DNA from: Armatimonadota bacterium
Lineage (GTDB): Bacteria > Armatimonadota > Armatimonadia > Armatimonadales > Capsulimonadaceae
Length of the DNA: 64,000 nucleotides
Assembly (NCBI GenBank): GCA_025354405.1
Contig: JANXMY010000027.1
Coordinates: forward strand, 1-64,000
Direction of reading: 5' to 3'
The translations under genes and the position numbers were made by a program. Below are positions 1-64,000 of the stretch, piece after piece. Under the pieces are notes generated by a model, which saw nothing but the letters and a program-made list of their open reading frames with translations, did no database searches and was not told where the DNA came from. The stretch's first letter is position 1. Each line of letters starts with the position of its first letter.

Positions 1-629
1 TGCAGTCGTGCCAGGCGCACCGTTTTCACTGGCGAGTGCCCCACAGAGTTTTGAAACAAGCGGCAAAGATGCTCCGGTGTCACGCACGCAGCAGCGGCAA
101 GCTGAGAGAGTGAGAGATGAGCCGCCGGATTTTCTTCCAAACGTGCAAAAATAAACGCACATACCTGCTCGACGGCATTCGGCCAGGCTCTCTGCGACAG
201 ACTGCCCATCCCCCGCTGCCCGGTGCGAAACACCGTGACCATCAGCTGAAGCGTCTGCTGCGCCTGCTCCGTGTCCCCCTGATCCAAAGAGGCGAGGAGA
301 TGCTGAAAGAGCGACTTCAGAATATCGTCCGTCATCGACTCCCGTACTAGAGGCCATAAAGATAAGTTGTTCGGGGGATTTCGTATCTGGAAATGCACAT
401 AGGCATGTCGAGTTCGCTTTTTTCGGTCCCAGCGAAAGAAATCGGTCTCTCCGGGCTGGCAGAGCACAAAGGAGCCCTCCGGGGCGAGAGTCGTGCTCTC
501 GCCTCGAAGGTATTCTGCATCTCCCTGCAGCAGCCAGACAAACTCCCAGTCCTGCATTTTTCGCGGCCCAAACGTTGCTCCGGGAGGATAAGCCGCAACC
601 CCGACCATCGAGGACAAAACGATTTCCAA
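1..629 (-). CDS. AraC-family transcriptional regulator (partial)
   Basis: Transcription factor cut by the window start; about 209 codons are visible. The N-terminal part (PPGATFGP, then CQPGETDFFRWD) looks like the cupin-type ligand-binding half of AraC proteins. The last visible part (LSLSQLAAAACVTPEHLCRLF, then GHSPVKTVRLARL) is the first helix-turn-helix of the AraC DNA-binding domain. I chose the TTG at 629 because AAGGACGG precedes it by a few bases; an ATG at 608 is the alternative. It starts 11 nt after the GH2 glycosidase stop and probably shares its transcript, so it may control that sugar unit (inference). Confidence 0.85.
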   Translation of the reverse strand, partial: MEIVLSSMVGVAAYPPGATFGPRKMQDWEFVWLLQGDAEYLRGESTTLAPEGSFVLCQPGETDFFRWDRKKRTRHAYVHFQIRNPPNNLSLWPLVRESMTDDILKSLFQHLLASLDQGDTEQAQQTLQLMVTVFRTGQRGMGSLSQRAWPNAVEQVCAFIFARLEENPAAHLSLSQLAAAACVTPEHLCRLFQNSVGHSPVKTVRLARL

Positions 630-640
630 ATTGCCGTCCT

Positions 641-3600
641 TTATGGCAAAGCCTTCTTTGCTGCCAGAAAAGCCAGAGCATTCGCCAGCCATCTCTGCCG
701 CATCGCGGGATGCATCGGCGGCATGCACTGGAACAGCACTGTTCCCCTCCCCAGAGGGGCAGTGAACGTCCCTGCCCCGAGGCTGCGGTCATGGTCTCGC
801 CCAAAACCAGTGATGATCTCGACCCCTTTTCCGTCCACGCGCAGCCCATTGGCTCCTGAAGTGCCTACCTGGTAGTCACTCTTCATGGCTTCGTTCACGG
901 GTAAGCCATCATAGACCGGATGCTGCCTCACAAAATACCAGCACCCCATCCAGGGTGCACGAGAGCGTCCGACTAGGCCTGCGTATTGAAATGCTCCCGC
1001 CGCCGCAAGCTGCCGGGCCTCCTGGTCCGCGACATGATCATCCTGCGTATCAATTAGCAGGGGCATTCCGAGTCGAACACGGGCAAGTATGGCTTCGTTC
1101 AGCAGATCGGGAGTCTGATACGGCTGCCACAACTGGCCACTTTTGTCGGTGTACGCAGTATCGCCGAAATAAACAGCGATTACTTTTTTACCATCCTCCG
1201 CCTTGATCGCGGCAAATGTGGCATTGTCCGCCGCAACAGTTCCGGCTTTGACTTCGACGATACCTTGCGGCGCATCAACGGTAAAAGTCTTCTGGAGAGC
1301 AATATTTTTGCCGCCGGCTTCCGCGAAAATGTCAAAGTCATGCAGCACCTGTCGACCATTAATCAATACATCAAATTTTCGCCGGGCCGGCTGTGTTTGA
1401 TAAGTTTCCGCAAACAGTAGGGTCACCGATACCGAACCGGGCTTCAGCCCGGCTATCACAAAATTCGTGTCGGCCGATTGGCCGTATCGCTGGGTCTGAT
1501 ACAGGTGGGAATCCTGCGTTTTTAGAACCGTATCGGCAGTGATGTAAAGACTACCCCGGAGTCCTCCCGCAATCGCAAGCGCATCGTATTTTCCTTCTGC
1601 CCGGTAGGGTTCGGCACGGACTCCGCTCAATGCCGAAATCTCTTTCTCCAGAGCGCTGCCAAGCACTCCGATCTGGAGGTTTGGCAGACGGCGCACTCCC
1701 ACAACGCGGAGTTCGCGTACCTGTTTCGCCCCGGCGGGATTTGCAAATGCGAACGTCAGATGGTACACCCCTTCCTGAGTCAGCGCTGGAGTAGCGACCC
1801 CAGCCTTGACCGGGTAAACAAACTGGTCTTTCAGAAACACAGGAGCCGGGTAATTTCCCAGCAGGCGGGTGCGCCCCGCCGGATCGGTGAGAGAGAGCTT
1901 CAGCAGGCCAGATACAGGTCGATTCGTCTCGTTCAGTAAGTAGAGATCGAGCGTCGCCGCTTCGCCTGCACGCAGCACAGAGTGGCGCGGTTTGGCGACG
2001 GGCAGAATGGGTGCCAGCCGTTCCTGGATCACAGAAGGATCGCCGTGGAAATTCCGTAGATTATCCACCAGGCCAGAATGGTCCTCGATTGCCGTCGTCT
2101 CCCATCCACTCATCGTCACATAATCGTTAGCATCCGAGAGCCGCGCATTCTCTGCCAAGTTGCCCCAGTAGTCATATTGTTTGCTCCCAATCGAATGGAA
2201 CAGTGCGCCTGCCGTCGGAAAGGCCGCCCGGAAACCCCATTTGTCTAAAAATTCATTGTAGGTGTCCAGCAATTCCTGATGATCTCTGAGGTCATAACTT
2301 TTCCCGCCTGCGGCCTTGATTTGTGAGACCATGAGTGCATGATTATCCAGCACTCCTGATCCACCCATCTCCCCCCAGTCGACAATCTCCTTCATATTCG
2401 TACTTCGATAGGCAAAATCGTCCGGGTTCTTATAATCGTCGTCCTGCCAGACGGCATCTGGGTAGCCGACCGTGTGGGCATCCGACCAGCCGGAATAACC
2501 ATCGCCTTGGTCAGAGTACACCGCGTCGTCAAACGGCTTCATCCATGCTTCGCCCTTTGTCGATATACCGCTTTTCAATACGATCGTTCGCGAAGGGTCT
2601 TCCCGATGCATTCGTCGTAACAAGAAAAAGACACGTGGGTTTTTCAGATCAAAATCCGCTTCGTTCTGCACGACATACATCACCAGCGAAGGGTGGCTGC
2701 GAGCGTCGCGTATCATGCCGAGGATCTTCTGCTCCATGTATTTTTCGCCGGAGGTTATCGCCTCGCCGCTGTCGGTCGGCGCATGTGGACCGATCGCAAA
2801 CTGTCCCCCGCCTGGCTCCATATAGCGCAGCAGGCCCAGACGATCCTGAGCGTCAAGCACTTCAGCCCTGCCGATATTACGATGGAAATTCAGGCAGTTC
2901 AAGCCAAGCTTTTTAGCTTGTGTCACTTCTTTCATTGCCAGCGCCGGTGTCGGCCACAGCCCGTTCAGGCCCCAGAATCCCCAGGAGATCGCGGAGTAGA
3001 TACGAATCCGCTGCCCATTCAGCCGCAGGAGGGCATTCGTGCCGATTCCCTCCGGCGCAAACCAGCGAAACCCGAAAGTTACATTCCGCGAATCCGTTGA
3101 CTTTGCTCCGACCCAGTCACAGCGCAGCCGGTAGAGGGACGGAGAATTGATGTCCCAGAGACTTGCAGTGGGGCAGGTCAGAGTGGTCTCCAATGGCAAA
3201 TCTGATCCAGCAGCCAGTGAGGCAGGGACGAGTTTTACCGCCAGAACAGCATTTGTCGTGGGGTTGAGAATGGAGAGGCGCAGCGTCCCTGAAACGCTCT
3301 GCCCAGTGCCGTTTCGCAGCACAGCATGGGCCTGAATTGTCCGCGGCTGCGGCGTGTTCAGTACCCATGCCTCGGTTAGATAGACAGGAGAATGTGCGGA
3401 GAGAGTGATGGCTCGGTCCAGACCTCCAAAGCCGTGACTGAGAAAGAGACTTGTTTGGCCCCATTGATAGGTGTCCCAGTCGCCCCAGTCTAAGCGCCCT
3501 CCGGGATTGGTGATACGGATCGCCAGCTGATTGATCTGTCCCGGCCTGACTGCTCGGCTAACATCACAATCGAAACCAGTCTCCGACACGAGGCTATAGC

Positions 3601-4096
3601 CAACGAGTGTTTGGTTCAGATAGACTTCCGCCCGCTGACGTGCCCCGCGGATATGGAGAATAGTCGTTTTCCCGGCAAACGAGGCCGGAACCGTCACTGG
3701 CGTCCACCACCAGGAGACCCCTTTGTAGTTTCCGTTCTGGACCTGGTGGTCCTCACCTTCATAAAGATACTCATTCTGATAGGGACGGAGTCCGAACTTA
3801 CCCCAGAAATGCTGCTCGACGGTCGAAGGAAGCACGACAGGGATTCCCTGCGCCGCCGACAGCACCTTCCAGCCGCCCGAGGGTTCCTTTTCCGGCAGAG
3901 AAGACAGCGCCTTTTCTCCGGGCAAGTAAACCTGGTCCGCTTGCCAGGGGGCCGTTGTGTCGGGCCACAGGCGCCACCCGCTATCGGGGACTGACAGCAT
4001 GAGTGCCGGGGAAGAGATCGAGGCACTCTGTGATCTTCCAATCGATGACAACAAAAGCAGGAACAGAAAGAAGCAGTGGACGCGAGGATTATTCAT
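641..4096 (-). CDS. Secreted GH2 beta-galactosidase-like glycosidase with malectin-like and ThuA-like C-terminal modules
   Basis: 1151-residue exported glycoside hydrolase. A signal peptide (residues 1-25) is followed by the GH2 jelly-roll, immunoglobulin-like and TIM-barrel domains. The acid/base is probably Glu479 in VVQNEA and the nucleophile probably Glu576 in DWGEMGG, both typical GH2 contexts. Around residues 850-970 there is a malectin-like carbohydrate-binding module (LLFAETY, FDVLINGRQV). The last 180 residues resemble the glutamine-amidotransferase-like/ThuA fold (QCMPPMHP near the end). It overlaps the ThuA gene by 4 nt and is followed by an AraC regulator. Substrate cannot be told from sequence; beta-galactosides or beta-glucuronides are typical. 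Confidence 0.85.
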   Translation of the reverse strand: MNNPRVHCFFLFLLLLSSIGRSQSASISSPALMLSVPDSGWRLWPDTTAPWQADQVYLPGEKALSSLPEKEPSGGWKVLSAAQGIPVVLPSTVEQHFWGKFGLRPYQNEYLYEGEDHQVQNGNYKGVSWWWTPVTVPASFAGKTTILHIRGARQRAEVYLNQTLVGYSLVSETGFDCDVSRAVRPGQINQLAIRITNPGGRLDWGDWDTYQWGQTSLFLSHGFGGLDRAITLSAHSPVYLTEAWVLNTPQPRTIQAHAVLRNGTGQSVSGTLRLSILNPTTNAVLAVKLVPASLAAGSDLPLETTLTCPTASLWDINSPSLYRLRCDWVGAKSTDSRNVTFGFRWFAPEGIGTNALLRLNGQRIRIYSAISWGFWGLNGLWPTPALAMKEVTQAKKLGLNCLNFHRNIGRAEVLDAQDRLGLLRYMEPGGGQFAIGPHAPTDSGEAITSGEKYMEQKILGMIRDARSHPSLVMYVVQNEADFDLKNPRVFFLLRRMHREDPSRTIVLKSGISTKGEAWMKPFDDAVYSDQGDGYSGWSDAHTVGYPDAVWQDDDYKNPDDFAYRSTNMKEIVDWGEMGGSGVLDNHALMVSQIKAAGGKSYDLRDHQELLDTYNEFLDKWGFRAAFPTAGALFHSIGSKQYDYWGNLAENARLSDANDYVTMSGWETTAIEDHSGLVDNLRNFHGDPSVIQERLAPILPVAKPRHSVLRAGEAATLDLYLLNETNRPVSGLLKLSLTDPAGRTRLLGNYPAPVFLKDQFVYPVKAGVATPALTQEGVYHLTFAFANPAGAKQVRELRVVGVRRLPNLQIGVLGSALEKEISALSGVRAEPYRAEGKYDALAIAGGLRGSLYITADTVLKTQDSHLYQTQRYGQSADTNFVIAGLKPGSVSVTLLFAETYQTQPARRKFDVLINGRQVLHDFDIFAEAGGKNIALQKTFTVDAPQGIVEVKAGTVAADNATFAAIKAEDGKKVIAVYFGDTAYTDKSGQLWQPYQTPDLLNEAILARVRLGMPLLIDTQDDHVADQEARQLAAAGAFQYAGLVGRSRAPWMGCWYFVRQHPVYDGLPVNEAMKSDYQVGTSGANGLRVDGKGVEIITGFGRDHDRSLGAGTFTAPLGRGTVLFQCMPPMHPAMRQRWLANALAFLAAKKALP

Positions 4097-4785
4097 TTTG
4101 CAAGCTCTTCTGCATGCGCAGCCCAGAGAAGTCCGCGCACCATCAGCGGCAGAATGTCAGGCTGCTCAACTACATCGGCATGGTGCCCAAGTGCATTATA
4201 GTAGACGCGTCCCTTGCCGTACATGCGGGTCCAGAGGACCGGCATATCGAAAGAGCCATTTGGGACATGTGGTCCGTCGGCGACGGGGAAACGTGTCACC
4301 GCGAGGACTTGATTCGACGGGTCCGTGTGCAGATAATACTGCTCACTCTTCACGGAAAACTCGGGGACCGACCCGGCCGTGATAAAGTGATCCGGCTGCG
4401 TAATTCGAACCGTATATTCTACACCGTCGTTTCCGGGGTGAGAAACCCACTGCCCGCCAGTCATAAACTGCCACTCCGTGTTTTCGCGAAATGCATCGCA
4501 CATCCCCCCATGGCAGCCGCCGAGACCAACGCCGCTGAGAACAGCTTCCTGCACCGGCTGAAACTGCTCGTTCGAAATCTGGCTCATGGTAAAGATCGGG
4601 ACTATGAGTGAAAGCTGCTTGAGCTTTTCACCGTCGAGAAAAGCATCCAGCGTCGTCGCGACTTCGACCTCGAAGCCTTTGGCCGTCAGCTCCCGCTCAA
4701 AAATGGCGGCAACCTGCTCGGGCTCGTGCCCGTCCCAGCCACCCCAGACGATCAATGCCTTGCGCTCACTTGTTGTTTGTACCAC
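4093..4785 (-). CDS. ThuA-domain protein (trehalose-utilisation family)
   Basis: 230 residues, a full-length ThuA domain with a class I amidotransferase-like fold. Seen: the N-terminal beta strand KALIVWGGWDGH, the central GGCHGG, and the C-terminal YNALGHHADV typical of the family. ThuA proteins are tied genetically to trehalose or other disaccharide catabolism but their reaction is not settled. Starts at a GTG with AGGAGT nine bases upstream, and its end overlaps the GH2 glycosidase start by 4 nt, so the two are translationally coupled. First gene of this sugar unit; the roughly 100 bp before it hold a possible TATAAA box only. Confidence 0.85.
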   Translation of the reverse strand: MVQTTSERKALIVWGGWDGHEPEQVAAIFERELTAKGFEVEVATTLDAFLDGEKLKQLSLIVPIFTMSQISNEQFQPVQEAVLSGVGLGGCHGGMCDAFRENTEWQFMTGGQWVSHPGNDGVEYTVRITQPDHFITAGSVPEFSVKSEQYYLHTDPSNQVLAVTRFPVADGPHVPNGSFDMPVLWTRMYGKGRVYYNALGHHADVVEQPDILPLMVRGLLWAAHAEELAK

Positions 4786-4888
4786 GGTGTGATCACTCCT
4801 CTATGTTTATAGACTAGAATTAGCGAGGTTAAAAGAGAAGTCCTGCCTGAATCACGAAGTAAGCCATAAATAGGGGAAAGTTGACGAA

Positions 4889-6079
4889 TTATTGAAGTAG
4901 GCGCAGAAGGGCGCGGGATGGACTCAATAGAGCATGGCGCGCAGCCTGTACCCGCTGCAAAGCTTCTTCCGGCGTCTCTGCGAGAGCTGTCAAATGTCCC
5001 ATTTTGCGGCCAGGGCGTGCATCTTCTTTGCCGTACAGGTGTAAATTAAGATTTGGCAAAGCGAGGACCGATGCCCAGTTAGGCGTCCCCTGCTCCCAGA
5101 GATCTCCCAGAAGATTTGCCATTGCCGCCGAACGCAGCCGCTCAGTCGAACCCAGCGGCAGGCCGCAGACTGCCCGAAGCTGCTGCTCAAACTGGCTGGT
5201 CACATGAGCGTCGAGCGTCAAATGCCCGGAGTTGTGCGGGCGAGGTGCGATCTCATTGACCAGCAGCTTGCAGTCGGAGGTCAGAAAAAACTCGACACAA
5301 AGCGTCCCGACCACGTCAAGTGCCTCAAGGATCAAACGAGTAATCGCAATGGCTTCGGCCTCGATATTGACCTGCTCGGTGCCTAGCAGCGGCGGCGTGA
5401 CGGACAGATCCAGAATACCGTCGACGTGCTGATTTTCTATCAGGCCATAATGGGCAAAATCACCATTGATTCCGCGGGCGGCGACAAGCGAAATTTCACG
5501 ATCAAAGGAAATGTATCCCTCTAAAACGCACTCCTCTCCGCCGAGAGTTTCCCAGGCTGATGCTGCCTCGCTTCGATTATGAATTCGCACCTGACCTTTG
5601 CCATCGTATCCAAAACCGGCGGTCTTGAGTATTGCCGGTGTGCCCAGTTTAGCCAGGGCAGATTCAAGTTCGGAGAGGGTTCTCACATGATGGAACGGCG
5701 CACAGGGAATCCCTTGATTCGCGAGAAAGGTCTTCTCCCGCAGCCGGTTTTGGGCAATATGCAGGACTTCTCCGCCAGGGCGGACCGGCACAATCTCTGC
5801 GACTGCTTGAGCCGTCGCCGCCGGCACGTTTTCGAATTCAAACGTCACTACGGAAACCTGTCTGGCGAACTCCCGTACTGCTCCCAAGTCTTCGTAGGCC
5901 GCCACCACTTCCCGGTCTGCGACCTGCCCCGTTGGCGTATCTGTATCCGGGGAAAACGTGTGCACCCGGTAGCCCATACGCCGGGCTTCCAGCGCAAACA
6001 TTCGTCCGAGCTGTCCGGAACCAAGGACGCCAATGGTCGCGCCCGGAAGAACAGGACTAGAGATTGCGTGGTGAGTCAA
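4889..6079 (-). CDS. purK: N5-carboxyaminoimidazole ribonucleotide synthase PurK
   Basis: 396-residue ATP-grasp enzyme that carboxylates AIR with ATP and bicarbonate in purine synthesis. Seen: [16 protein letters not shown] at the N-terminus, the ATP-grasp core ([12 protein letters not shown]), and [12 protein letters not shown] near the active site. The reading frame is open further upstream, but only because it runs antiphase through purE; the start fitting the family is TTG at 6079, which overlaps the purE stop (TTGA) and has GGGAGA upstream. Last gene of the pyrR-to-purK run. Confidence 0.93.
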
Positions 6080-6567
6080 GGCAGAACATCTCCCAGCACT
6101 TTTTCGGTCTGTTCCTGCCGGAACCGTCTTAGCTTCTCGCGCAGCTCGGGCCGGGTGTTGGCGAGGATCGCAATCGCAAGCAGTGCGGCGTTGGTCGCCC
6201 CAGCTTTGCCGATGGCCAGAGTGCCGACGGGAATACCCGCCGGCATCTGGACGATGGAAAGGAGCGAGTCTTGCCCGCTTAGTGCCTGACTCTGAACGGG
6301 AACGCCGAGCACAGGGACCAGCGTCTGCGCGGCAACCATGCCCGGAAGATGCGCCGCCCCACCCGCTCCGGCGATGATGACTTCCAGGCCGCGGCCCTCT
6401 GCAGTCTGGGCAAACTCCCCCATCAGCTGCGGCGTCCGGTGGGCGGAGACAATTCCGCACTCATGCGGCACGTCGAACTGTGTCAAAATCTCGTCGGCGG
6501 AGCGCATCGTTTCCCAGTCGGACTTGCTGCCCATAATCACGGCTACCAGCGGCATAATCTCAGTCAT
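6076..6567 (-). CDS. purE: N5-carboxyaminoimidazole ribonucleotide mutase PurE
   Basis: 163 residues, usual length for class I PurE. It moves the carboxylate of N5-CAIR to give CAIR, the step after PurK. The N-terminal [11 protein letters not shown] and SAHRTP motifs hold the active-site Ser, Asp and His; [11 protein letters not shown] and [22 protein letters not shown] are the family's other conserved blocks. Starts 3 nt past the carB fragment stop and overlaps purK by 4 nt, so these are read from one mRNA. Confidence 0.96.
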
Positions 6568-6570
6568 AGC

Positions 6571-8250
6571 CTACGCTTCACTTTCCGCTTCGTAGCAGGA
6601 ATAGAAATAGGGAGTCGCCGCCTCGAATTCCGCCGCACACGTATCCACCATCTTGTAAGCCGGTGAGAGGCCCATCTCTCGAACCCAGCCTGTGACATGA
6701 GCTTCGGGGATGGAAAATAGACTTGCCAGGTGACGGTTTGCGAAGCCCTTATGCTTTGCCTCCGTCAGCAAAACCTGAGCCTCGGGGGTGAGCGGTTCAG
6801 AAGGCCGGTACCACTGCCAGTGACTGCGCAGCTTCTCTTCCAGCTGGACCAAGCGCTGAATTTTAGTAAGGAACCAAGGATCCACACCCGACAAATCGGC
6901 GACTTCGCTGACGAGCATTCCCCGATGAAAGGCTTCGGCAATCAAAAACAGCCGCTGGTCGGTCGCCTCGATCAGGCCGCTTTCGATCTCCATTTCCGTG
7001 AGCAGATCGGCGTTTTTAGGGCGCAGGCCAATCTGGCCGATTTCCAGGCAGCGGATTGCTTTCATCAGACCACCCTCGAAGCTGCGGTCGATGGCCATCA
7101 CTTCCCCGGTCGCCTTCATCTGCGTCGTAATCCGCCGGTCCGCCCGTGTAAACTTGTCAAAAGGCCAGCGGGGGATCTTCACAACAATATAATCAAGCGC
7201 CGGCTCGAAACAGGCAAGGGTCTTCTGCGTCACAGCATTCGGGATTTCGTCGAGATGCAGGCCAATCGCAATCTTCGCCGCGACACGAGCAATTGGATAG
7301 CCCGTTGCCTTGCTCGCCAGGGCCGACGATCGGGAAACACGTGGGTTAACCTCGATTATATAATAGGCGAAAGATTTTGGGTCTAATGACATTTGAACGT
7401 TACAGCCGCCTTCGATCCCCAGAGCACGAATGATCTTCAGCGCCGCGGTACGCAGCATCTGATACTCTTTGTCTGAAAGTGTCTGCGAAGGAGCAACAAC
7501 GATGGAGTCGCCTGTATGCATCCCCATCGGGTCGAAGTTTTCCATGTTGCAGACAGTGATACAGGTGTCGGCGGAGTCGCGCATGACTTCATACTCGATC
7601 TCCTTCCAGCCGGAAAGGTACCGCTCCACCATGACCTGATGCCGGGGAGATAATTTGAGGCCACGGGTCCCGATTTCGATCAGCTGTGCCGGGGTCCGTG
7701 CGATACCACCGCCTGTCCCACCCAGGGTATAGGCAGGGCGGACAATCAGCGGCCAAGGGGCCTCTTCGTTTCGTGAAAGCACTTCCAGCGCGACCTCGTC
7801 TTCGATGATCCAGCTCTCAGGCACAGGCTCACCGATCTCCTGCATCAACGCCCGAAAAATCTCCCGATCTTCGGCTTTCCGAATTGTGGAAAGCGGCGTC
7901 CCCAGCAGCTTCACGTCGTACTTGTCCAGAACGCCCGCCTCTGCCAGCTCAGTCGCCAGGTTGAGACCAGTTTGACCGCCAAGTGTCGGTATCAGACCAT
8001 CAGGCCGCTCTTTGGCAATGATCCGTTCTAAAAACTCAACGTTTAACGGCTCGATATACACCGCATCCGCCGTCTCGGCATCGGTCATAATCGTTGCCGG
8101 ATTGGAGTTGACCAGCACCACGGAGATGCCTTCCTCGCGCAGCGAGCGGCATGCCTGTGTCCCGGCATAATCGAATTCAGCGGCCTGCCCGATGATGATT
8201 GGGCCGCTGCCGATGACAAGGACTTTTCGGATTTCAGAGTTTTTGGGCAT
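6571..8250 (-). CDS. carB: Carbamoyl-phosphate synthase large subunit, N-terminal half only (split CarB)
   Basis: 559 residues matching the first half of CarB: the first ATP-grasp domain (carboxyphosphate synthesis) and the oligomerisation domain. Seen: [21 protein letters not shown] start, GGTGGGIA loop, [20 protein letters not shown]. It ends at the family's natural hinge ([13 protein letters not shown]) where full-length CarB of about 1070 residues would continue into the second ATP-grasp (carbamate kinase-like) and the regulatory MGS domain. No C-terminal half follows in any frame: purE starts 3 nt later. Split carB genes are known in Methanocaldococcus and Aquifex, so a second gene elsewhere is the likeliest explanation. 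Same run as carA. Confidence 0.9.
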
Positions 8251-9241
8251 GATGACTTCCGTCTAGAAAAGCAGAGACTATCTTGAAATAGCGGTCGGAT
8301 TCCTCAATCCAAGGGTAATGACCGCTGCGCTCGAAAACAACAAGTTGCGAAGTATGAGCCGGAAGATCGTCCTTGATTTCCTGCGCAATCTCCGGCAATG
8401 CGACCCGGTCAAACCGGCCGACGCAAATGAGTGTAGGAATTGCTAAATTTTTCATCTCAGGACGCGGGTCATAGCCCTTTATCGTGCCACCGACGATCCA
8501 CTCTGGGTCGTCCCCTACCATGGCATAATAAATTGCATTATTTAAATCGTCAATCTTTTCTCCGGATCGGAATATTTTAGCGTTATTCTCCGGATGATAC
8601 CAGTAAAGGTCGTCGGTAGGCCTGCTGTATAATTTCTCGTACTGCTCCGATCCAGTTTTGATACCTTTCGCTCGCATCGCGGCTAGCTTTTTCCAAGTTT
8701 CGGGGAAGCGGGTCGACGCTTCGTGATTGCAGCTGTCGATATTCTGCTGAAAGCCTTTTGCCCCTAAAATCGTATCAGAGAGAATCAGATGATCCGTGAG
8801 CTCAGGGTACTTTAAAGCGTAGGCCAGTGCGGGCATCCCGCCGTAGGATTGCCCCAAAAGTGTAATCGTCTTCAGTTTTAGGGCGACGCGAAGAGCTTCA
8901 ATGTCTTCTATGTCTCTCTCGATAGTATACTTTTTCGGATCTCTCAGGCGATCCGAGCGGCCGCGGCCCAGGTTGTCGAAATATATCACCCTATGGTGCA
9001 CAGCAAGCCGTGAGAACCAGGGATGAAATGCGGCATGGCTGCCTCCAGGACCTCCCGCGACTAGAACTATCGGCGGACCATGACCTTCGGTTTCGTAGTA
9101 GATTCGTCCCTGCGGCGTTGTGACGTACCGCCCATGTCCATGGAGCGGCACGTGATAGTTCGGAGTTATCAGGGATGTTTGCGCGATGGCACAGACGCCG
9201 CTGAGCATCCAGAGCAAACAGATTAAAACCATCTTTCTCAT
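8234..9241 (-). CDS. Exported alpha/beta-hydrolase, prolyl-aminopeptidase (S33)-like
   Basis: 335 residues with a signal peptide (cleavage near residue 20) and an alpha/beta-hydrolase fold. The oxyanion region VAGGPGGSH and the nucleophile elbow GQSYGG (Ser132) match S33 peptidases such as proline iminopeptidase; the catalytic Asp is probably in CVGRFD and the His in SGHYPW. Overlaps the carB fragment by 17 nt and lies 3 nt after the DinB-like gene, so it is part of the long operon but has no obvious link to nucleotide synthesis. Substrate unknown. Confidence 0.82.
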
Positions 9242-9244
9242 TCT

Positions 9245-9700
9245 CTAACCTCGCGCCTTTTCGTCTTCCAGTCGCTGCAGCACACGCCCGCGGCAAAGCA
9301 GCTCCAATTCCAAGATGTGCCAAAAGATTCCACCAATGGGCATGTTCGTTTCATGGCGGTTCGTCTGAGGATCACCGGGCACGGTTCGAACCGCCCGCAG
9401 ACCATCGAAACCGAGTGGCTCCAGGACCCGTCGCGAAATTTCGCGAGTCGCTGTCAGCGCCTCCGCCAGGGAAGGGCCATCGGGGAAATCTTCCGTCCGA
9501 GGCCGATTCTCCGGATATCCGGCGATCAGGTGACCGATCCAGTACCGCTCGGATCGGACGAAATCCAGTAAAATGGCGCGAAGGTCACGCCCTGTCGGCC
9601 CAGGGTCACTGTCCAGCTGTAATTCTTTCAGCAGCTGGACCATCTCCACCAGCTCCAGATGAGCATCATCCCAGTACGGATAGAGTTCCGCAAGTTTCAC
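9245..9700 (-). CDS. DinB-family four-helix protein
   Basis: 151 residues with the DinB/YfiT four-helix-bundle pattern: a His after the first long stretch (IGHLIAGYPE) and a late HilELE-type helix (FWHILELELLCRGRVLQ) that usually supply metal-binding His residues. Members include damage-inducible proteins and thiol transferases; function here is unknown. GTG start overlaps the symporter stop (GTGA), showing translational coupling. Confidence 0.75.
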   Translation of the reverse strand: MKLAELYPYWDDAHLELVEMVQLLKELQLDSDPGPTGRDLRAILLDFVRSERYWIGHLIAGYPENRPRTEDFPDGPSLAEALTATREISRRVLEPLGFDGLRAVRTVPGDPQTNRHETNMPIGGIFWHILELELLCRGRVLQRLEDEKARG

Positions 9701-11265
9701 TTGACCAGCATTTCCTCTTCTAAGACCGGCCGCGAATGATGGATTCCGGTATTCGCCTTCACCAATATCTCGTCAAACTTCGCATCGTCACGCTCCGGCG
9801 ACAGCAGCGTTCCGAGTATCGCACCTAGGAAACCCAGCGGAATGGATACGATACCAGGGTTTGCCAGTGGAAAGAGCGCATGCCCCTGCAGCAGAGTCTT
9901 TCCGGCTTCCGGGTTCCAAACACTGGGGCTGAGAGAGATCAGCACCAGACAACTGATCAAGCCGGTCAGCATCCCGACCACGGCTCCGGTCGTGTTGAAT
10001 CGTCGCCAGAAGATGGTCAAGAGAATGACCGGAAGATTGGCACTGGCCGCAATGGCGAAGGCTAGAGCCACCAGAAACGCAACATTCTGCCCCTTGGCAA
10101 AGAATGCCAGCACGATCGAGATAACTGCGATCCCAACTGACGCTCCGCGTGCTGCCCCAATCTGCTCTTTCTCAGACGCTTTTCCGCGCTTGATTACATG
10201 GTTGTAAAAGTCATGGGCAAACGCCGAAGTCGCTGACAGCACCAGTCCGGATACGACGGCGAGAATTGTCGCAAAAGCAACTGCCGAAATAAACGCGAAC
10301 AGAAAATCCCCGCCCAGGGCACGTGCCAGCAGGGGGGCCGCCATGTTGCCGGATTTATCCTCCGCAACGATCGCCGCTTTGCCGACAAATGCCGCCGCGC
10401 CGAAGCCCAGAAACAGCGTCATGATATAAAACGCACCAATGAGCCAGGTGGCTGTCACGACAGACTTGCGAGCCGTCTTGGCATCTTTGACCGTAAAAAA
10501 GCGAATCAAGATATGCGGCAGACCCGCCGTGCCGAGTACCAGTGCCAGCATCAGCGAAAGAGTATCCAGAGGATCTTTATACTTGTTGCCTGCGTGCAGG
10601 AACTTTGCTCCCAGCGGAGTAGCCGTGCTGAGATGCTCGAACATCCCTGTCAGGCTAAAGCCAAAGCGCGAAAATACCAACAGCGCCAGAAGCAAAGTTC
10701 CGCCCATCAGTAGAAATGCTTTCACTATCTGTACATAACTGGTCGCCCGCATCCCGCCGAAGACGACATAGACTGTCATCAAAACCCCGACAATCAGCAC
10801 CGAGGTGTTGTAGTCGAGGTGCAGCAGAAGCTTGATCAAGCCTCCCGCGCCCACAAGCTGTGCCAGCATGTAAAACGTCGAAATCACGACTGTGTTCAAG
10901 GCCGCAATTGCACGGACACGTGGGTTTGCAAACCGTGCGGCGATCATGTCCGCCAAAGTATACTTACCGAGATTGCGCAGCGGCTCGGCGACGAGATACA
11001 GGACGACTAGGTAAGCTACCAGAAAGCCGATGCTGTAAAAGAACCCATCAAATCCTGCCAGCGAGATTGCCCCGGCAATCCCCAGAAAGGAAGCCGCCGA
11101 CATATAATCCCCGGCGATTGCGAGGCCGTTCTGCCAGCCCGTCAGCCCGCCGCCCGCCGTGTAAAACTCCTGGGTCGTGTGCGTCTTCTTTGCCGCAAAA
11201 TAGGTAATTCCCAGTGTAATCGCTACGATCACAAGAAAGAGGCCAAATGCCAGTGAGAGATGCAT
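9697..11265 (-). CDS. actP: Cation/acetate symporter, sodium:solute symporter family
   Basis: 522-residue inner-membrane transporter with about 13 hydrophobic segments, of the SSS family close to ActP, which takes up acetate with a cation. Seen: TTQEFYTAGGGLTGWQNGLAIAGDYMSAASFLG near the N-terminus and GTAGLPHILIRFFTVKDAK in the middle, both typical of ActP. I start it at ATG 11265, giving MHLSLAFGL; the frame is open further but would run back into the DUF485 gene. The preceding DUF485 gene is the usual ActP partner (YjcH-ActP pair). Confidence 0.9.
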   Translation of the reverse strand: MHLSLAFGLFLVIVAITLGITYFAAKKTHTTQEFYTAGGGLTGWQNGLAIAGDYMSAASFLGIAGAISLAGFDGFFYSIGFLVAYLVVLYLVAEPLRNLGKYTLADMIAARFANPRVRAIAALNTVVISTFYMLAQLVGAGGLIKLLLHLDYNTSVLIVGVLMTVYVVFGGMRATSYVQIVKAFLLMGGTLLLALLVFSRFGFSLTGMFEHLSTATPLGAKFLHAGNKYKDPLDTLSLMLALVLGTAGLPHILIRFFTVKDAKTARKSVVTATWLIGAFYIMTLFLGFGAAAFVGKAAIVAEDKSGNMAAPLLARALGGDFLFAFISAVAFATILAVVSGLVLSATSAFAHDFYNHVIKRGKASEKEQIGAARGASVGIAVISIVLAFFAKGQNVAFLVALAFAIAASANLPVILLTIFWRRFNTTGAVVGMLTGLISCLVLISLSPSVWNPEAGKTLLQGHALFPLANPGIVSIPLGFLGAILGTLLSPERDDAKFDEILVKANTGIHHSRPVLEEEMLVK

Positions 11266-11272
11266 AGAAGAC

Positions 11273-11578
11273 CTACTTTCCGTTTTCTGCGATGATCGCG
11301 CGCACTTCAGCGTCGTATCGGGCGGCCTGTTTCGTATATACCGCACAGAGGGTCCAGGTCATCAGGAACTGCGCGAAGCCGTAGACCCAGGCCCAGGTAA
11401 TCGCTCCCACGACAGGATGGTTCAAGAGAGTCGTGTAGGAGGTCAGCACCGGCAGCATAAAGTAAAAGGCGAGAAAGAAAAGAGTGATCGGGAGCAGAAA
11501 CCGTTTCTTGCCTTCCAGCAAGGCCCGGAAGCTCGGAGACCGGGCTATCTCCGAATACGGTGTCGAGTCATCAGTCAT
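11273..11578 (-). CDS. DUF485 membrane protein (YjcH-like)
   Basis: 101 residues with two transmembrane helices (LLPITLFFLAFYFMLPVLTS and AWVYGFAQFLMTWTLCAVYT). DUF485 proteins are almost always encoded just upstream of ActP-type symporters, as here, and probably assist them. An earlier in-frame ATG exists at 11593, but GGAGGATGGATCA stands directly before the ATG at 11578, so I use that one. Confidence 0.88.
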   Translation of the reverse strand: MTDDSTPYSEIARSPSFRALLEGKKRFLLPITLFFLAFYFMLPVLTSYTTLLNHPVVGAITWAWVYGFAQFLMTWTLCAVYTKQAARYDAEVRAIIAENGK

Positions 11579-11615
11579 TGATCCATCCTCCATCGGCGGT
11601 TCTATATCGTACGAC

Positions 11616-11978
11616 TTACTTCTTTGGCTCAGGCCGAGTATACCACCAGGCCCAGGCGATTAAGACGAATTGGAACGGCAGTCGCCCCCACAAGATCAGC
11701 GGGTTATCCACGAGTATCCGATTGACCGCCATGTTGATATTCGCCGGAAAGACGGCGATAAACAGTGCAGTCAGGCCCCAGGCGGAAAACTTTCGAACAC
11801 GCGGGATCAGCAGTCCGACCCCGCCGAGTATCTCAAAAAATCCGCTGATCAGTACCAAAGCCCGATGCGCAGGCAGGTAGTCAGGCACAATCTGAACAAA
11901 CTTTTCGGGCTGCACCAGATGCAGGGTTCCTGCCGCGATCATCAGCGCTGAGAGTAAATAGCGAAGGGCTGTTTTCAC
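11616..11978 (-). CDS. DoxX-like small membrane protein
   Basis: 120 residues, four predicted transmembrane helices, matching the DoxX/DoxD-like superfamily (SALMIAAGTLHLVQPEKFVQIVP, then GFFEILGGVGLLIP). Members are linked loosely to oxidative-stress or quinone functions; nothing more specific can be said. GTG start overlaps the stop of the glycosyltransferase gene (GTGA). Confidence 0.8.
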   Translation of the reverse strand: MKTALRYLLSALMIAAGTLHLVQPEKFVQIVPDYLPAHRALVLISGFFEILGGVGLLIPRVRKFSAWGLTALFIAVFPANINMAVNRILVDNPLILWGRLPFQFVLIAWAWWYTRPEPKK

Positions 11979-13393
11979 TTGAATGCCTTTACCGTGTATA
12001 GATCGACGATGAAATGCCGTGGCCCACCAAACTCAAAAGATGTCATTTTGTGTGAAGGCTGCATCACGACCGGGTAATGCCGGCGCCACCAGGTTTGCCA
12101 ATTTGAGGCATTTCGGACCACCAGAATATGCGTCGCCCGCAGCCGCTCCACCGGATGATCATCGTTTGCCAGCCCCGGCTGCACCGTAGTCGCCGCAAAG
12201 GGTGTCCCCAGGCAGAGGGTCGGCGCAAAGTCGCCGATCACTACGCTTCCGACCGGTAACGTTCGTATCAGCTCCTGCCGCGCCTCCCGCTGAGCGAAAC
12301 TCCGTTCCTGCCAGGCCGTGCCGAGCCAAACCGTAGCAGTCGCAAGAAAAACACAGATCGCAGCGATTTGGCCGGGACGTTTGAGGAGTCCAAATTGTCT
12401 GGCGGCAAGGCCTATCAAGGCAGGCAAAAACAGCACATAATACCGGCTCGGTGCATACGAAGACAGCAGACAAAACAGCAGGCCTCCCGCCAGCCAGTAT
12501 GCCAGAAACCGATCTGTACCCGACCATTCCCGGCGCCGCAGCGGGCCCAACCCCGCCAAGAAGCAAGGAACAGGCAGCGTTGCCAAAAGATATGGCACCG
12601 CGCCAAGCTCCCCTTTGATGAAGCCGCGCCGGATATTCAGCCATAAACCCACCCAGGAATGCGGCTGAATCTGATGCACGCGGTAATAAGTCGTCATCCG
12701 CGACAGCTCGGCATGGTGCGGAATATACCAAACACCTACATACAGGGCAAGGACCAAAAGGAAGGCTCCTGCGCTCAAAAGCGCCTTGTGTGCTTTCTTT
12801 TCCACTCCCGCAAATAACACCGGAATTGCCAGCCCTGCCAGACTTTTGAAGACAACAGCTGCTCCGACGCAGCTCCCCGCCAAAGCAAAAAACAAATCCT
12901 TGCGCCGCTTATTTTGCGTGGTCCCGAAGCCCCAGAGGGCGAATGCAAGCACGAGCCAGAATACCGTCGGTGTTTCCTGCAGAGCTGTACGGTTATACAG
13001 CAAGAACGGTGGCGCCAGTCCCAGAAAACAGGCCCCCGCATCTGCCACTTTCACTCCATACGCTCGCCGCAGACCGACCCAGAACACAATCACCGAAAGC
13101 ATGCCAAAGACGACTGAAATCAAACGGGCCTGCAGGATGCCGGCACCAAAGACTGCAAACACCCCCTGCTGCAGCATACTCAGAAGCGGTGAAAGCAGCC
13201 GGTCGTGGAACGTACCCGGGGCAGGAGTTCCAAAAAGCACCTCATGACGGGCATCCAGCGTGTAAAAGCCTTCGTCCGTATAGAGCCCAGTGCTCCAGGA
13301 AAGCCAAGGCGACGGATCTGAATCGATCGCAATCAGGCGAAGGATAAGACAGGCCAGCAAGAAGGCCCATCGGCAGCAGGTCAAGCCCGACAT
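11975..13393 (-). CDS. GT-C fold glycosyltransferase, ArnT/PMT-like
   Basis: 472-residue integral membrane protein with about 10-12 hydrophobic segments. The first periplasmic loop carries the Asp-Glu pair (TGLYTDEGFYTLDARH) of GT-C enzymes such as GT39/GT83, which move a sugar from a polyprenyl phosphate donor to lipid or protein. Acceptor unknown. The start overlaps the carA end by 13 nt. Another member of this family lies at 52.4-53.9 kb. Confidence 0.8.
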   Translation of the reverse strand: MSGLTCCRWAFLLACLILRLIAIDSDPSPWLSWSTGLYTDEGFYTLDARHEVLFGTPAPGTFHDRLLSPLLSMLQQGVFAVFGAGILQARLISVVFGMLSVIVFWVGLRRAYGVKVADAGACFLGLAPPFLLYNRTALQETPTVFWLVLAFALWGFGTTQNKRRKDLFFALAGSCVGAAVVFKSLAGLAIPVLFAGVEKKAHKALLSAGAFLLVLALYVGVWYIPHHAELSRMTTYYRVHQIQPHSWVGLWLNIRRGFIKGELGAVPYLLATLPVPCFLAGLGPLRRREWSGTDRFLAYWLAGGLLFCLLSSYAPSRYYVLFLPALIGLAARQFGLLKRPGQIAAICVFLATATVWLGTAWQERSFAQREARQELIRTLPVGSVVIGDFAPTLCLGTPFAATTVQPGLANDDHPVERLRATHILVVRNASNWQTWWRRHYPVVMQPSHKMTSFEFGGPRHFIVDLYTVKAFK

Positions 13394-14472
13394 TCATCGA
13401 TCATCGATAGAAACCGCGCGAAGTATCCCCGGCTGTCCGCGGGGCCGGGCGAGGCTTCTGGGTGATACTGGATCGAGAAGATCGGGAGCGTCTTATGCCT
13501 CAGGCCCTCCACCGTACCATCGTTTAAATTGATCTGCCACACTTCGATCTCAGGATCGTTGAAGCCATCGGGGGCCAGTGCATACCCGTGGTTTTGTGAT
13601 GTAATCACGACCCGGCCAGTCTCCAAATCTTTCACCGGATGATTTGATCCCCGATGCCCGAAGGGCAGCTTGAATGTATGGCCGCCGAAGGCGCAGCCAA
13701 TGAGCTGGTTGCCGAGGCAGATTCCCATCGTTGGCTTGGCATGCGACAGCACCCGGACCGTCTGCACGATGTCGCCGAGCAAGGCCGGGTCGCCAGGGCC
13801 TGGAGAGAGGAAAATGCCGTCCGGGTTGGAGGCCAGTATTTCCTCAGCGGATGTATGTGCCGGGTACACCGTGGTCTCCGCGCCGAGGGAAGCCAGCGAG
13901 CGCAGGATATTAAACTTGACTCCGCAGTCGAGCAGTGCGATTCTGTACTTCGTGGTATCTAGTGCTGAAGGCCATACATACGGCTTCTCCGTCGTCACCC
14001 GTGCGGCGTAGTCAATCGCTTCATAGCCCTCGGCTTCCGCCAGGCGCACTTTCAGCTCTGCGGGGGTCGCTTCCGAGGACAATGCCCCCATCATCACTCC
14101 GACTGATCGAAGCTTCTGCGTCAAGGCGCGTGTATCCAGACCGGCAATCCCCACCACGCCGTGCTCCCGTAAAAATCCATCGAGGGTACCATGAGAGCGC
14201 CAGTTCGAGGGGAAATCCGCGAGTTCCTTCACGATGAGGCCTGCGACCTGGACACGCCGCGACTCGAAATCGTCCGGTGTCACCCCATAATTCCCGATAA
14301 TCGGGTAGGTCAGCGTCACTAACTGCCCTGCATAGCTGGGGTCGGTCAGAATCTCCTGATAACCGGTCATACCGGTGTTAAAGACGACTTCTCCAACGGA
14401 GGTGCCAGTCGCCCCGAAGGCGGTTCCAGAATAAGTTGTGCCGTCCGCAAGGACGAGGTGAGCTTGAGTCAT
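13381..14472 (-). CDS. carA: Carbamoyl-phosphate synthase small (glutaminase) subunit
   Basis: 363 residues, usual CarA length. It hydrolyses glutamine and feeds ammonia to CarB for carbamoyl phosphate, used by PyrB. The N-terminal CarA-specific domain (VLADGTTYSGTAFGA) is followed by a class I glutaminase with the nucleophile Cys in GICLGNQLIG and the catalytic His-Glu in QYHPEASPGP. Sits between the SRA-like gene (22 nt gap) and the glycosyltransferase gene. Its CarB partner in the same run is present only as a half gene. Confidence 0.96.
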   Translation of the reverse strand: MTQAHLVLADGTTYSGTAFGATGTSVGEVVFNTGMTGYQEILTDPSYAGQLVTLTYPIIGNYGVTPDDFESRRVQVAGLIVKELADFPSNWRSHGTLDGFLREHGVVGIAGLDTRALTQKLRSVGVMMGALSSEATPAELKVRLAEAEGYEAIDYAARVTTEKPYVWPSALDTTKYRIALLDCGVKFNILRSLASLGAETTVYPAHTSAEEILASNPDGIFLSPGPGDPALLGDIVQTVRVLSHAKPTMGICLGNQLIGCAFGGHTFKLPFGHRGSNHPVKDLETGRVVITSQNHGYALAPDGFNDPEIEVWQINLNDGTVEGLRHKTLPIFSIQYHPEASPGPADSRGYFARFLSMIDECRA

Positions 14473-14494
14473 AATAAAGGTACTATTTCTACGT

Positions 14495-14908
14495 TTAAGC
14501 GATTCGGCTTTCGAACCGGTTTAGTGTAAATACAATGACATCACGCATTTGATTATTCAAATCTTTGCCTTGCTTGATGTCATATTTTTGTAGCCGCATC
14601 TCTCCAAGAAATCGCACTTGCCCACCGCCTAGCCGCTGAAATAAATACAATTGCTCGGCATTTTTGACATGATCACGGATAGCTCGATTTCCGCGCAAAA
14701 ACTTCATGTTCCCATGCTGACCTTCACCATAATATCGGAAAGTATTTTCATCAACCCATTCATCCTTGTAGCCATACTGTTCGCCCGTATCCCCTGAAAA
14801 TAACCAGACTACTGGCTGGGAAGTCGGGGTAGCAATACCACCTTGTTCCTGACCACCATATTGATCATGCAAGGTGCGACGACGATAAGTTTCCCCAATG
14901 ACTAACAT
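14495..14908 (-). CDS. Solitary SRA-like domain protein (ScoMcrA-type)
   Basis: 137 residues. The pattern TYRRRTLHDQYGGQEQGGI, WLFSGDTGEQYGYKD and GNRAIRDHV is that of the SRA-like domain found in ScoMcrA-type HNH restriction endonucleases, which reads modified cytosine. No HNH nuclease motif is present, so this is a lone reader domain or a remnant. ATG at 14908 has GAAGGAAAA just upstream; the open frame before it is antiphase within pyrC. The gene is visibly AT-richer than pyrC and carA on either side, suggesting transfer. Role unknown. Confidence 0.72.
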   Translation of the reverse strand: MLVIGETYRRRTLHDQYGGQEQGGIATPTSQPVVWLFSGDTGEQYGYKDEWVDENTFRYYGEGQHGNMKFLRGNRAIRDHVKNAEQLYLFQRLGGGQVRFLGEMRLQKYDIKQGKDLNNQMRDVIVFTLNRFESRIA

Positions 14909-14925
14909 AGATTTTCCTTCAAAAG

Positions 14926-16200
14926 TCAGATTTTGCGGCCACCGACAAAAGTCGTGATCGCCTTGCCCGTCAAAGAAACACCGTCTAATACAGAGTTGCG
15001 GGACTTCGACTTGAATACGCTGATGTCCACAGTCCATTCCAAGTCCGGGTCGAACACAGTCACATCGGCGGGCTGGCCGATAGTGAGCCTTCCGCCCGAA
15101 ACACCGAGTATCTTCGCGGGAGCCACCGACATCTTTTCGACTAGCTGGGTCAGCGTCAAAACTCCAGGCTTGACGAGGTGGGTAATTACGAGTCCCAGCG
15201 ACGTTTCCAGACCGAGCATACCAAACGGAGCGCGGGCAAATTCCTGCTCCTTTTCGTGCGGCGCATGCGGCGCGTGATCAGTTGCGATCGCATCGATCGT
15301 GCCGTCTTTCAATCCCTCGACAATCGCTTCTTGATCTGCTTTCGTGCGCAGGGGCGGCGACATCTTGGCATTCGTATTGTAGTCGTAACACGCTTCGTCA
15401 GTCAGTGCTACATATTGTGGGCATGTCTCCGCCGTAATCGGTGCCCCAAACTTCTTGGCATGGCGGATAATTTCAACGCTCTCTTTGGTGCTGACATGGA
15501 GGATATGCAGGCGGCAGCCGGTAGTCATGGCCAGCAGGATATTTCGCGCCGTGCCAATATTTTCCGCCGATCGCGGGATGCCTTTGAGGCCCAGTACCGT
15601 TGAGACATAGCCTTCGTTCATCACACCGTCGCCGGTGAGGTCTTTGTCCTCGCAATGTGCAATATACGGCAAATCGAGCATAGAACAATACTCCATCGCC
15701 CGGCGCAGGAAGGCGCTGTTACCAACGGGATAGGCATCATCCCCGATCCCAACTATCCCCGCGTCTTTCAGGTCAGCCATTTCCGTCAGCTCAGTATTTT
15801 GCAGTCCTTTGCTGACAGCTCCCACAACGTGCACACGGGCGGAAGCCGTCGCGGCCTGAGCGAGAATATCCTTGACGATGCTTGCATGGTCAATAGGCGG
15901 AGAGGTGTTTGGCTGACAGGAGATGGCCGTGAACCCGCCGTTCGCTGCCGCCGCCGTGCCCGAAGCTACATCTTCTTTGTATTCCTGGCCGGGGACACGC
16001 AGATGGACATGCATGTCGATCAATCCGGGGCAGACAACTTTGCCGGCACAGTCCACAATTGTTGTCTCGGATCCAGCTGTCAAATTTGGCCCGATCTGGG
16101 CAATCAAACCATCAACTCCGATCAGCACATCCGCGATACCGTCCTGGTCATTCGCCGGGTCGATAACTCGACCATTTTTGAGTAAGTAACTTGTCTTCAT
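14926..16200 (-). CDS. pyrC: Dihydroorotase PyrC
   Basis: 424 residues, class I (PyrC/AllB-like) dihydroorotase: cyclises carbamoyl aspartate to dihydroorotate. The zinc ligands are visible in DMHVHLRVPG, in the later HILHVST and ETCPQY blocks, and the catalytic Asp in ATDHAPH. Lies downstream of pyrB, separated only by one small membrane-protein gene. Confidence 0.95.
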   Translation of the reverse strand: MKTSYLLKNGRVIDPANDQDGIADVLIGVDGLIAQIGPNLTAGSETTIVDCAGKVVCPGLIDMHVHLRVPGQEYKEDVASGTAAAANGGFTAISCQPNTSPPIDHASIVKDILAQAATASARVHVVGAVSKGLQNTELTEMADLKDAGIVGIGDDAYPVGNSAFLRRAMEYCSMLDLPYIAHCEDKDLTGDGVMNEGYVSTVLGLKGIPRSAENIGTARNILLAMTTGCRLHILHVSTKESVEIIRHAKKFGAPITAETCPQYVALTDEACYDYNTNAKMSPPLRTKADQEAIVEGLKDGTIDAIATDHAPHAPHEKEQEFARAPFGMLGLETSLGLVITHLVKPGVLTLTQLVEKMSVAPAKILGVSGGRLTIGQPADVTVFDPDLEWTVDISVFKSKSRNSVLDGVSLTGKAITTFVGGRKI

Positions 16201-16211
16201 AGTGATTAGTG

Positions 16212-16745
16212 CTAAATATTTTCTTTGCCCGTAAAATGCTCCAAAACGACCATGAAGCCGTACGCCAACGCTAAGTCAAGCAGAAGAAAAAAGATCCAGC
16301 CGCTGAGTATGTTACTGCCGGTCCCAACGCTCTGACCAGTCGAAGCATCATCGATGCCGTTTATCTCCGGGTAAGTGGTTTCGTATTTTACCTTCGCAAT
16401 CGGATCATCTGGCTTGACACTGTTGAAAGTCTGCTCATCCGTGCGTGCAATCCCGTAGTAACGCTGGCTTGGGCCAGGCTTAATCTGTCCCCGCTCAAGC
16501 GGCGGCGATGCGCGGAAAGCGTAGGTCACCAGATACACGTGGTCACCAACTTTGAACGGGTTTCCGGTTGGAGAAACTTCTTTTTTTATCACCACGCCAT
16601 GCGCTTTGCCAAGCGCATGATTGTAAGCGATTGCCGGTGGCAGAAACTTAGCCGCCACAATGCCAAACAGTGGAAGAATAAAAAATAACAGCAGGCTGGC
16701 GACGAGAAATCCGGCCAGGAATCGTAATACACGGTTGACGCTCAC
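16212..16745 (-). CDS. Hypothetical membrane protein in the pyr operon
   Basis: 177 residues with two transmembrane helices, at residues 8-32 and about 147-168, enclosing a 110-residue soluble domain (VGDHVYLVTYAFRA, RYYGIARTDEQTF). The layout and the beta-rich loop recall DUF3592-type proteins but the match is not firm. GTG start with AAAGGGAAAAAAG upstream. Placed between pyrB and pyrC with short gaps (11 and 30 nt); no known role in pyrimidine synthesis. Confidence 0.65.
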   Translation of the reverse strand: MSVNRVLRFLAGFLVASLLLFFILPLFGIVAAKFLPPAIAYNHALGKAHGVVIKKEVSPTGNPFKVGDHVYLVTYAFRASPPLERGQIKPGPSQRYYGIARTDEQTFNSVKPDDPIAKVKYETTYPEINGIDDASTGQSVGTGSNILSGWIFFLLLDLALAYGFMVVLEHFTGKENI

Positions 16746-16775
16746 ACTCTTTTTTCCCTTTAAGCAATTCGTGCT

Positions 16776-17708
16776 TTAAGCGACGGACGACGTCGCTCCC
16801 ATGAGCCAGAACAAGACCGCCATACGTACTGCAACCCCATTCGTAACTTGTTCGGTGATCACTGCAATCTCCGAATCATCCGCCAAGGCAGAGGCGATCT
16901 CCACGCCCCGATTCATCGGGCCAGGGTGCAGCACGGTCACGTCGGGCGCTGCGCCGCTGAGCTTTGCTTTGCTGACACCGAAAAGACGCGCATACTCCCG
17001 GACAGACGGGAAAAACGCCGAATCCTGCCGCTCAAGCTGGATACGCAGGATGTTGACGACATCAGCCCCCTGCAAGCCCGCCTCGAGGCTGGTAAAAACT
17101 TCTACCGGGAGCTGCTCCGCATCGGCGGGCAGCAGCGTCGGCGGTGCGACCAGGCGAACATTTGCCCCCATTGTATGGAGACCCCAGATGTTAGATCGGG
17201 CCACTCGGCTGTGCAGAATATCGCCGACAATCACCACGTTCAGGCCTTCCAGCCGCCCTTTGACCTGTCGGATCGTCAGCAGATCCAATAGTCCCTGCGT
17301 GGGATGCTCATGCGTGCCGTCGCCAGCATTGATGACAGGCTTATTCGGGACATATTTAGCCGCAAGATGGGCTGCGCCGCTCAGCGGGTGCCGAATAACA
17401 AATGCATCGATCCCCATGGCATCGAGGGTCAGCATCGTATCCTTCAGCGACTCGCCTTTGACTGCGCTGCTAGTCGTACCCGTCAGACTGTAAGTATCCG
17501 CAGACATAATCTTTGCTGCAGCTTCGAATGAGGTGCGCGTGCGTGTACTCGCCTCAAAAAAAAGGGTCGCGACGGACTTGCCTCGGAGTGTCGGCACTTT
17601 CTTCACGGACCGAGCGACAATCCCGCGAAACGAATCCGCCGTATCCAGCAGGTACGTGATTTCTTCGGCGGTTAAGCTTTGCAGGTCTAAGAGGTCTTTG
17701 CGTTTCAT
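16776..17708 (-). CDS. pyrB: Aspartate carbamoyltransferase catalytic subunit
   Basis: 310 residues, standard PyrB length. Joins carbamoyl phosphate to aspartate. Seen: [13 protein letters not shown] (carbamoyl-phosphate site), [12 protein letters not shown] and [11 protein letters not shown] (aspartate and phosphate site). No pyrI regulatory subunit is nearby, as in PyrR-controlled organisms. Overlaps the pyrR stop by 4 nt. Confidence 0.96.
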
Positions 17709-18256
17709 AACGGAGCGTCTTTATAAATTACTACTTTGTCTTCGCCGTCCAGCTCACTCAGAAACACTTTGACGAACTCCCGGCGGCCGGTTGGCAAGTT
17801 TTTCCCAGCATAATCCGGTCGAATCGGAACTTCCCGGTGGCCCCGGTCAATCAGCACGGCAAGCTGCGTTACCGCCGGTCGTCCCAGGTCAACAAGCGCC
17901 CCGAGTGCGGCCCGGACGGTACGACCGGTAAAGATCACCTCATCGACCAGAACCAGCTTCTTCCCTTCGATATCAAAGGGGATTTGAGTCGTGCCGACTT
18001 TTGGCTGATAGGTGCGAAAATCATCACGATACAGCGAGATGTCCAGCTGCCCCACGGGAACTGGTCGGCCTTCGATCCGCGCAATGGTATCGGCAAGCCG
18101 CTGAGCTAGCGGGGCACCTTTACGCAGGATGCCGACAATTGCCAGACCTTCGACGCCGCGATTCTTCTCCAGAATCTCGTGCGCGATCCGTGTCCAGGCA
18201 CGGCGCATCTCATCGGCATCCATAATCGTGGAGGCTTGTTCGGGTTCAGCGGGCAT
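17705..18256 (-). CDS. pyrR: Bifunctional pyr operon regulator / uracil phosphoribosyltransferase
   Basis: 183 residues. PyrR binds pyr mRNA leaders when UMP is high and can also make UMP from uracil and PRPP. The PRPP site is seen in [19 protein letters not shown], and [18 protein letters not shown] is the family's N-terminal core. ATG at 18256 is preferred, with AGAGG upstream and the family's usual length; an in-frame ATG at 18334 would add 26 residues. First gene of the long operon, just downstream of a PyrR-type binding loop in its own leader. Confidence 0.94.
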
Positions 18257-18362
18257 CGGATGTGGCCTCTGTAATAAGTAGTTCGGGAGTGAGTGCGGAA
18301 AGGGGCGTAACAGCGGAGGCTCGGGTGAGTGCAAAAGCCTGTGCTATCAGACGCTTCCTTTT

Positions 18363-18376
18363 CCGCCTCACAGGAC
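18363..18376 (-). promoter_or_regulatory. PyrR-binding loop in pyr leader RNA
   Basis: Read on the minus strand the leader has GTCCTGTGAGGCGG, which fits the PyrR consensus ARUCCNGNGAGGYU at all but the two end bases. It can fold as CC(G) and CC pairing with GG and CGG around a UGUGA loop, the PyrR hairpin shape. Its GCGGA can instead pair with UCCGC about 55 nt downstream, so a switch is possible. No clear U-tract terminator follows, so control may act on translation (inference). Confidence 0.7.
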
Positions 18377-18400
18377 GGGTTTAAAGGTGACGATGGTTTT

Positions 18401-18429
18401 ATTATAACGCTTGAAGGGGATTTTGTCAA
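18401..18429 (-). promoter_or_regulatory. Consensus sigma-70 promoter of the pyr operon
   Basis: Minus-strand TTGACA (18429-18424), 17-nt spacer, TATAAT (18406-18401): a perfect match at both boxes. Transcription should start near 18394, giving a leader of about 140 nt before pyrR that contains the PyrR-binding loop. Confidence 0.88.
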
Positions 18430-18673
18430 CGGCTTCTGCAAAGTGGGAGTGCCGATTATCGGTCAAATGGGAAAGGATCGACTTACCGGGGGATTGAAAT
18501 CGCGGCAACAAGGGCACAAAATCGGCCTTCGCCGGTTAAGAGAAGGCTCAACTCAGAACGGGCCTCACTCTTAGTCCATGCAGGTGGACTTCGTGCCTTT
18601 ATTGCCCTGAGTTCAATCGCCTGGTCTCTTTAAGGCACTCTTTGCAAAGTCAATTTGCAGATTGCCTTAAAGT

Positions 18674-18702
18674 TTCAGTATTGCTTTCAAGCGAGGTATA
18701 CT
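18674..18702 (+). promoter_or_regulatory. Possible promoter of the LOV-phosphatase gene
   Basis: TTCAGT, 17-nt spacer, then TATACT preceded by GG. The -35 box is weak. The stretch 18430-18670 before it shows no gene. Confidence 0.35.
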
Positions 18703-18783
18703 TCATTTACCATTGCACAGAAATTAAAGTGCCGCTGCGCCCTCGCCGTGATGAAACCTCGGCAGAAAGCGAACGTTCCAACG

Positions 18784-21312
18784 ATGACTGACTCACTGCC
18801 GAAAAACGAAGTCGGCCGACTTGCTGCCCTCGGCGAATACCACATTCTGGATACTGACCCTGAGGAGGCTTACGATGATATCGTTCATCTTGCTTCGGTT
18901 ATTTGCGAGACACCTGTTGCCGCGATTTCTTTTATCACCTCCGAACGTCAGTGGTTCAAGTCCATTCTGGGCCTGCCTGCTGCTGAGATACCCCGTAGTT
19001 TCGCTTTCTGCGCTTATACTATTCTTCAGCCCGACCTGATGATCGTGCCCGACACGACGAAAGATCCGCGATTTGCCCACCATTCGCTTGTGACGGGTGA
19101 AAATCATATTCGCTTTTATGCGGGCATGCGCCTCCTCACATCGGAGGGACATGCACTAGGAACTCTCTGCGTCTGTGGCAGAGAGCCAAGAAATATGACG
19201 CCGGTTCAGGAGGAGGCACTGCAGACGCTTGCACGGCAAGTCATCCGGCAGCTCGAAAGCAAACGTCAGGCAGCCCAGAAAGATGGGGCGATTGCAAGGC
19301 ACGAGGAAGCGGAGAGCGTACTTCGCCTCCTTGCAGAGTCTGTAGCGAGTTCCGTTGATGGAATTCTCATCGCCAAGGCGCAGCGACATGACATGCCGAT
19401 CCTTTATACCAATGCCGCCTTCCTGTCACTAACAGGCTATGAGGAAAGTGATGTGCTCGGCAGTGACTGTCGTTTTCTACAGGGAGCGGATACGGATCCT
19501 GCCGCAGTTCGCCAGATCCGCTATGCCCTGGACACGGGGCATTTTTGCCGCGTGACCGTACTCAATTATAAGAAGGACGGCACATCATTCTGGAACGATC
19601 TTGTGATCTCCCCGGTAAGGAACACAGACGGAGAGTTGACGCATTTTATCGGCATGCAGCACGACGTAACCGTGCAGGTATTAGAGAGAATACGGCTGGA
19701 AATTGAGGCGGTGAGAGAGACGGAAGAACGCAAGCTGGCGGAAGAGGCAATGCGGGCATCGGAGAGATTTGCGCAGTCCGCACTAGATGCTCTTTCAGCG
19801 ACTATTGCTGTATTAGACATCGATGGCAATATCCTCGCCGTTAACCAAACCTGGCAGCAATTAGCTCTGGCGAATCCCTCTGCCGAAATAAATATCGCAG
19901 AGCGAGTTAATTACCTGCGTGTCTGCGATTCGATTTCCGGCGAGGAAGAGGAACAGGCGCGACAGGCGGCAAGTGGAATCCGCGCGGTGGCTGCAGGCGA
20001 TCGTGATCTGTTTATGATGGAATACCCCTGCCATTCTCCTCACGAAAGACGCTGGTTCAACCTGCGCGCCACCCCTTTTCCTGGCAATGGAGATGCGCGT
20101 GTGGTAGTATCCCATGAAAATATTACCGTGCGAAAGGAAGCAGAGATCGCCCTGGTTGAAAGCGAGATGCGTTTTCGCCAGATGGCGGATGCCGTGCCAA
20201 ATATCGTCTGGACCTCAACCTCTGCTGGTGACCGAGATTACTATAATCAGCGCTGGTACGACTATTGCGGCCTGTCCTGCGAAGAATCGCTGGGCTGGGG
20301 TTGGGATAAGGCTATTCCAGAGGCGGAGCTTCAGAGAGCCATCGCCGCGTTCCGCAGCTCAGTGGAACAGGCTATCGGATATGAAGATGAGTTTCATCTT
20401 CGAGGGGTAGATGGCGAATATCGCTGGCACCAGGCCCGGGGTGCACCAATCAAAAATGAGGCTGGTGAGGTGGTCAAATGGGTCGGGACCTACACCGATA
20501 TCACTGCGCATAAGCTCGCAGAGCAGATGCAAGCGGCCCTCCTTGAGCGCGAGCATAATATTGCCGCACAGCTACAGGGTGCTCTCCAGCCCGAACTTCC
20601 CGGCAATGTCTCCGGGCTGGCAGTGTCTAAGTACTATGAGCCTTCTCTTACTGAAGAGGCGGGAGTCGGCGGTGACTTCTACGATTGTTTTCATCTCGAC
20701 ACGAATAAACGCCTTGCCGCACTAATTGTTGGTGATGTTTCCGGTAAAGGCCTTGCCGCCGCCATTCAGGTCGCCGCTGTCCGTCACGGCCTACGAGCAG
20801 CGCTCTACATGGCGAATCAAATTTCCGATGCTGTGGGCAGCCTCAACAATATGCTGTTCGAGCAGGAGGCTTTGGCGGCTTTTGCAACCCTGTTCGTCGG
20901 TATCTACGACTGCACTTCACGTAAGCTAAGCTACGTGAATTGTGGGCAGGAACCAGCTCTGCTGCGCCGAGCAACAACGGGCGCTGTCGAAGAATTGGCG
21001 TCGACTGGTCCAATCCTAGGCTGTTTCACCGGCGTGGATTTCCCGGAAAAGTCGGTTATTCTCGAACCAGGAGATGCTTTAGCGATCTTTTCAGACGGTC
21101 TTACCGAAGTGGGGATATCGCGGGAGACAATGCTGGGTGTCGAGGGGATCACTTCTATCCTCCGACTGCCAATCCCGAATGAAAAGAAAGCAAAGGCATC
21201 AGAGATGGCGGAGTATTTGGCACTTCGTATGACTGAAGGTTTCGATGAAATGGCGGCAGGGGGTATCACGCGCGATGATGTATGCCTTCTCGTAGCAGTG
21301 GTTGAAAACTGA
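18784..21312 (+). CDS. GAF-LOV-PAS-PAS-PP2C (RsbU/SpoIIE-type) phosphatase, putative blue-light sensor
   Basis: 842-residue multidomain signalling protein. Order: GAF (about 5-150), LOV (about 180-300), two further PAS domains (about 330-460 and 465-590), PP2C/SpoIIE phosphatase (about 605-842). The LOV domain has the photoactive Cys229 in DCRFLQG, plus Asn261 (NYKKDG), Asn271 (FWND) and Gln292 (GMQHD), spaced like Cys62, Asn94, Asn104 and Gln123 of YtvA. The phosphatase keeps its metal-binding Asp residues in GGDFYD, GDVSGKG, FSDG and RDDV. RsbU-type phosphatases dephosphorylate an anti-anti-sigma factor; none is in this window. ATG 18784 fits the GAF start; upstream in-frame ATGs at 18655 and 18751 have no good ribosome site. 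Confidence 0.88.
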   Translation: MTDSLPKNEVGRLAALGEYHILDTDPEEAYDDIVHLASVICETPVAAISFITSERQWFKSILGLPAAEIPRSFAFCAYTILQPDLMIVPDTTKDPRFAHHSLVTGENHIRFYAGMRLLTSEGHALGTLCVCGREPRNMTPVQEEALQTLARQVIRQLESKRQAAQKDGAIARHEEAESVLRLLAESVASSVDGILIAKAQRHDMPILYTNAAFLSLTGYEESDVLGSDCRFLQGADTDPAAVRQIRYALDTGHFCRVTVLNYKKDGTSFWNDLVISPVRNTDGELTHFIGMQHDVTVQVLERIRLEIEAVRETEERKLAEEAMRASERFAQSALDALSATIAVLDIDGNILAVNQTWQQLALANPSAEINIAERVNYLRVCDSISGEEEEQARQAASGIRAVAAGDRDLFMMEYPCHSPHERRWFNLRATPFPGNGDARVVVSHENITVRKEAEIALVESEMRFRQMADAVPNIVWTSTSAGDRDYYNQRWYDYCGLSCEESLGWGWDKAIPEAELQRAIAAFRSSVEQAIGYEDEFHLRGVDGEYRWHQARGAPIKNEAGEVVKWVGTYTDITAHKLAEQMQAALLEREHNIAAQLQGALQPELPGNVSGLAVSKYYEPSLTEEAGVGGDFYDCFHLDTNKRLAALIVGDVSGKGLAAAIQVAAVRHGLRAALYMANQISDAVGSLNNMLFEQEALAAFATLFVGIYDCTSRKLSYVNCGQEPALLRRATTGAVEELASTGPILGCFTGVDFPEKSVILEPGDALAIFSDGLTEVGISRETMLGVEGITSILRLPIPNEKKAKASEMAEYLALRMTEGFDEMAAGGITRDDVCLLVAVVEN

Positions 21313-23507
21313 CGGGTTCTTCCAGGCGATGACGAAAATTTAATCCGTCCACGAACAACTGTTAGTGAGAAGGCAGGAAGCGAGAAGGTCTGGCTGAAAA
21401 GGTGCCGATGCACCGGCGGCAGATCTGGCGCCGGAAAGCCCAGGGCTTGGTTTGGATGCCATCGATATTGCGCCGGGCCGTACTGGTAAAGATCGACACC
21501 TGGGAGAAAAGACACGGCCATTTGCCCTCCCGATTTAAACTTGACCGTGACCGTATGTTCTCCTTTTGAGTCCTTATTCAGCAGTAAAACCGACCACTGC
21601 CCATCCGGGCGGTGCAGGGCATAAGCCGTTACCAGCGGCAGGCCGAGGTGGTTGTGAATATCCGAAGTCGCTCGGTAAGCGGCGTGCGGGGCAGACGAAC
21701 CCAAAATCGCCCATTGCTGCGTTAAAAGCTGGGCTGCATAGAAAGTTGGCAGCGGTCTCAGCGACTGACGATGGGATTTCGAGAGTAAAAGAGTGAGATT
21801 CCCCCAAGTGTTACAGCCATCTTTCTCGCGGATCGGTTCATCGGGTTCATAGCCATAAAGATAGGCCGATGATCCGCCGAGTGAAAGAAACTGGGCGGCA
21901 ATCTCGGCATTAAGCAGACCGCCGGGCATATCCACTTCCGACTGGCCTGCAAAGGCCGAATAGCCATATTCAGTGATAATCCAGGGGATATGATTCGACA
22001 GTCCCTCAGATTGGAGTCGGGCCAGCGAGTTTTCAAGCAGCTGAGGTTCTAGCGCAAGCTGCGGGGCAGGTGGAGCGCAGACATTATCGAAAGGGTACCA
22101 TTCGAATGAGAAGAAGGCGAAATCTGAGCTGTGACCACGGCTTTTGAGATAACGCAGAAAACGCCGTAGCCAGGAACGGTCCCCACTGGCATCCGGCCAA
22201 GTCACCCACCCGTCAATTGCCGTTTGAAAGCTTGGCCCACCCAGTTTCAGCAGTGGATCGACCCGGTGCAAAGCATCAGCCCACTGAAGATACAATGCCC
22301 CATAGTCCTCTGGGGAACAGTACTGCCCATCCGGCTCCTCCCCGAGTTCCATTTGGCTGACCGGGTAACCTCGCGCCCGCAAAAACTTCAGCTCGGCGAC
22401 GGCATTGCCCGGAGTATCGTAAAGCACACCGGCCGGCATCAGCACCGGAAGCCCGCTTGTCAGCCCGGAATGAAAAACTCGGTCGAAACCTGGCTGCTCG
22501 ACGCGTGGGTCACGGTCCGCATCACGGTGCCATGGATCAGTAGACGACGTGAAAATCACGGTCTGATCGGTCCCGCGCGGACAGTGGCGCACCCAATCCT
22601 GCAGACGCCCGCCGCGGTCCCGCACACCCACCTGTATCTCGCGAATTGCGGCGCCTAAATGGTCACGGACATCGCTGGTTGTGGGAGGCCCGCCCCCACC
22701 CTGCGTCATCCATATCCGTACATAGCGTGCTTTAATTGGCTTTCGACACAGATTGAGTGTAGGGGTTCCGCCTTGCCCGGAGGTCACGTTCCCACCGGGG
22801 AAAGTACGCCACTGACCGTCACCCAGCGTATCATCAATGCTTTTTTCGTCGTGACTTTCGTCTGCGCCAGCCCAGTACTGAACTTCGTAGCGCAGGGCAT
22901 AGGGAAGCGCCCAGGCAATCTGTATTGCATTGACCGGTCTCTTGCTCCCAAAATTAAGGAGCACCCACTGCGGATGCGACACGTTATCCTCACCCGTAAA
23001 ATATTTATCTAGGTAAGGATTGCTTTTCCAAAAAGTGCGCAAGTCGCCGTCATCGATTCGTGAGTAACCGTCGTTATTCGCCTGATCGATCGTATTGCCG
23101 CGGCGAGGAAGTTTGTAGCCGTAGCAGAGCGTAAGTGGACTAGCGTGCTGCGCTGAGGAAGTCCAGTATCCCTGCCGATTACCGCTCCATTCCCCCTGTG
23201 AATTCCAGTGCCAGGCTTCCACACCAAGTTCTGTCCGGAGGCGATATGTCAGGGGACGCAAGCCAGCGGAGCGCATAGCCTTGAGATTATCGGGGGTGTA
23301 GACATCCTGAACTGCACCCTCATTCAGTCCGTCTACTCCGGCTCCGAGTGCCTGAGCTGGAATGAATATACCAGCGGGCTTGGAAGTAACACGCACAGTA
23401 ACGCTGCCACTTTGTGCATTGGTAGGGAAGATGCCTATGAAAAATTGGAAAAGCAGAAAGAGTGCGGTTACATAACGGCGATGTTTATGAAGCATCGTCA
23501 GTGTCAA
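20931..23507 (-). CDS. Secreted glycosidase-like protein with F5/8 type C (discoidin) module
   Basis: 858-residue open frame with a signal peptide (about 1-32). Residues about 150-300 form an F5/8C-like carbohydrate-binding module (ARYVRIWMTQ, AIREIQVGV). The middle looks like a clan GH-A TIM barrel: likely acid/base Glu in MELGEEPDGQY and nucleophile Glu in PWIITEYGYSAF. A beta-sandwich tail ends near LPAFSLTVVRG. The last ~130 codons run antisense inside the phosphatase gene, have odd composition, and are probably not native; a +1/+2 shift near 21340 would hit TAA at once. TTG start at 23507 follows AGAAGG; ATG 23495 is possible. Substrate unknown. Confidence 0.72.
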   Translation of the reverse strand: MTLTMLHKHRRYVTALFLLFQFFIGIFPTNAQSGSVTVRVTSKPAGIFIPAQALGAGVDGLNEGAVQDVYTPDNLKAMRSAGLRPLTYRLRTELGVEAWHWNSQGEWSGNRQGYWTSSAQHASPLTLCYGYKLPRRGNTIDQANNDGYSRIDDGDLRTFWKSNPYLDKYFTGEDNVSHPQWVLLNFGSKRPVNAIQIAWALPYALRYEVQYWAGADESHDEKSIDDTLGDGQWRTFPGGNVTSGQGGTPTLNLCRKPIKARYVRIWMTQGGGGPPTTSDVRDHLGAAIREIQVGVRDRGGRLQDWVRHCPRGTDQTVIFTSSTDPWHRDADRDPRVEQPGFDRVFHSGLTSGLPVLMPAGVLYDTPGNAVAELKFLRARGYPVSQMELGEEPDGQYCSPEDYGALYLQWADALHRVDPLLKLGGPSFQTAIDGWVTWPDASGDRSWLRRFLRYLKSRGHSSDFAFFSFEWYPFDNVCAPPAPQLALEPQLLENSLARLQSEGLSNHIPWIITEYGYSAFAGQSEVDMPGGLLNAEIAAQFLSLGGSSAYLYGYEPDEPIREKDGCNTWGNLTLLLSKSHRQSLRPLPTFYAAQLLTQQWAILGSSAPHAAYRATSDIHNHLGLPLVTAYALHRPDGQWSVLLLNKDSKGEHTVTVKFKSGGQMAVSFLPGVDLYQYGPAQYRWHPNQALGFPAPDLPPVHRHLFSQTFSLPAFSLTVVRGRIKFSSSPGRTRQFSTTATRRHTSSRVIPPAAISSKPSVIRSAKYSAISDAFAFFSFGIGSRRIEVIPSTPSIVSRDIPTSVRPSEKIAKASPGSRITDFSGKSTPVKQPRIGPVDANSSTAPVVARRSRAGSCPQFT

Positions 23508-23757
23508 TCAGGCCTTCTTCAGTACCAACTTTATGAATATAAACGGAAACATAGCCCCATGTCCGGTAAAAACGCAGGGCCAGCTCCGCCTCATCAAGAT
23601 CGGAATCCACGATCCGGCCCTGATAAACAGCGACATACTGGCCGAAATAGCGGTCAATTTCCGACTGAGGCATTTGGTTGAATGCAGTGACTTCTTTCCA
23701 GAATGGTGCTTCTTCCAGAGCCTCTCGCGGGCGGGCATCATCGAATGGTGACAGCAT
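23485..23757 (-). CDS. Small protein of DUF5678-like type
   Basis: 90 residues. The middle (RYFGQYVAVYQGRIVDSDLDEAELALRF shape) resembles DUF5678 domains, small alpha/beta units of unknown function often with retropepsin-like or toxin-antitoxin neighbours. ATG has AGGAGGAACATAG upstream. It has its own consensus promoter, separating it from pafA, and its end overlaps the start of the glycosidase-like gene by 23 nt. Confidence 0.6.
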   Translation of the reverse strand: MLSPFDDARPREALEEAPFWKEVTAFNQMPQSEIDRYFGQYVAVYQGRIVDSDLDEAELALRFYRTWGYVSVYIHKVGTEEGLIDTDDAS

Positions 23758-23778
23758 TTACTATGTTCCTCCGCCGCC

Positions 23779-23807
23779 AGTATAACAGAGCTACCTCTCC
23801 CTGTCAA
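23779..23807 (-). promoter_or_regulatory. Consensus promoter between pafA and the DUF5678-like gene
   Basis: Minus strand TTGACA (23807-23802), 17-nt spacer, TATACT (23784-23779). Drives the DUF5678-like and glycosidase genes apart from the proteasome operon. Confidence 0.8.
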
Positions 23808-23828
23808 GCGGAGTGCAGCAAGCAGCAA

Positions 23829-25307
23829 TTACAGACCGCTTGCAAACGAAGAGGCCTCATCGACGTAGGTATTAAATGGGTTTTTCAACTCCAGATGCTG
23901 GCGCTTGTTGATGTAGATCAAATCCCAGTCGATCACGTAATCACGAGAATTGTTTGCCAGCAGCTTATCAATCACAATTCCCCGGCCTTTGGCTCGGGTA
24001 TTGCTGGGCGGCATCATCGTGGCTTCGAATATGCGGCGATCGGTGGTCGCTCGCTCGATTTGCCCCGCCTGCTCCAAGCCATAATACAGACTTGTCTCTG
24101 GATTGACATTGTGGTATTCCAAATCGAGGGAATGCAGGATATCATCCCCCCACTGCACCGCTCCATTTTCGGAGTCGATGAAATCTTCCATCATCTTGCG
24201 CTTTGCTACCCAGTCCAGCTTGGTCGCCAAAAGATAAGGGTCCTTTTCAAGATTGTCCAGGCAGTATTCCCACTCCACCAAAATATGGTCGGTCTGCGCG
24301 TCACGGCCGGTGTAGCGCTCTTTCGCCGCATTCAGATACATACGCTGCAGGTCTACCGCTGGGATCGTGTCCCCATTTTTTCGCTTGACCAGCCATTTCC
24401 AGCTCTGATCACGGGAAACGCTCTTGAGTGCTTCCAGTGGATCACGCAGCTCAACGTCGGGCAGTAAGATGCCGTCTTCGATAAGGTCCAGAACAATGCT
24501 TGTCGTCCCGATTTTTAGCAGAGTGGCATATTCGGACATATTGCATTCGCCAAACAGAATATGCAGGCGGTGTAGATTCGAGTAGTTGTAGTACGAATCC
24601 CACTTAGGATTGATAATCGCTCGGTTGAAGCGTACACGTGAGCTAATCGTCTTAACAATATGATCCGCACGCTGGGAGAGCTGAAACTCGACTGTCGGAT
24701 CGGATTCGACCCCGTAGAAATTACCGACCCACTGGTAATCCACCTCGTAGTCCGAGATGGTCATGATATTATTCTTGAGGCTCTTATAATTCAGCCGGTG
24801 ACCACCGACTCGCCCTACCCCGGCGAAAATCTGGCGTGTCACCAGGAATGGCAGCAGGTAAGAAAGTGCTTCCAGAAAGAAACGGTCATCAATCGCGACC
24901 AGAAAGTTTTCATGACACCCAAAGGTGTGACCGCCAAAGTGGTCAACCGAATTAGAGTGGAACGAGACTTTATCCTGCAAATCCAGCTCACGCAGAAGCC
25001 GCTGCAGGATGACGCGCCCGGCTTTGTCATAAGCTACCGCATCGGCAAAATCCGTACATTCCGGGGTCGCATATTCCATATGCGACCCAACAGCATCGAT
25101 ATAGAGACGTCCACCGGAGCGCAGAAACCCGCCGCAGCGGGCTGGCTCAAACGCATAATCGCGCGCATGCAGATCAATCAAGCCTAGCTTGTCCTTCAGA
25201 AAAGCATGATCTTTGACCTTCTCAACGATTGACTCCGCCGTCCCAGCGGAGTCATCACTTACCAGGCAGCCAAATTCCGTCTCAATACCGAAAATGCGTT
25301 TGTCCAT
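23829..25307 (-). CDS. pafA: Pup/UBact ligase PafA
   Basis: 492 residues, glutamine-synthetase-like carboxylate-amine ligase that joins the C-terminal Glu of the modifier to lysines on target proteins. The start MDKRIFGIETEFGCL with its metal- and ATP-binding Glu residues, THE-type HENFL and CNMSEYATLLKIGT, is shared by PafA and Dop; absence of the Dop-specific insert after the first strand marks this as PafA. ATG follows CAGGAACG. Last gene of the proteasome operon, 24 nt after prcA. Confidence 0.92.
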   Translation of the reverse strand: MDKRIFGIETEFGCLVSDDSAGTAESIVEKVKDHAFLKDKLGLIDLHARDYAFEPARCGGFLRSGGRLYIDAVGSHMEYATPECTDFADAVAYDKAGRVILQRLLRELDLQDKVSFHSNSVDHFGGHTFGCHENFLVAIDDRFFLEALSYLLPFLVTRQIFAGVGRVGGHRLNYKSLKNNIMTISDYEVDYQWVGNFYGVESDPTVEFQLSQRADHIVKTISSRVRFNRAIINPKWDSYYNYSNLHRLHILFGECNMSEYATLLKIGTTSIVLDLIEDGILLPDVELRDPLEALKSVSRDQSWKWLVKRKNGDTIPAVDLQRMYLNAAKERYTGRDAQTDHILVEWEYCLDNLEKDPYLLATKLDWVAKRKMMEDFIDSENGAVQWGDDILHSLDLEYHNVNPETSLYYGLEQAGQIERATTDRRIFEATMMPPSNTRAKGRGIVIDKLLANNSRDYVIDWDLIYINKRQHLELKNPFNTYVDEASSFASGL

Positions 25308-25331
25308 GTGTCGTTCCTGCTAAAGAGTTAC

Positions 25332-26120
25332 TTACAAGTAACGGCTGGTCGTCTGCGTCAGCTCACTGTCGGACAGCAGGCGGAAGCGGCTCTCGCGTGT
25401 GGTGTCGCGCTCGAGAACCCCTGCCTCTACGATCCAGCCTTTGCCGAGATGCTCTTTGATAAATGCCGTGACATCCTTCGGGCCTTCGCCGTCGGTAGAG
25501 TAATCGGCATCCGCTCTATCTTCGGACTCCAGATGCTTCATGCCAACACCCCAGGCGTACAGTGCCGCCCGCAAACCCGCTTCCAGCGTAGGCGTGCCGG
25601 CTTCAGTTTCAGACTTCAGATGCTCACGCATGCGGTCTTCGGCGTAGGCTGTTCCGGCGACTACCGCATGGTCCGGTGTCGTGGAAAACTCACCATCATA
25701 GGAAAGAAGCATCAGGCGATCGCGGTCCGGTGTCTTACCCATTTCCGCGAAGATACCCTTCAAAACGACGGGCTGAGCGAACGGATCACTGTAGATCTTT
25801 TTAATCGCCGGAGAGAGTCGGAAGCTGACTAGGCGCTGCACACTGACATCGTCCGGAGAGCGCTGAAAACCCTCGGCGTGAGCGACATCGATGGCGGCGA
25901 CACGAATCTGCTCCACATCACTCTGGTTCCCGATCGCGCTGAACATCAGCTTGTCGTAGATCTCATAGATTTTGCGCTGCGTTTGCCGTGCTGAAAGCAG
26001 CAGGAGGCCGCCATCGTAAGTCAGCGCGACCACCGGACTGCCGTCTTTCAGACGATCTTCAATATATTCATTTCGCTGCTGGATACTTTCGTTCCAGTCA
26101 TAGGGACTATTGGAAGGCAA
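25332..26120 (-). CDS. prcA: Proteasome alpha subunit
   Basis: 262 residues, structural outer ring of the 20S core; it gates substrate entry and binds the ATPase. Seen: the N-terminal YDWNESIQQRNEYIEDRLKDGSPVVAL that forms the gate, and the non-processed Ntn-fold core. It ends TSRYL. Start is TTG at 26120 with GGAGAAACATA upstream. 20 nt after prcB, the usual order. Confidence 0.93.
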   Translation of the reverse strand: MPSNSPYDWNESIQQRNEYIEDRLKDGSPVVALTYDGGLLLLSARQTQRKIYEIYDKLMFSAIGNQSDVEQIRVAAIDVAHAEGFQRSPDDVSVQRLVSFRLSPAIKKIYSDPFAQPVVLKGIFAEMGKTPDRDRLMLLSYDGEFSTTPDHAVVAGTAYAEDRMREHLKSETEAGTPTLEAGLRAALYAWGVGMKHLESEDRADADYSTDGEGPKDVTAFIKEHLGKGWIVEAGVLERDTTRESRFRLLSDSELTQTTSRYL

Positions 26121-26140
26121 TATGTTTCTCCAGAATAAAC

Positions 26141-26920
26141 CTATCGACCCAGAGCGGCCTTGATTTCGGCCTCACTGAAGTCGCGGATACCATCGGCGGT
26201 AATATACTTTGCTGCCGGCAGGAACTTCGCGGAGCCGCCGGTCGCGGTATCCAGGTCAGCGGCAATATCGAGTAGAGTCAGAGTTTCTCGCAATGCGGTC
26301 TCGCGGTCCATCTCGCGGAAGGGGCCTTTAGTTTTCAGGATATATTCGAACGCACCCTTGATCGGAGCCGAGCCGCTGCCTGCCGCCCCATATTCCGCTG
26401 TTTCGAACTGACCGCCGAGGACATCGTAAAAGTATATTCGGCCTTGGTTTGTCTCCCGGTCGTAGGTAGACAGCACGGGGATAAACGCCCCGATTCCCTG
26501 CAAAGCCGCGGGGACATTGTTCGCGATCACGCGCTGCAGCTCCATCAGCTTGCCGTCCTGCGACATGGGCTGAAGCTGGGAACGCTCAAAGTATTTGAAT
26601 GCATGACGCAAGTACCGAACCACTTCGACGCTTTTCGCGAAGGAGCCGGAAATTGAGATCAGAGTAAACTCATCCAGCGCCAGGACTTTTTCTGCCTGAT
26701 CGTACATGACTGCGTAGCCAGCAGTGGCACGGCGATCCGCGACATTGATCAGACCGTCTTTATATTTAACGGCGATCACGGTCGTGCCATGCGTATCAAC
26801 TACCCGGGTGCCAGGGACATTCGGATAAGGTGTCGGCATGGGAAGCCGGTCATAATTTATGGGTTTCTCAGCGAACAGGTCGGCAAAACCGCCTGCGCCG
26901 GGTGTATCGAATCGAAGCAT
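26141..26920 (-). CDS. prcB: Proteasome beta subunit (catalytic)
   Basis: 259 residues. A 45-residue propeptide ends in VVDTHG and should be cleaved to expose Thr46 (TTVIAVKYKDG), the N-terminal nucleophile; the catalytic Lys/Asp context DRRATAGYAVM and the GSGSAPIKG loop follow. Inner ring of the 20S core. Lies between ubact and prcA as in other bacterial proteasome operons. Confidence 0.95.
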   Translation of the reverse strand: MLRFDTPGAGGFADLFAEKPINYDRLPMPTPYPNVPGTRVVDTHGTTVIAVKYKDGLINVADRRATAGYAVMYDQAEKVLALDEFTLISISGSFAKSVEVVRYLRHAFKYFERSQLQPMSQDGKLMELQRVIANNVPAALQGIGAFIPVLSTYDRETNQGRIYFYDVLGGQFETAEYGAAGSGSAPIKGAFEYILKTKGPFREMDRETALRETLTLLDIAADLDTATGGSAKFLPAAKYITADGIRDFSEAEIKAALGR

Positions 26921-26955
26921 TCGCTCACAACCTCTTCTTCTTAACTAACTTCTTA

Positions 26956-27144
26956 TTATTCGCCGCTGCGCTGACGGTAACGGCGCGCCTGGTCAGGATC
27001 GACCCGCTTCATCCGCTTGAGCAGATCGCTGCGGTCAGGCCGCTCAACGTCGGGTTTACTGGGGCCGGTCTCATCGCCTTCCTTGCGGAGCGGATCAGCC
27101 GGAGCGGAGGGCCGAGTGGAACGGTCATCATCGGTTACTGGCAT
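26956..27144 (-). CDS. ubact: Prokaryotic ubiquitin-like modifier, UBact type
   Basis: 62 residues, no Cys, rich in Asp, Arg and Pro, mostly disordered in character. The C-terminal block RMKRVDPDQARRYRQRSGE is the signature of UBact, the Pup homologue of some Gram-negative phyla. It ends in Gly-Glu rather than the Gly-Gly-Gln of many Pups, so it can be ligated without deamidation. SD AAAGGAACACG precedes the ATG. Located between dop and prcB, as pup is in Actinobacteria. Confidence 0.95.
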   Translation of the reverse strand: MPVTDDDRSTRPSAPADPLRKEGDETGPSKPDVERPDRSDLLKRMKRVDPDQARRYRQRSGE

Positions 27145-27186
27145 TGTCGTGTTCCTTTCAAAGTGTGAATTCGATAAATTTACGGT

Positions 27187-28686
27187 CTACTTGCTGCGTT
27201 CTCGAAAATGGCGAATTAAATCTTCTACTGAGCGTGCAGAGCTCAGCTCCTGCATCGCCATCGCAACGGATTCCGGCGTGAGGTAGTCGTCGAGTGCCAC
27301 CATCCATGATTCGTCGTCGGTACGCAGAACCACGCGGTTCCACCCGGCAACTCCGATTGAATCACCGAAGGTATTGATCAAATGCCCCCGAATTGCCGCC
27401 CGTGTATTCTGCGGAGCCTTCGTCATTGAAGCATTCACGGCGGCATCGTCCGTAAGGCGCAGCATTTCCCCGGCCTGCTCGAGCGCGTAATACAAGCCCT
27501 CATCTGGGTCGATATTGCTGTAAGCCAGGTCAAACGATGGCAGTGTCTCATCATTCCAGCTTATCCCCTCGGATTCAACATAATCAGCTAGGAGGCCGCG
27601 CTTTGCAACCCAATCCAGGCGATCGCTGAGCGAAAGTGGGTCACTTTCGAGTGTATCCAGAGTCCGTTCCCATTCCCGCAGCGTCCAATCCGTATCATAT
27701 CCCCGTCCGGCCAGCTTCTCTATGGCCGCCGCGAGATAGACACGCTGAACATCGACTGCAGAGATGGTACCTGTTTCGGCTTCAACTTGCCATCGATACG
27801 TCTGATCACGCGAGACTTGTTTGATCGCAGTCGTCGGCGACTTCAGTCTGACCCAGGGCTGCCATCCCATTTCCAGCAGGGAGGTCACCAAATAAGTGGT
27901 GCCGATCTTCAGTGCCGTCGCATATTCAGACATATTGGCATCGCCGCAGATAACGTGCAGACGACGCCATTCCCGCGGATCCGCATGCGGCTCATCACGC
28001 GTATTCACTAGCGGTCGACGGTGAAGCGTATCAACGGAAGCTTCTTCGGTAAAAAAATCAGCCCTCTGAGAAATTTGGTATAGCCCTTTATCACCATTCG
28101 GCTCAATCCCTAACTTCCCTGCTCCCGTGTAGAGTATACGGGTCGCGAAGAAGGGAAGAAGTCCGGACAGCAGCTCTGAAAACGGTGTCGCTCTGGGTAT
28201 AAGATAGTTCTCATGTGTTCCGTAAGACGAACCGTGGTAATCCGTGTTGTTCTTGAAGATATGCACCTGTCCGGCACCCGGCTGCTCCGAACGCGCTTTA
28301 GCACAGGCCAGAACAATCTTTTCACCCGCTTTGTCGTGTGCCACCAGATCCAGCAGAGAAGAGCACTCCGGTGTTGAATACTCCGGGTGGCCATGGTCGT
28401 TATAGAGGCGAGCCCCATTGACCAGTACCCGGTCCGCCCGCTCTTCTTCCACCGGCAAAGGCTTTTGCCCCGGGGTATCGAACTGTGCGTCATTTGGATC
28501 GAAATTCAGCTTGTCGACATGGAAGCCGCGCATATCATTGCGGGGGTCTTCGCCTTTGTAATACCAGGGCCCGGCAGCTTTGCCAGCATATGCCCGTACG
28601 ACTGCCCGCGACTCCGTGACCAGATCGCCCGCACCGCGCCCGTCTACTGCAATCCCATATTCCGTTTCGATGCCGAATAGTGGCAA
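27187..28686 (-). CDS. dop: Depupylase/deamidase Dop
   Basis: 499 residues, PafA paralogue that removes the modifier from proteins and in Gln-ending systems deamidates it. Begins MPLFGIETEYGI and has the Dop-specific insert (about residues 38-80, including DMRGFHVDKLNF). Shared motifs: NTDYHGSSYGTHENYL and GDANMSEYATALKIGT. The start is TTG at 28686 with AGAGG upstream. Since the modifier here already ends in Glu, the main job should be removal and recycling. Confidence 0.93.
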   Translation of the reverse strand: MPLFGIETEYGIAVDGRGAGDLVTESRAVVRAYAGKAAGPWYYKGEDPRNDMRGFHVDKLNFDPNDAQFDTPGQKPLPVEEERADRVLVNGARLYNDHGHPEYSTPECSSLLDLVAHDKAGEKIVLACAKARSEQPGAGQVHIFKNNTDYHGSSYGTHENYLIPRATPFSELLSGLLPFFATRILYTGAGKLGIEPNGDKGLYQISQRADFFTEEASVDTLHRRPLVNTRDEPHADPREWRRLHVICGDANMSEYATALKIGTTYLVTSLLEMGWQPWVRLKSPTTAIKQVSRDQTYRWQVEAETGTISAVDVQRVYLAAAIEKLAGRGYDTDWTLREWERTLDTLESDPLSLSDRLDWVAKRGLLADYVESEGISWNDETLPSFDLAYSNIDPDEGLYYALEQAGEMLRLTDDAAVNASMTKAPQNTRAAIRGHLINTFGDSIGVAGWNRVVLRTDDESWMVALDDYLTPESVAMAMQELSSARSVEDLIRHFRERSK

Positions 28687-28695
28687 GATGGACCT

Positions 28696-28983
28696 CTAAT
28701 TCCGAGTGTTTTCGCCTGTGAGAATCACTGCTCCGCTGGTAGGCATAGTGCAGAGAAACTTTAGAGCTTTATCGAATTTTGTCTCGAACATTAATTCGTT
28801 CAAGCTATCAATGGCAACTTTGGGGAGGAAATATCCAGCATTTTTGATCAGCGCATGAGCATACTGCTCTGGCGTCATGCCGATCATATCTTCAATTGTT
28901 GTATTTTCCTGTAGTATCTGTGCCAAGATTTCTTTTGCACTGCCTGTGCGGATTTGGTTATTATCTAAGACCTTATAGGTCAT
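28696..28983 (-). CDS. Unknown small protein in the proteasome operon
   Basis: 95 residues from the ATG at 28983, which has AGAGGG seven bases upstream. No family recognised. Visible: MTYKVLDNNQIRTGSAKEIL at the N-terminus, then mostly helical sequence (MIGMTPEQYAHALIKNAGYFLPKVA) with hydrophobic patches and no transmembrane helix. It is AT-richer than dop and arc. It follows the next gene upstream by 68 nt and precedes dop by 9 nt, so it is transcribed with the proteasome genes. Confidence 0.65.
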   Translation of the reverse strand: MTYKVLDNNQIRTGSAKEILAQILQENTTIEDMIGMTPEQYAHALIKNAGYFLPKVAIDSLNELMFETKFDKALKFLCTMPTSGAVILTGENTRN

Positions 28984-29051
28984 CCAAAACCCTCTTTTTT
29001 CTTTCGCGCGAGCCACTGCTTCACAATGAGCTTCGCCGCTGAAGGCTGTAA

Positions 29052-29453
29052 TTAAAATCTCATTTGTATGCTGCTGCGATGTTCTGAGACAAAAGTACTC
29101 AGCATTCTCGAACCTGTGTATTCACCTTGTTTCGGCGCACTGAACAAGATGAGTGTTTGCGTACCGTAATCCGCAACTCGCTCGATCTCCATAAGAGCAC
29201 CCGAGGGACGACTCATCTCAAAAATGGCCAATCGGCAACTGTGAAGCCACACCATTGTCTCGTGGTGAATATCCCCGGCGTTTTCCAATTGCACTTCATC
29301 AGCCACGACTGGGATGTATCCAGCTTTCACGACGTCTGATTTGATCTCTGCCAGTCGGGACCTTTCTTCAAGATGATAGCTCCCGCCCGCAAAAACGCGC
29401 GAACGATATGCTCCAACACACTTCGCGGCATCTGCCATATTTTCCACTGGCAT
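29052..29453 (-). CDS. Unknown Rossmann-like protein (nucleoside deoxyribosyltransferase/TIR-like pattern) in the proteasome operon
   Basis: 133 residues from ATG 29453, behind GGAAGGGCAAGG; ATG 29471 is possible. The pattern VFAGGSY, then an amphipathic helix, GYIPVVADE, LHSCRLAIFEMSRPSGALMEIERVADYG and LILFSAP is that of a small Rossmann-like fold such as nucleoside 2-deoxyribosyltransferase-like or TIR-like proteins, where the Glu after SGAL would be catalytic. This is a fold-level guess. AT-richer than its neighbours; sits between the ATPase gene and the 95-residue unknown. Confidence 0.6.
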   Translation of the reverse strand: MPVENMADAAKCVGAYRSRVFAGGSYHLEERSRLAEIKSDVVKAGYIPVVADEVQLENAGDIHHETMVWLHSCRLAIFEMSRPSGALMEIERVADYGTQTLILFSAPKQGEYTGSRMLSTFVSEHRSSIQMRF

Positions 29454-29488
29454 CCTTGCCCTTCCATTCATCCCTGAGTGATTTTTGG

Positions 29489-31231
29489 CTAAATCACGTT
29501 TCGACGCGTCGTCTGCGTCCCCTTTTTTGCGGTGATCGGGTTCAGGCGTACAACATTATCCGGCTCGTAATCCAGCAGCTTGAGCCAGTCTTCAATGTTG
29601 TCTGTCTTCGGGAAGATCTCGTTCTCCTTGAACTCAGTGCGGATCGCCCGCTCCATATCTTCCCACGAAACCCCTTCTTTGGTGCTTTTGACTTCAATCG
29701 AGCGCTTGATTGCATAGTCTTTCGCCCGCTCCACAACAGAGGTTAGCAAAGCCCCGGAGACGAGGTCTTTCCAGTAGAGCGTGTCCACCGAGCCGTTCTT
29801 GAGATAGACTTCCAGAAACTCAGTTTCGTGATTCTTCGTCCAAACCAACTCTGTTGACTTATCTACCAGGAACTGACGCGCTTTCTCGTTGCTGCCCTGC
29901 TCGTCCACGGTTTTGTAATCCAGTGGAAGGTCTTTGTGCAGGTAGATGCCCAGAATATCGCGAGTACTTGGCTTGTCTGGGCGCACGACCTTCACCTTGC
30001 GATCGATTCGCTCTGGTCGAAGAATGGCCGGGTCGATATAGTCTGGTCGGTTCGAGGTCAGCATGACCACGACGTTTTCCAGCGATACCAGACCATCCAT
30101 TTCGGCGCAGAACTGCGGCACAACGGTGTTCGAGATATTCGTAAATCGACCCGAAGAGCGGGTCCGCAGAATGCTCTCTGCTTCATCAATAAAGATGAAG
30201 ACTAGGTAACCCTCTTTGGCCTTTTCGCGGGCGGTTGAGAAGATCTCCCGAACCTGACGCTCCGATTCGCCCAGCCACATATTCAGGATCTTCGGGCCAT
30301 TGATGTACATGAAGTACTCTTTGACATCCCGCTTGGTCCGGGCCTTATATTCCTGAGTGATATTGTAGGCCGTCGCCTTTCCGATCAGTGTTTTGCCACA
30401 GCCGGGAGGGCCGTAAAGCAGAATTCCCTTGAGGGGCCGCTTGCCGAACCGCTCATACAGCTCTGGGTAAAGGAGCGGCAGCTCGATCGCGTCTTTGATG
30501 ACACTGATCGCTTCCTGCTGACCACCGATCTTATCCCAGGGGATTTCCGTAACCTTGTCCAGGAAGAAATCCTGGTTCTCTTTTGCCGCAAAGGCCTCCA
30601 GAGCGACCCGGAAATTGGGTTCCATGCGGATGTCTGTACCGGCCTTGATCTTCGTATCTTCCAGACCCTTACCACGCATGACAACCCGAGTATTCAGGCC
30701 CTGCTGATCGCCGCCGATACGCAGACGCCCGTCTTCCAGGGCTTCGGTAACTTTAACAACCTGCCCGTTCTGTGCCGGGCCGAGGTCGCCAACAATCGCA
30801 TAGGCTTCGTTGACTTTAACTCGTGTCCCGACTTGGAGCGTATCCAACTCGATATTCGGATCGACGTTGGTATAGAAGTCATTGTCTCCCATCGCGATAT
30901 TCGCCGTGCCATCTTCATTCGCCGAAAGGAACACTGCGACACGGTTTGCAGGTGCGGTCAGCTTGTTGTAAGCTTCGTCGTATTTCGCGATCAGCTCCTG
31001 GGCTTCGGCGAACTGCTTTTCGTCAGTCTCCAGCTGATGCCGGAGCAGGAGAAGATATTGATAATTGGGATCGATCGGGTCGGTGCTTTTCAGGATTTCG
31101 TCCAGCACAAAAAGAGACTGAACATTTGTTTCCTGATTGCGCGGGATAGACTCGCTCTTCCCGTTAGTGCTGCTCTCGCGGCGTCCCCCGCCGCGTCGAT
31201 TTTCGTTACGCTCGTTACGTTCGCTCGCCAT
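29489..31231 (-). CDS. arc: Proteasome-associated AAA+ ATPase ring (ARC/Mpa)
   Basis: 580 residues. A basic, disordered N-terminus is followed by a coiled-coil (about 50-90) that would bind the modifier, two OB domains, and one AAA+ module: Walker A GPPGCGKT, Walker B FIFIDEAE, arginine-rich LRPERIDRK. It unfolds tagged proteins into the 20S core. ATG 31231 has GAGGAAAG upstream; an earlier in-frame ATG at 31264 overlaps the sigma gene. Oddity: the C-terminus is TTRRNVI, without the terminal GQYL/QYL that docks Mpa/ARC on the alpha ring. Confidence 0.93.
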   Translation of the reverse strand: MASERNERNENRRGGGRRESSTNGKSESIPRNQETNVQSLFVLDEILKSTDPIDPNYQYLLLLRHQLETDEKQFAEAQELIAKYDEAYNKLTAPANRVAVFLSANEDGTANIAMGDNDFYTNVDPNIELDTLQVGTRVKVNEAYAIVGDLGPAQNGQVVKVTEALEDGRLRIGGDQQGLNTRVVMRGKGLEDTKIKAGTDIRMEPNFRVALEAFAAKENQDFFLDKVTEIPWDKIGGQQEAISVIKDAIELPLLYPELYERFGKRPLKGILLYGPPGCGKTLIGKATAYNITQEYKARTKRDVKEYFMYINGPKILNMWLGESERQVREIFSTAREKAKEGYLVFIFIDEAESILRTRSSGRFTNISNTVVPQFCAEMDGLVSLENVVVMLTSNRPDYIDPAILRPERIDRKVKVVRPDKPSTRDILGIYLHKDLPLDYKTVDEQGSNEKARQFLVDKSTELVWTKNHETEFLEVYLKNGSVDTLYWKDLVSGALLTSVVERAKDYAIKRSIEVKSTKEGVSWEDMERAIRTEFKENEIFPKTDNIEDWLKLLDYEPDNVVRLNPITAKKGTQTTRRNVI

Positions 31232-31253
31232 GCGTTCTTTCCTCTTGTCCTTC

Positions 31254-32039
31254 TTATTCCCCATTACTCACTACGCTACGCACCTTCACAGTTTTCTTGC
31301 TAGTAGTGTACCCATTTTGACTTATTTTGACTGGAGCGATCGTTGTCCAGTCTCCGGTGAGAAGTGCGACCATTCGCTCGGTATTACCCTTCTCAAATGC
31401 ATCTACCCACTGCGCGACAGTTTCCTGCGCGCCTGGGTCGGCAGCGGCTAGATCTCGAACATCTGCGGGGTTACCGCCACTGGGATGCTGTGCCAATGTT
31501 TGCCGAGCACGGGCCAGGGCGTTTTTCACAGAAGGGACAGTCGTCTCTAATATTCGCGCCGTTTCTTCTGCGTTCCAGCCCAGGACATCCCTGAGTACTA
31601 GTGCCGCCCTTTGCCGCGGGGGCAGGCTTTGCACCAGAGCAACGAACCCTAGCCTGACGTTCTCACGCTCTTGGCCGGCTTCTTCGGCATCGGGAGCTGT
31701 TCCCTGATTTCCCACCTCATCCAGGGAGCGCCAGAGCGGTGGTCTGCGCTGAACATGATTAAGGCACAAATTGTGCGCAATACGATAGAGCCAAGCACGC
31801 AGGCTGGCCCTGCCTTCGAAAGTGTCTAGGGCACGGTAGGCGCGCAGGAAAGACTCCTGCACCATATCTTCAGCTTCGGTCAAAGTGCCGGTCAGGCGAT
31901 AACAATACGCAATTAATTCGCGCCGATATGGCTCCGTCAGACGGCTAAATACCCTACGGTCACCGCGACGGGCACGCAAAATGGCTGATGCCTCCTGGTG
32001 GAGGGTGTCAGACACAGGCGGGTCGTTTTTCGTGGCCAC
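31254..32039 (-). CDS. ECF RNA polymerase sigma factor with shortened C-terminal extension
   Basis: 261 residues. Sigma region 2 (YRRELIAYCYRLTGTLTEAEDMVQES, FLRAYRALDTFEGRASLRAWLYRIAHN) and region 4 (LPPRQRAALVLRDVLGWNAEETARIL) are intact. A C-terminal extension begins like a SnoaL domain (TVAQWVDAFEKGNTERMVALL) but stops about 35 residues later, far short of the ~110 usual in ECF41/ECF56 sigma factors. GTG start with AGGAGA. First gene of the proteasome operon, 22 nt before arc, so it probably shares the transcript. Confidence 0.88.
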   Translation of the reverse strand: MATKNDPPVSDTLHQEASAILRARRGDRRVFSRLTEPYRRELIAYCYRLTGTLTEAEDMVQESFLRAYRALDTFEGRASLRAWLYRIAHNLCLNHVQRRPPLWRSLDEVGNQGTAPDAEEAGQERENVRLGFVALVQSLPPRQRAALVLRDVLGWNAEETARILETTVPSVKNALARARQTLAQHPSGGNPADVRDLAAADPGAQETVAQWVDAFEKGNTERMVALLTGDWTTIAPVKISQNGYTTSKKTVKVRSVVSNGE

Positions 32040-32078
32040 GAAACAAGTCTCCTGCCTAAAAGATCGAGATACTTAAAA

Positions 32079-32106
32079 AACGGCTTCACTGCCTTAGTTA
32101 GTTCCC
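32079..32106 (-). promoter_or_regulatory. Possible ECF-type promoter before the sigma gene
   Basis: Minus strand GGGAAC (32106-32101), 18-nt spacer, CGTT (32082-32079), the bipartite shape used by many ECF sigma factors. It would give a 5' leader of roughly 30 nt to the sigma GTG. Self-activation is an inference. Confidence 0.4.
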
Positions 32107-32225
32107 GATACTTATACGACACTCTATTCTCGCAAAAAGAACCGTTCGGAGAAAACTATTTTCCGTCGAAGGAACCGGGGGTAGTTTCGCCGAATATAGA
32201 TTGGCTGATGCTAGGGAGAATATTT

Positions 32226-32690
32226 ATGCGACTCGGAAAACCGCGCGATCCCGCACTGACTTTAATACTCATCTTTCTGACTTGCGGGCTCTACTACCTG
32301 TATTTTATCTACGTTACTTCCCAGGAGACGCAGGAATTTCTCGGTGAACAAGAGTACTCGCCAGGGGTTGAAGTCCTGCTGTCGATTATCACCTGTGGAC
32401 TCTGGAATATCTACTGGGACTATCGTATTGGGAAAAGATCGGCGGAAATGTGCGGGCGAGTCGGGCTGCCTGCCACGGATAACTCCACACTGTATCTAAT
32501 TCTAGACCTAGTTGGCTTCGGCGGATTCACCAGTTTAGGGATAATCAATCCTGTTTTGCAGCAGGACTTGTTGAATCGCATCTGGAAAGCCGCCATGACC
32601 GGGCCGCCGCCTTCGGCATCACCATCCTCCTGGCCCCCGCCGCCCGAGAATCCGCAGACGCCGCGGCAGCCTCGTCCGCCCCAGCCATGA
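32226..32690 (+). CDS. DUF4234-like membrane protein
   Basis: 154 residues with three hydrophobic segments, the first two in the DUF4234 pattern (PALTLILIFLTCGLYYLYFIY, LLSIITCGLWNIYWDYRIGK) and a Pro-rich tail (PPPSASPSSWPPPPENPQTP). The frame is open upstream to 31998, antisense to the sigma gene; I start at ATG 32226, preceded by GGGAGAATATTT. Overlaps the DUF2752 gene by 4 nt. Function unknown. Confidence 0.75.
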   Translation: MRLGKPRDPALTLILIFLTCGLYYLYFIYVTSQETQEFLGEQEYSPGVEVLLSIITCGLWNIYWDYRIGKRSAEMCGRVGLPATDNSTLYLILDLVGFGGFTSLGIINPVLQQDLLNRIWKAAMTGPPPSASPSSWPPPPENPQTPRQPRPPQP

Positions 32691-33112
32691 ACAAATCACC
32701 GGGACAAATCAGTGCCGGGACTCTCTGGGCTGCCTTGACCGGCATCTTCGCTGCCAGCATTCTTCTGCCCCTGCCTGGGAGCGATGGCCGTATCGCACAC
32801 CTGCCATCCCTCTGCCCCTTTTACAATATCACAGGCCTTCCCTGCCCCGGCTGCGGGCTGACCCGGGCATTTGTCAGCCTCGGACACGGGCAGTGGCTGC
32901 AATCTCTGCACTGGCACCCTCTAGGCTGGCTGATCGCCTTAATTCTGGCCTGCCTTTGGGTACGAAATGGTGTTTACTGGCTGCGTGGGACGCTTCTCTG
33001 GTCAATCTCGGCTAGTGCGAACCGCTGGCTCACATGGGGCGGTCTCGGCGGACTAATTCTATTTAGTGCAGCACGGATCGGCTGGCTGACTGTGCATCAC
33101 CTGCGCTTTTAG
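32687..33112 (+). CDS. DUF2752 membrane protein
   Basis: 141 residues, three transmembrane helices, with the DUF2752 hallmark CPFYNITGLPCPGCGLTRAF. Function unknown in the family. ATGA overlap with the DUF4234 gene: they form a two-gene unit and are often neighbours in other genomes. Confidence 0.9.
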   Translation: MNKSPGQISAGTLWAALTGIFAASILLPLPGSDGRIAHLPSLCPFYNITGLPCPGCGLTRAFVSLGHGQWLQSLHWHPLGWLIALILACLWVRNGVYWLRGTLLWSISASANRWLTWGGLGGLILFSAARIGWLTVHHLRF

Positions 33113-33888
33113 TTCGCCAAATGGAGCGAATTCTCGCACAGGCCCCAGGCCGCTTTGAGGGCCGCAACCGGGTCACATTTTGGAATGAACTCATGGCCGA
33201 CATAGCCTTCATAGTTCGTCTGCGCAATGGCACGTAAAACCCCAGGGTAGTTGATCTCCTGCACCGCGTCCAGATCGTGCCGCCCGGGTACTCCTGCCGT
33301 GTGGTAATGGGCAAAATCTTTGTGATGCTCGCCAATCGTCTCAATCAAGTCCCCTTCCATGATCTGCATATGGTAAATGTCATAGAGCAGCTTGACGCGG
33401 GGGGAATCTACTAACTGGCAGACATCTATGCCCCAGGCGGTGTGATCGCACTGGTATCTGGCATGATCGCGTTTGCTGTTGAGAAGCTCCAGAATCAGTG
33501 TCACACCCGCATCTTCCGCCGCCTTTGCAACACGCTTCAAGCCGACTGCAGTGTTATCCCGACCCTCTTCTTCTGTGAGGGCGGACCGGCGATTGCCGCT
33601 GAAGACGACAAGATTGGGAATGCCAAATTTTTGCGCAAGTGCGAGAGTTTCGTGAAGCTCCGCTTCGATACGTGCATGCTGAGCCAAATCGTTCAAACCG
33701 TGGTCAATGCTTTGATGTCCCTGATGCGTGGCGATGACCAGGCCGCAGTCCCGTGCCTGTTGAAACAGTGTCACATCAATTAGCTCTACCGCTTCATAAC
33801 CGATGGATTGAATGTTTTGCAGCAGGATCGCATCAGGAACGCCGCGACCTGCGAAGCACCACCACGAAACAGATTGTTTAATTGCCAT
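33109..33888 (-). CDS. Sugar-phosphate isomerase/epimerase, hydroxypyruvate isomerase-like
   Basis: 259-residue AP endonuclease 2-like TIM barrel. Starts IKQSVSWWCFAGRG as in hydroxypyruvate isomerases; metal and catalytic residues are in LILELLNSKRDH (Glu), LLYDIYHMQI (Asp, His), HTAGVPGRHD and GYVGHEFIP (Glu). Converts hydroxypyruvate to tartronate semialdehyde or acts on a related hydroxyketone. Convergent with the DUF2752 gene with a 4-nt overlap of ends. Confidence 0.85.
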   Translation of the reverse strand: MAIKQSVSWWCFAGRGVPDAILLQNIQSIGYEAVELIDVTLFQQARDCGLVIATHQGHQSIDHGLNDLAQHARIEAELHETLALAQKFGIPNLVVFSGNRRSALTEEEGRDNTAVGLKRVAKAAEDAGVTLILELLNSKRDHARYQCDHTAWGIDVCQLVDSPRVKLLYDIYHMQIMEGDLIETIGEHHKDFAHYHTAGVPGRHDLDAVQEINYPGVLRAIAQTNYEGYVGHEFIPKCDPVAALKAAWGLCENSLHLAN

Positions 33889-34006
33889 GCAGTGTAGTTA
33901 CGACAGCTCCCATTCGTTTTCCTGTCTTCGAGCATGAACTCGAGAGCAGATTAGCTCTCAGGAACGACCGAGATTAATTGGGAGACAGCCAGGGAACAAC
34001 TCAACC

Positions 34007-34345
34007 ATGAGACAAAATATTTATATTTCTCTGACCATCGCCGCGTTTTCGCTGACACTCTCAGGCTGTTCCCAGGAGACGCTGAACAGTGCCCGGCAGG
34101 ATACGCAGCGTAATATTGAGACCGCGAAACCGACGCTGGCAAAACTCACTCTCGGGGGCCGTGTCACGGCGGCTCTGGCGGCAGCTAACATCCGGGGTGT
34201 CCGTGTGGACGCTGATACGAATGGGGTAAGTCTGCACGGGACCGTTCGATCCGCTGCGGAGAAAGCGCGGGCAGGGCGAATTGCGCGGGAGACACTCAGC
34301 CCGGAGAAGCATGTCAGAAACCAGATTGAGGTCTTATCCCCGTAA
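34007..34345 (+). CDS. BON-domain lipoprotein
   Basis: 112 residues. Signal peptide with lipobox LSGC, Cys near residue 21, so a membrane-anchored lipoprotein. Residues 48-112 form one BON domain (GGRVTAALAAANIRGVRVDADTNGV, ending HVRNQIEVL). BON proteins are thought to bind phospholipid at the outer membrane or periplasm. Ribosome site is weak (GGGAACAAC). Confidence 0.85.
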   Translation: MRQNIYISLTIAAFSLTLSGCSQETLNSARQDTQRNIETAKPTLAKLTLGGRVTAALAAANIRGVRVDADTNGVSLHGTVRSAAEKARAGRIARETLSPEKHVRNQIEVLSP

Positions 34346-34366
34346 TCTATTGGTGTAAACTTAAGG

Positions 34367-34372
34367 TATAAT
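34367..34372 (+). promoter_or_regulatory. -10 box upstream of uvrB
   Basis: TATAAT preceded by GG, about 144 nt before the uvrB ATG. No good -35 box. No LexA-type operator was recognised next to it. Confidence 0.55.
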
Positions 34373-34515
34373 AGAACATCAGTTCGCGCGGTGATTTGCG
34401 GCTGCTCGGGTCGACACTGCGAGAGAATTTAACCTCAAAAATCAAGAATTTTCGGTGCACGACCTCGTTTTTCGACTGGCTCTTCGGGCATTCCCTCTGG
34501 ACAGGAAATCATGTT

Positions 34516-36510
34516 ATGGACTTCAAAGTCATCTCCAATTACACGCCGTCCGGCGATCAGCCAGCGGCGATTGATAAGCTCGTTGCCGGGCTGAAGCGCG
34601 GCGAAAAGTATCAGACACTGCTTGGTGCCACTGGAACGGGAAAGACGTTCACGGCGGCAAACGTTATCGAGCGTGTCCAGAGGCCGACACTTGTCATCGC
34701 TCACAACAAGACACTGGCGGCACAGCTTTGCTCCGAGTTCCGCGACTTCTTCGGCGAGAATGCCGTCGAATACTTTGTCTCCTATTACGACTACTACCAG
34801 CCGGAAGCCTATATCCCCTCTACGGACACGTTTATCGAGAAAGACTCCAGTATCAATGACGAGATCGACCGGCTGCGCCACTCCGCCACGCAGGCGATAC
34901 TCGAACGGCGGGACGTTGTTGTTGTGGCTTCCGTCTCCTGTATTTACGGACTCGGAGCACCAGAAGAGTATTCGCGGATCATCCTGAAGTTTGAGCGCGG
35001 CAAAGAGTATGATCGGGACGATATGCTGCGCCGCCTGGTGGATATGCAGTTTTCACGTAACGATGTCGTTCTGACCCGCTCGACCTTTCGCGTACGCGGT
35101 GATGTTCTGGAGCTGCAGCCTGCAGACGAAGAGATTGTGGTTCGAGTGGAATTCTTCGGCGATGAAGTCGAAAAGATTACCATTGTCGACCCACTGACCG
35201 GGGAAGTCAGGGGTGTCAAAGACGAGATCACCGTCTTTCCGGCATCACACTTTGTTTCCAGTCCGGAGCGGCAGGAAAAGGCAATTATTGGCATCGAAGA
35301 AGAGTTGCACCAGCGAATCGCGCTTTTTAAGCAGCAGGGGAAGCTTCTTGAAGCTCAGCGTATTGAGCAGCGCACACGCTTTGATCTGGAGATGATGCGC
35401 GAAGTTGGCTTTTGCTCAGGGATCGAAAACTACTCGCGCTGGTTCGATGGTCGAGCGCCGGGAACAGCACCCAGCACGCTGCTGGATTACTTTCCGGATG
35501 ACTACCTGCTGGTGATCGATGAGTCGCACCAGACACTGCCGCAAATCCGGGCCATGTACAACGGAGACAAAGCGCGGAAAGACACTCTGATTGACTACGG
35601 CTTCCGTCTGCCCTCTGCCGGGGATAATCGCCCGCTAAAGTTTGACGAGTTTCAGGAGCGTGTTGATCAATGCCTCTTTGTCTCCGCGACCCCTGCGGCG
35701 TTTGAGCGAGAACGCTCTGAGCAGATCGTCCAGCAGATTATCCGTCCGACGGGACTGATTGACCCGGAAATACTAATCCGGCCCACCAAAGGCCAGGTCG
35801 ATGACCTGCTCGGCGAGATTCGGGAACGTACTGCACGTGGCGAGCGCGTCCTGGTGACAACGCTCACCAAAAAGATGGCGGAAGACCTGACAGAATACCT
35901 GCTGGATCTCAACGTCAAAGTCAACTATCTGCACAGTGATGTTCATACTCTGGAGCGCACGGAGATACTTCGAGACCTGCGCCTGGGCATCTACGACGTG
36001 ATTATCGGAATTAACCTTCTCCGGGAAGGTTTGGACCTGCCGGAAGTCTCCCTGGTCGCGATTTTAGATGCCGACAAAGAAGGCTTCCTGCGCTCGGACA
36101 CGTCACTTATTCAAACGATCGGACGCGCAGCCCGGAACGTTGGCGGTCAGGTGATTATGTATGCTGATCGGATCACCGGCTCGATGGAACGGGCAATGGG
36201 CGAAACCGATCGCCGCCGGGTCATTCAAGTCGCTTACAACGTAGAGCATAACATCACGCCCTACACCGTCAACAAAGCCATCCGGGAAGTCATCGAATCG
36301 AAGAAGATCGCCGAGCAGAAGAGTTACTATAATATCTCCCGCAATCGCAGCCCGGAGACTCTGCCATTGGACCAGCTAATGTCCGCTTTGGCCGACATCG
36401 AGAAAGAAATGAAACAGGCGGCACGTGGACTTGACTTCGAGCGTGCCGCCGAGCTTCGCGATGAGCTGTCACGTCTGAAAAAACTGCTTCCGGCAGGATC
36501 AAAAAAGTAA
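34516..36510 (+). CDS. uvrB: Excinuclease ABC subunit B
   Basis: 664 residues, standard UvrB. Verifies damage and loads UvrC in nucleotide excision repair. Walker [15 protein letters not shown], the damage-probing beta-hairpin [27 protein letters not shown] box, helicase motifs V-VI ([30 protein letters not shown]) and a C-terminal UVR motif ([17 protein letters not shown]) are all present. ATG 34516 has AGGAAATC upstream; the open frame before it lacks similarity. Confidence 0.97.
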
Positions 36511-36514
36511 AACT

Positions 36515-37657
36515 ATGTCATTAGAAACTCTTTCCCGCCTTCGTCCCGGCATCCGAACAAAGCGTGTTTCTTCCTATGATCGAAGCGGCGGCAACAACGA
36601 CTTTGTTCGTATCGAAGCTGGAGAAACGAAGTCTCTGGCGATACTCAATGGTGCCGGAGTCATCAAGCATATCTGGAATACCCTTGCCTGTGATGATCCG
36701 ATGATCCGCCGGAATGCTGTTCTGAGAATGTTCTGGGACGGCGAAGACAGCCCCTCGGTCGAAGCGCCACTGGGGGACTTCTTCGGGCAGGGGTGGGGAG
36801 AAAAGTATCTTTATGCCTCGCTCCCACTGGCGGCTGCCCCCGCCGGAGGAAATGCGCTCAACTGCTACTTCCCCATGCCGTTCGGTTCAGGGGCGCGGAT
36901 TGAGATCGAGAACCAGTCAGAGAGTCCAATCACACACTTCTATTACTATATCGACTATGAAGATCACCCCGGCGGAATCGGAGCCGGCCAGGGGCGCTTT
37001 CATGCCTGGTGGAACCGTCAAATGCCTGGGCCGGAAGCGGGTCAGGGAGATCGGGAGAATGAATGGGAGACATTAGGTGCCCAGCCCATTAATCCTGCGG
37101 ACACACATAACCATGTATTGATTCATGCTGAGGGCGCTGGGCACTATGTTGGGGTAAATTACTTTGTCGACTCGCCATCTCCACTCTGGTACGGGGAAGG
37201 CGACGATATGTTTTTGATCGACGGGGAAGCCTGGCCTGGGTCACTGCATGGAACGGGCACTGAGGATTACTTCAACTCTTCCTGGTGTCCTAAAGAGCTG
37301 TATTCACACCCCTACTTTGGGTATGCACGTGTTAATGGCGAGACCGGGTTTCTGGGACGGACACACTGTTATCGATTTCACTTAGAAGACCCGATTTACT
37401 TCGAAAAGTCGCTGCGTGCGTCCATCGAGCATGGTCATGCGAATAGTCTGACACTGGACCTCGCCACCGTGGCCTACTGGTATCAGACCGAACCGCATCG
37501 AGCGTTCACGCCTATTCTTACTCGTGCGAAGCGACAGCCTCTGCCGCAGATCGGAGCGGTTGAGATACACAAATGGCGGGACAGCTGGCGGCGGGAATTA
37601 GGCGGCGGTCCACTCTGGGGGAATGAGCCTTTGCCGCTAGATACGAAGATCGGATGA
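36515..37657 (+). CDS. DUF2961 / GH172-family glycoside hydrolase-like protein
   Basis: 380 residues covering one complete DUF2961 domain, now GH172, whose characterised members act on difructose dianhydride or D-arabinan. Seen: RVSSYDRSGGNNDFVRIEAGE at the start, the catalytic-region Glu residues in GTGTEDYFNSSWC and CYRFHLEDPIYFEKSLRASIEHG. No signal peptide, so probably cytoplasmic. Four nt after uvrB with no terminator between, but functionally unrelated. Confidence 0.85.
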   Translation: MSLETLSRLRPGIRTKRVSSYDRSGGNNDFVRIEAGETKSLAILNGAGVIKHIWNTLACDDPMIRRNAVLRMFWDGEDSPSVEAPLGDFFGQGWGEKYLYASLPLAAAPAGGNALNCYFPMPFGSGARIEIENQSESPITHFYYYIDYEDHPGGIGAGQGRFHAWWNRQMPGPEAGQGDRENEWETLGAQPINPADTHNHVLIHAEGAGHYVGVNYFVDSPSPLWYGEGDDMFLIDGEAWPGSLHGTGTEDYFNSSWCPKELYSHPYFGYARVNGETGFLGRTHCYRFHLEDPIYFEKSLRASIEHGHANSLTLDLATVAYWYQTEPHRAFTPILTRAKRQPLPQIGAVEIHKWRDSWRRELGGGPLWGNEPLPLDTKIG

Positions 37658-37660
37658 CAC

Positions 37661-37714
37661 AAAAAAACGCCTCCTTCTAGCATCGCTGTTAACAGCGAGG
37701 TCGAAGGAGGCGTT
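37661..37714 (-). terminator. Strong intrinsic terminator
   Basis: Twelve-base arms (37666-37677 and 37703-37714) enclose a second perfect hairpin CGCTGTTAACAGCG; on the minus strand the stem is followed by seven T. It ends the 55-residue ORF unit and could also stop plus-strand transcription from uvrB, with a weaker T run. Confidence 0.88.
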
Positions 37715-37724
37715 TGGCAGAGAA

Positions 37725-37892
37725 TTAGCTTCCCCATACGGCGCGCAGGATGTGGATGATGTGTGACAGAACTAGCATGAGTGTGTATTTCCTTCCGTAT
37801 TTATTACAGAAGCGTGCAAAGAAGAGAATGGCTTCGGGGCACTCTTGCAGCAGCTCAAATGCTCCGTCCAGCGAAATCAGCTTCCTAAACAC
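37725..37892 (-). CDS. Possible 55-residue small protein
   Basis: Open frame of 55 codons from GTG 37892, below the length of ordinary gene calls. It lies between a TATAAT box (37928-37923) and a strong terminator, so it has a transcript of about 250 nt to itself. N-terminal half helical and charged (FRKLISLDGAFELLQE), C-terminal half hydrophobic (LMLVLSHIIHILRAVW). An internal ATG at 37778 with GGAAGGAAA upstream would make just the last 17 residues. Could be a membrane-active peptide, a leader peptide, or a chance frame in a small RNA. Confidence 0.5.
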   Translation of the reverse strand: MFRKLISLDGAFELLQECPEAILFFARFCNKYGRKYTLMLVLSHIIHILRAVWGS

Positions 37893-37922
37893 ATCAAGGT
37901 ATTTCTACCAGGCCTGCATTTA

Positions 37923-37928
37923 ATTATA
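37923..37928 (-). promoter_or_regulatory. -10 box for the small-protein/sRNA unit
   Basis: TATAAT on the minus strand, start expected near 37916. The -35 region is poor (TTAACA lies too close). Confidence 0.45.
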
Positions 37929-37963
37929 ACTCATAAAATCACTGTTAACACCGCTGCAGGAAT

Positions 37964-38410
37964 TTACTTTTCAGAATTATTTGTCGGAGATGGGGGCCAC
38001 ACGCAGTGGTCATTCATTTGTGGCAGCATTTGTCCTGCCAGCCTGTTCGCGCGTCGGTTCCAGGCCCAATGATAAGGCAGACAGAACAGAGCGAAAAGCA
38101 GCGGCAGGCTGAGAAACAGGCTCACAAAAGCTGTCTGCGTTGTCGGATCGAGTAACATTGCCTGAACTGTTGCCAGAGTGTCACTCACAAAGGGTGAGAC
38201 GTGCAGCTGTTGATTAAAAATCGCTTTCGACAGGATAAAGTAGACGATTGCCAGAGTACCGGTTAGTGTCAGTCCCAGGCCGGTAAAGATCAGAAAAAGA
38301 CGCAGCCAGACCCAGGGCCGAAGAGGTTCGTTTTGGACTGGACGCAGCGACACAAAAGGCCCCCAGGTCCAGTCTTGATCGCCTTGCCAGTTAAAGAAGC
38401 GCTCCCACAT
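37964..38410 (-). CDS. Membrane protein downstream of ppx
   Basis: 148 residues with two long transmembrane helices (LFLIFTGLGLTLTGTLAIVYFIL and TAFVSLFLSLPLLFALFCL). N-terminus MWERFFNWQGDQDWTWGPFVSLRP is Trp-rich and soluble. No family recognised. ATG 38410 starts 4 nt after the ppx stop; ATG 38434 is also possible. Last gene of the polyphosphate-type cluster. Confidence 0.65.
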   Translation of the reverse strand: MWERFFNWQGDQDWTWGPFVSLRPVQNEPLRPWVWLRLFLIFTGLGLTLTGTLAIVYFILSKAIFNQQLHVSPFVSDTLATVQAMLLDPTTQTAFVSLFLSLPLLFALFCLPYHWAWNRRANRLAGQMLPQMNDHCVWPPSPTNNSEK

Positions 38411-38414
38411 CACA

Positions 38415-39341
38415 CTATTGACGAGACTTTGCATAATCGGCCAGCAAGCCGTAACGAAGACCGCGGGCACTCAGCAGGAACGATTCGGCCTGAAAATAAG
38501 TCAGCAGGCAGTTGAGCAGCAGTGCCCCCGCGACGATGATGTCTGCACGTTTGGGTTCCAGGCCTGGGATGTTTCGGCGCTCAGCGAGAGGTACACTGGA
38601 AAAGCGCTGCAGGGCTTCCGCGACCGCTCTTTGCGTGACCGTAAGCGCGTGGACTGCATCCGGGTCCGGCTTTTCTAATCCCTGCGTCACGGCAGCGATA
38701 TTCAGGGCTGTTCCACCGATCCCTGCAATCCGTGGCACAACCCCCGGCAGCTCGAATGCCTGAAGTGCTGAGCGAACAAACTGTTCTGCTTCGTTTCGCT
38801 CCTCGGCAGTCGGCGGATCAGAATGTAAGAAACGTTCAGTCAGACGTACAGCCCCGATGTTCAAACTCTTAGACCGCTCCACCCCATTTTGGTCGCCAAG
38901 TATCAGCTCCGTGCTGCCGCCCCCGATGTCGAAGACCAAAAGGTGGGTGTCAGCGGGAATTTTCAGCGTCGAATCGGAGCGAACTGCAGCGTATGCCAGC
39001 GATGCTTCACGTTCGCCAGTGATGATCTGGATCTCCACTCCGGCTCGCAGTTTAGCCTGGGCCAGAAATTCCTCGCCGTTAGCCGCATCGCGCAGGGCAC
39101 TTGTTCCTGCCCCCAGAACCTCGACGGCACCCTCCCTTCGGGCGTCTGCGGCAAATCGTTCAATAGCTTCCAAAGTCCGTTCCATTGCGGCCTCAGTAAG
39201 TCGTTTTGAGGCATCTACCCCTTCACCCAGACGCGTGACTTCCGAGACTTCGGAGACGACCGTGAGCAGGCCGTCGCCGGACACATCGGCGACGGTCATC
39301 TTTGAGGAATTGGTACCGATATCGATAGCAGCAAGAAGCAT
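38415..39341 (-). CDS. ppx: Exopolyphosphatase / guanosine pentaphosphatase family (Ppx/GppA)
   Basis: 308 residues, short Ppx form without the C-terminal HD-like part. ASKHA fold seen in AAIDIGTNSSKMTVAD, LLVFDIGGGSTELIL and IAGIGGTALNIAA. Cleaves terminal phosphate from polyphosphate or pppGpp. GAGGGAATAGAG precedes the ATG, overlapping the end of the phosphoesterase gene. With CHAD-domain genes in the same run, polyphosphate is the likelier substrate. Confidence 0.9.
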   Translation of the reverse strand: MLLAAIDIGTNSSKMTVADVSGDGLLTVVSEVSEVTRLGEGVDASKRLTEAAMERTLEAIERFAADARREGAVEVLGAGTSALRDAANGEEFLAQAKLRAGVEIQIITGEREASLAYAAVRSDSTLKIPADTHLLVFDIGGGSTELILGDQNGVERSKSLNIGAVRLTERFLHSDPPTAEERNEAEQFVRSALQAFELPGVVPRIAGIGGTALNIAAVTQGLEKPDPDAVHALTVTQRAVAEALQRFSSVPLAERRNIPGLEPKRADIIVAGALLLNCLLTYFQAESFLLSARGLRYGLLADYAKSRQ

Positions 39342-39343
39342 CT

Positions 39344-39988
39344 CTATTCCCTCACGTACTTAAGTTCGGCCCGCGGCTTTTGTCCGTCATCTAACATGAC
39401 AACCGCATACCGGTAGTCGCCGTCCAGTGACCGGCCTAGGCTGCCGGGATTTATCCAGAGCACACCACCGACAGATCTGACGAAGGGTGTATGGGTGTGT
39501 CCACAGACGACGATCCGGGCAGTCGTTTGCGCGGCACATTCTCTCAGCTCTTCGTCGGAAGTCCAGGTACCCAGTCCCTTTTTGCTGCCCGGGGAGTAAT
39601 GTGTCAGCACCAGAGGAAGACCCTCAAGAGAGATTTCGACTTCGCCGGGCAGAGCGTGCAGCCAGTGTCGTGACTCCCCAGAGATTGCAGTACTATCCCG
39701 GCGCAGTGCTTCATATTTCTCAGGACGCTCCCGTCCCCACTTTTTCTGATACTCCGTTTCGCGTTCGGGAAACAAGGCTACATTTTTGTCGTAATTGCCC
39801 TTTGCCGTTAAGATTTGTGGGTGGGCCTGAAGAAACTGAACACATGCCTCCGGGGAATTGCCATAGCCGACGTTGTCCCCGGTATTCAGCACTACTCGTT
39901 CAGAGAGCCCTTCACTTTCGAACACCTGCCAGACCCGCTCGATTGCCTCAAGATTCCCATGGAGATCACCAAAGATTGCATAGTGCAC
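39344..39988 (-). CDS. Calcineurin-like metallophosphoesterase (YfcE/MJ0936 type)
   Basis: 214 residues. Metal ligands in AIFGDLHGNLEAIERV, NTGDNVGYGNSPE, GNYDKN, LTHYSPG and CGHTHTPFVR. Phosphodiesterase or phosphatase of unknown substrate. GTG start. Lies directly upstream of ppx in the same run. Confidence 0.88.
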   Translation of the reverse strand: MHYAIFGDLHGNLEAIERVWQVFESEGLSERVVLNTGDNVGYGNSPEACVQFLQAHPQILTAKGNYDKNVALFPERETEYQKKWGRERPEKYEALRRDSTAISGESRHWLHALPGEVEISLEGLPLVLTHYSPGSKKGLGTWTSDEELRECAAQTTARIVVCGHTHTPFVRSVGGVLWINPGSLGRSLDGDYRYAVVMLDDGQKPRAELKYVRE

Positions 39989-39989
39989 G

Positions 39990-40616
39990 TCAGTAAGCCA
40001 ATGTCTTCTCTAGCCTTTTACGGCGCTCGCGCAATTCCTCAATCAAGACTGCTTGCTTCTTCGGGGTAAGTTTTTCCAAATTCGCCGCACTGGAGAGCAG
40101 TGCCGCAATCTTATCCAAAGTCTTGACCGCTTTTTCCATCTGCGATGCTGTCAGCGTGTCGGGACCTTCGGCGAGTTCCGCGGCGACGTTATCCAGCTTC
40201 GCGAGCTGCCGCTCCAGGTTTTTAGCACGACTCTTCGCCGGCAGATGTTCTTTCAGAAGTAAGGCGGCTTCTTCCAATTTTTGAAAAACATCCTGCACCT
40301 GCTGATTTGTATCCGCAAGCCCCGGATCGATGGCGGAAGGGGCCAAAGACACATTCCCTCCCTGCAGATAGAGATAGTCTTTCACTCGCGCGGCATTGAC
40401 CATGCCCACGCCCTTAACGCCACCAATTTGCTCGACAGTGGCGTGCATCAAGTCGTCGCGTGTCCGCAGACCCGCAGCTGCCAGTGCAGCCCGGCGCGTC
40501 TCACCAAGGTAAGGAATACCTTCGAGGTTATTGTCTGCCCCTGGAAGCGACACGATCGCTTGTGCCGCGACACGCGGCGTTTTTCCGCTCTTCTTTGAGG
40601 ATAAGTTCTTAGTCAT
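39990..40616 (-). CDS. Helix-hairpin-helix protein with helical C-terminus
   Basis: 208 residues. The first third has tandem HhH-type motifs (EGIPYLGETRRAALAAAGLRT, IGGVKGVGMVNAARVKDYL), as in DUF4332-like or RecA-helix proteins that touch DNA or nucleotide polymers. The rest is charged alpha-helix ending RKRLEKTLAY. Function unknown. Its ATG overlaps the stop of the second CHAD gene (ATGA). Confidence 0.7.
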   Translation of the reverse strand: MTKNLSSKKSGKTPRVAAQAIVSLPGADNNLEGIPYLGETRRAALAAAGLRTRDDLMHATVEQIGGVKGVGMVNAARVKDYLYLQGGNVSLAPSAIDPGLADTNQQVQDVFQKLEEAALLLKEHLPAKSRAKNLERQLAKLDNVAAELAEGPDTLTASQMEKAVKTLDKIAALLSSAANLEKLTPKKQAVLIEELRERRKRLEKTLAY

Positions 40617-41140
40617 GACTGTGTCACACTTTCTTCGACAGAAGTTTCCATCGGCCCGGCTTCCGACTGTACCAGCATCTGGAGGAAATTACGCTTAAAC
40701 CCCTGCTTTTGCAGCTTGTTCCAATAGGCAATAAACGTACGATACAACTTGGCCCGTTCGGACTGCTGCGCCTGGATCAGTCGCTCTAGGCCAATTCGAA
40801 TCTCGGGGCGCTCCCCCATATGACCTTCCATAAAGCTCTGAAGAAGCGGACCACGGACATCGCGGTCATGGATTTCGCCGATCTGCTCCTGGACTGACTT
40901 CACCTGATCATAGAGCTTACTGAAATCTTTGCCGATGAAGCAAGGTGCGAATATCTCCAGCGTGTAGCGCAGACGTTTGGCCGCAATCCGCATATTGTGG
41001 AGCTCTTCCACACGAGCAGGGTCGCTGATATAGGGCGAAAACTGATACAGCTCTTCAAGGCGCGTATGGAGCATCAGCGGGGCATTCGAGAGCAGAGAGG
41101 CCTGCGGGTTGACAGCGTAGAGTGGAAGCGCTTTAGCCAC
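40613..41140 (-). CDS. CHAD domain, C-terminal half
   Basis: 175 residues from GTG 41140, with GAGGAGAAATACC just upstream. Contains the conserved His/Arg-Lys helix ELHNMRIAAKRLRYTLEIFAP and IGEIHDRDV of CHAD domains, which bind polyphosphate through basic helices. It matches the second half of a usual ~300-residue CHAD domain; the first half is the overlapping upstream gene in another frame. Confidence 0.85.
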   Translation of the reverse strand: MAKALPLYAVNPQASLLSNAPLMLHTRLEELYQFSPYISDPARVEELHNMRIAAKRLRYTLEIFAPCFIGKDFSKLYDQVKSVQEQIGEIHDRDVRGPLLQSFMEGHMGERPEIRIGLERLIQAQQSERAKLYRTFIAYWNKLQKQGFKRNFLQMLVQSEAGPMETSVEESVTQS

Positions 41141-41612
41141 GGTATTTCTCCTCGTCACCCAGCAGTGCGTCAAAGTCTTTTCGGAAGCTGCTTTTTTCCA
41201 GGCGGTTCAGCTCTTTGACCAGCACAGTTCGCTCCTTATCGCGCCCTTTTTGCAGATGTTCGACAAAAGCGTGCAGCCCGACTTTTTCACTCTCCGGCGC
41301 ACCTTCTTCGACTTTCTGCATAAACTCGATTTGGACATCCGCGTCCCGTACCGCTCCGAGGGCATCTGTAACCCGGGCGACTTCTTTTTCCGTGACATTG
41401 AAGGGTTTCGGGGAGAAGGCAGCCGCAAACACAGAGAGTGCAGCCCGGAGTCGCCGGGAAGCGACGCGCATATCGTGGAGCGCTTCAATGTCATCTCCGG
41501 CACGTGTGCCCTCGAGATTAGACATCATTTCCTCAAGCTGCTGTCTCAGAGATGTATGCGCCGCTTCGGTAAAAGTCGCATCGGGCGCGATATCATAAGC
41601 CGATTTCGCCAT
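41133..41612 (-). CDS. CHAD domain, N-terminal half
   Basis: 159 residues. The helix EALHDMRVASRRLRAALSVFA followed by LGAVRDADVQ is the first of the two repeat bundles of a CHAD domain. It stops at EEKYRG, 8 nt inside the gene for the second half, so the two should be made together and may assemble into one four-plus-four helix domain. First gene of the polyphosphate-type cluster. Confidence 0.85.
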   Translation of the reverse strand: MAKSAYDIAPDATFTEAAHTSLRQQLEEMMSNLEGTRAGDDIEALHDMRVASRRLRAALSVFAAAFSPKPFNVTEKEVARVTDALGAVRDADVQIEFMQKVEEGAPESEKVGLHAFVEHLQKGRDKERTVLVKELNRLEKSSFRKDFDALLGDEEKYRG

Positions 41613-41640
41613 ATGTGTTTCCTGTCCCCTTTGTACACTT

Positions 41641-41669
41641 ATCTTGACGTGTTAAGACTTATTTGTCAA
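41641..41669 (-). promoter_or_regulatory. Possible promoter of the CHAD/ppx cluster
   Basis: Minus strand TTGACA (41669-41664), 17-nt spacer, CAAGAT (41646-41641), a weak -10. The same bases hold an imperfect palindrome CTTGAC...GTCAAG that could be an operator shared with the divergent DUF4126 gene. Confidence 0.35.
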
Positions 41670-41696
41670 GAGAGAGTGACGAAGTGGCGGCGGGGG

Positions 41697-41702
41697 TACA
41701 CT
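41697..41702 (+). promoter_or_regulatory. -10 box giving a leaderless DUF4126 mRNA
   Basis: TACACT preceded by GGGGG, exactly 6 nt before ATG 41709; the start site would be the A of the ATG. No ribosome-binding site is visible. Confidence 0.5.
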
Positions 41703-41708
41703 GTAGGC

Positions 41709-42182
41709 ATGAAAGATCCCACTTTTAAAGTTGTGTGTGCGGGCCTCGTCAGTGGAATGCGAAGTATGGGCGGGCCGGCACTGGTCAGTCACTACCTCTC
41801 CGAACACCCTTCGGAGACATTTGTAAAGTCATCGCTTAGCTGGATTGGGACCCCTCGTGCGGCTTCAATCACCAAGTTTCTTGCATCAGGAGAGATCCTT
41901 GGGGATAAACTGCCGATGACGCCAAATCGTATCTCACCCGGCCCGCTCTTCGGCAGAGTCGTCTCCGGCGGCCTTTGCGGGGCATCACTCTATGCGGCAG
42001 CAGGGAAGAAGCCGATGAATGGGGCTGCACTTGGCATCGCCTCGGCGATACTGGGGGCATTCGGGTTCTACACTTTACGGATGTATTTGGGCCGGGTATC
42101 GAAGATACCCGACCCGGTGATTGGTGCCGCAGAAGATGTCCTGGCTTACGCCGTTGGTTGGAGCATAGTGGCGAACGACTAA
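41709..42182 (+). CDS. DUF4126-family membrane protein
   Basis: 157 residues, three to four hydrophobic segments (GPLFGRVVSGGLCGASLYAAAG, GAALGIASAILGAFGFYTLRMYLG). Start KVVCAGLVSGMRSMGGPALVS is typical of DUF4126 proteins; role unknown. The frame extends back to 41250 antisense to the CHAD gene, but ATG 41709 fits the domain and a -10 box. Confidence 0.75.
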   Translation: MKDPTFKVVCAGLVSGMRSMGGPALVSHYLSEHPSETFVKSSLSWIGTPRAASITKFLASGEILGDKLPMTPNRISPGPLFGRVVSGGLCGASLYAAAGKKPMNGAALGIASAILGAFGFYTLRMYLGRVSKIPDPVIGAAEDVLAYAVGWSIVAND

Positions 42183-42191
42183 GCCAATACT

Positions 42192-43094
42192 TTAGTTTAC
42201 GCTGAATGTCCCCGTGACAGACTGCGTGTGTGCCGAGTCGAGAAAGAGAGTGTCCGAAGCCGCAGCTTTGTACAATCCTCTTGAACTTCCGGCAGTCGCC
42301 GTCTGCTGGTCCTGACCAGAGATACCGTTGTGCCCGGAAGACACCTGGGTCGGCCGCAGGAACTTGACATGACCATCATTGAACAGAAAGTTTGAGCCAT
42401 CCGTGTGGATACCGGTCGGACCAGTAAAGTAAGAAGTAAACGGAGCTCCATACGGATCGAAACTGTTTGGTCCGGCAGCCATAATGCCGGTTGCGAGCTT
42501 GAGGTTCAGCCCCTGTCCGTTTACATCGTCGGCAAGTGCGCCATTGAGCGTATTATTGTAGTCAGGAAGACCGTCGGTGCCAGGAGAAAAGTTTGCGTTT
42601 GAGCCATTTGAGTAGCCTTCGTCCGGCTGGTCCAAACTTACAGCAGCCCCAAAAACTTCGCAGAGCAGGATGGTGGAAGCAGGAGCGTTTAATACCGCGA
42701 CCGATTTCCCGCGAAGATTGCTGTTGTAGGCATAAGAGACAGGATAGTCCGTATAGCCCGCATTGGCAGTACGTGCCGTGCTGTCATCGGGGCATTGAAA
42801 CACTCCCGCACTTTTGACGTAGGAATACACCTGGCCCGCCCACCCCTGTCCGTAGCCTGCGCCTGGGGCGAGGAACCCAACCGGCAGGCTTTCGTCGTAG
42901 TCCTGTGTGTACTGTATCAAGGCTAACCCGAGCTGCTTTTCATTGGAAGAGCAAGAGGTGCGCCGGGCATTCTCGCGAACTTTTTGAAAAACGGGAAATA
43001 AAATCGCCGCGAGAATCGCGATAATGGCGATCACGACGAGCAGCTCGATCAGCGTAAATCCAGTATGCTTTGGTTTGGTTAAGCGGTTTTGCAT
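42192..43094 (-). CDS. DUF1559 prepilin-like protein (type IV pilin N-terminus)
   Basis: 300 residues. Class III-like prepilin signal ([28 protein letters not shown] region, cleavage after Gly before FTLIEL) and C-terminal [17 protein letters not shown], the DUF1559 box. Such pseudopilins are present in very many copies in Armatimonadota and Planctomycetota and go to the surface or a secretion pseudopilus. ATG preceded by GAAAGAAGAC. Converges with the DUF4126 gene with a 9-nt gap. Confidence 0.93.
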
Positions 43095-43166
43095 GAATTG
43101 TCTTCTTTCGTGTGTGCAGTTCTCTTTTGACGGGGGGAGCCTCGTAATAGTTCATCCAAAGTTAAT

Positions 43167-43196
43167 TTGACGTTTATTCGAATTTTCGGGTAAACT
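43167..43196 (+). promoter_or_regulatory. Promoter of rimO
   Basis: TTGACG, 18-nt spacer, TAAACT preceded by GGG. Start expected near 43203, about 40 nt before the rimO start codon. Confidence 0.6.
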
Positions 43197-43243
43197 CAGC
43201 GGGCGATTTTCAATTTGATTTTATTTTGTGAGGAAGATAACTT

Positions 43244-44569
43244 TTGACGACCAAAGTGGGTCTGGTCCAGCTTGGCTGTGCCAAAAACCAGGTAGACGGC
43301 GAAGAAATGCTCGGCGCACTGGCCGGTGGCGGACGCGTACAATTTGTCTCAGACAAAGCGGATGCCGACGTGCTGATCGTCAACACGTGCGGCTTCATTA
43401 ATTCGGCCAAAGAGGAAAGTATTGCAGCGATCCTTGACGCCGTCAAGCGCAAACAGCGCGGACAAGTCTCCAAGGTGATCGTCACCGGCTGCCTCGCCCA
43501 GCGCTACGGGGCAGATCTGGCACGAGAAATCCCGGAAGTAGACGCATTTTTGGGAATTGAAAGCGGGCCTAAGATCACGTCCGCTGTCTTTGGAGACCGT
43601 CCCCGACAGATCAACTTGGTGGAAGGTGTCGCCGAGAAATATCCCCTCGTCCCGCTGCGCCGCCTCCGGGCGACTGCCACCCCCTGGACCGCTTACCTCA
43701 AAATCTCTGAAGGTTGCGATCACACCTGTACTTTTTGCGCTATTCCCGGCATCCGTGGCAAGCACCGCTCCAAGCCTATCGAGCGGCTGGTACAGGAAGC
43801 GACTCAGCTTGCCCAGTCCGGGGCACGTGAGCTGAACCTGGTGGCGCAGGACACGACTGCCTATGGAATGGACCTGTATGGCCGGCTTGCTTTGCCTGAG
43901 CTGCTCCAGGCACTTGCGCCGATTGAAGGTATCTCTTGGCTGCGATTGCTGTACTGCTATCCAACCATGGTACGTCAGCCACTCATCGATGTGTTAAGCG
44001 ATTTGCCGTCGGTCATCCAGTATATTGACATGCCTCTGCAGCATGGCGATGATGCCATGCTGAAAGCCATGAAGCGCGGTGGAAGCGCCGAGCAGTATAA
44101 GCGTCTTTTCGGCAAGATGCGTGAGGCACTTCCCGACCTCGCCCTGCGCACGACTTTTCTAGTCGGTTTCCCGGGGGAAACGGATGCACAGTTTGAGTCA
44201 CTCTTAGGCTTTGTGCAGGAGATGCGCTTCGACCGGCTGGGGGTGTTCACCTACTCCGCAGAGGAAGGCACACCGGCCTTTGACATGCCCGGTGCTGTCC
44301 CGCCGAAAATCATGCGTGAACGGCGCGATGCATTGATGGCCGCGCAGCAGCCAATCAGCCAGGAGAACAACACACGCTGGATCGGCCGCACACTTGATGT
44401 CCTGATCGAGTCCCGCCGGGGAGAGGACGCTGTCGGGCGCTCATTCCGTGATGCCCCCGAGATCGATGGTGAAGTCATCGTCAGCCGCTGCGAGGCAGCT
44501 CCGGGAGAGATGATTTCCGCCCGCATTACTTCGGCTCAGCCCTATGATCTCTGCGCTGAAGCCATTTAA
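43244..44569 (+). CDS. rimO: Ribosomal protein uS12 methylthiotransferase RimO
   Basis: 441 residues, full-length: UPF0004 domain with three cluster Cys (LGCAKNQVD, NTCGFI, TGCLAQR), radical-SAM core with CDHTCTFCAIP, and a C-terminal TRAM domain. Adds a methylthio group to Asp88 of ribosomal protein S12; the KNQVDGEEM start and DHTCTFC spacing separate it from MiaB. Start is TTG 43244 with GAGGAAG eight bases upstream. Confidence 0.95.
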   Translation: MTTKVGLVQLGCAKNQVDGEEMLGALAGGGRVQFVSDKADADVLIVNTCGFINSAKEESIAAILDAVKRKQRGQVSKVIVTGCLAQRYGADLAREIPEVDAFLGIESGPKITSAVFGDRPRQINLVEGVAEKYPLVPLRRLRATATPWTAYLKISEGCDHTCTFCAIPGIRGKHRSKPIERLVQEATQLAQSGARELNLVAQDTTAYGMDLYGRLALPELLQALAPIEGISWLRLLYCYPTMVRQPLIDVLSDLPSVIQYIDMPLQHGDDAMLKAMKRGGSAEQYKRLFGKMREALPDLALRTTFLVGFPGETDAQFESLLGFVQEMRFDRLGVFTYSAEEGTPAFDMPGAVPPKIMRERRDALMAAQQPISQENNTRWIGRTLDVLIESRRGEDAVGRSFRDAPEIDGEVIVSRCEAAPGEMISARITSAQPYDLCAEAI

Positions 44570-44620
44570 TTTCTCTGAATATTTTCTGACCCTATTTTCC
44601 CATTAACACGAGGAGACCGC

Positions 44621-46543
44621 ATGGCGACACCCCGAACTTCCGAAAAGAAATCACCCATCAAAAAGCCGACCGCAGGCGCGGCGGATCCGACTGAAGCACT
44701 GGCTGCCGAAGTACTGCAGACATTGCTGCATCGAGGGCTGGTCCATCTGGGTGAACCCGCCCGTATCAGCGAGATCGCACGGGAAACCGGCGAAGAAACA
44801 GTCACCCCTGCCCTTGCACGTCACGTCATGGCAAGCACACCGCGCCGATTTGCTGCCGTTGACCGACGCTGGGACGTCACCAGCCGTTACCTGGATAAGT
44901 CTCGACCGATGGAGCGTATTCTGGAAGAGCTGATCGCAATTTACGGTGCACCCCTCCCCACCAGCGAAGCAGCTGGCGAGCTGGGGCAGGTGACCGGACG
45001 TGCCCGCGAGAGTTTTGACGAGGTTGCCCCCCGCCTCCTGCAAGGTCATCCATTTTTCCCGGTCGCGGGTGGCCTAGCCTACGGCCTGAAATCCTGGCTG
45101 CTGGACATGACCTCTGAGCGCGAAGACGACCTCTTGTTCTACAATTATTTGAATGCCGATAAGCTGGCTCCCTATGCCAAAGTTGCGAAAGGCCTCGATT
45201 GGGAGAGCGACCCGGCCGGTTCGGCGCGGACGATTGTCCAGGCAAGCGGCAAAGAACCGATCGATAACCGTATCGTGCAGTATTACGCCTGGAAAGCATT
45301 GGGCGAAGATTTCGACGGAGCGGCTTTGTACGACGCCATGTCGAGGGAACGCGAAACGTTCCTGGCACTCCCCGACCACCGCTGGCTGCTGACCGAAAAT
45401 ATCGAAGCACTTCGCCGACTTTGGGCCGCGCAGGCGGTCTTGGCCGCAGAGATGGTCATCGAAGAACCAGCCGCCGAAGCCGTCACTACGGTCGAAACAC
45501 TGGCCCTGCCACTCGAGGTGACCGGCGAAGATGCGGAGGAGATCGCTCAGTTTTTCGATGGCCTGGAAGATATCGTAAGGGTTCCCGACCTGCTGACCCA
45601 GGTATTCGACATCCGGCCCGGCAGCAGCACCTTTGCTGCCGATACGCAGACACTCACCGAGTATCTGCGCGGCAAGCCGAGCAAGTTTATCTGGGTGGGT
45701 GCAGACCGCTTCCGCGCTCCTGGCACTCTTCCGCCCTATATTGGTCAGATTCCAGAGTCGCTGACGTTCCCCACTCTGCCCCGATTTGAGACGGCGGACG
45801 GTGAAGTCCTAGACCAGCTGCTGGCCGACGAAGGGTTTGAAGAAGCTCTGCAGCAGGAAATTCTGAATCCGATTACCCAGGATGTAAACGATCAAGAGGC
45901 TCCCAGCCGCACCCTCTGGGCGGAAGATGCGAATGCTGCCGCAACCCGGCTGCGCCTGGTGCTGAAGAACCATCACAAGGAAATCGGTACATTCCCACTC
46001 GCACAGATTCCGACAGGTTTCTTCCCGACCGAGCCGAATATCGTTGAGCTGACCCTGCGCGATGCCGCAGGAACTGCGTCTGCGATCTATGTCGATTACG
46101 ATGTTCAGCTCGTTTACGGCTTGTTTGATGTCTACTCGGAGATTGCCGCTGAGTCTGGAGCCATCGTCTACCTGGAAAAAACTGATAAGTCAGATGAATA
46201 CAAATTCCTCGTCGAGAACGAGACCGACCCAGGCGTCTTCGTCAGTCCTGCGCGAATGGAAGAGCTGCTGGATTTCCGTACGGAAGTGGAATCGGGTTCA
46301 CCCATCTCGACCTACGATATCGTACGCCGCATCCTGGACCATTATGGGGTCAAGAAAGGCTGTTCCTTCCTGACACTGCTCACGGAAGTCAATCTGGTCC
46401 GCCGTACCAAGCGACGCTTGCTGGCGAGCGTCCTGAGCGGCTACACCGCATTCCATCCCCGGGCAGACCGCTGGACCTTTGACGCCAAAAAAGAGCCGGA
46501 AGGCTTCGATAAGAGCAAAGCAGAGTTTATCCTAAAGCGATAG
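44621..46543 (+). CDS. Large cytoplasmic protein of unknown function with N-terminal winged-helix repeats
   Basis: 640 residues, acidic, no signal peptide or transmembrane helix. Residues about 25-90 and 95-165 look like two HARE-HTH/RpoE-delta-like winged helices (HLGEPARISEIARETGEE, ILEELIAIYGAPLPTSEAAG). A later block (DIVRRILDHYGVKKGCSFLTLL) looks like a third such unit. The middle (about 450-560) is mixed alpha/beta. I recognise no family. AGGAGACCGC precedes the ATG, and a strong terminator ends the gene, so it is probably an independent, well-expressed gene after rimO. Confidence 0.75.
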   Translation: MATPRTSEKKSPIKKPTAGAADPTEALAAEVLQTLLHRGLVHLGEPARISEIARETGEETVTPALARHVMASTPRRFAAVDRRWDVTSRYLDKSRPMERILEELIAIYGAPLPTSEAAGELGQVTGRARESFDEVAPRLLQGHPFFPVAGGLAYGLKSWLLDMTSEREDDLLFYNYLNADKLAPYAKVAKGLDWESDPAGSARTIVQASGKEPIDNRIVQYYAWKALGEDFDGAALYDAMSRERETFLALPDHRWLLTENIEALRRLWAAQAVLAAEMVIEEPAAEAVTTVETLALPLEVTGEDAEEIAQFFDGLEDIVRVPDLLTQVFDIRPGSSTFAADTQTLTEYLRGKPSKFIWVGADRFRAPGTLPPYIGQIPESLTFPTLPRFETADGEVLDQLLADEGFEEALQQEILNPITQDVNDQEAPSRTLWAEDANAAATRLRLVLKNHHKEIGTFPLAQIPTGFFPTEPNIVELTLRDAAGTASAIYVDYDVQLVYGLFDVYSEIAAESGAIVYLEKTDKSDEYKFLVENETDPGVFVSPARMEELLDFRTEVESGSPISTYDIVRRILDHYGVKKGCSFLTLLTEVNLVRRTKRRLLASVLSGYTAFHPRADRWTFDAKKEPEGFDKSKAEFILKR

Positions 46544-46545
46544 TT

Positions 46546-46581
46546 AAAAAGAGCGAGTGGTTTTAAACCACTCGCTCTTTT
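46546..46581. terminator. Bidirectional intrinsic terminator after the 640-residue gene
   Basis: Perfect 13-base arms (GAGCGAGTGGTTT at 46551-46563 and its complement 46565-46577) flanked by A5 and T4. Works best for plus-strand transcription. Confidence 0.9.
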
Positions 46582-46598
46582 CGGTGCCATATCTTTTT

Positions 46599-47279
46599 AT
46601 GAACTTCCTCGCGCACTATTATGTGGGGACACGCCTGCAGCTTTCCACAACTCCACTCCCAGCTTATGTTGTCGGGACTTCCCTGCCGGATCTGCTGCCA
46701 CTTGCCGCCCCGCGGACCCGGTTGCGTCTCCCCCTGTCCAGTCAGCCTCTGACAGTTTATGCCGATCACCATGCCCTCACCGCCGGCATCCGCTCACATC
46801 TGAGGGCAGACGCGGCATTCCATAAATCGCCGGCCTTTGCGGAGATGCAGTCCGAAGCCAACAGGCTCTTAAGCGAGGCAGGTTTCAGTGGAATACGTGT
46901 CCGCCGCTTCTTTGTTTCCCACATTCTGGTCGAGTTAGCTCTGGATGCCGCCCTGCTGCGGAGCGCTCCCCATCTGGGCGAAGAGTTCTACGCCGCGTTT
47001 TCAGCAGCTGACTTTGAGAGTATCACGCAGTGGACTGTGGCAGCCACTGCGCGTCCTTTGCCGGACCTCTCCTCGGTACTGGAGCGCTTTGCTAACTCCC
47101 GATATCTGCTGCAGTATTTGAGTGACGAGGGCGTCGCTCAAGGACTCTCCCGTCTCTGCATTCGCGCACGTCAGGATAGCTTCGAGGGCGAAAACTTCAC
47201 ACGTCTCACCGATGTCGTTGGCCAAATAGTGGAACATCTAAATCCATGCATTGCTGAGATCCTTATTGAAGCGGCCTAG
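46599..47279 (+). CDS. ACP phosphodiesterase (AcpH/DUF479)-like protein
   Basis: 226 residues. Begins MNFLAHYYVGTRL, and has GTSLPDLLPL, VYADHHALTAGIRSH and FFVSHILVELALDAAL, the HD-type helical pattern of AcpH, which removes 4'-phosphopantetheine from acyl carrier protein; distant homologues of unknown activity share it. I start at ATG 46599, as the earlier frame lies inside the terminator. No clear ribosome site. Confidence 0.65.
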   Translation: MNFLAHYYVGTRLQLSTTPLPAYVVGTSLPDLLPLAAPRTRLRLPLSSQPLTVYADHHALTAGIRSHLRADAAFHKSPAFAEMQSEANRLLSEAGFSGIRVRRFFVSHILVELALDAALLRSAPHLGEEFYAAFSAADFESITQWTVAATARPLPDLSSVLERFANSRYLLQYLSDEGVAQGLSRLCIRARQDSFEGENFTRLTDVVGQIVEHLNPCIAEILIEAA

Positions 47280-48160
47280 CCGCCCACAATTCCAAAGTAA
47301 TGCGCAAAGAATGCCGACGGATCCACATCGGTCGCGATGGAATGCGGCTTGCTTGGTGCCTCCGGCACGAGGAGTGTTTGGCCGAGCAGACGAGGACTGG
47401 TGAGCTCAATCTCTATCTTCTGTGCTTCCGTCCTGCAGAGCGTTCGGTCAAATATCAGGGAAGCAGCCAGCGGATCATGAAACACAATCTCTGGGACATC
47501 ATGAAACCACACTTCAGCCATTGCCGAGACAAGTTCCAGTGCCCCGCCGGCCTGAGCAAAGCGGCGACGGCACTCACCCGCAGGCAGTCGGCAGCGGCCG
47601 GTCACGTCAATACCTACGGCAGTAAGCTCGGGCACTGGCGCGGCAAAGACTTTTGCGGCAGAGTGCGGGTCGCATAAGATATTCCACTCACTCTGGGGCG
47701 AGGTAAACCAGCCACCCATGAGCATTAAACTCTTCAGCAGTGCCGGAATCTCGGGATCCATCGCGAATAAAAGTGCGATATTGGTCAGTGGCCCGATTGT
47801 CAGCAGGGTGATCTCGCCAGGCCGTGCCCGAATCGTCTGACGCAGAAACTCGATCGCTGTATTTTCTTTCGTAAACTCGCCATGCGGCCAGCGATCGGTA
47901 AGTGCTTCCGCCTGCGGGGCATGTGGCTGTTTCTGCGGAACAAGCCAGGCGGGCTCAGCCCCAACATGCACGGGGATATCGAATCGCCCTCCTGCTCGGC
48001 AAACCGCGTCGGCCAGCATGGCCCGCTTCTCCGGCTCTCCGCTGACCGTTGTAATTCCCAGCAGCTCGCAGCGCGGCTGCCTCAGCAAATAGGCGAGGGC
48101 AACGGCATCGTCAATATCCGACCCGATATCGGTGTCCAGCAAAACGGGGATCGTGTTCAT
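47276..48160 (-). CDS. Nucleoside hydrolase (IunH/Rih family)
   Basis: 294 residues. N-terminal PVLLDTDIGSDIDDAVAL is the calcium-binding signature of inosine-uridine-preferring hydrolases; TIGPLTNIALL and the late VFHDPLAA (His-Asp) complete the active site. Splits ribonucleosides into base and ribose, a salvage role. Converges with the AcpH-like gene with a 4-nt overlap. Confidence 0.92.
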   Translation of the reverse strand: MNTIPVLLDTDIGSDIDDAVALAYLLRQPRCELLGITTVSGEPEKRAMLADAVCRAGGRFDIPVHVGAEPAWLVPQKQPHAPQAEALTDRWPHGEFTKENTAIEFLRQTIRARPGEITLLTIGPLTNIALLFAMDPEIPALLKSLMLMGGWFTSPQSEWNILCDPHSAAKVFAAPVPELTAVGIDVTGRCRLPAGECRRRFAQAGGALELVSAMAEVWFHDVPEIVFHDPLAASLIFDRTLCRTEAQKIEIELTSPRLLGQTLLVPEAPSKPHSIATDVDPSAFFAHYFGIVGG

Positions 48161-48267
48161 AGATTATCTCTCTGATGGCATTTCACTCTGCAGACTTCCT
48201 TTTCCTCTGAGAAATTCAGGTGCCAACGCAGGAATTGACATGGTCAGCGGTGAAAACTTTAAATATC

Positions 48268-48525
48268 ATGGACACTGAGAAAAAATATCGCATACATTTC
48301 CCGCTGGCGCAGATCAGCACACCCATTGTGACCCATCTGGTGACAGATTATGACCTGTCCCCAAATCTCCTCCGCGCTGATATCGATGCTAAAAATGGCG
48401 GCTGGCTGGTTGTGGGTCTGACCGGACAAAAGCCACAGCTGGAATCAGCGTTGAGCTGGCTTCGCGATCAGGGTCTGGACGTTGAAGAAGATTCAGGACA
48501 GAAGGTCCCAGTAGAGGAAATTTAG
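48268..48525 (+). CDS. NIL-domain protein
   Basis: 85 residues, essentially one NIL domain (ferredoxin-like, as at the end of MetN-type ABC ATPases): KYRIHFPLAQISTPIVTHL, then NLLRADIDAKNGGWLVVGLTG. A stand-alone NIL protein probably binds a small ligand such as an amino acid. ATG 48268 is preferred over 48220 by domain fit. One nt before the Gfo/Idh gene. Confidence 0.8.
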   Translation: MDTEKKYRIHFPLAQISTPIVTHLVTDYDLSPNLLRADIDAKNGGWLVVGLTGQKPQLESALSWLRDQGLDVEEDSGQKVPVEEI

Positions 48526-48526
48526 C

Positions 48527-49528
48527 ATGGCTGAGAAAATGAAATTTGCCGTCATCGGCACTGGCGGTATGGCCCAGGGGCATATCGAAAAACTGCTGAT
48601 ACTGCCGGAAGTTACACTTGTGGCCTTTGCCGATATCAATAAGGCCAGTATCGAAAAAACGCAGAAAAGGCATGGGGATAAAGTCGCCGAAGTTCCTGCT
48701 TTTAGCGATTACAAAGTGATGCTGCAGACGGTGCAGCCAGACGCAGTCTTGATCGCCACCCCGCATACGCTGCATTTCCCGATGGCAATGGACTGTCTTG
48801 ATGCCGGCTGCCATGTGCTGCTCGAGAAGCCAATGGTCAACAAAGTGACTGAGGCTCATGCATTGCTCAAAAAAATCGATGAAACAAAAAAAGTCGTAGC
48901 ACTCGGGTATCAGCGTCACTCTTTGCCTCACTTTCGCTATATCAGGAAAAAGATTGCCTCTGGAGAGTTTGGGGCGGTGCAGTTTATCAATGCCCTGCAG
49001 CAGCAAGGCTGGGCAAAAGGTACCGCGGGTTCCTGGCGTCAGGACCCCGCGCAGTCGGGAGGCGGTCAGATCAATGACAGCGGCTCACATCTGCTGGATA
49101 TTGTCCTCTGGACAACCGGCCTGTCTCCAGAAACAGTCGCCGCGTTCATGGACAACCGTGGGACGCCAGTTGATATCAACAGTGCCCTCTCCATCAAGTT
49201 TACGAATGGTGCACATGGGAATATCTCAGTAGTGGGCGATGCCGATGGCTGGTACGAAGATATCACGATCTGGTGCGATAAGGGCACATTTTACGTTCGA
49301 AACGACGGCAGTTTTCGGGTGCAGGGCACGAATGGCGAAACATTCTCCCCGGAGCTTTCGGAAATGCCGGTTGGGTCAGATGTTATCACGAACTTCGTCC
49401 ACGGCATACTCGGTACAGAAGAGATCGCTGCGGTACCGATCAATGGCTTGCGAACAATCGAGCTGACCGAAGCGGCCTGGGAATCGGCGGCCGCGGGTGG
49501 CAAGACGACTGCCGTGAAGCACTCGTAA
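48527..49528 (+). CDS. Gfo/Idh/MocA family oxidoreductase
   Basis: 333 residues. Rossmann start FAVIGTGGMAQGHIEKLL, the LLEKPMV (Lys of the EKP motif) and a C-terminal alpha/beta domain (GGGQINDSGSHLLDI, with the catalytic-type Asp and His). NAD(P)-dependent sugar or inositol dehydrogenase; substrate unknown. SD GAGGAAATT overlaps the end of the NIL gene, so both are one unit. Confidence 0.92.
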   Translation: MAEKMKFAVIGTGGMAQGHIEKLLILPEVTLVAFADINKASIEKTQKRHGDKVAEVPAFSDYKVMLQTVQPDAVLIATPHTLHFPMAMDCLDAGCHVLLEKPMVNKVTEAHALLKKIDETKKVVALGYQRHSLPHFRYIRKKIASGEFGAVQFINALQQQGWAKGTAGSWRQDPAQSGGGQINDSGSHLLDIVLWTTGLSPETVAAFMDNRGTPVDINSALSIKFTNGAHGNISVVGDADGWYEDITIWCDKGTFYVRNDGSFRVQGTNGETFSPELSEMPVGSDVITNFVHGILGTEEIAAVPINGLRTIELTEAAWESAAAGGKTTAVKHS

Positions 49529-49546
49529 AAACAGAGCCCTGTCAGG

Positions 49547-49552
49547 TACAAT
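49547..49552 (+). promoter_or_regulatory. -10 box of the M16 protease pair
   Basis: TACAAT preceded by AGG, start expected near 49559, about 40 nt before the first protease start. Confidence 0.45.
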
Positions 49553-49597
49553 CATGGGGTATTACTTCCTGCTGGCTGTCCGAAAGGAAATTGGTCG

Positions 49598-50962
49598 TTG
49601 CGCTTTAACCTATTCGCTATTGCACTCTTAGCTCTGTCACCGCTCACTCCGAGTCAGGCACAGGCAAAGATTCCTCCTACTTCCGCCGCCGCGATTGTCC
49701 TTGGGGCCGTGACGAATTACACACTGTCCAACGGGATGCAGGTGTTAGTCGCGCCGTCTAATGCATCTGACCTGGTGACGATGGATGTCTGGCTCGGAGC
49801 GGGAACGCGGCGTGAGACGGCGCAAAATAATGGAGTCGCACACTTCATGGAGCATTTGATCTTCAAGGGTACGCCGACCCAGAAGCCGGGAGATATCGAT
49901 GCGGCGATAGAGAACCTGGGCGGAACCCTCAATGCCTCGACATCCTATGACTGGGCACATTTCTACGGAACTGTCGGGTCTGAAGATGCCCCGGCCGCAC
50001 TGGCTGTGCTTGCGGATGCCGTGCAAAACGCCGAGATGCGTCAGGCAGATATCGACGCCGAAAAGCCAGTCATACTCAGTGAGATGGCACGCGAAGCGAA
50101 CAGTGCACCCGGTCGAGTCGCACGGACATTTAACAGCCTGTGCTTTCCAACACATCCCTATGGGCGCCCTTTGCTCGGGTCGGCACGCAACGTTTCCGAT
50201 ATGCCACGGGCAGCGATTTTAGAATTCTATCACACCTACTATGCTCCGGGTAACGCAACCCTGGTACTGGCCGGCAAGCTGACACCCGAAGAGGGACTCT
50301 CACTGGCAAAAAAGATGTTTGGGGCGTGGCCTGCACGCATCGTCCCCAGTGACAAAACGCTGCCGGAGCCGCCACAGACTGATATTCGAATCCGAAACCT
50401 GACTGCACCGTCGCGTCGCGGCTTTCTGCAGATCGGCTGGCGAGCACCTTCCGTTCTTGACAGGCCCGATGCCTGGGTCATGGATGTCCTGATGACACTG
50501 CTCGGTCAGGGGGGCAACAATCGACTTCAGAAAGATTTGCAGCAAAAAAGCAAGCTCGTGGGTGCCGTTAATACTGCCTACTTAACCCAGCACGATCCGG
50601 GAACGATGAGCATCTCCGCCGAGTTCGACCCCGGTGAGTATGCACGAGTCCAGGAAGCCATTTTGACGGAAGCCGCTGCTCTGCGCGACACCCCGGTTGG
50701 CCCCGCTGAACTGGAAGGGGCGAAACACACCCTGCTGGCATCTTACTTGTTTGATACGCAGACGAATACGGGCCGCGCAAACGCTCTGGGCTTTTACAGC
50801 CGCATTGACACCTATCGGTACGACTTGGACTATGTCGGAAATTTCGAGTCCGTCACCTCAGCACAGGTTCAGGCAGTCGCGCGTCAGTACTTGAACCCAG
50901 CTGCTTACACTTTAGTGACTCTGCTTCCGGTACCTGACCCAGTGACCGCTTCGCGTAGATAA
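49598..50962 (+). CDS. M16 family zinc metalloprotease (active-type)
   Basis: 454 residues with a signal peptide (ending near SQAQA), so periplasmic. The inverted zinc motif HFMEH and the downstream Glu in VILSEMARE are intact, as in PqqL/pitrilysin peptidases. Two M16 halves are seen. Start TTG 49598 has AAAGGAAATT upstream. Followed 11 nt later by a paralogue that lacks the zinc motif; together they should form a two-subunit enzyme like mitochondrial processing peptidase. Confidence 0.9.
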   Translation: MRFNLFAIALLALSPLTPSQAQAKIPPTSAAAIVLGAVTNYTLSNGMQVLVAPSNASDLVTMDVWLGAGTRRETAQNNGVAHFMEHLIFKGTPTQKPGDIDAAIENLGGTLNASTSYDWAHFYGTVGSEDAPAALAVLADAVQNAEMRQADIDAEKPVILSEMAREANSAPGRVARTFNSLCFPTHPYGRPLLGSARNVSDMPRAAILEFYHTYYAPGNATLVLAGKLTPEEGLSLAKKMFGAWPARIVPSDKTLPEPPQTDIRIRNLTAPSRRGFLQIGWRAPSVLDRPDAWVMDVLMTLLGQGGNNRLQKDLQQKSKLVGAVNTAYLTQHDPGTMSISAEFDPGEYARVQEAILTEAAALRDTPVGPAELEGAKHTLLASYLFDTQTNTGRANALGFYSRIDTYRYDLDYVGNFESVTSAQVQAVARQYLNPAAYTLVTLLPVPDPVTASRR

Positions 50963-50973
50963 AGGACCTCTCC

Positions 50974-52338
50974 GTGTTCAAACGCCCTTCAGTAATCTTT
51001 CTCCCGCTCGTCTTATCTGCACTTTCTCTGCCAATGGCTCACGCGGCAGACTCGGTTGCTCCCGTGAAGATCACACTGGCGAACGGCCTTCGAATCATCG
51101 TCAAGCCGGAAACCGATACACCACTGGTGGCGATTGATGTGTTTGTGCGGGCCGGAGCGCCCCAGGAAACAGCTTCAACAGCGGGAATTGGCAGCTTTGT
51201 CGCACAGACACTCTTTGCCTCGACCACAAATAATCCACCAGAGATAATGACCCGGGATATCAACGCCCTCGGTGGGAATGTCGCTGCGGTCTGGCACTCC
51301 GACTGGACCCAGATCAGTGCCCTAACGGTCAAAGATAAGTATTCGCATGCAATCCTCCTGCTGGCTGACACCTTGCAAAATGCTGATTTCGATGCCGGTG
51401 TCGTCTCTGACACGCGGACGCAGATGCTGAATGCGATCGACAGCCGTGACTCAGACCTATTCCAGATTGCGTACGGCAACCTGCAAAAAGCATTGTACGG
51501 CGGAACCTCCTACGCCCGGCCCGATGGCGGGACGGCAAATAATATCAGCCGTTTGACACGCGCCGATCTGATGCGCTATTACGCCCGCTACTATGTCCCG
51601 AAGAACCTTGTTTTCGTCGTCGTCGGGAATATCACGCCCGAGGCCGCAGTGCAGGAAATCAAAAATGATCTGGAAGATTTCCCCCGGTCTGATCGTGCCG
51701 CCACGCCCTTTGCAGACCCGCTCCCTCCCCTCGCGCAAACCCTGCCGCCCCTGCGCATCTTTCAGCCTGACTTGGAGCAGCTGTGCGTCGTCGCCGGGGT
51801 CCGTGCGGCGGCCATCTCCGACCCAGACTCGCCTGCGCTGATGGTGGCAAACGCCCTGCTCGGCGGCATGAAATCGGGACGTTTATTTACACAAATTCGG
51901 GAAAAACAAAGTCTCGCTTATGATCTGGGATCGCTTTACAATCCTCGCCTCGCCGCCGGAGATATCGCGGCGTATGTCTATGCGGCCCCGACCAAGACGG
52001 ATCCCACAACAAAAAAAGACGTGCCGACAGTCGGGCTGGTGAAAGAGGCAATCTTAAAGCAGTTTATCAGCCTACAGGAAACGCCCCCCACCCCGGCAGA
52101 GCTGGCCAGGGCGCAGCATTTCCTGATTGGCTCCTATAAGCTTAAACATGAGCGTATCGAAGATCGGGCGTCTCTGCTTGGAGCCGCGGAGCTGTCCTCC
52201 CGCGACGGTTATCTGCTCGACACGGATTATGCCAAATACATAAATGCCGTCACCGCCGCCGATGTCCAGCGCGTCGCCCGCAAATACTTTGCCCACCCCA
52301 TCGTCTCGACGATTGAGCCGGACACCAAGTCTCCTTAA
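50974..52338 (+). CDS. M16 family protease-like subunit, zinc motif lost
   Basis: 454 residues, signal peptide ending near AHAA. Same architecture as the gene before it, but the HxxEH position reads GSFVAQTLF, so it cannot bind zinc and is expected to be the non-catalytic, substrate-binding partner. Has the C-terminal arm REKQSLAYDLGS of M16 proteins. GTG start after AAAGGA. Confidence 0.9.
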   Translation: MFKRPSVIFLPLVLSALSLPMAHAADSVAPVKITLANGLRIIVKPETDTPLVAIDVFVRAGAPQETASTAGIGSFVAQTLFASTTNNPPEIMTRDINALGGNVAAVWHSDWTQISALTVKDKYSHAILLLADTLQNADFDAGVVSDTRTQMLNAIDSRDSDLFQIAYGNLQKALYGGTSYARPDGGTANNISRLTRADLMRYYARYYVPKNLVFVVVGNITPEAAVQEIKNDLEDFPRSDRAATPFADPLPPLAQTLPPLRIFQPDLEQLCVVAGVRAAAISDPDSPALMVANALLGGMKSGRLFTQIREKQSLAYDLGSLYNPRLAAGDIAAYVYAAPTKTDPTTKKDVPTVGLVKEAILKQFISLQETPPTPAELARAQHFLIGSYKLKHERIEDRASLLGAAELSSRDGYLLDTDYAKYINAVTAADVQRVARKYFAHPIVSTIEPDTKSP

Positions 52339-52356
52339 CTTTCCGTGCTAAGTCAC

Positions 52357-53892
52357 CTACCAGCCATCCTGCCACTTCTTGACATCGTACCCCTTGAAGC
52401 CGTAACAGCGAACGATCTGTACCGTACGGATCGGCGACGTATAGGGAGGATTTCGATAGACCCGCAGCGGCGGCTGTGGGTCGATCCGGGTGAAGACGGC
52501 CCGGAGGTCGTCAAAGTGATCCTGGTTGTCCGTATCATTTAAGAAGATCGCGTTTCGCCCTCGCAGCGTTTCTGGCTTCTCCCAGAACATATACTCGCTG
52601 GCCTTGTAATTCAAGAACAGAGAATAAGTCTGGGGCTGACCCGGCAGATAAAAGGCTGCTTCCGACGGCATCCGGTAGTTCAAGCCAAAGACAAACGGAT
52701 CGCCACCCATCGCCTCTTTCTCCCGCGTAATTCGATCCCCCATCGCCCGCCACCCATACAGCTCATTCGTCCGGTCCTGATCTGGGTGTGGAAACTTAAC
52801 CCCGACCCCGTACAAGAGAGATGGAAACAAGGCGACCAGTGCGAGAAAGATCGCGAAGGCTCCACTGATGCCCACGAAGGCCTTCCCAACCGCCCCGGAG
52901 CGCCACGCACGAACCAGAAGGTCAGCCACCAGCACGAGGCCAGTAATGTAAGCGGCAACCGCCCAGTTTGCTTCCACCTTGCTGCGCAGAGTGACCGCAA
53001 TCGTAGCCCCGAACACCACGATGCTGATGCACCAGAGGTAAAGCACTCCGTCCTCACGCAGAGCAAGTCCGCGCTTCCCCGCCGAGTAAAGAGAATACAA
53101 ATAGGTTAGAAAGACAAACGGAGAGATCAACAGCAGCTGATCGCCCAGAAAACGAAACAGCCATTTAAGTCCGTCATGCCCGCTGGAGCGCGATCCCATC
53201 GCGTGAATATGCGTCCAGAAGGCGTTCTGATGTGTATGGTTCCACCACAAGAAGGGCGCAAAGACCGCCAGCGCGATGACACCCGCTAGGTACGGCTCCG
53301 GGCGTCGCAGCCACGTTTCCCGCGCGGATTTTGAGAGCAGAATGTAGAGAAACACGCCCGGCAGAAGCAGCAGTCCGTTTAGCTTTGCCTGCGCCGTCAG
53401 GCCCGCCAGGGCTCCCGCCAGTATCCACCAGCGCGGACGATCGGTAAATGCGCGATAGACCACATACACCGTCGCTGACCAAAACGCCAGCTGGACCGGG
53501 TCCTGCGTCATAATCACGGCCCCGGCGGCAAAGAGCGGGATACTGCTTGCGAGTGCGGCGGAGACTAATGCAACTGTCGGCCCAAACACTCGCTTCGCCA
53601 GCAAATAGATAAATACGGTCGCGATCAAGGCGCACACGGATGCTCCGGCGCGGACTCCTAGCTCAGTCGAGCCAAAGAGGAGAGTGAAGAAGCGAATGAT
53701 CGGAGCCATCAGGGGCGTATTATCGTAGAAACCCCAATCGAGATGCCGGGACCATTGCCAGTAGTAGGCCTCGTCTTGAAGCAGCTCGTGCCGACTGTCA
53801 TACCAGAATCGCAGCAGGGTGAGAATCACCAGAAAGCCGCCCACCGCAGTGTCTCTGCGGCGGGCGGCTTGGATATCGGAAACAGTCGTCAT
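52357..53892 (-). CDS. GT-C fold glycosyltransferase, ArnT/PMT (GT39/GT83)-like
   Basis: 511 residues with about 11 transmembrane helices. The first periplasmic loop carries QDEAYYWQWSRHLDWGF with the catalytic Asp-Glu, then a soluble C-terminal domain of about 130 residues (NYRMPSEAAFYLPGQPQTY). Moves a sugar from a polyprenyl phosphate carrier to a lipid or protein. ATG 53892 follows AGGAAAATACG. Followed convergently by the M16 pair with an 18-nt gap. Confidence 0.85.
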   Translation of the reverse strand: MTTVSDIQAARRRDTAVGGFLVILTLLRFWYDSRHELLQDEAYYWQWSRHLDWGFYDNTPLMAPIIRFFTLLFGSTELGVRAGASVCALIATVFIYLLAKRVFGPTVALVSAALASSIPLFAAGAVIMTQDPVQLAFWSATVYVVYRAFTDRPRWWILAGALAGLTAQAKLNGLLLLPGVFLYILLSKSARETWLRRPEPYLAGVIALAVFAPFLWWNHTHQNAFWTHIHAMGSRSSGHDGLKWLFRFLGDQLLLISPFVFLTYLYSLYSAGKRGLALREDGVLYLWCISIVVFGATIAVTLRSKVEANWAVAAYITGLVLVADLLVRAWRSGAVGKAFVGISGAFAIFLALVALFPSLLYGVGVKFPHPDQDRTNELYGWRAMGDRITREKEAMGGDPFVFGLNYRMPSEAAFYLPGQPQTYSLFLNYKASEYMFWEKPETLRGRNAIFLNDTDNQDHFDDLRAVFTRIDPQPPLRVYRNPPYTSPIRTVQIVRCYGFKGYDVKKWQDGW

Positions 53893-53926
53893 CGTATTTT
53901 CCTGCAAATTCAGTCACTCGCTCCGT

Positions 53927-54646
53927 CTATATCTTGAAAATATTCTCGCTCAGCGGGAGGTTAACACGGATATTCTCATACACGGTTGCTCCCGCCAGCT
54001 TGTTTTGGGGGTTGTACAGCTCGACCCGAGTTGGCACATAAACACCACCGACCAGCTTCGGATTCTTATACAGAAACCACTTGATCAGTTTTCCATCCCG
54101 GTTGTAGTTGTAGCGCTGGGTCGTGATGTGCGTCTTTGGATCGATCCACACCAGATCTTTTTGGGTTTCCCCGGCCTGCTTCGGCTGTATTTGAAACAGT
54201 ATCAGGCCGCTATCACGGCGCAGGAACGTCGCCGTGTAATCGGTCAACAGCTCTGGTGAAACCAGGCCAAAGTCCAGCAATGTTTGACGTTTCCCCGGGG
54301 CGCCTGTCGTGTCCTGCACCTTATGGACAAACGGAGCGACTGTCAGCTTCTGGTTGCCATTGATGATATAATATCCCGTCACCAGATGTGGAATACTGGC
54401 GTCGATCCGCAGCTTGCCCGGCTGCTCATAGGCCATCGAGCCACGATGCAGACGATACGCCAGCGCAATATCGCCATCGATCGTTCTCAGTGCGTCCTGA
54501 TTCTCAGTCACAATTTCACTGCTCAGCTGAAGCGTTTTCACCGAGGCCGAAACAAAAGTCTGAATATTGGGGGCGGCGCTGACGACACCCGAAAGCAGCA
54601 GGGCGATGACGATTGCCATAAAAATCGGGGAGAGGCGGAATGCCAT
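53927..54646 (-). CDS. LolA-like outer-membrane lipoprotein-sorting protein
   Basis: 239 residues, signal peptide ending near VSAA. The rest follows the LolA/LolB beta-barrel pattern: GSMAYEQPGKLRIDA early, KDLVWIDPKTHITTQRYNY and a last strand YENIRVNLPLSENIFKI. These carry lipoproteins or lipids across the periplasm, supporting a two-membrane cell. 34 nt upstream of the glycosyltransferase start and read in the same direction. Confidence 0.8.
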   Translation of the reverse strand: MAFRLSPIFMAIVIALLLSGVVSAAPNIQTFVSASVKTLQLSSEIVTENQDALRTIDGDIALAYRLHRGSMAYEQPGKLRIDASIPHLVTGYYIINGNQKLTVAPFVHKVQDTTGAPGKRQTLLDFGLVSPELLTDYTATFLRRDSGLILFQIQPKQAGETQKDLVWIDPKTHITTQRYNYNRDGKLIKWFLYKNPKLVGGVYVPTRVELYNPQNKLAGATVYENIRVNLPLSENIFKI

Positions 54647-54677
54647 TGGAAAGGTCTCCTGTTACTCTTTTGGGGGC

Positions 54678-55622
54678 TTAGTGCGCGTGACCGCATTCCT
54701 GAGCGTGCGGGCTCAGCGCACAGTAGAGAGCGTCGGAATCATGGGGGCAGGAGTTACCCTCCGCCGTTTCCGTCTGTATGGTCGCATGACCGATCCCAAA
54801 TTCATCGTGAAGCCGCGTATTGAGCAGCGAAACCACCGCCTGACTCTCGGAAACGGTACAGGCATCCGGCAGGACAACGTGGCAGGAGAGAAAATGCAGG
54901 CCGTCGCTCACAGTCCACACATGCAGGTCGTGGACGTCGCAGACCGTTCCGGTCGCGCGGATGGCGGCGACCAAAGAGTTTACGTCGACCCCTTTCGGCG
55001 TACCTTCGAGCAAAATATTCGTGGCGTCGCCGATGATGCCCCAGGACGAGTACAAAATAAACCCGGCGATCAGTATGGAAATGAGCGGGTCGGCATACGT
55101 CCAGCCCGTCAGCTTGATACAGATCCCCGCCACCACGACGCCCAGGGAAGAGATCGCATCCCCCGCCATGTGGATATACGCCGCACGGGCATTGAGGCTG
55201 TGCTGGCTGTCCCCGCGCAGTGCCCAGGCGATGACGGTGTTCATCAGCACAGCCACAGCGGCAACCCAGATCATCAGATTCCCCGACACCGCTGCCGGAT
55301 GCTGAAACGACTGCCACGCCTGCCCGACAATCCCCAGTGCGATCACGACCAGTGCCGCCGCATTGGCAAGTGCCGTCAGGATCGCCACCCGGTGGTACCC
55401 AAACGTCTTCCCCGGCGTCGCCGGTCGCTGCGCCACCCAGATCGCATATGCCGCCAGGCCCAGTGCCAGCGCATCGCTCGCGTTATGCCCCGCATCGGAA
55501 AGCAGTGCCAGTGAATGTGCCTGCCGCCCAAACCAGGCCTCGACCGCGACAAAAGCGACCGTTACCCCGAGAGAAATCCAGAGCAAGCGCCCACTCGTCG
55601 CGCCATGTGTGTGTCCCGCCAT
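54678..55622 (-). CDS. Cation diffusion facilitator metal exporter (CzcD/ZitB type)
   Basis: 314 residues, six transmembrane helices with the metal-site pattern LLSDAGHNASDALAL and HMAGDAISSLGVV (two HxxxD/DxxxD sites), plus His-rich ends (AGHTHGA and HAQECGHAH) and a C-terminal ferredoxin-like domain (VCDVHDLHVWTVSDG). Exports zinc or related divalent metals by proton exchange. ATG 55622 starts the family domain and lies 6 nt after a TATAAT box, so the mRNA may be leaderless. Confidence 0.93.
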   Translation of the reverse strand: MAGHTHGATSGRLLWISLGVTVAFVAVEAWFGRQAHSLALLSDAGHNASDALALGLAAYAIWVAQRPATPGKTFGYHRVAILTALANAAALVVIALGIVGQAWQSFQHPAAVSGNLMIWVAAVAVLMNTVIAWALRGDSQHSLNARAAYIHMAGDAISSLGVVVAGICIKLTGWTYADPLISILIAGFILYSSWGIIGDATNILLEGTPKGVDVNSLVAAIRATGTVCDVHDLHVWTVSDGLHFLSCHVVLPDACTVSESQAVVSLLNTRLHDEFGIGHATIQTETAEGNSCPHDSDALYCALSPHAQECGHAH

Positions 55623-55628
55623 ACAGTC

Positions 55629-55634
55629 ATTATA
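55629..55634 (-). promoter_or_regulatory. -10 box giving a leaderless CDF exporter mRNA
   Basis: Minus-strand TATAAT preceded by GAGG, exactly 6 nt before ATG 55622. The -35 candidate TTGTGC is 18 nt further up. Confidence 0.55.
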
Positions 55635-55828
55635 CCTCGCAGTGACTTCGTTGCACAATTCCTGGCAAATCTGACCCGACATAATGAGCCGTTAGTTTCA
55701 GCCGTCCTACAGAGCAGCAGCCGAGCGTAAACCAAAGCAGGATAACCGGCTTCCGCTGGGCCCTACGGCTTGCAATAGGCGCAACAGATTTTAACGCAGT
55801 CACACATTGGCGCAGAGGAGGGTTCGGG

Positions 55829-55834
55829 TATAAT
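55829..55834 (+). promoter_or_regulatory. -10 box of the photolyase gene
   Basis: TATAAT within GGGTTCGGGTATAAT, closely like the sequence before coaX. The mRNA would have about 9 nt before GTG 55850. Confidence 0.55.
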
Positions 55835-55849
55835 TATTGGGAGTGTATC

Positions 55850-57463
55850 GTGCTGCAAAAGCAGATTCTGCCTGATGAGAATTCGATTAGAAAGCCTCGC
55901 CGGTTTATGGCTGCCTTGCGACAGATTATTTCGCCGGAAATTGGGTCGGTTTCGCTTGGGTCGGTTTGGTGGATCAAACGGGATCTGCGGCTGTACGACA
56001 ACCCGGCCCTGACGGAAGCGGCTTCGCTGGCGTGGCGGCAGAATGGGCCGCTGCTGCCGTTGTTTTTGTTCGAGCCGAGCGTCGCCGGAGCGGCGGAGGC
56101 ATCGCCGTTTCATATTCAAGCACAGTCTCAGGCATTGGCGGACCTGCGGGGGAGGCTGCTTCAGCAGCACGGCACCGATATCTTTGTCGCGGTTCAGGAG
56201 GCGGTGGAAGCATTGGAAGCTTTGCACCAGCGGCATCCCTTCGCGCATCTGGTCAGCCACCAGGAGACCGGAACAGACGTCACATACCGCCGGGACCGGG
56301 CTGTGGCGGCCTGGTGCAGACGCCGCGGGGTTACGTGGAGCCAGCCGCTGCAGGTGGGGGTATTCCGGCTCCTGGCAGATCGAGACCGGCGCGAAGGCTT
56401 GTGGCATGAGTTTATGTGTCAGGCTCCGCTTGCCGTCCCAAATCTCCCACCTCAGCCGCCCTGGCTGCGGAAGTTTTGTATGGCAACTCCCAGCACAGAT
56501 GCTCCAACGTCGTCACTCTTAGAAGCCGACAGCGGCGTGATTGAGCGTCAAGTGGCGACGGAGCCTCTCGCCTGGGCGACTTTGCGCGGCTTTCTGACGC
56601 ACCGCGCGAGCCGCTATTCCGGAGGGATTTCGTCACCAGTCACGGCATTCACATCCGGCTCTCGCCTCTCTGTACCCCTGGCATGGGGCACGATTTCCGG
56701 GCGGGCCGTACGGTTCGAGGTCTTTGACTGTCTGCGCGAAATCTCCGGGGACACCTCGCCGGAGGCCATAAAGCGGAAGCGAGGGCTGCGGGCATTCAGT
56801 GAGCGGCTGCACTGGCGGGACCATTTCGCGCAGCGGCTGGAAGACGAGCCGGGCCTGGAATTTCACCCGCCCCACCCGCTGTATGAAGACTTGCCGACGG
56901 TGACCGGCGGCGAAGCCCAGCATCGACTCGCGGCACTGCTGGCGGGACAAACGGGCTTCCCGCTGATCGATGCCTGCCTGCGCTGCGCGGCGGCGACCGG
57001 CTTTCTGAACTTCCGTATGCGAGCCTTGGTGACCTCCTTCGCCTGCCACGGCCTGCGCCTGGACTGGCGGAGCCTCATGGCCCCTCTCGGCCGTCTCTGG
57101 ACCGACTACGAGCCGGGGATCCATGTCAGCCAGGTTCAGATGCAGGCAGGGGTGGTCGGCATCAACACCATCCGTGTCTACAGCCCCTTCAAACAATTGA
57201 AAGATCAAGACCCTGCCCTGATCTTTACCCGAGCCTGGCTGCCAGAGCTTGCGGGGGCATCGGACGAATTGGTGCTCGCATTGGGATCGATTGACGGCCC
57301 GATCCATCCCGGTTATCCCGCTCCCCTCATCGATTTTGCCGCCGAGAGCCGCATCATGAAAGATATTCTTTACAGCCTTCGGGACAGCCCCGAGGGTAAG
57401 GCGGCCGCTGAGATCGTCCAGAAACGTCACGGCTCGCGCCGCCCGCGCCCAGCGCGGCGGTGA
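55850..57463 (+). CDS. Cryptochrome/photolyase family protein
   Basis: 537 residues. N-terminal Rossmann-type antenna domain begins SVWWIKRDLRLYDNPALTEA; the C-terminal FAD-binding part has SRYSGGISSP, LHWRDHF, GFPLIDACLRCAAATGFLNFRMR and WTDYEPGIHVSQVQMQAG. Repairs UV dimers with blue light or acts as a cryptochrome. Start GTG 55850 has GGGAG six bases before; the first ~35 residues are unlike the family, so a later start is possible. Tail is Arg-rich. Confidence 0.88.
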   Translation: MLQKQILPDENSIRKPRRFMAALRQIISPEIGSVSLGSVWWIKRDLRLYDNPALTEAASLAWRQNGPLLPLFLFEPSVAGAAEASPFHIQAQSQALADLRGRLLQQHGTDIFVAVQEAVEALEALHQRHPFAHLVSHQETGTDVTYRRDRAVAAWCRRRGVTWSQPLQVGVFRLLADRDRREGLWHEFMCQAPLAVPNLPPQPPWLRKFCMATPSTDAPTSSLLEADSGVIERQVATEPLAWATLRGFLTHRASRYSGGISSPVTAFTSGSRLSVPLAWGTISGRAVRFEVFDCLREISGDTSPEAIKRKRGLRAFSERLHWRDHFAQRLEDEPGLEFHPPHPLYEDLPTVTGGEAQHRLAALLAGQTGFPLIDACLRCAAATGFLNFRMRALVTSFACHGLRLDWRSLMAPLGRLWTDYEPGIHVSQVQMQAGVVGINTIRVYSPFKQLKDQDPALIFTRAWLPELAGASDELVLALGSIDGPIHPGYPAPLIDFAAESRIMKDILYSLRDSPEGKAAAEIVQKRHGSRRPRPARR

Positions 57464-57540
57464 AGACGTGGCTGCTAGGCTTTTCTGACTTTGGTAATGA
57501 ATCAATGTCAAATAGAATAGTACCAAACCCCTTACTGAAT

Positions 57541-57693
57541 TCACCGCTTATGAAGTAAAACCAGCACACCTACCCACAGATCAAAGCTCAGTTCCTTCTC
57601 AAAAACATCCAGCGAAGAGTCTGAAATAGGAAACGTCGAGCCAATAGCCCGTGCAATAAGCAGCAGGCACAGCGCAATTGGCCAAACCTCCAC
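57541..57693 (-). CDS. Doubtful 50-residue membrane ORF
   Basis: Minus-strand frame from GTG 57693 encoding VEVWPIALCLLLIARAIGS and ending VGVLVLLHKR, with one hydrophobic helix. No ribosome site. It lies just below the 65-residue membrane gene and may be a remnant or chance frame. Nothing else is seen in 57464-57710. Confidence 0.3.
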   Translation of the reverse strand: MEVWPIALCLLLIARAIGSTFPISDSSLDVFEKELSFDLWVGVLVLLHKR

Positions 57694-57710
57694 GCCGACG
57701 CCCGGCTGGT

Positions 57711-57908
57711 CTAATGTCGAGCCGTAAACAAGATAAGGGCCCAGCCTGCTAATCCAATGACAAATAAAAACAGGCCTTTAGTGCGGTACCGAGCCTTTAA
57801 CTCGGAACCTTTGATTAGGAACAAGTAAATGCTTCCAATACCCAGCATCATGATACAAGCACCAGCGAGTATCACCCTGATTAAAATATCGAGAGAATTA
57901 TGATGCAA
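57711..57908 (-). CDS. Small two-helix membrane protein
   Basis: 65 residues from TTG 57908, with AGGAGACATT directly upstream. Two transmembrane helices (VILAGACIMMLGIGSIYLFLI and GLFLFVIGLAGWALILF) joined by a short basic loop. No family recognised. Local sequence is AT-richer than the photolyase gene. Confidence 0.55.
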   Translation of the reverse strand: MHHNSLDILIRVILAGACIMMLGIGSIYLFLIKGSELKARYRTKGLFLFVIGLAGWALILFTARH

Positions 57909-58007
57909 AATGTCTCCTTGTGTGCGGCCGAAGATAGAAGAAGGGCTTCGCGGGTGCGGTCCAACTATGCGGCTTACCTGCGGCCAGCGCAAAGCAAGAA
58001 CCCAGGT

Positions 58008-58198
58008 CTATTTAGCTTTTGACCTGGCATAGTCTTCAATTTCTTTTACGATACTATTTAATTCGGGGTCAAAGTCGTCTGTATTACCCTCATAATTATG
58101 TTTGCGAACAATTGTGGTGAGTACCGCAATAGTTTTTTTATCCTGTTCATTGGAGTTGTCGCGCAGAAACAGTACTGTTGCTTTTGGTGTAAACTAAC
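58008..58198 (-). pseudogene. C-terminal gene remnant next to the transposase
   Basis: About 60 minus-strand codons (IAVLTTIVRKHNYEGNTDDF, ending EIEDYARSKAK) with sensible composition but no start codon; the frame meets a stop near 58199, at the transposase promoter. It looks like the 3' end of a gene whose front was lost when the element arrived. Its 5' part is not on the other side of the element, where queE begins at once. Family not recognised. Confidence 0.5.
58190..58195 (+). promoter_or_regulatory. -10 box giving a leaderless transposase mRNA
   Basis: TAAACT preceded by GGTG, exactly 6 nt before ATG 58202; no ribosome site. Confidence 0.4.
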
Positions 58199-58201
58199 CG
58201 C

Positions 58202-59170
58202 ATGATCACCTACGAAAGCTTGTCCGCTCGTCCTGCCGCCTTCGCCAGTTTGACCGGCTTCACCCTCGCCGGGTTCGAGCCAGTGTATCAGGACTTCGCC
58301 GCCGCCTATGCCAAAGACCGGGCCGCGTCCTTGCCCCGCGCCGGCCAGTCCCGCAAACGCGCAGCCGGCGGCGGCACCCCATTTTCGCAGGACGGGCGCA
58401 CGCGGCTCCTGATGGCTCTGGTCTTTCTGCGGGTCTACCCCACCTACGAAGTGCTGGCGCTCTTCTTTTCGCTCCACAAAGCGAACGCCCAGCGCGGCGT
58501 CGTGAAAGTGCTTGCAGCGCTGCAAGCGTACACGGTTTTTGTCTGTGAGCGTCCTGCCGAAGACCGCAAGAAGCTGCGCTCGGTGCAGGCCGTTATGGAC
58601 GCGTTTCCCGGTGCGCGCCTGGTCATTGATGCCAAAGAACAGCGCATCCAGCGGCCCGGTGGCAGTGACGAAAGCGGCACCAGTCGGCAAAAGCCTTTCT
58701 ACTCCGGCAAGAAAAAGGCGCACACGCTTAAAACGCAGGTCGCGGTAGCCATAGACGGCACGTTTCAATCAGTCAGCAAAAGTGTTCCGGGTTCGGTGCA
58801 TGACCTGGCGCTACTGCGGAACAGCGACTTGCCGCACCGCTTGAACAGGGCGGAGGGCATCATGCTCGACAAAGGCTGCGACGGCTTCCAGACCTTCGAT
58901 CCGAAGCAGCCGGACAAGAACGGAGCGGTGCATCCGTGCCATCTGCCGCACAAAGCGCGGCGAGGGCACCCGCTGACCAGTGAGCTGAAGGCATTCAACG
59001 CCCACCTTACCAGGTACCGGATTGTGGTCGAGCATAGCTTGGCGCAGATGAACCAGTTTCAAGTGTTGTCGCAGGTATTCCGCCATGACCGCGCCCGGCA
59101 CAGCGGCTTGACCCGAATTGTGGCGGGATTGGTCAACCGGCGCATCGCGCAAAGGCCGCTCAAAACTTAG
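58202..59170 (+). CDS. IS5-type DDE transposase (DDE_Tnp_4)
   Basis: 322 residues, intact. N-terminal HTH region with TRLLMALVFLRVYPTYEVLA; DDE triad probably Asp in LVIDAKEQR, Asp in GSVHDLALLRNSDLP and Glu in YRIVVEHSLAQMN. HARBI1-like/IS5-group enzyme. Codon use and GC resemble the host. Stops 3 nt before the convergent queE gene. Confidence 0.9.
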   Translation: MITYESLSARPAAFASLTGFTLAGFEPVYQDFAAAYAKDRAASLPRAGQSRKRAAGGGTPFSQDGRTRLLMALVFLRVYPTYEVLALFFSLHKANAQRGVVKVLAALQAYTVFVCERPAEDRKKLRSVQAVMDAFPGARLVIDAKEQRIQRPGGSDESGTSRQKPFYSGKKKAHTLKTQVAVAIDGTFQSVSKSVPGSVHDLALLRNSDLPHRLNRAEGIMLDKGCDGFQTFDPKQPDKNGAVHPCHLPHKARRGHPLTSELKAFNAHLTRYRIVVEHSLAQMNQFQVLSQVFRHDRARHSGLTRIVAGLVNRRIAQRPLKT

Positions 59171-59173
59171 CCG

Positions 59174-59857
59174 TCAGCGGATTTGAAGAAACTTGTGCGT
59201 TTGCAGCGACAGGCGCAGAAGCGTGGGATGTGTCTGCACTGCATCAACGCACAGCGCGACGGCGGCGGGATTCAGGGCGTTTGGCTGCACGAAAGTCATT
59301 CGGCCATGTGTACGAACACCCTCCAAAGCCCGTGCGAGATCCGCATCATCGTCGACGACATACTTGAACTCCGAGGCATTTTCTTCGTACCAGGGATGCA
59401 AACGTCCCCCTTGGGGCTGCTTCGGCGAAACTGTGACATGGTCCAGCTGCCACCCCGGATGAGGCCGGATGCCATTGGTCTCAATCTGCAAACGGTAGCC
59501 CGACGCATGCAGCAGGTCGCACAGCCTCTGCAAGTCTTGAAGGGTCGGCTCGCCGCCCGTGAAACAGACCCAGCGGCAGCTCCCGCCGATCCGCCGAATC
59601 TCGTCTGCCAGCGCTTCGACTGTATAAGTCTCTTTCACCCGAAAATCTGTGTCGCAGAACTCACACGCCAGGTTGCACCCCGCAAAGCGCACAAACACCG
59701 TCGCCTGTCCGGTCCGTTGTCCTTCCCCTTGGAGGGAATAAAAGATCTCCACCACCGGCAAAAGCCCGGTCTTCGCTACCGCCATCGCCTCGCGCGTCGC
59801 TTCGGCAGGGTCAAGAGTCGCGCCAAGATAAGGCTTACCGGAAATCGTTGCTACCAT
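59174..59857 (-). CDS. queE: 7-carboxy-7-deazaguanine synthase QueE
   Basis: 227 residues. Radical-SAM enzyme making the deazaguanine core of queuosine. EIFYSLQGEGQRTGQATVFVRFAGCNLACEFCDTDF holds the cluster Cys (Cx3Cx2C variant), CFTGGEPTLQ the SAM-binding turn, and SLQTHKFLQIR is the normal family end, so the neighbouring element did not damage it. ATG lies 6 nt after TATAAT: leaderless. No other queuosine genes are in the window. Confidence 0.93.
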   Translation of the reverse strand: MVATISGKPYLGATLDPAEATREAMAVAKTGLLPVVEIFYSLQGEGQRTGQATVFVRFAGCNLACEFCDTDFRVKETYTVEALADEIRRIGGSCRWVCFTGGEPTLQDLQRLCDLLHASGYRLQIETNGIRPHPGWQLDHVTVSPKQPQGGRLHPWYEENASEFKYVVDDDADLARALEGVRTHGRMTFVQPNALNPAAVALCVDAVQTHPTLLRLSLQTHKFLQIR

Positions 59858-59863
59858 TATTTT

Positions 59864-59869
59864 ATTATA
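59864..59869 (-). promoter_or_regulatory. -10 box giving a leaderless queE mRNA
   Basis: Minus-strand TATAAT preceded by CCCGGG, exactly 6 nt before ATG 59857, at the outer edge of palindromic repeat A. Confidence 0.6.
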
Positions 59870-59876
59870 CCCGGGA

Positions 59877-59924
59877 GGAACCCACCCCGCAACAAGTTGC
59901 TACCTTCCCGAAACGGGAGGGTAG
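59877..59924. repeat. Palindromic (REP-like) repeat, copy A
   Basis: 48 nt: GGAACCCACCCCG, then hairpin GCAAC-AA-GTTGC, then an 11-bp hairpin with AAA loop (59900-59924). Copy B is the same unit inverted. Confidence 0.8.
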
Positions 59925-60003
59925 AGAGTTGGTAGACACTAAGTTTTCTCCTCTTGAAATAGCCCTCAAATAGGATTGGTAAACGTTGTGTCCCCTTCCC
60001 GCC

Positions 60004-60051
60004 CGCCCTCCCGTTTCGGGAGGGTCGACACGGAGTGTCGGGGTGGGTTCC
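60004..60051. repeat. Palindromic (REP-like) repeat, copy B (inverted)
   Basis: Reverse complement reads GGAACCCACCCCG, hairpin GACAC-TCC-GTGTC, then a CCTCCCG-AAA-CGGGAGG hairpin. The small hairpin differs in sequence from copy A while keeping its pairing. Between the copies (59925-60003) I see no gene. Confidence 0.8.
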
Positions 60052-60054
60052 GGG

Positions 60055-60060
60055 TATACT
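60055..60060 (+). promoter_or_regulatory. -10 box giving a leaderless coaX mRNA
   Basis: TATACT preceded by CGGG, exactly 6 nt before ATG 60067, at the outer edge of repeat B. Confidence 0.6.
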
Positions 60061-60066
60061 AACCCC

Positions 60067-60864
60067 ATGTTGCTTGTCATTGATGCGGGGAATAGTAATG
60101 TGACGTTCGGCGTCTACGACGGCGAGACACTCTTAACACACTGGCGGATACGAACGGAGACAGGGCGGACGGCGGATGAATACGCCGCGTTTCTGGGATC
60201 ACTCTTCTTTCAGCGGGGCCTTCCGCTTAGTGTGATCGAGGGGATTGTCCTGGCCAGCGTTGTTCCCGCCGCGACACCGGCACTGCGGCGGCTCTGTGTG
60301 AATGCGTTTGGGCAGGCGGCACTGGAGGTCACTCCACTGACGGATATGGGACTGGAGATCGCGTATTCACCGCCCGGGGATGTTGGCGCGGACCGCCTGG
60401 TCGATGCCGTGGCGGCAGCGCATAAGTATGGATCGCCCTGTATCGTTCTAGACTTCGGCTCGGCAACGACGCTCAATGCAGTAGCCGCGCCGACTGACCC
60501 CGGAGGGCTGCCGATCTATCTCGGCGGGGCGATCTGCCTCGGAATCGGTCTGTCTCTAGAGGCGCTATTTGCGAAAGCCGCAAAAATCCCCCGTGTTGAG
60601 CTGGCCCTGCCTTCCCAGGCGATTGGCGGAAACACAGTGGAAGCTCTGCAGTCAGGTATCGTCCTCGGGACGCTGGCCCTGGTGGAGGGTCTTGTCAGCC
60701 GCTTTCGATCGGAGATGGATGCGCCAAGATGCCCGGTCATCGCGACCGGCGGATTTGCCTCCCATCTGCTGGCGGAGCAAAGCGCGGTCATTACGCATCT
60801 GGAGCCGCATCTCACCCTCGACGGTCTGCGGTTGATCTTTCTGCGGCAGCCGAAAAAGATATGA
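60067..60864 (+). CDS. coaX: Type III pantothenate kinase
   Basis: 265 residues. First step of coenzyme A synthesis, phosphorylating pantothenate. ASKHA motifs LLVIDAGNSNVTFGVYDG, GADRLVDAVAA and LDFGSATTLNAV are typical; GGAICLGIGLSLEALFAKAAKIPRV follows. ATG 60067 is set by domain start and -10 box; the frame before it lies in repeat B. Overlaps the transporter gene by 4 nt. Confidence 0.94.
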   Translation: MLLVIDAGNSNVTFGVYDGETLLTHWRIRTETGRTADEYAAFLGSLFFQRGLPLSVIEGIVLASVVPAATPALRRLCVNAFGQAALEVTPLTDMGLEIAYSPPGDVGADRLVDAVAAAHKYGSPCIVLDFGSATTLNAVAAPTDPGGLPIYLGGAICLGIGLSLEALFAKAAKIPRVELALPSQAIGGNTVEALQSGIVLGTLALVEGLVSRFRSEMDAPRCPVIATGGFASHLLAEQSAVITHLEPHLTLDGLRLIFLRQPKKI

Positions 60865-61757
60865 ACCGTCTCTTGCTGCTGCTGGCGGTCTTTTTGGTCA
60901 GCACAGCAGGCCTATTTGCCCACCAGGCCCTGGCTGAGGCGACACCGCTAGCGATCGCCGCCTGGCGACTGGGACTGGCCGCCGTCTTTTTTCTCGGTTT
61001 ATCGTTCGCTGCCCCCAGTCGAAAGACGCAGGCTCCTCTCACGTCCCCCACCCGCCTGCGGCTGTGCCTCGCCGGGTTTTGCCTCGCCGCACATTTTGTG
61101 ACCTGGTTCGGCGCATTGGACTACACCCCTGTGGCACGGGCAACGCTGCTGGCCTGCACGACGCCGCTCTGGACAACACTGGGCGGTTTTTTACTCGGTC
61201 GCCGCCGCCCAAGCCGGCGTGATCTTTTGGCACTCGCGATTGCCGCCGCCGGCCTTCTGCTGGTGACACATGCCGCCGTGCAGTCCCCTTCCCCAAGAAC
61301 TCTCCTCGGCGACTGCCTGGGCCTCGCCGCCGGGATGCTCTTTGGTATCTACTTGCTGTGCGTCGAAGGCCTGCATGAGACGATATCATCCCAGCGTCAG
61401 GTCACAGTCGCCTACTCCGTCGCCGCAGCTGTGTTATGGGCCTCTCTGCTTGTGCGGGGCGGCATCTCTTTTGCCTATTCGCCTGGGGTCTGGCGTGCGC
61501 TTCTTGGAATGACAATCGGTCCGCAGATTTTCGGCCACACGCTGATCAACTGGTCCCTGCGCCACTTCCCGTCCTCACGAGTGGCGTTTGCAATCCTACT
61601 GGAGCCGGTGATCGCTGCTGGTCTGGCCTGGGGCCTGCTGCATCAGGCCGTCACGCCTTTGCAGATGCTCGGCGGTCTGCTGGTACTGGTCGCCCTCGCC
61701 GTAGTAATCGGCCAGCAAACGCCGAAAGAGCACATTGAAGACGAGCCGGTCGGGTAG
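60861..61757 (+). CDS. EamA/DMT-superfamily transporter
   Basis: 298 residues, ten transmembrane helices in two EamA repeats (AWRLGLAAVFFLGLSF... TPVARATLLACTTPLWTTLGG, and GHTLINWSLRHFPSSRVAF with LLEPVIAAGLAWGLL). Likely exports or imports a small metabolite; substrate unknown. Its ATG overlaps the coaX stop (ATGA). Confidence 0.9.
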   Translation: MNRLLLLLAVFLVSTAGLFAHQALAEATPLAIAAWRLGLAAVFFLGLSFAAPSRKTQAPLTSPTRLRLCLAGFCLAAHFVTWFGALDYTPVARATLLACTTPLWTTLGGFLLGRRRPSRRDLLALAIAAAGLLLVTHAAVQSPSPRTLLGDCLGLAAGMLFGIYLLCVEGLHETISSQRQVTVAYSVAAAVLWASLLVRGGISFAYSPGVWRALLGMTIGPQIFGHTLINWSLRHFPSSRVAFAILLEPVIAAGLAWGLLHQAVTPLQMLGGLLVLVALAVVIGQQTPKEHIEDEPVG

Positions 61758-61768
61758 AATGTGTGTGG

Positions 61769-61774
61769 TATAAT
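61769..61774 (+). promoter_or_regulatory. -10 box upstream of dusB
   Basis: TATAAT preceded by GTGTGG; start near 61781 would put the 106-bp inverted repeat inside a 170-nt leader of dusB. Confidence 0.5.
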
Positions 61775-61802
61775 CAAGAGATACTAGGGTCGGCCAGCAG
61801 CA

Positions 61803-61908
61803 CGAGTGGCTGAAAGTCACTCGCTAGGTAAGGCGTCCTGCGGACGTCGGAAATTCTTATCTCACACCCGGAGGGTGCCTCACCTAGCGAACGGTTTTTA
61901 ACCACTCG
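61803..61908. repeat. 106-bp imperfect inverted repeat
   Basis: Left arm 61803-61835 and right arm 61876-61908 agree at about 24 of 33 positions (CGAGTGG outer, TCGCTAGGT inner). The loop holds two perfect small hairpins, CGTCC-TGC-GGACG and CACCC-GGA-GGGTG. MITE-like or a structured leader RNA. Confidence 0.7.
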
Positions 61909-61953
61909 AATTCTGCTCATTACCCTTATAAGAATTAGTAAGACGAACGAACC

Positions 61954-62964
61954 ATGACCACTCTTGCAGTAAAAACGAAACTCAGACCCCTCCAAATCGG
62001 GCCGATCACGATTGACACGCCTTTGGTGCTTGCCCCCATGGCAGGCGTGACTTCCCATGCGTTTCGGCTGCTCTGCCGTAATCATGGCGTCGGTCTGGTG
62101 GTGACAGAACTGCTGTCATCGCACGCGATCCACTATAAAAACGCCAAGACCTTCGGGATGTTCGACTGGGCCGACAACGAGCGGCCCGTCTCCGTGCAGC
62201 TCTTCGGCGGCGATCCGGCCCTGATGGCGGAGGCGTCGCAGGTCGTGGAGGCGGCGGGGGCGGATATCATTGACCTGAATATGGGCTGCTGGGTGCCGAA
62301 GGTCGCCAAGACCGGAGCGGGGGCGACATTACTCAAAGATGTCTGCCTGGCACAATCTGTGGTAAAAGCCATGGTGGACGCAGTCAAAATCCCCGTGACC
62401 GTCAAAATTCGTTCCGGCTGGGACCCCTCGCAGACCACAGGAATCGAGTTTGCAAAGCGGGCACAGGATGTCGGGGCGCAGGCGATTGCCGTACACGCAC
62501 GCTACGCGAATCAGGGTTTTACCGGCCATGCCGATTGGAGCATTATTCGGCGAGTCAAAGATGTGGTCACCATTCCCGTGATCGGCAACGGCGATGTCGA
62601 AACACCCGAGGATGCGAAGCGAATGATTGAAGAGACGGGCTGCGACGCCGTCATGATCGGGCGAGCCGCCATGGGCAACCCATGGATATTCGGGGACATC
62701 AAGCAGTATCTGGAGACCGGCGAGCATCGCCGTCCCGCGACCCTAGCAGACCGGATCGAGGCCGCTCTGTTCCATGTCCGTACAATGGCGGCAAATCCCC
62801 TGGTCGGCGAGGAGCGGGCCGTGAAGGAGATGCGGGGGCAGATCACGCACTACTTCAAAGGCTTTCCCGGCGTCTCCGCCCTGCGCTGCCTGCTGGTCCA
62901 GGCCCGCACGGTCGAAGAGATCGAGCATTTGCTGCGCCGCGAGAACACGCACACCCATGAGTAG
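61954..62964 (+). CDS. dusB: tRNA-dihydrouridine synthase, DusB-like
   Basis: 336 residues, FMN-dependent. APMAGVTSHAFRLLCRNHG start, QLFGGDPALMAEA, VKIRSGWD, GNGDVETPEDAKRMIEETGCDAVMIGRAAMGNPWIF (FMN phosphate site) and a C-terminal helical domain with FKGFPG. The catalytic-Cys block reads NMGCWVPK where the family normally has GCP. No ribosome site before the ATG. Confidence 0.93.
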   Translation: MTTLAVKTKLRPLQIGPITIDTPLVLAPMAGVTSHAFRLLCRNHGVGLVVTELLSSHAIHYKNAKTFGMFDWADNERPVSVQLFGGDPALMAEASQVVEAAGADIIDLNMGCWVPKVAKTGAGATLLKDVCLAQSVVKAMVDAVKIPVTVKIRSGWDPSQTTGIEFAKRAQDVGAQAIAVHARYANQGFTGHADWSIIRRVKDVVTIPVIGNGDVETPEDAKRMIEETGCDAVMIGRAAMGNPWIFGDIKQYLETGEHRRPATLADRIEAALFHVRTMAANPLVGEERAVKEMRGQITHYFKGFPGVSALRCLLVQARTVEEIEHLLRRENTHTHE

Positions 62965-63901
62965 CCCCCGGTTAAATTATTTGCAGACATTTTTGGCCAA
63001 TCCGCGACGTGCCGCACTCTCGGCCCTGTTGATTTATCTTGCGTTCAATCTGCTGCTCCCCCTGGCTCCCCTGCCCCCCCGGCATCTGGGGCCAGGCTTT
63101 TTTGGCAGCCTGGTGCTGCTCTCCACCGCGGTTTTTATGTTTCTGCAGGTCTGGCTGGCGCAGGCGGTGGTCAATCTGCAGCCGCGCCCGGTCATTGCCG
63201 CAATTCTTGTCGTCTGTTTCACGCTGTTATGGTTTGTGGTAGCCCGGTTTGTACCGCCCTGGTATCACCGCTCCCTGCTGATGGGGCTGACTATCACGCT
63301 GGGCTGCGCATTTCTGGGAATTCTGCTGGCCCCGATCATCCGCGAGCCCAATGTTCTGCTGCCTGTGGCTCTGGTCGCCATGCCGATCGACTATCTCGGC
63401 GCGATGACCTCGATTGGGTTCACCCAGAACGTGGTCGCACACAACCCAAAACTGGTTCAAACTCTCTCCGTACCGGTTCCATCGATCGGCGGCGGACTGC
63501 ACGGCGGCATCCACCCAATCGGATTTATTGGACCTGGCGATGCCCTCTTCATGGCGTTTTTTTTCGCCGTCGTCCTGCGGCTGAAGATGAACACGCGGGG
63601 AACATTCTGGCTGATGGTCAGTTTGCTGACTGCCACCATGCTGATCGTTCTGGTGCAGGACTTTAACATCGCCGCACTCATTCCCATGGGCTTGGCGATC
63701 CTGCTCGCGAATTTCCGCTTCTTCAAGTTAAAGCGTGAAGAAGTCTTCGCGACTCTCTATGCCGGGGCGATGATTCTCGTGCTCGTCACCGGATTTTATC
63801 TCTACAGCCATTCGCATTTTTACCGCTCAGATTCTAAAGGAAACTCCGATGCCGCTCGAAACACTGTCCACCCCGCGCCGGGTCGTCCTGCTGGAAACTG
63901 A
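62957..63901 (+). CDS. Polytopic membrane protein with GxGD motif (presenilin/A22-like?)
   Basis: 314 residues with about nine hydrophobic segments. Asp145 in a membrane segment (MPIDYLGA) and Asp195 in IGPGDALFMAFFFAVV are placed like the two catalytic Asp of GxGD intramembrane proteases, and a later ALIPMGLAILLA could stand for the PAL motif. This is a motif-level resemblance. ATG overlaps the dusB end by 8 nt; its end overlaps the next gene by 53 nt. Confidence 0.6.
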   Translation: MSSPRLNYLQTFLANPRRAALSALLIYLAFNLLLPLAPLPPRHLGPGFFGSLVLLSTAVFMFLQVWLAQAVVNLQPRPVIAAILVVCFTLLWFVVARFVPPWYHRSLLMGLTITLGCAFLGILLAPIIREPNVLLPVALVAMPIDYLGAMTSIGFTQNVVAHNPKLVQTLSVPVPSIGGGLHGGIHPIGFIGPGDALFMAFFFAVVLRLKMNTRGTFWLMVSLLTATMLIVLVQDFNIAALIPMGLAILLANFRFFKLKREEVFATLYAGAMILVLVTGFYLYSHSHFYRSDSKGNSDAARNTVHPAPGRPAGN

Positions 63902-64000
63902 TGAACGCGCCGGGTTGGTCGCCGCCCTGTCCGCCGCCTGTGCCGCCCGCTCCGTCTCCCTGGACCTCGTCACCGGCCCCGGCCATGTGCTGATCACGTT
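63849..64000 (+). CDS. Unknown protein, 5' end only
   Basis: Starts at ATG 63849 with AAAGGAAACTCC directly upstream; 50 codons are visible before the window ends (PLETLSTPRRVVLLETDERA, then LVTGPGHVLIT). An alpha/beta start with no recognisable family. Translationally coupled to the membrane protein gene. Confidence 0.7.
   Translation, partial: MPLETLSTPRRVVLLETDERAGLVAALSAACAARSVSLDLVTGPGHVLIT

Follow-up and report, generated by a model that had tools for sequence, protein, structure and literature searches.

A genus-specific pair of genes lies between arc and dop in an Armatimonadota UBact-proteasome operon

Results

Two additional genes interrupt a standard UBact-proteasome operon

The window that we analysed, a 64,000-nt stretch from an Armatimonadota metagenome-assembled genome (MAG), contains all six genes of the UBact-proteasome operon. 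The genes are ordered arc-dop-UBact-prcB-prcA-pafA as in the standard operon and each matches its own family, with the difference that two extra genes, which we refer to as gene 1 and gene 2, are found between arc and dop. The minus-strand order is a sigma-type gene (32039-31254), arc, gene 1, gene 2, dop, UBact, prcB, prcA and pafA, and the features of the operon are as follows:

29489..31264, minus strand: arc, proteasomal AAA ATPase, upstream flank of the insert (TIGR03689, 2.5e-135)
29052..29471, minus strand: gene 1, open reading frame of 139 aa (dN/dS 0.13; weak DNPH1 matches, E about 0.5)
28983..29051, minus strand: lost C-terminus of gene 1, 23 codons, LQPSAAKLIVKQWLARKKKEGFG (from alignment with the same-genus genome)
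28980..28983, minus strand: ATGA overlap of the ancestral gene 1 stop and the gene 2 start, in both genomes
28696..28983, minus strand: gene 2, open reading frame of 95 aa, no known family (dN/dS 0.10)
27187..28686, minus strand: dop, TTG start, downstream flank of the insert (TIGR03688, 7e-135)
26956..27144, minus strand: UBact modifier gene (PF20513, 4.3e-24; NF033388, 4.4e-24)
26141..26920, minus strand: prcB (TIGR03690, 1.7e-42)
25332..26120, minus strand: prcA (TIGR03691, 4.8e-19)
23829..25307, minus strand: pafA-type ligase (PF03136, 2.3e-122)

The initial annotation described an AT-richer two-gene cassette inside an otherwise standard proteasome operon, and the GC ranks, open reading frames and family matches all agree with that description. 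The GC content is 0.493 for gene 1 and 0.417 for gene 2, compared with a mean of 0.555 for the 61 open reading frames of the window, of which gene 2 has the lowest value and gene 1 the third lowest. The low GC content could be due in part to amelioration or to small size. The 133-residue protein of the initial annotation is the form of gene 1 that starts at Met7 of the 139-aa reading frame, and its 95-residue protein is gene 2.

The spacing within the operon is tight. Gene 1 begins 17 bp after the arc stop codon, and 9 bp separate the end of gene 2 from the TTG start of dop, whose Shine-Dalgarno-like AGAGGT overlaps the gene 2 stop. A second Shine-Dalgarno-like motif, GAGGG, precedes gene 2 at 28990-28994. 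We found neither a sigma-70-like promoter nor a terminator on the minus strand within the cassette. The insert is not bordered by repeats, and no mobile-element gene such as an integrase or transposase accompanies it in the arc-dop interval. Given this spacing and the absence of internal signals and flanking repeats, gene 1 and gene 2 are most likely cotranscribed with the operon. At the upstream end, the sigma-70-family (ECF-like) gene at 31254-32039 lies on the same strand, shares about 10 bp with the start of arc, and may be transcribed together with the proteasome operon.

The pair is a genus-specific insertion that predates the split of its two carriers

Gene 1 was detected in 2 of 291 genomes of the phylum, both from one genus: the genome of the window and Armatimonadetes bacterium 341R_concoct_144 (JANXNV010000086.1; G001), a MAG and the sole same-genus genome compared, hereafter the relative. 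A scan of genome contigs likewise found only this same-genus record. Convincing matches to gene 2 were limited to the same two genomes, both in a strict search of 61 relatives and in a profile search of the 291 genomes; the best of its weak additional matches in the phylum (family f45) were short-chain dehydrogenases and were rejected. The pair was missing from every other UBact operon that we examined, those of the same family among them, and in one genome of that family (G004) about 14 bp separate the arc stop from the dop start with no insert. With the pair in 2 of 291 genomes and a gap of this size in G004, gene 1 and gene 2 are a genus-specific insertion, and the possibility that they are a constant part of proteasome operons is ruled out by the same distribution.

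The two carriers show a synonymous divergence (dS) of 0.72 for gene 1 and 0.92 for gene 2, comparable to the 0.85-2.2 of the operon genes, and therefore the insertion is older than the split of the two species. No homologue was found outside the genus in the 291 phylum genomes or in phage, plasmid and viral-contig comparisons, so the origin and partnership of the two genes are judged from position alone.

Both genes have been under selection. Compared with the single same-genus genome, dN/dS is 0.13 (95% 0.07-0.22) for gene 1 and 0.10 (95% 0.04-0.21) for gene 2, and the differences in gene 1 fall mostly at third codon positions. Between the same two carriers the operon genes have dN/dS values of 0.004-0.04. 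We conclude that gene 1 and gene 2 are genuine, constrained coding genes that selection maintained until recently. Two local features were also observed at the end of gene 2. Its last 47 codons (28699-28839) have a dS of 0.36, much below that of its first half and of the neighbouring genes, for which recombination or an overlapping constraint are possible explanations; and in the relative (L037 / L007), CGGAATTAG is duplicated at the gene 2 stop, directly ahead of dop.

Gene 1 carries a different lesion in each genome and was coupled to gene 2

A point absent from the initial annotation is that a stop codon truncates gene 1 at its C-terminus and that the old frame reaches the start codon of gene 2. 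In the window, a TAA stop costs gene 1 23 C-terminal codons; past this stop the frame continues for 23 codons matching the C-terminus of the relative and then ends at a TGA that overlaps the ATG of gene 2. In the relative, a 7-bp deletion after codon 97 of gene 1 results in a frameshift. The two lesions arose independently, and gene 2 is intact in both genomes. The ATGA overlap in the ancestral frame is common to both genomes, from which we conclude that gene 1 originally comprised about 163 codons and that its translation was coupled to that of gene 2. This coupling suggests that gene 2 encodes a partner protein of gene 1.

Between the two genomes, dN/dS in gene 1 is 0.09 before the frameshift point and 0.19 after it; the frameshift is therefore either recent or an assembly error. 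Gene 1 is apparently undergoing erosion.

The arc-dop junction tolerates insertions

We surveyed 17 genomes outside the genus in which arc lies directly upstream of dop. Fourteen of these junctions are gaps of roughly 14-230 bp with no recognisable gene, and each of the other three holds one unrelated gene: a CN_hydrolase (L098 in G020; 1.4e-49), a Uma2 protein (L099 in G014; 1.4e-33) and a TPR protein (L087 in G038). In addition, the gap in G002, a genome of the same family, contains a palindromic repeat of 145 bp whose 28-bp arms match perfectly (L038:9361-9505 = G002:C1:5882360-5882504). This repeat has 84 matches in G002 counting both strands, which correspond to about 40 places, with fewer in G006, and is MITE-like. 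With unrelated genes or a palindromic repeat at this position in four other lineages, we conclude that the arc-dop junction tolerates insertions, and thus that a position there says little about function. In ten further genomes, arc is missing from the roughly 5 kb upstream of the dop homologue (G022, G017, G008, G007, G036, G010, G060, G013, G043 and G030); the operon is therefore split in many Armatimonadota.

Gene 1 resembles nucleotide N-glycosidases at the level of motifs

The sequence of gene 1 looks alpha/beta and contains motifs similar to those of nucleoside 2-deoxyribosyltransferases (NDT) and DNPH1: FAGGSY (27-32), PSG (89-91) and MEIE (94-97). The sole recurring lead from database searches was a weak match to one PDB family, DNPH1 (phmmer, E about 0.5, non-significant). 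In DNPH1 and the related MilB, a glutamate (E104/E103) is the nucleophile and a serine (S98/S97) binds phosphate, an aspartate (D80) is the acid/base of DNPH1, and a phenylalanine at the first-strand position of MilB favours ribonucleotides (PMC10603095, PMC4081090). The non-significant alignment places Glu95 of gene 1, which is also conserved in the relative, on E104, and Ser90 of the PSG motif on S98. The catalytic D80 aligns with Thr72, which adjoins Glu71. By eye, Phe27, in the first strand FAGGSY, occupies the position of DNPH1 Tyr24 and MilB Phe17.

Compared with DNPH1 (Rcl), a 2'-deoxynucleoside 5'-phosphate N-hydrolase, gene 1 is thus alike in Glu95, Ser90 and a similar strand-loop-helix stretch, and unlike it in Thr72 for D80, in Phe27 for Y24, and in having no recognisable counterpart of the helical extension of the human enzyme. 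The CMP N-glycosidases MilB and BlsM carry F-L-(G/A)-(G/A)-P-F, which resembles F-A-G-G-S-Y of gene 1, together with the ribose-preferring Phe, the Ser and the Glu; gene 1 differs from them in lacking the Pro, in having no linked thymidylate-synthase-like gene, and in giving no sequence-level match. With nucleoside 2-deoxyribosyltransferases (PF05014), gene 1 shares the general order of strands and helices as well as a Glu that follows a Gly-containing loop, whereas hmmscan and hhalign were both negative: gene 1 did not match PF05014 at E up to 10, and its profile aligned to ten NDT and NDT-like proteins with an hhalign probability of 0.1% and a score no better than that of shuffled sequences. 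PF05014 had no match in the window's own genome. The reversed gene 1 sequence gave no match in the PDB, which speaks for the likeness to DNPH1; the first 101 gene 1 residues of the relative did not match DNPH1, which speaks against it.

Structure prediction yielded no usable model of either protein. AlphaFold models built from two-sequence alignments had a mean pLDDT of 36 for gene 1 and 49.5 for gene 2, and Foldseek searches with both returned only noise. Comparisons with Pfam, NCBIfam, PADLOC and PHROGs were negative for gene 1 and identified no family or relative of gene 2, and a TIR reading of gene 1 was rejected after no Pfam or PADLOC model matched. The Rossmann-like, NDT or TIR fold proposed in the initial annotation is thus reduced to a motif-level likeness to DNPH1 and MilB. 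Since the profile test and the catalytic Asp test failed, we do not place gene 1 in the NDT/DNPH1/MilB family; its motifs suggest a possible activity similar to that of nucleotide N-glycosidases.

The pair has no detectable relatives among defence systems, phages or plasmids

PADLOC defence models matched neither gene, and no relative of the pair was found among viral contigs, phages or plasmids. A motif-pattern match, L071, proved to be an unrelated phage protein. Weak plasmid and phage matches (Sinorhizobium, Bacillus and Pseudomonas phages) were rejected because they lacked the motif, were otherwise annotated, or lay antisense to an annotated gene.

Discussion

We propose, with a probability of roughly 0.4, that the pair is a genus-specific and probably horizontally acquired passenger, consisting of a nucleotide N-glycosidase-like enzyme and a small coupled partner, and that it is neither a component nor a client of the UBact system. 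The two-gene unit would have entered the permissive arc-dop junction before the two known members of the genus diverged, in line with the operon, so that it would be read from the operon transcript. Gene 1 would encode a small N-glycosidase-like enzyme of the NDT/DNPH1/MilB type, with Glu95 as the putative nucleophile, Ser90 binding phosphate and Phe27 favouring ribonucleotides, and gene 2 its translationally coupled small partner. As a passenger, the pair would exploit the expression of the operon while gene 1 is on its way to loss or to a shorter form.

The enzymatic part of this proposal depends on the motifs, and it is quite possible that gene 1 encodes some other small alpha/beta protein whose likeness to N-glycosidases arose by chance. 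None of the statistical tests reached significance and Thr stands in place of the Asp in the DNPH1 triad, as expected of such a protein, while the alignment of three active-site positions at roughly the right spacing and the fit of the surrounding hydrophobic-strand pattern argue for a real resemblance. The lesions in gene 1 raise a separate question. Both genomes are MAGs, that of the window being in 233 contigs, and the codons after the stop and after the frameshift still look coding; these observations would fit sequencing or assembly artefacts in an intact natural gene 1 of about 163 aa. We consider this unlikely, because two lesions of different kinds fall in one small gene and none was found in the other operon genes compared.

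The initial annotation raised two further readings, a defence-type module and a protein pair whose stability is set by UBact, and both are possible at low probability. In the first, gene 1 would be a nucleotide- or NAD-cleaving toxin since disabled in each species, and gene 2 a retained neutraliser, as in a toxin-antitoxin-like pair. A small overlapping two-gene unit, present here as the ancestral-frame ATGA in both genomes, is a trait of such systems, and the low GC content, the orphan distribution, and an intact gene 2 beside an independently damaged gene 1 are what this reading would expect. Nevertheless, we regard it as somewhat unlikely: the PADLOC, phage, plasmid and viral-contig comparisons gave no positive evidence for a defence role, purifying selection acted on gene 1 through most of the divergence, and the enzyme-first gene order is less common in toxin-antitoxin-type pairs. 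In the second, the pair would be a functional accessory of the UBact-proteasome, acting as a substrate, adaptor or regulator of Arc or Dop with its stability or activity tied to UBact. Its cotranscribed position within the operon and the constraint on both genes are compatible with such a role. The main evidence against it is that other lineages have unrelated genes at this junction, which leaves regulation by UBact unsupported; furthermore, no other UBact operon examined has the pair, and both copies of gene 1 bear lesions, whereas the operon genes remain under much stronger constraint. An accessory role is thus improbable. The most ambitious version, in which a new two-gene family of a ribonucleotide N-glycosidase-like enzyme and its coupled partner was recruited so that nucleotide cleavage is co-produced with, and limited by, UBact-dependent proteolysis, would be very improbable indeed.

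Should the pair prove to be linked to UBact after all, it would be the first client or accessory of this poorly studied bacterial ubiquitin-like system. What the data show is a genus-level orphan gene pair within a UBact operon, the enzyme-like member of which appears to be eroding. The repeated uptake of unrelated genes by the arc-dop junction calls for caution in inferring function from a position there.
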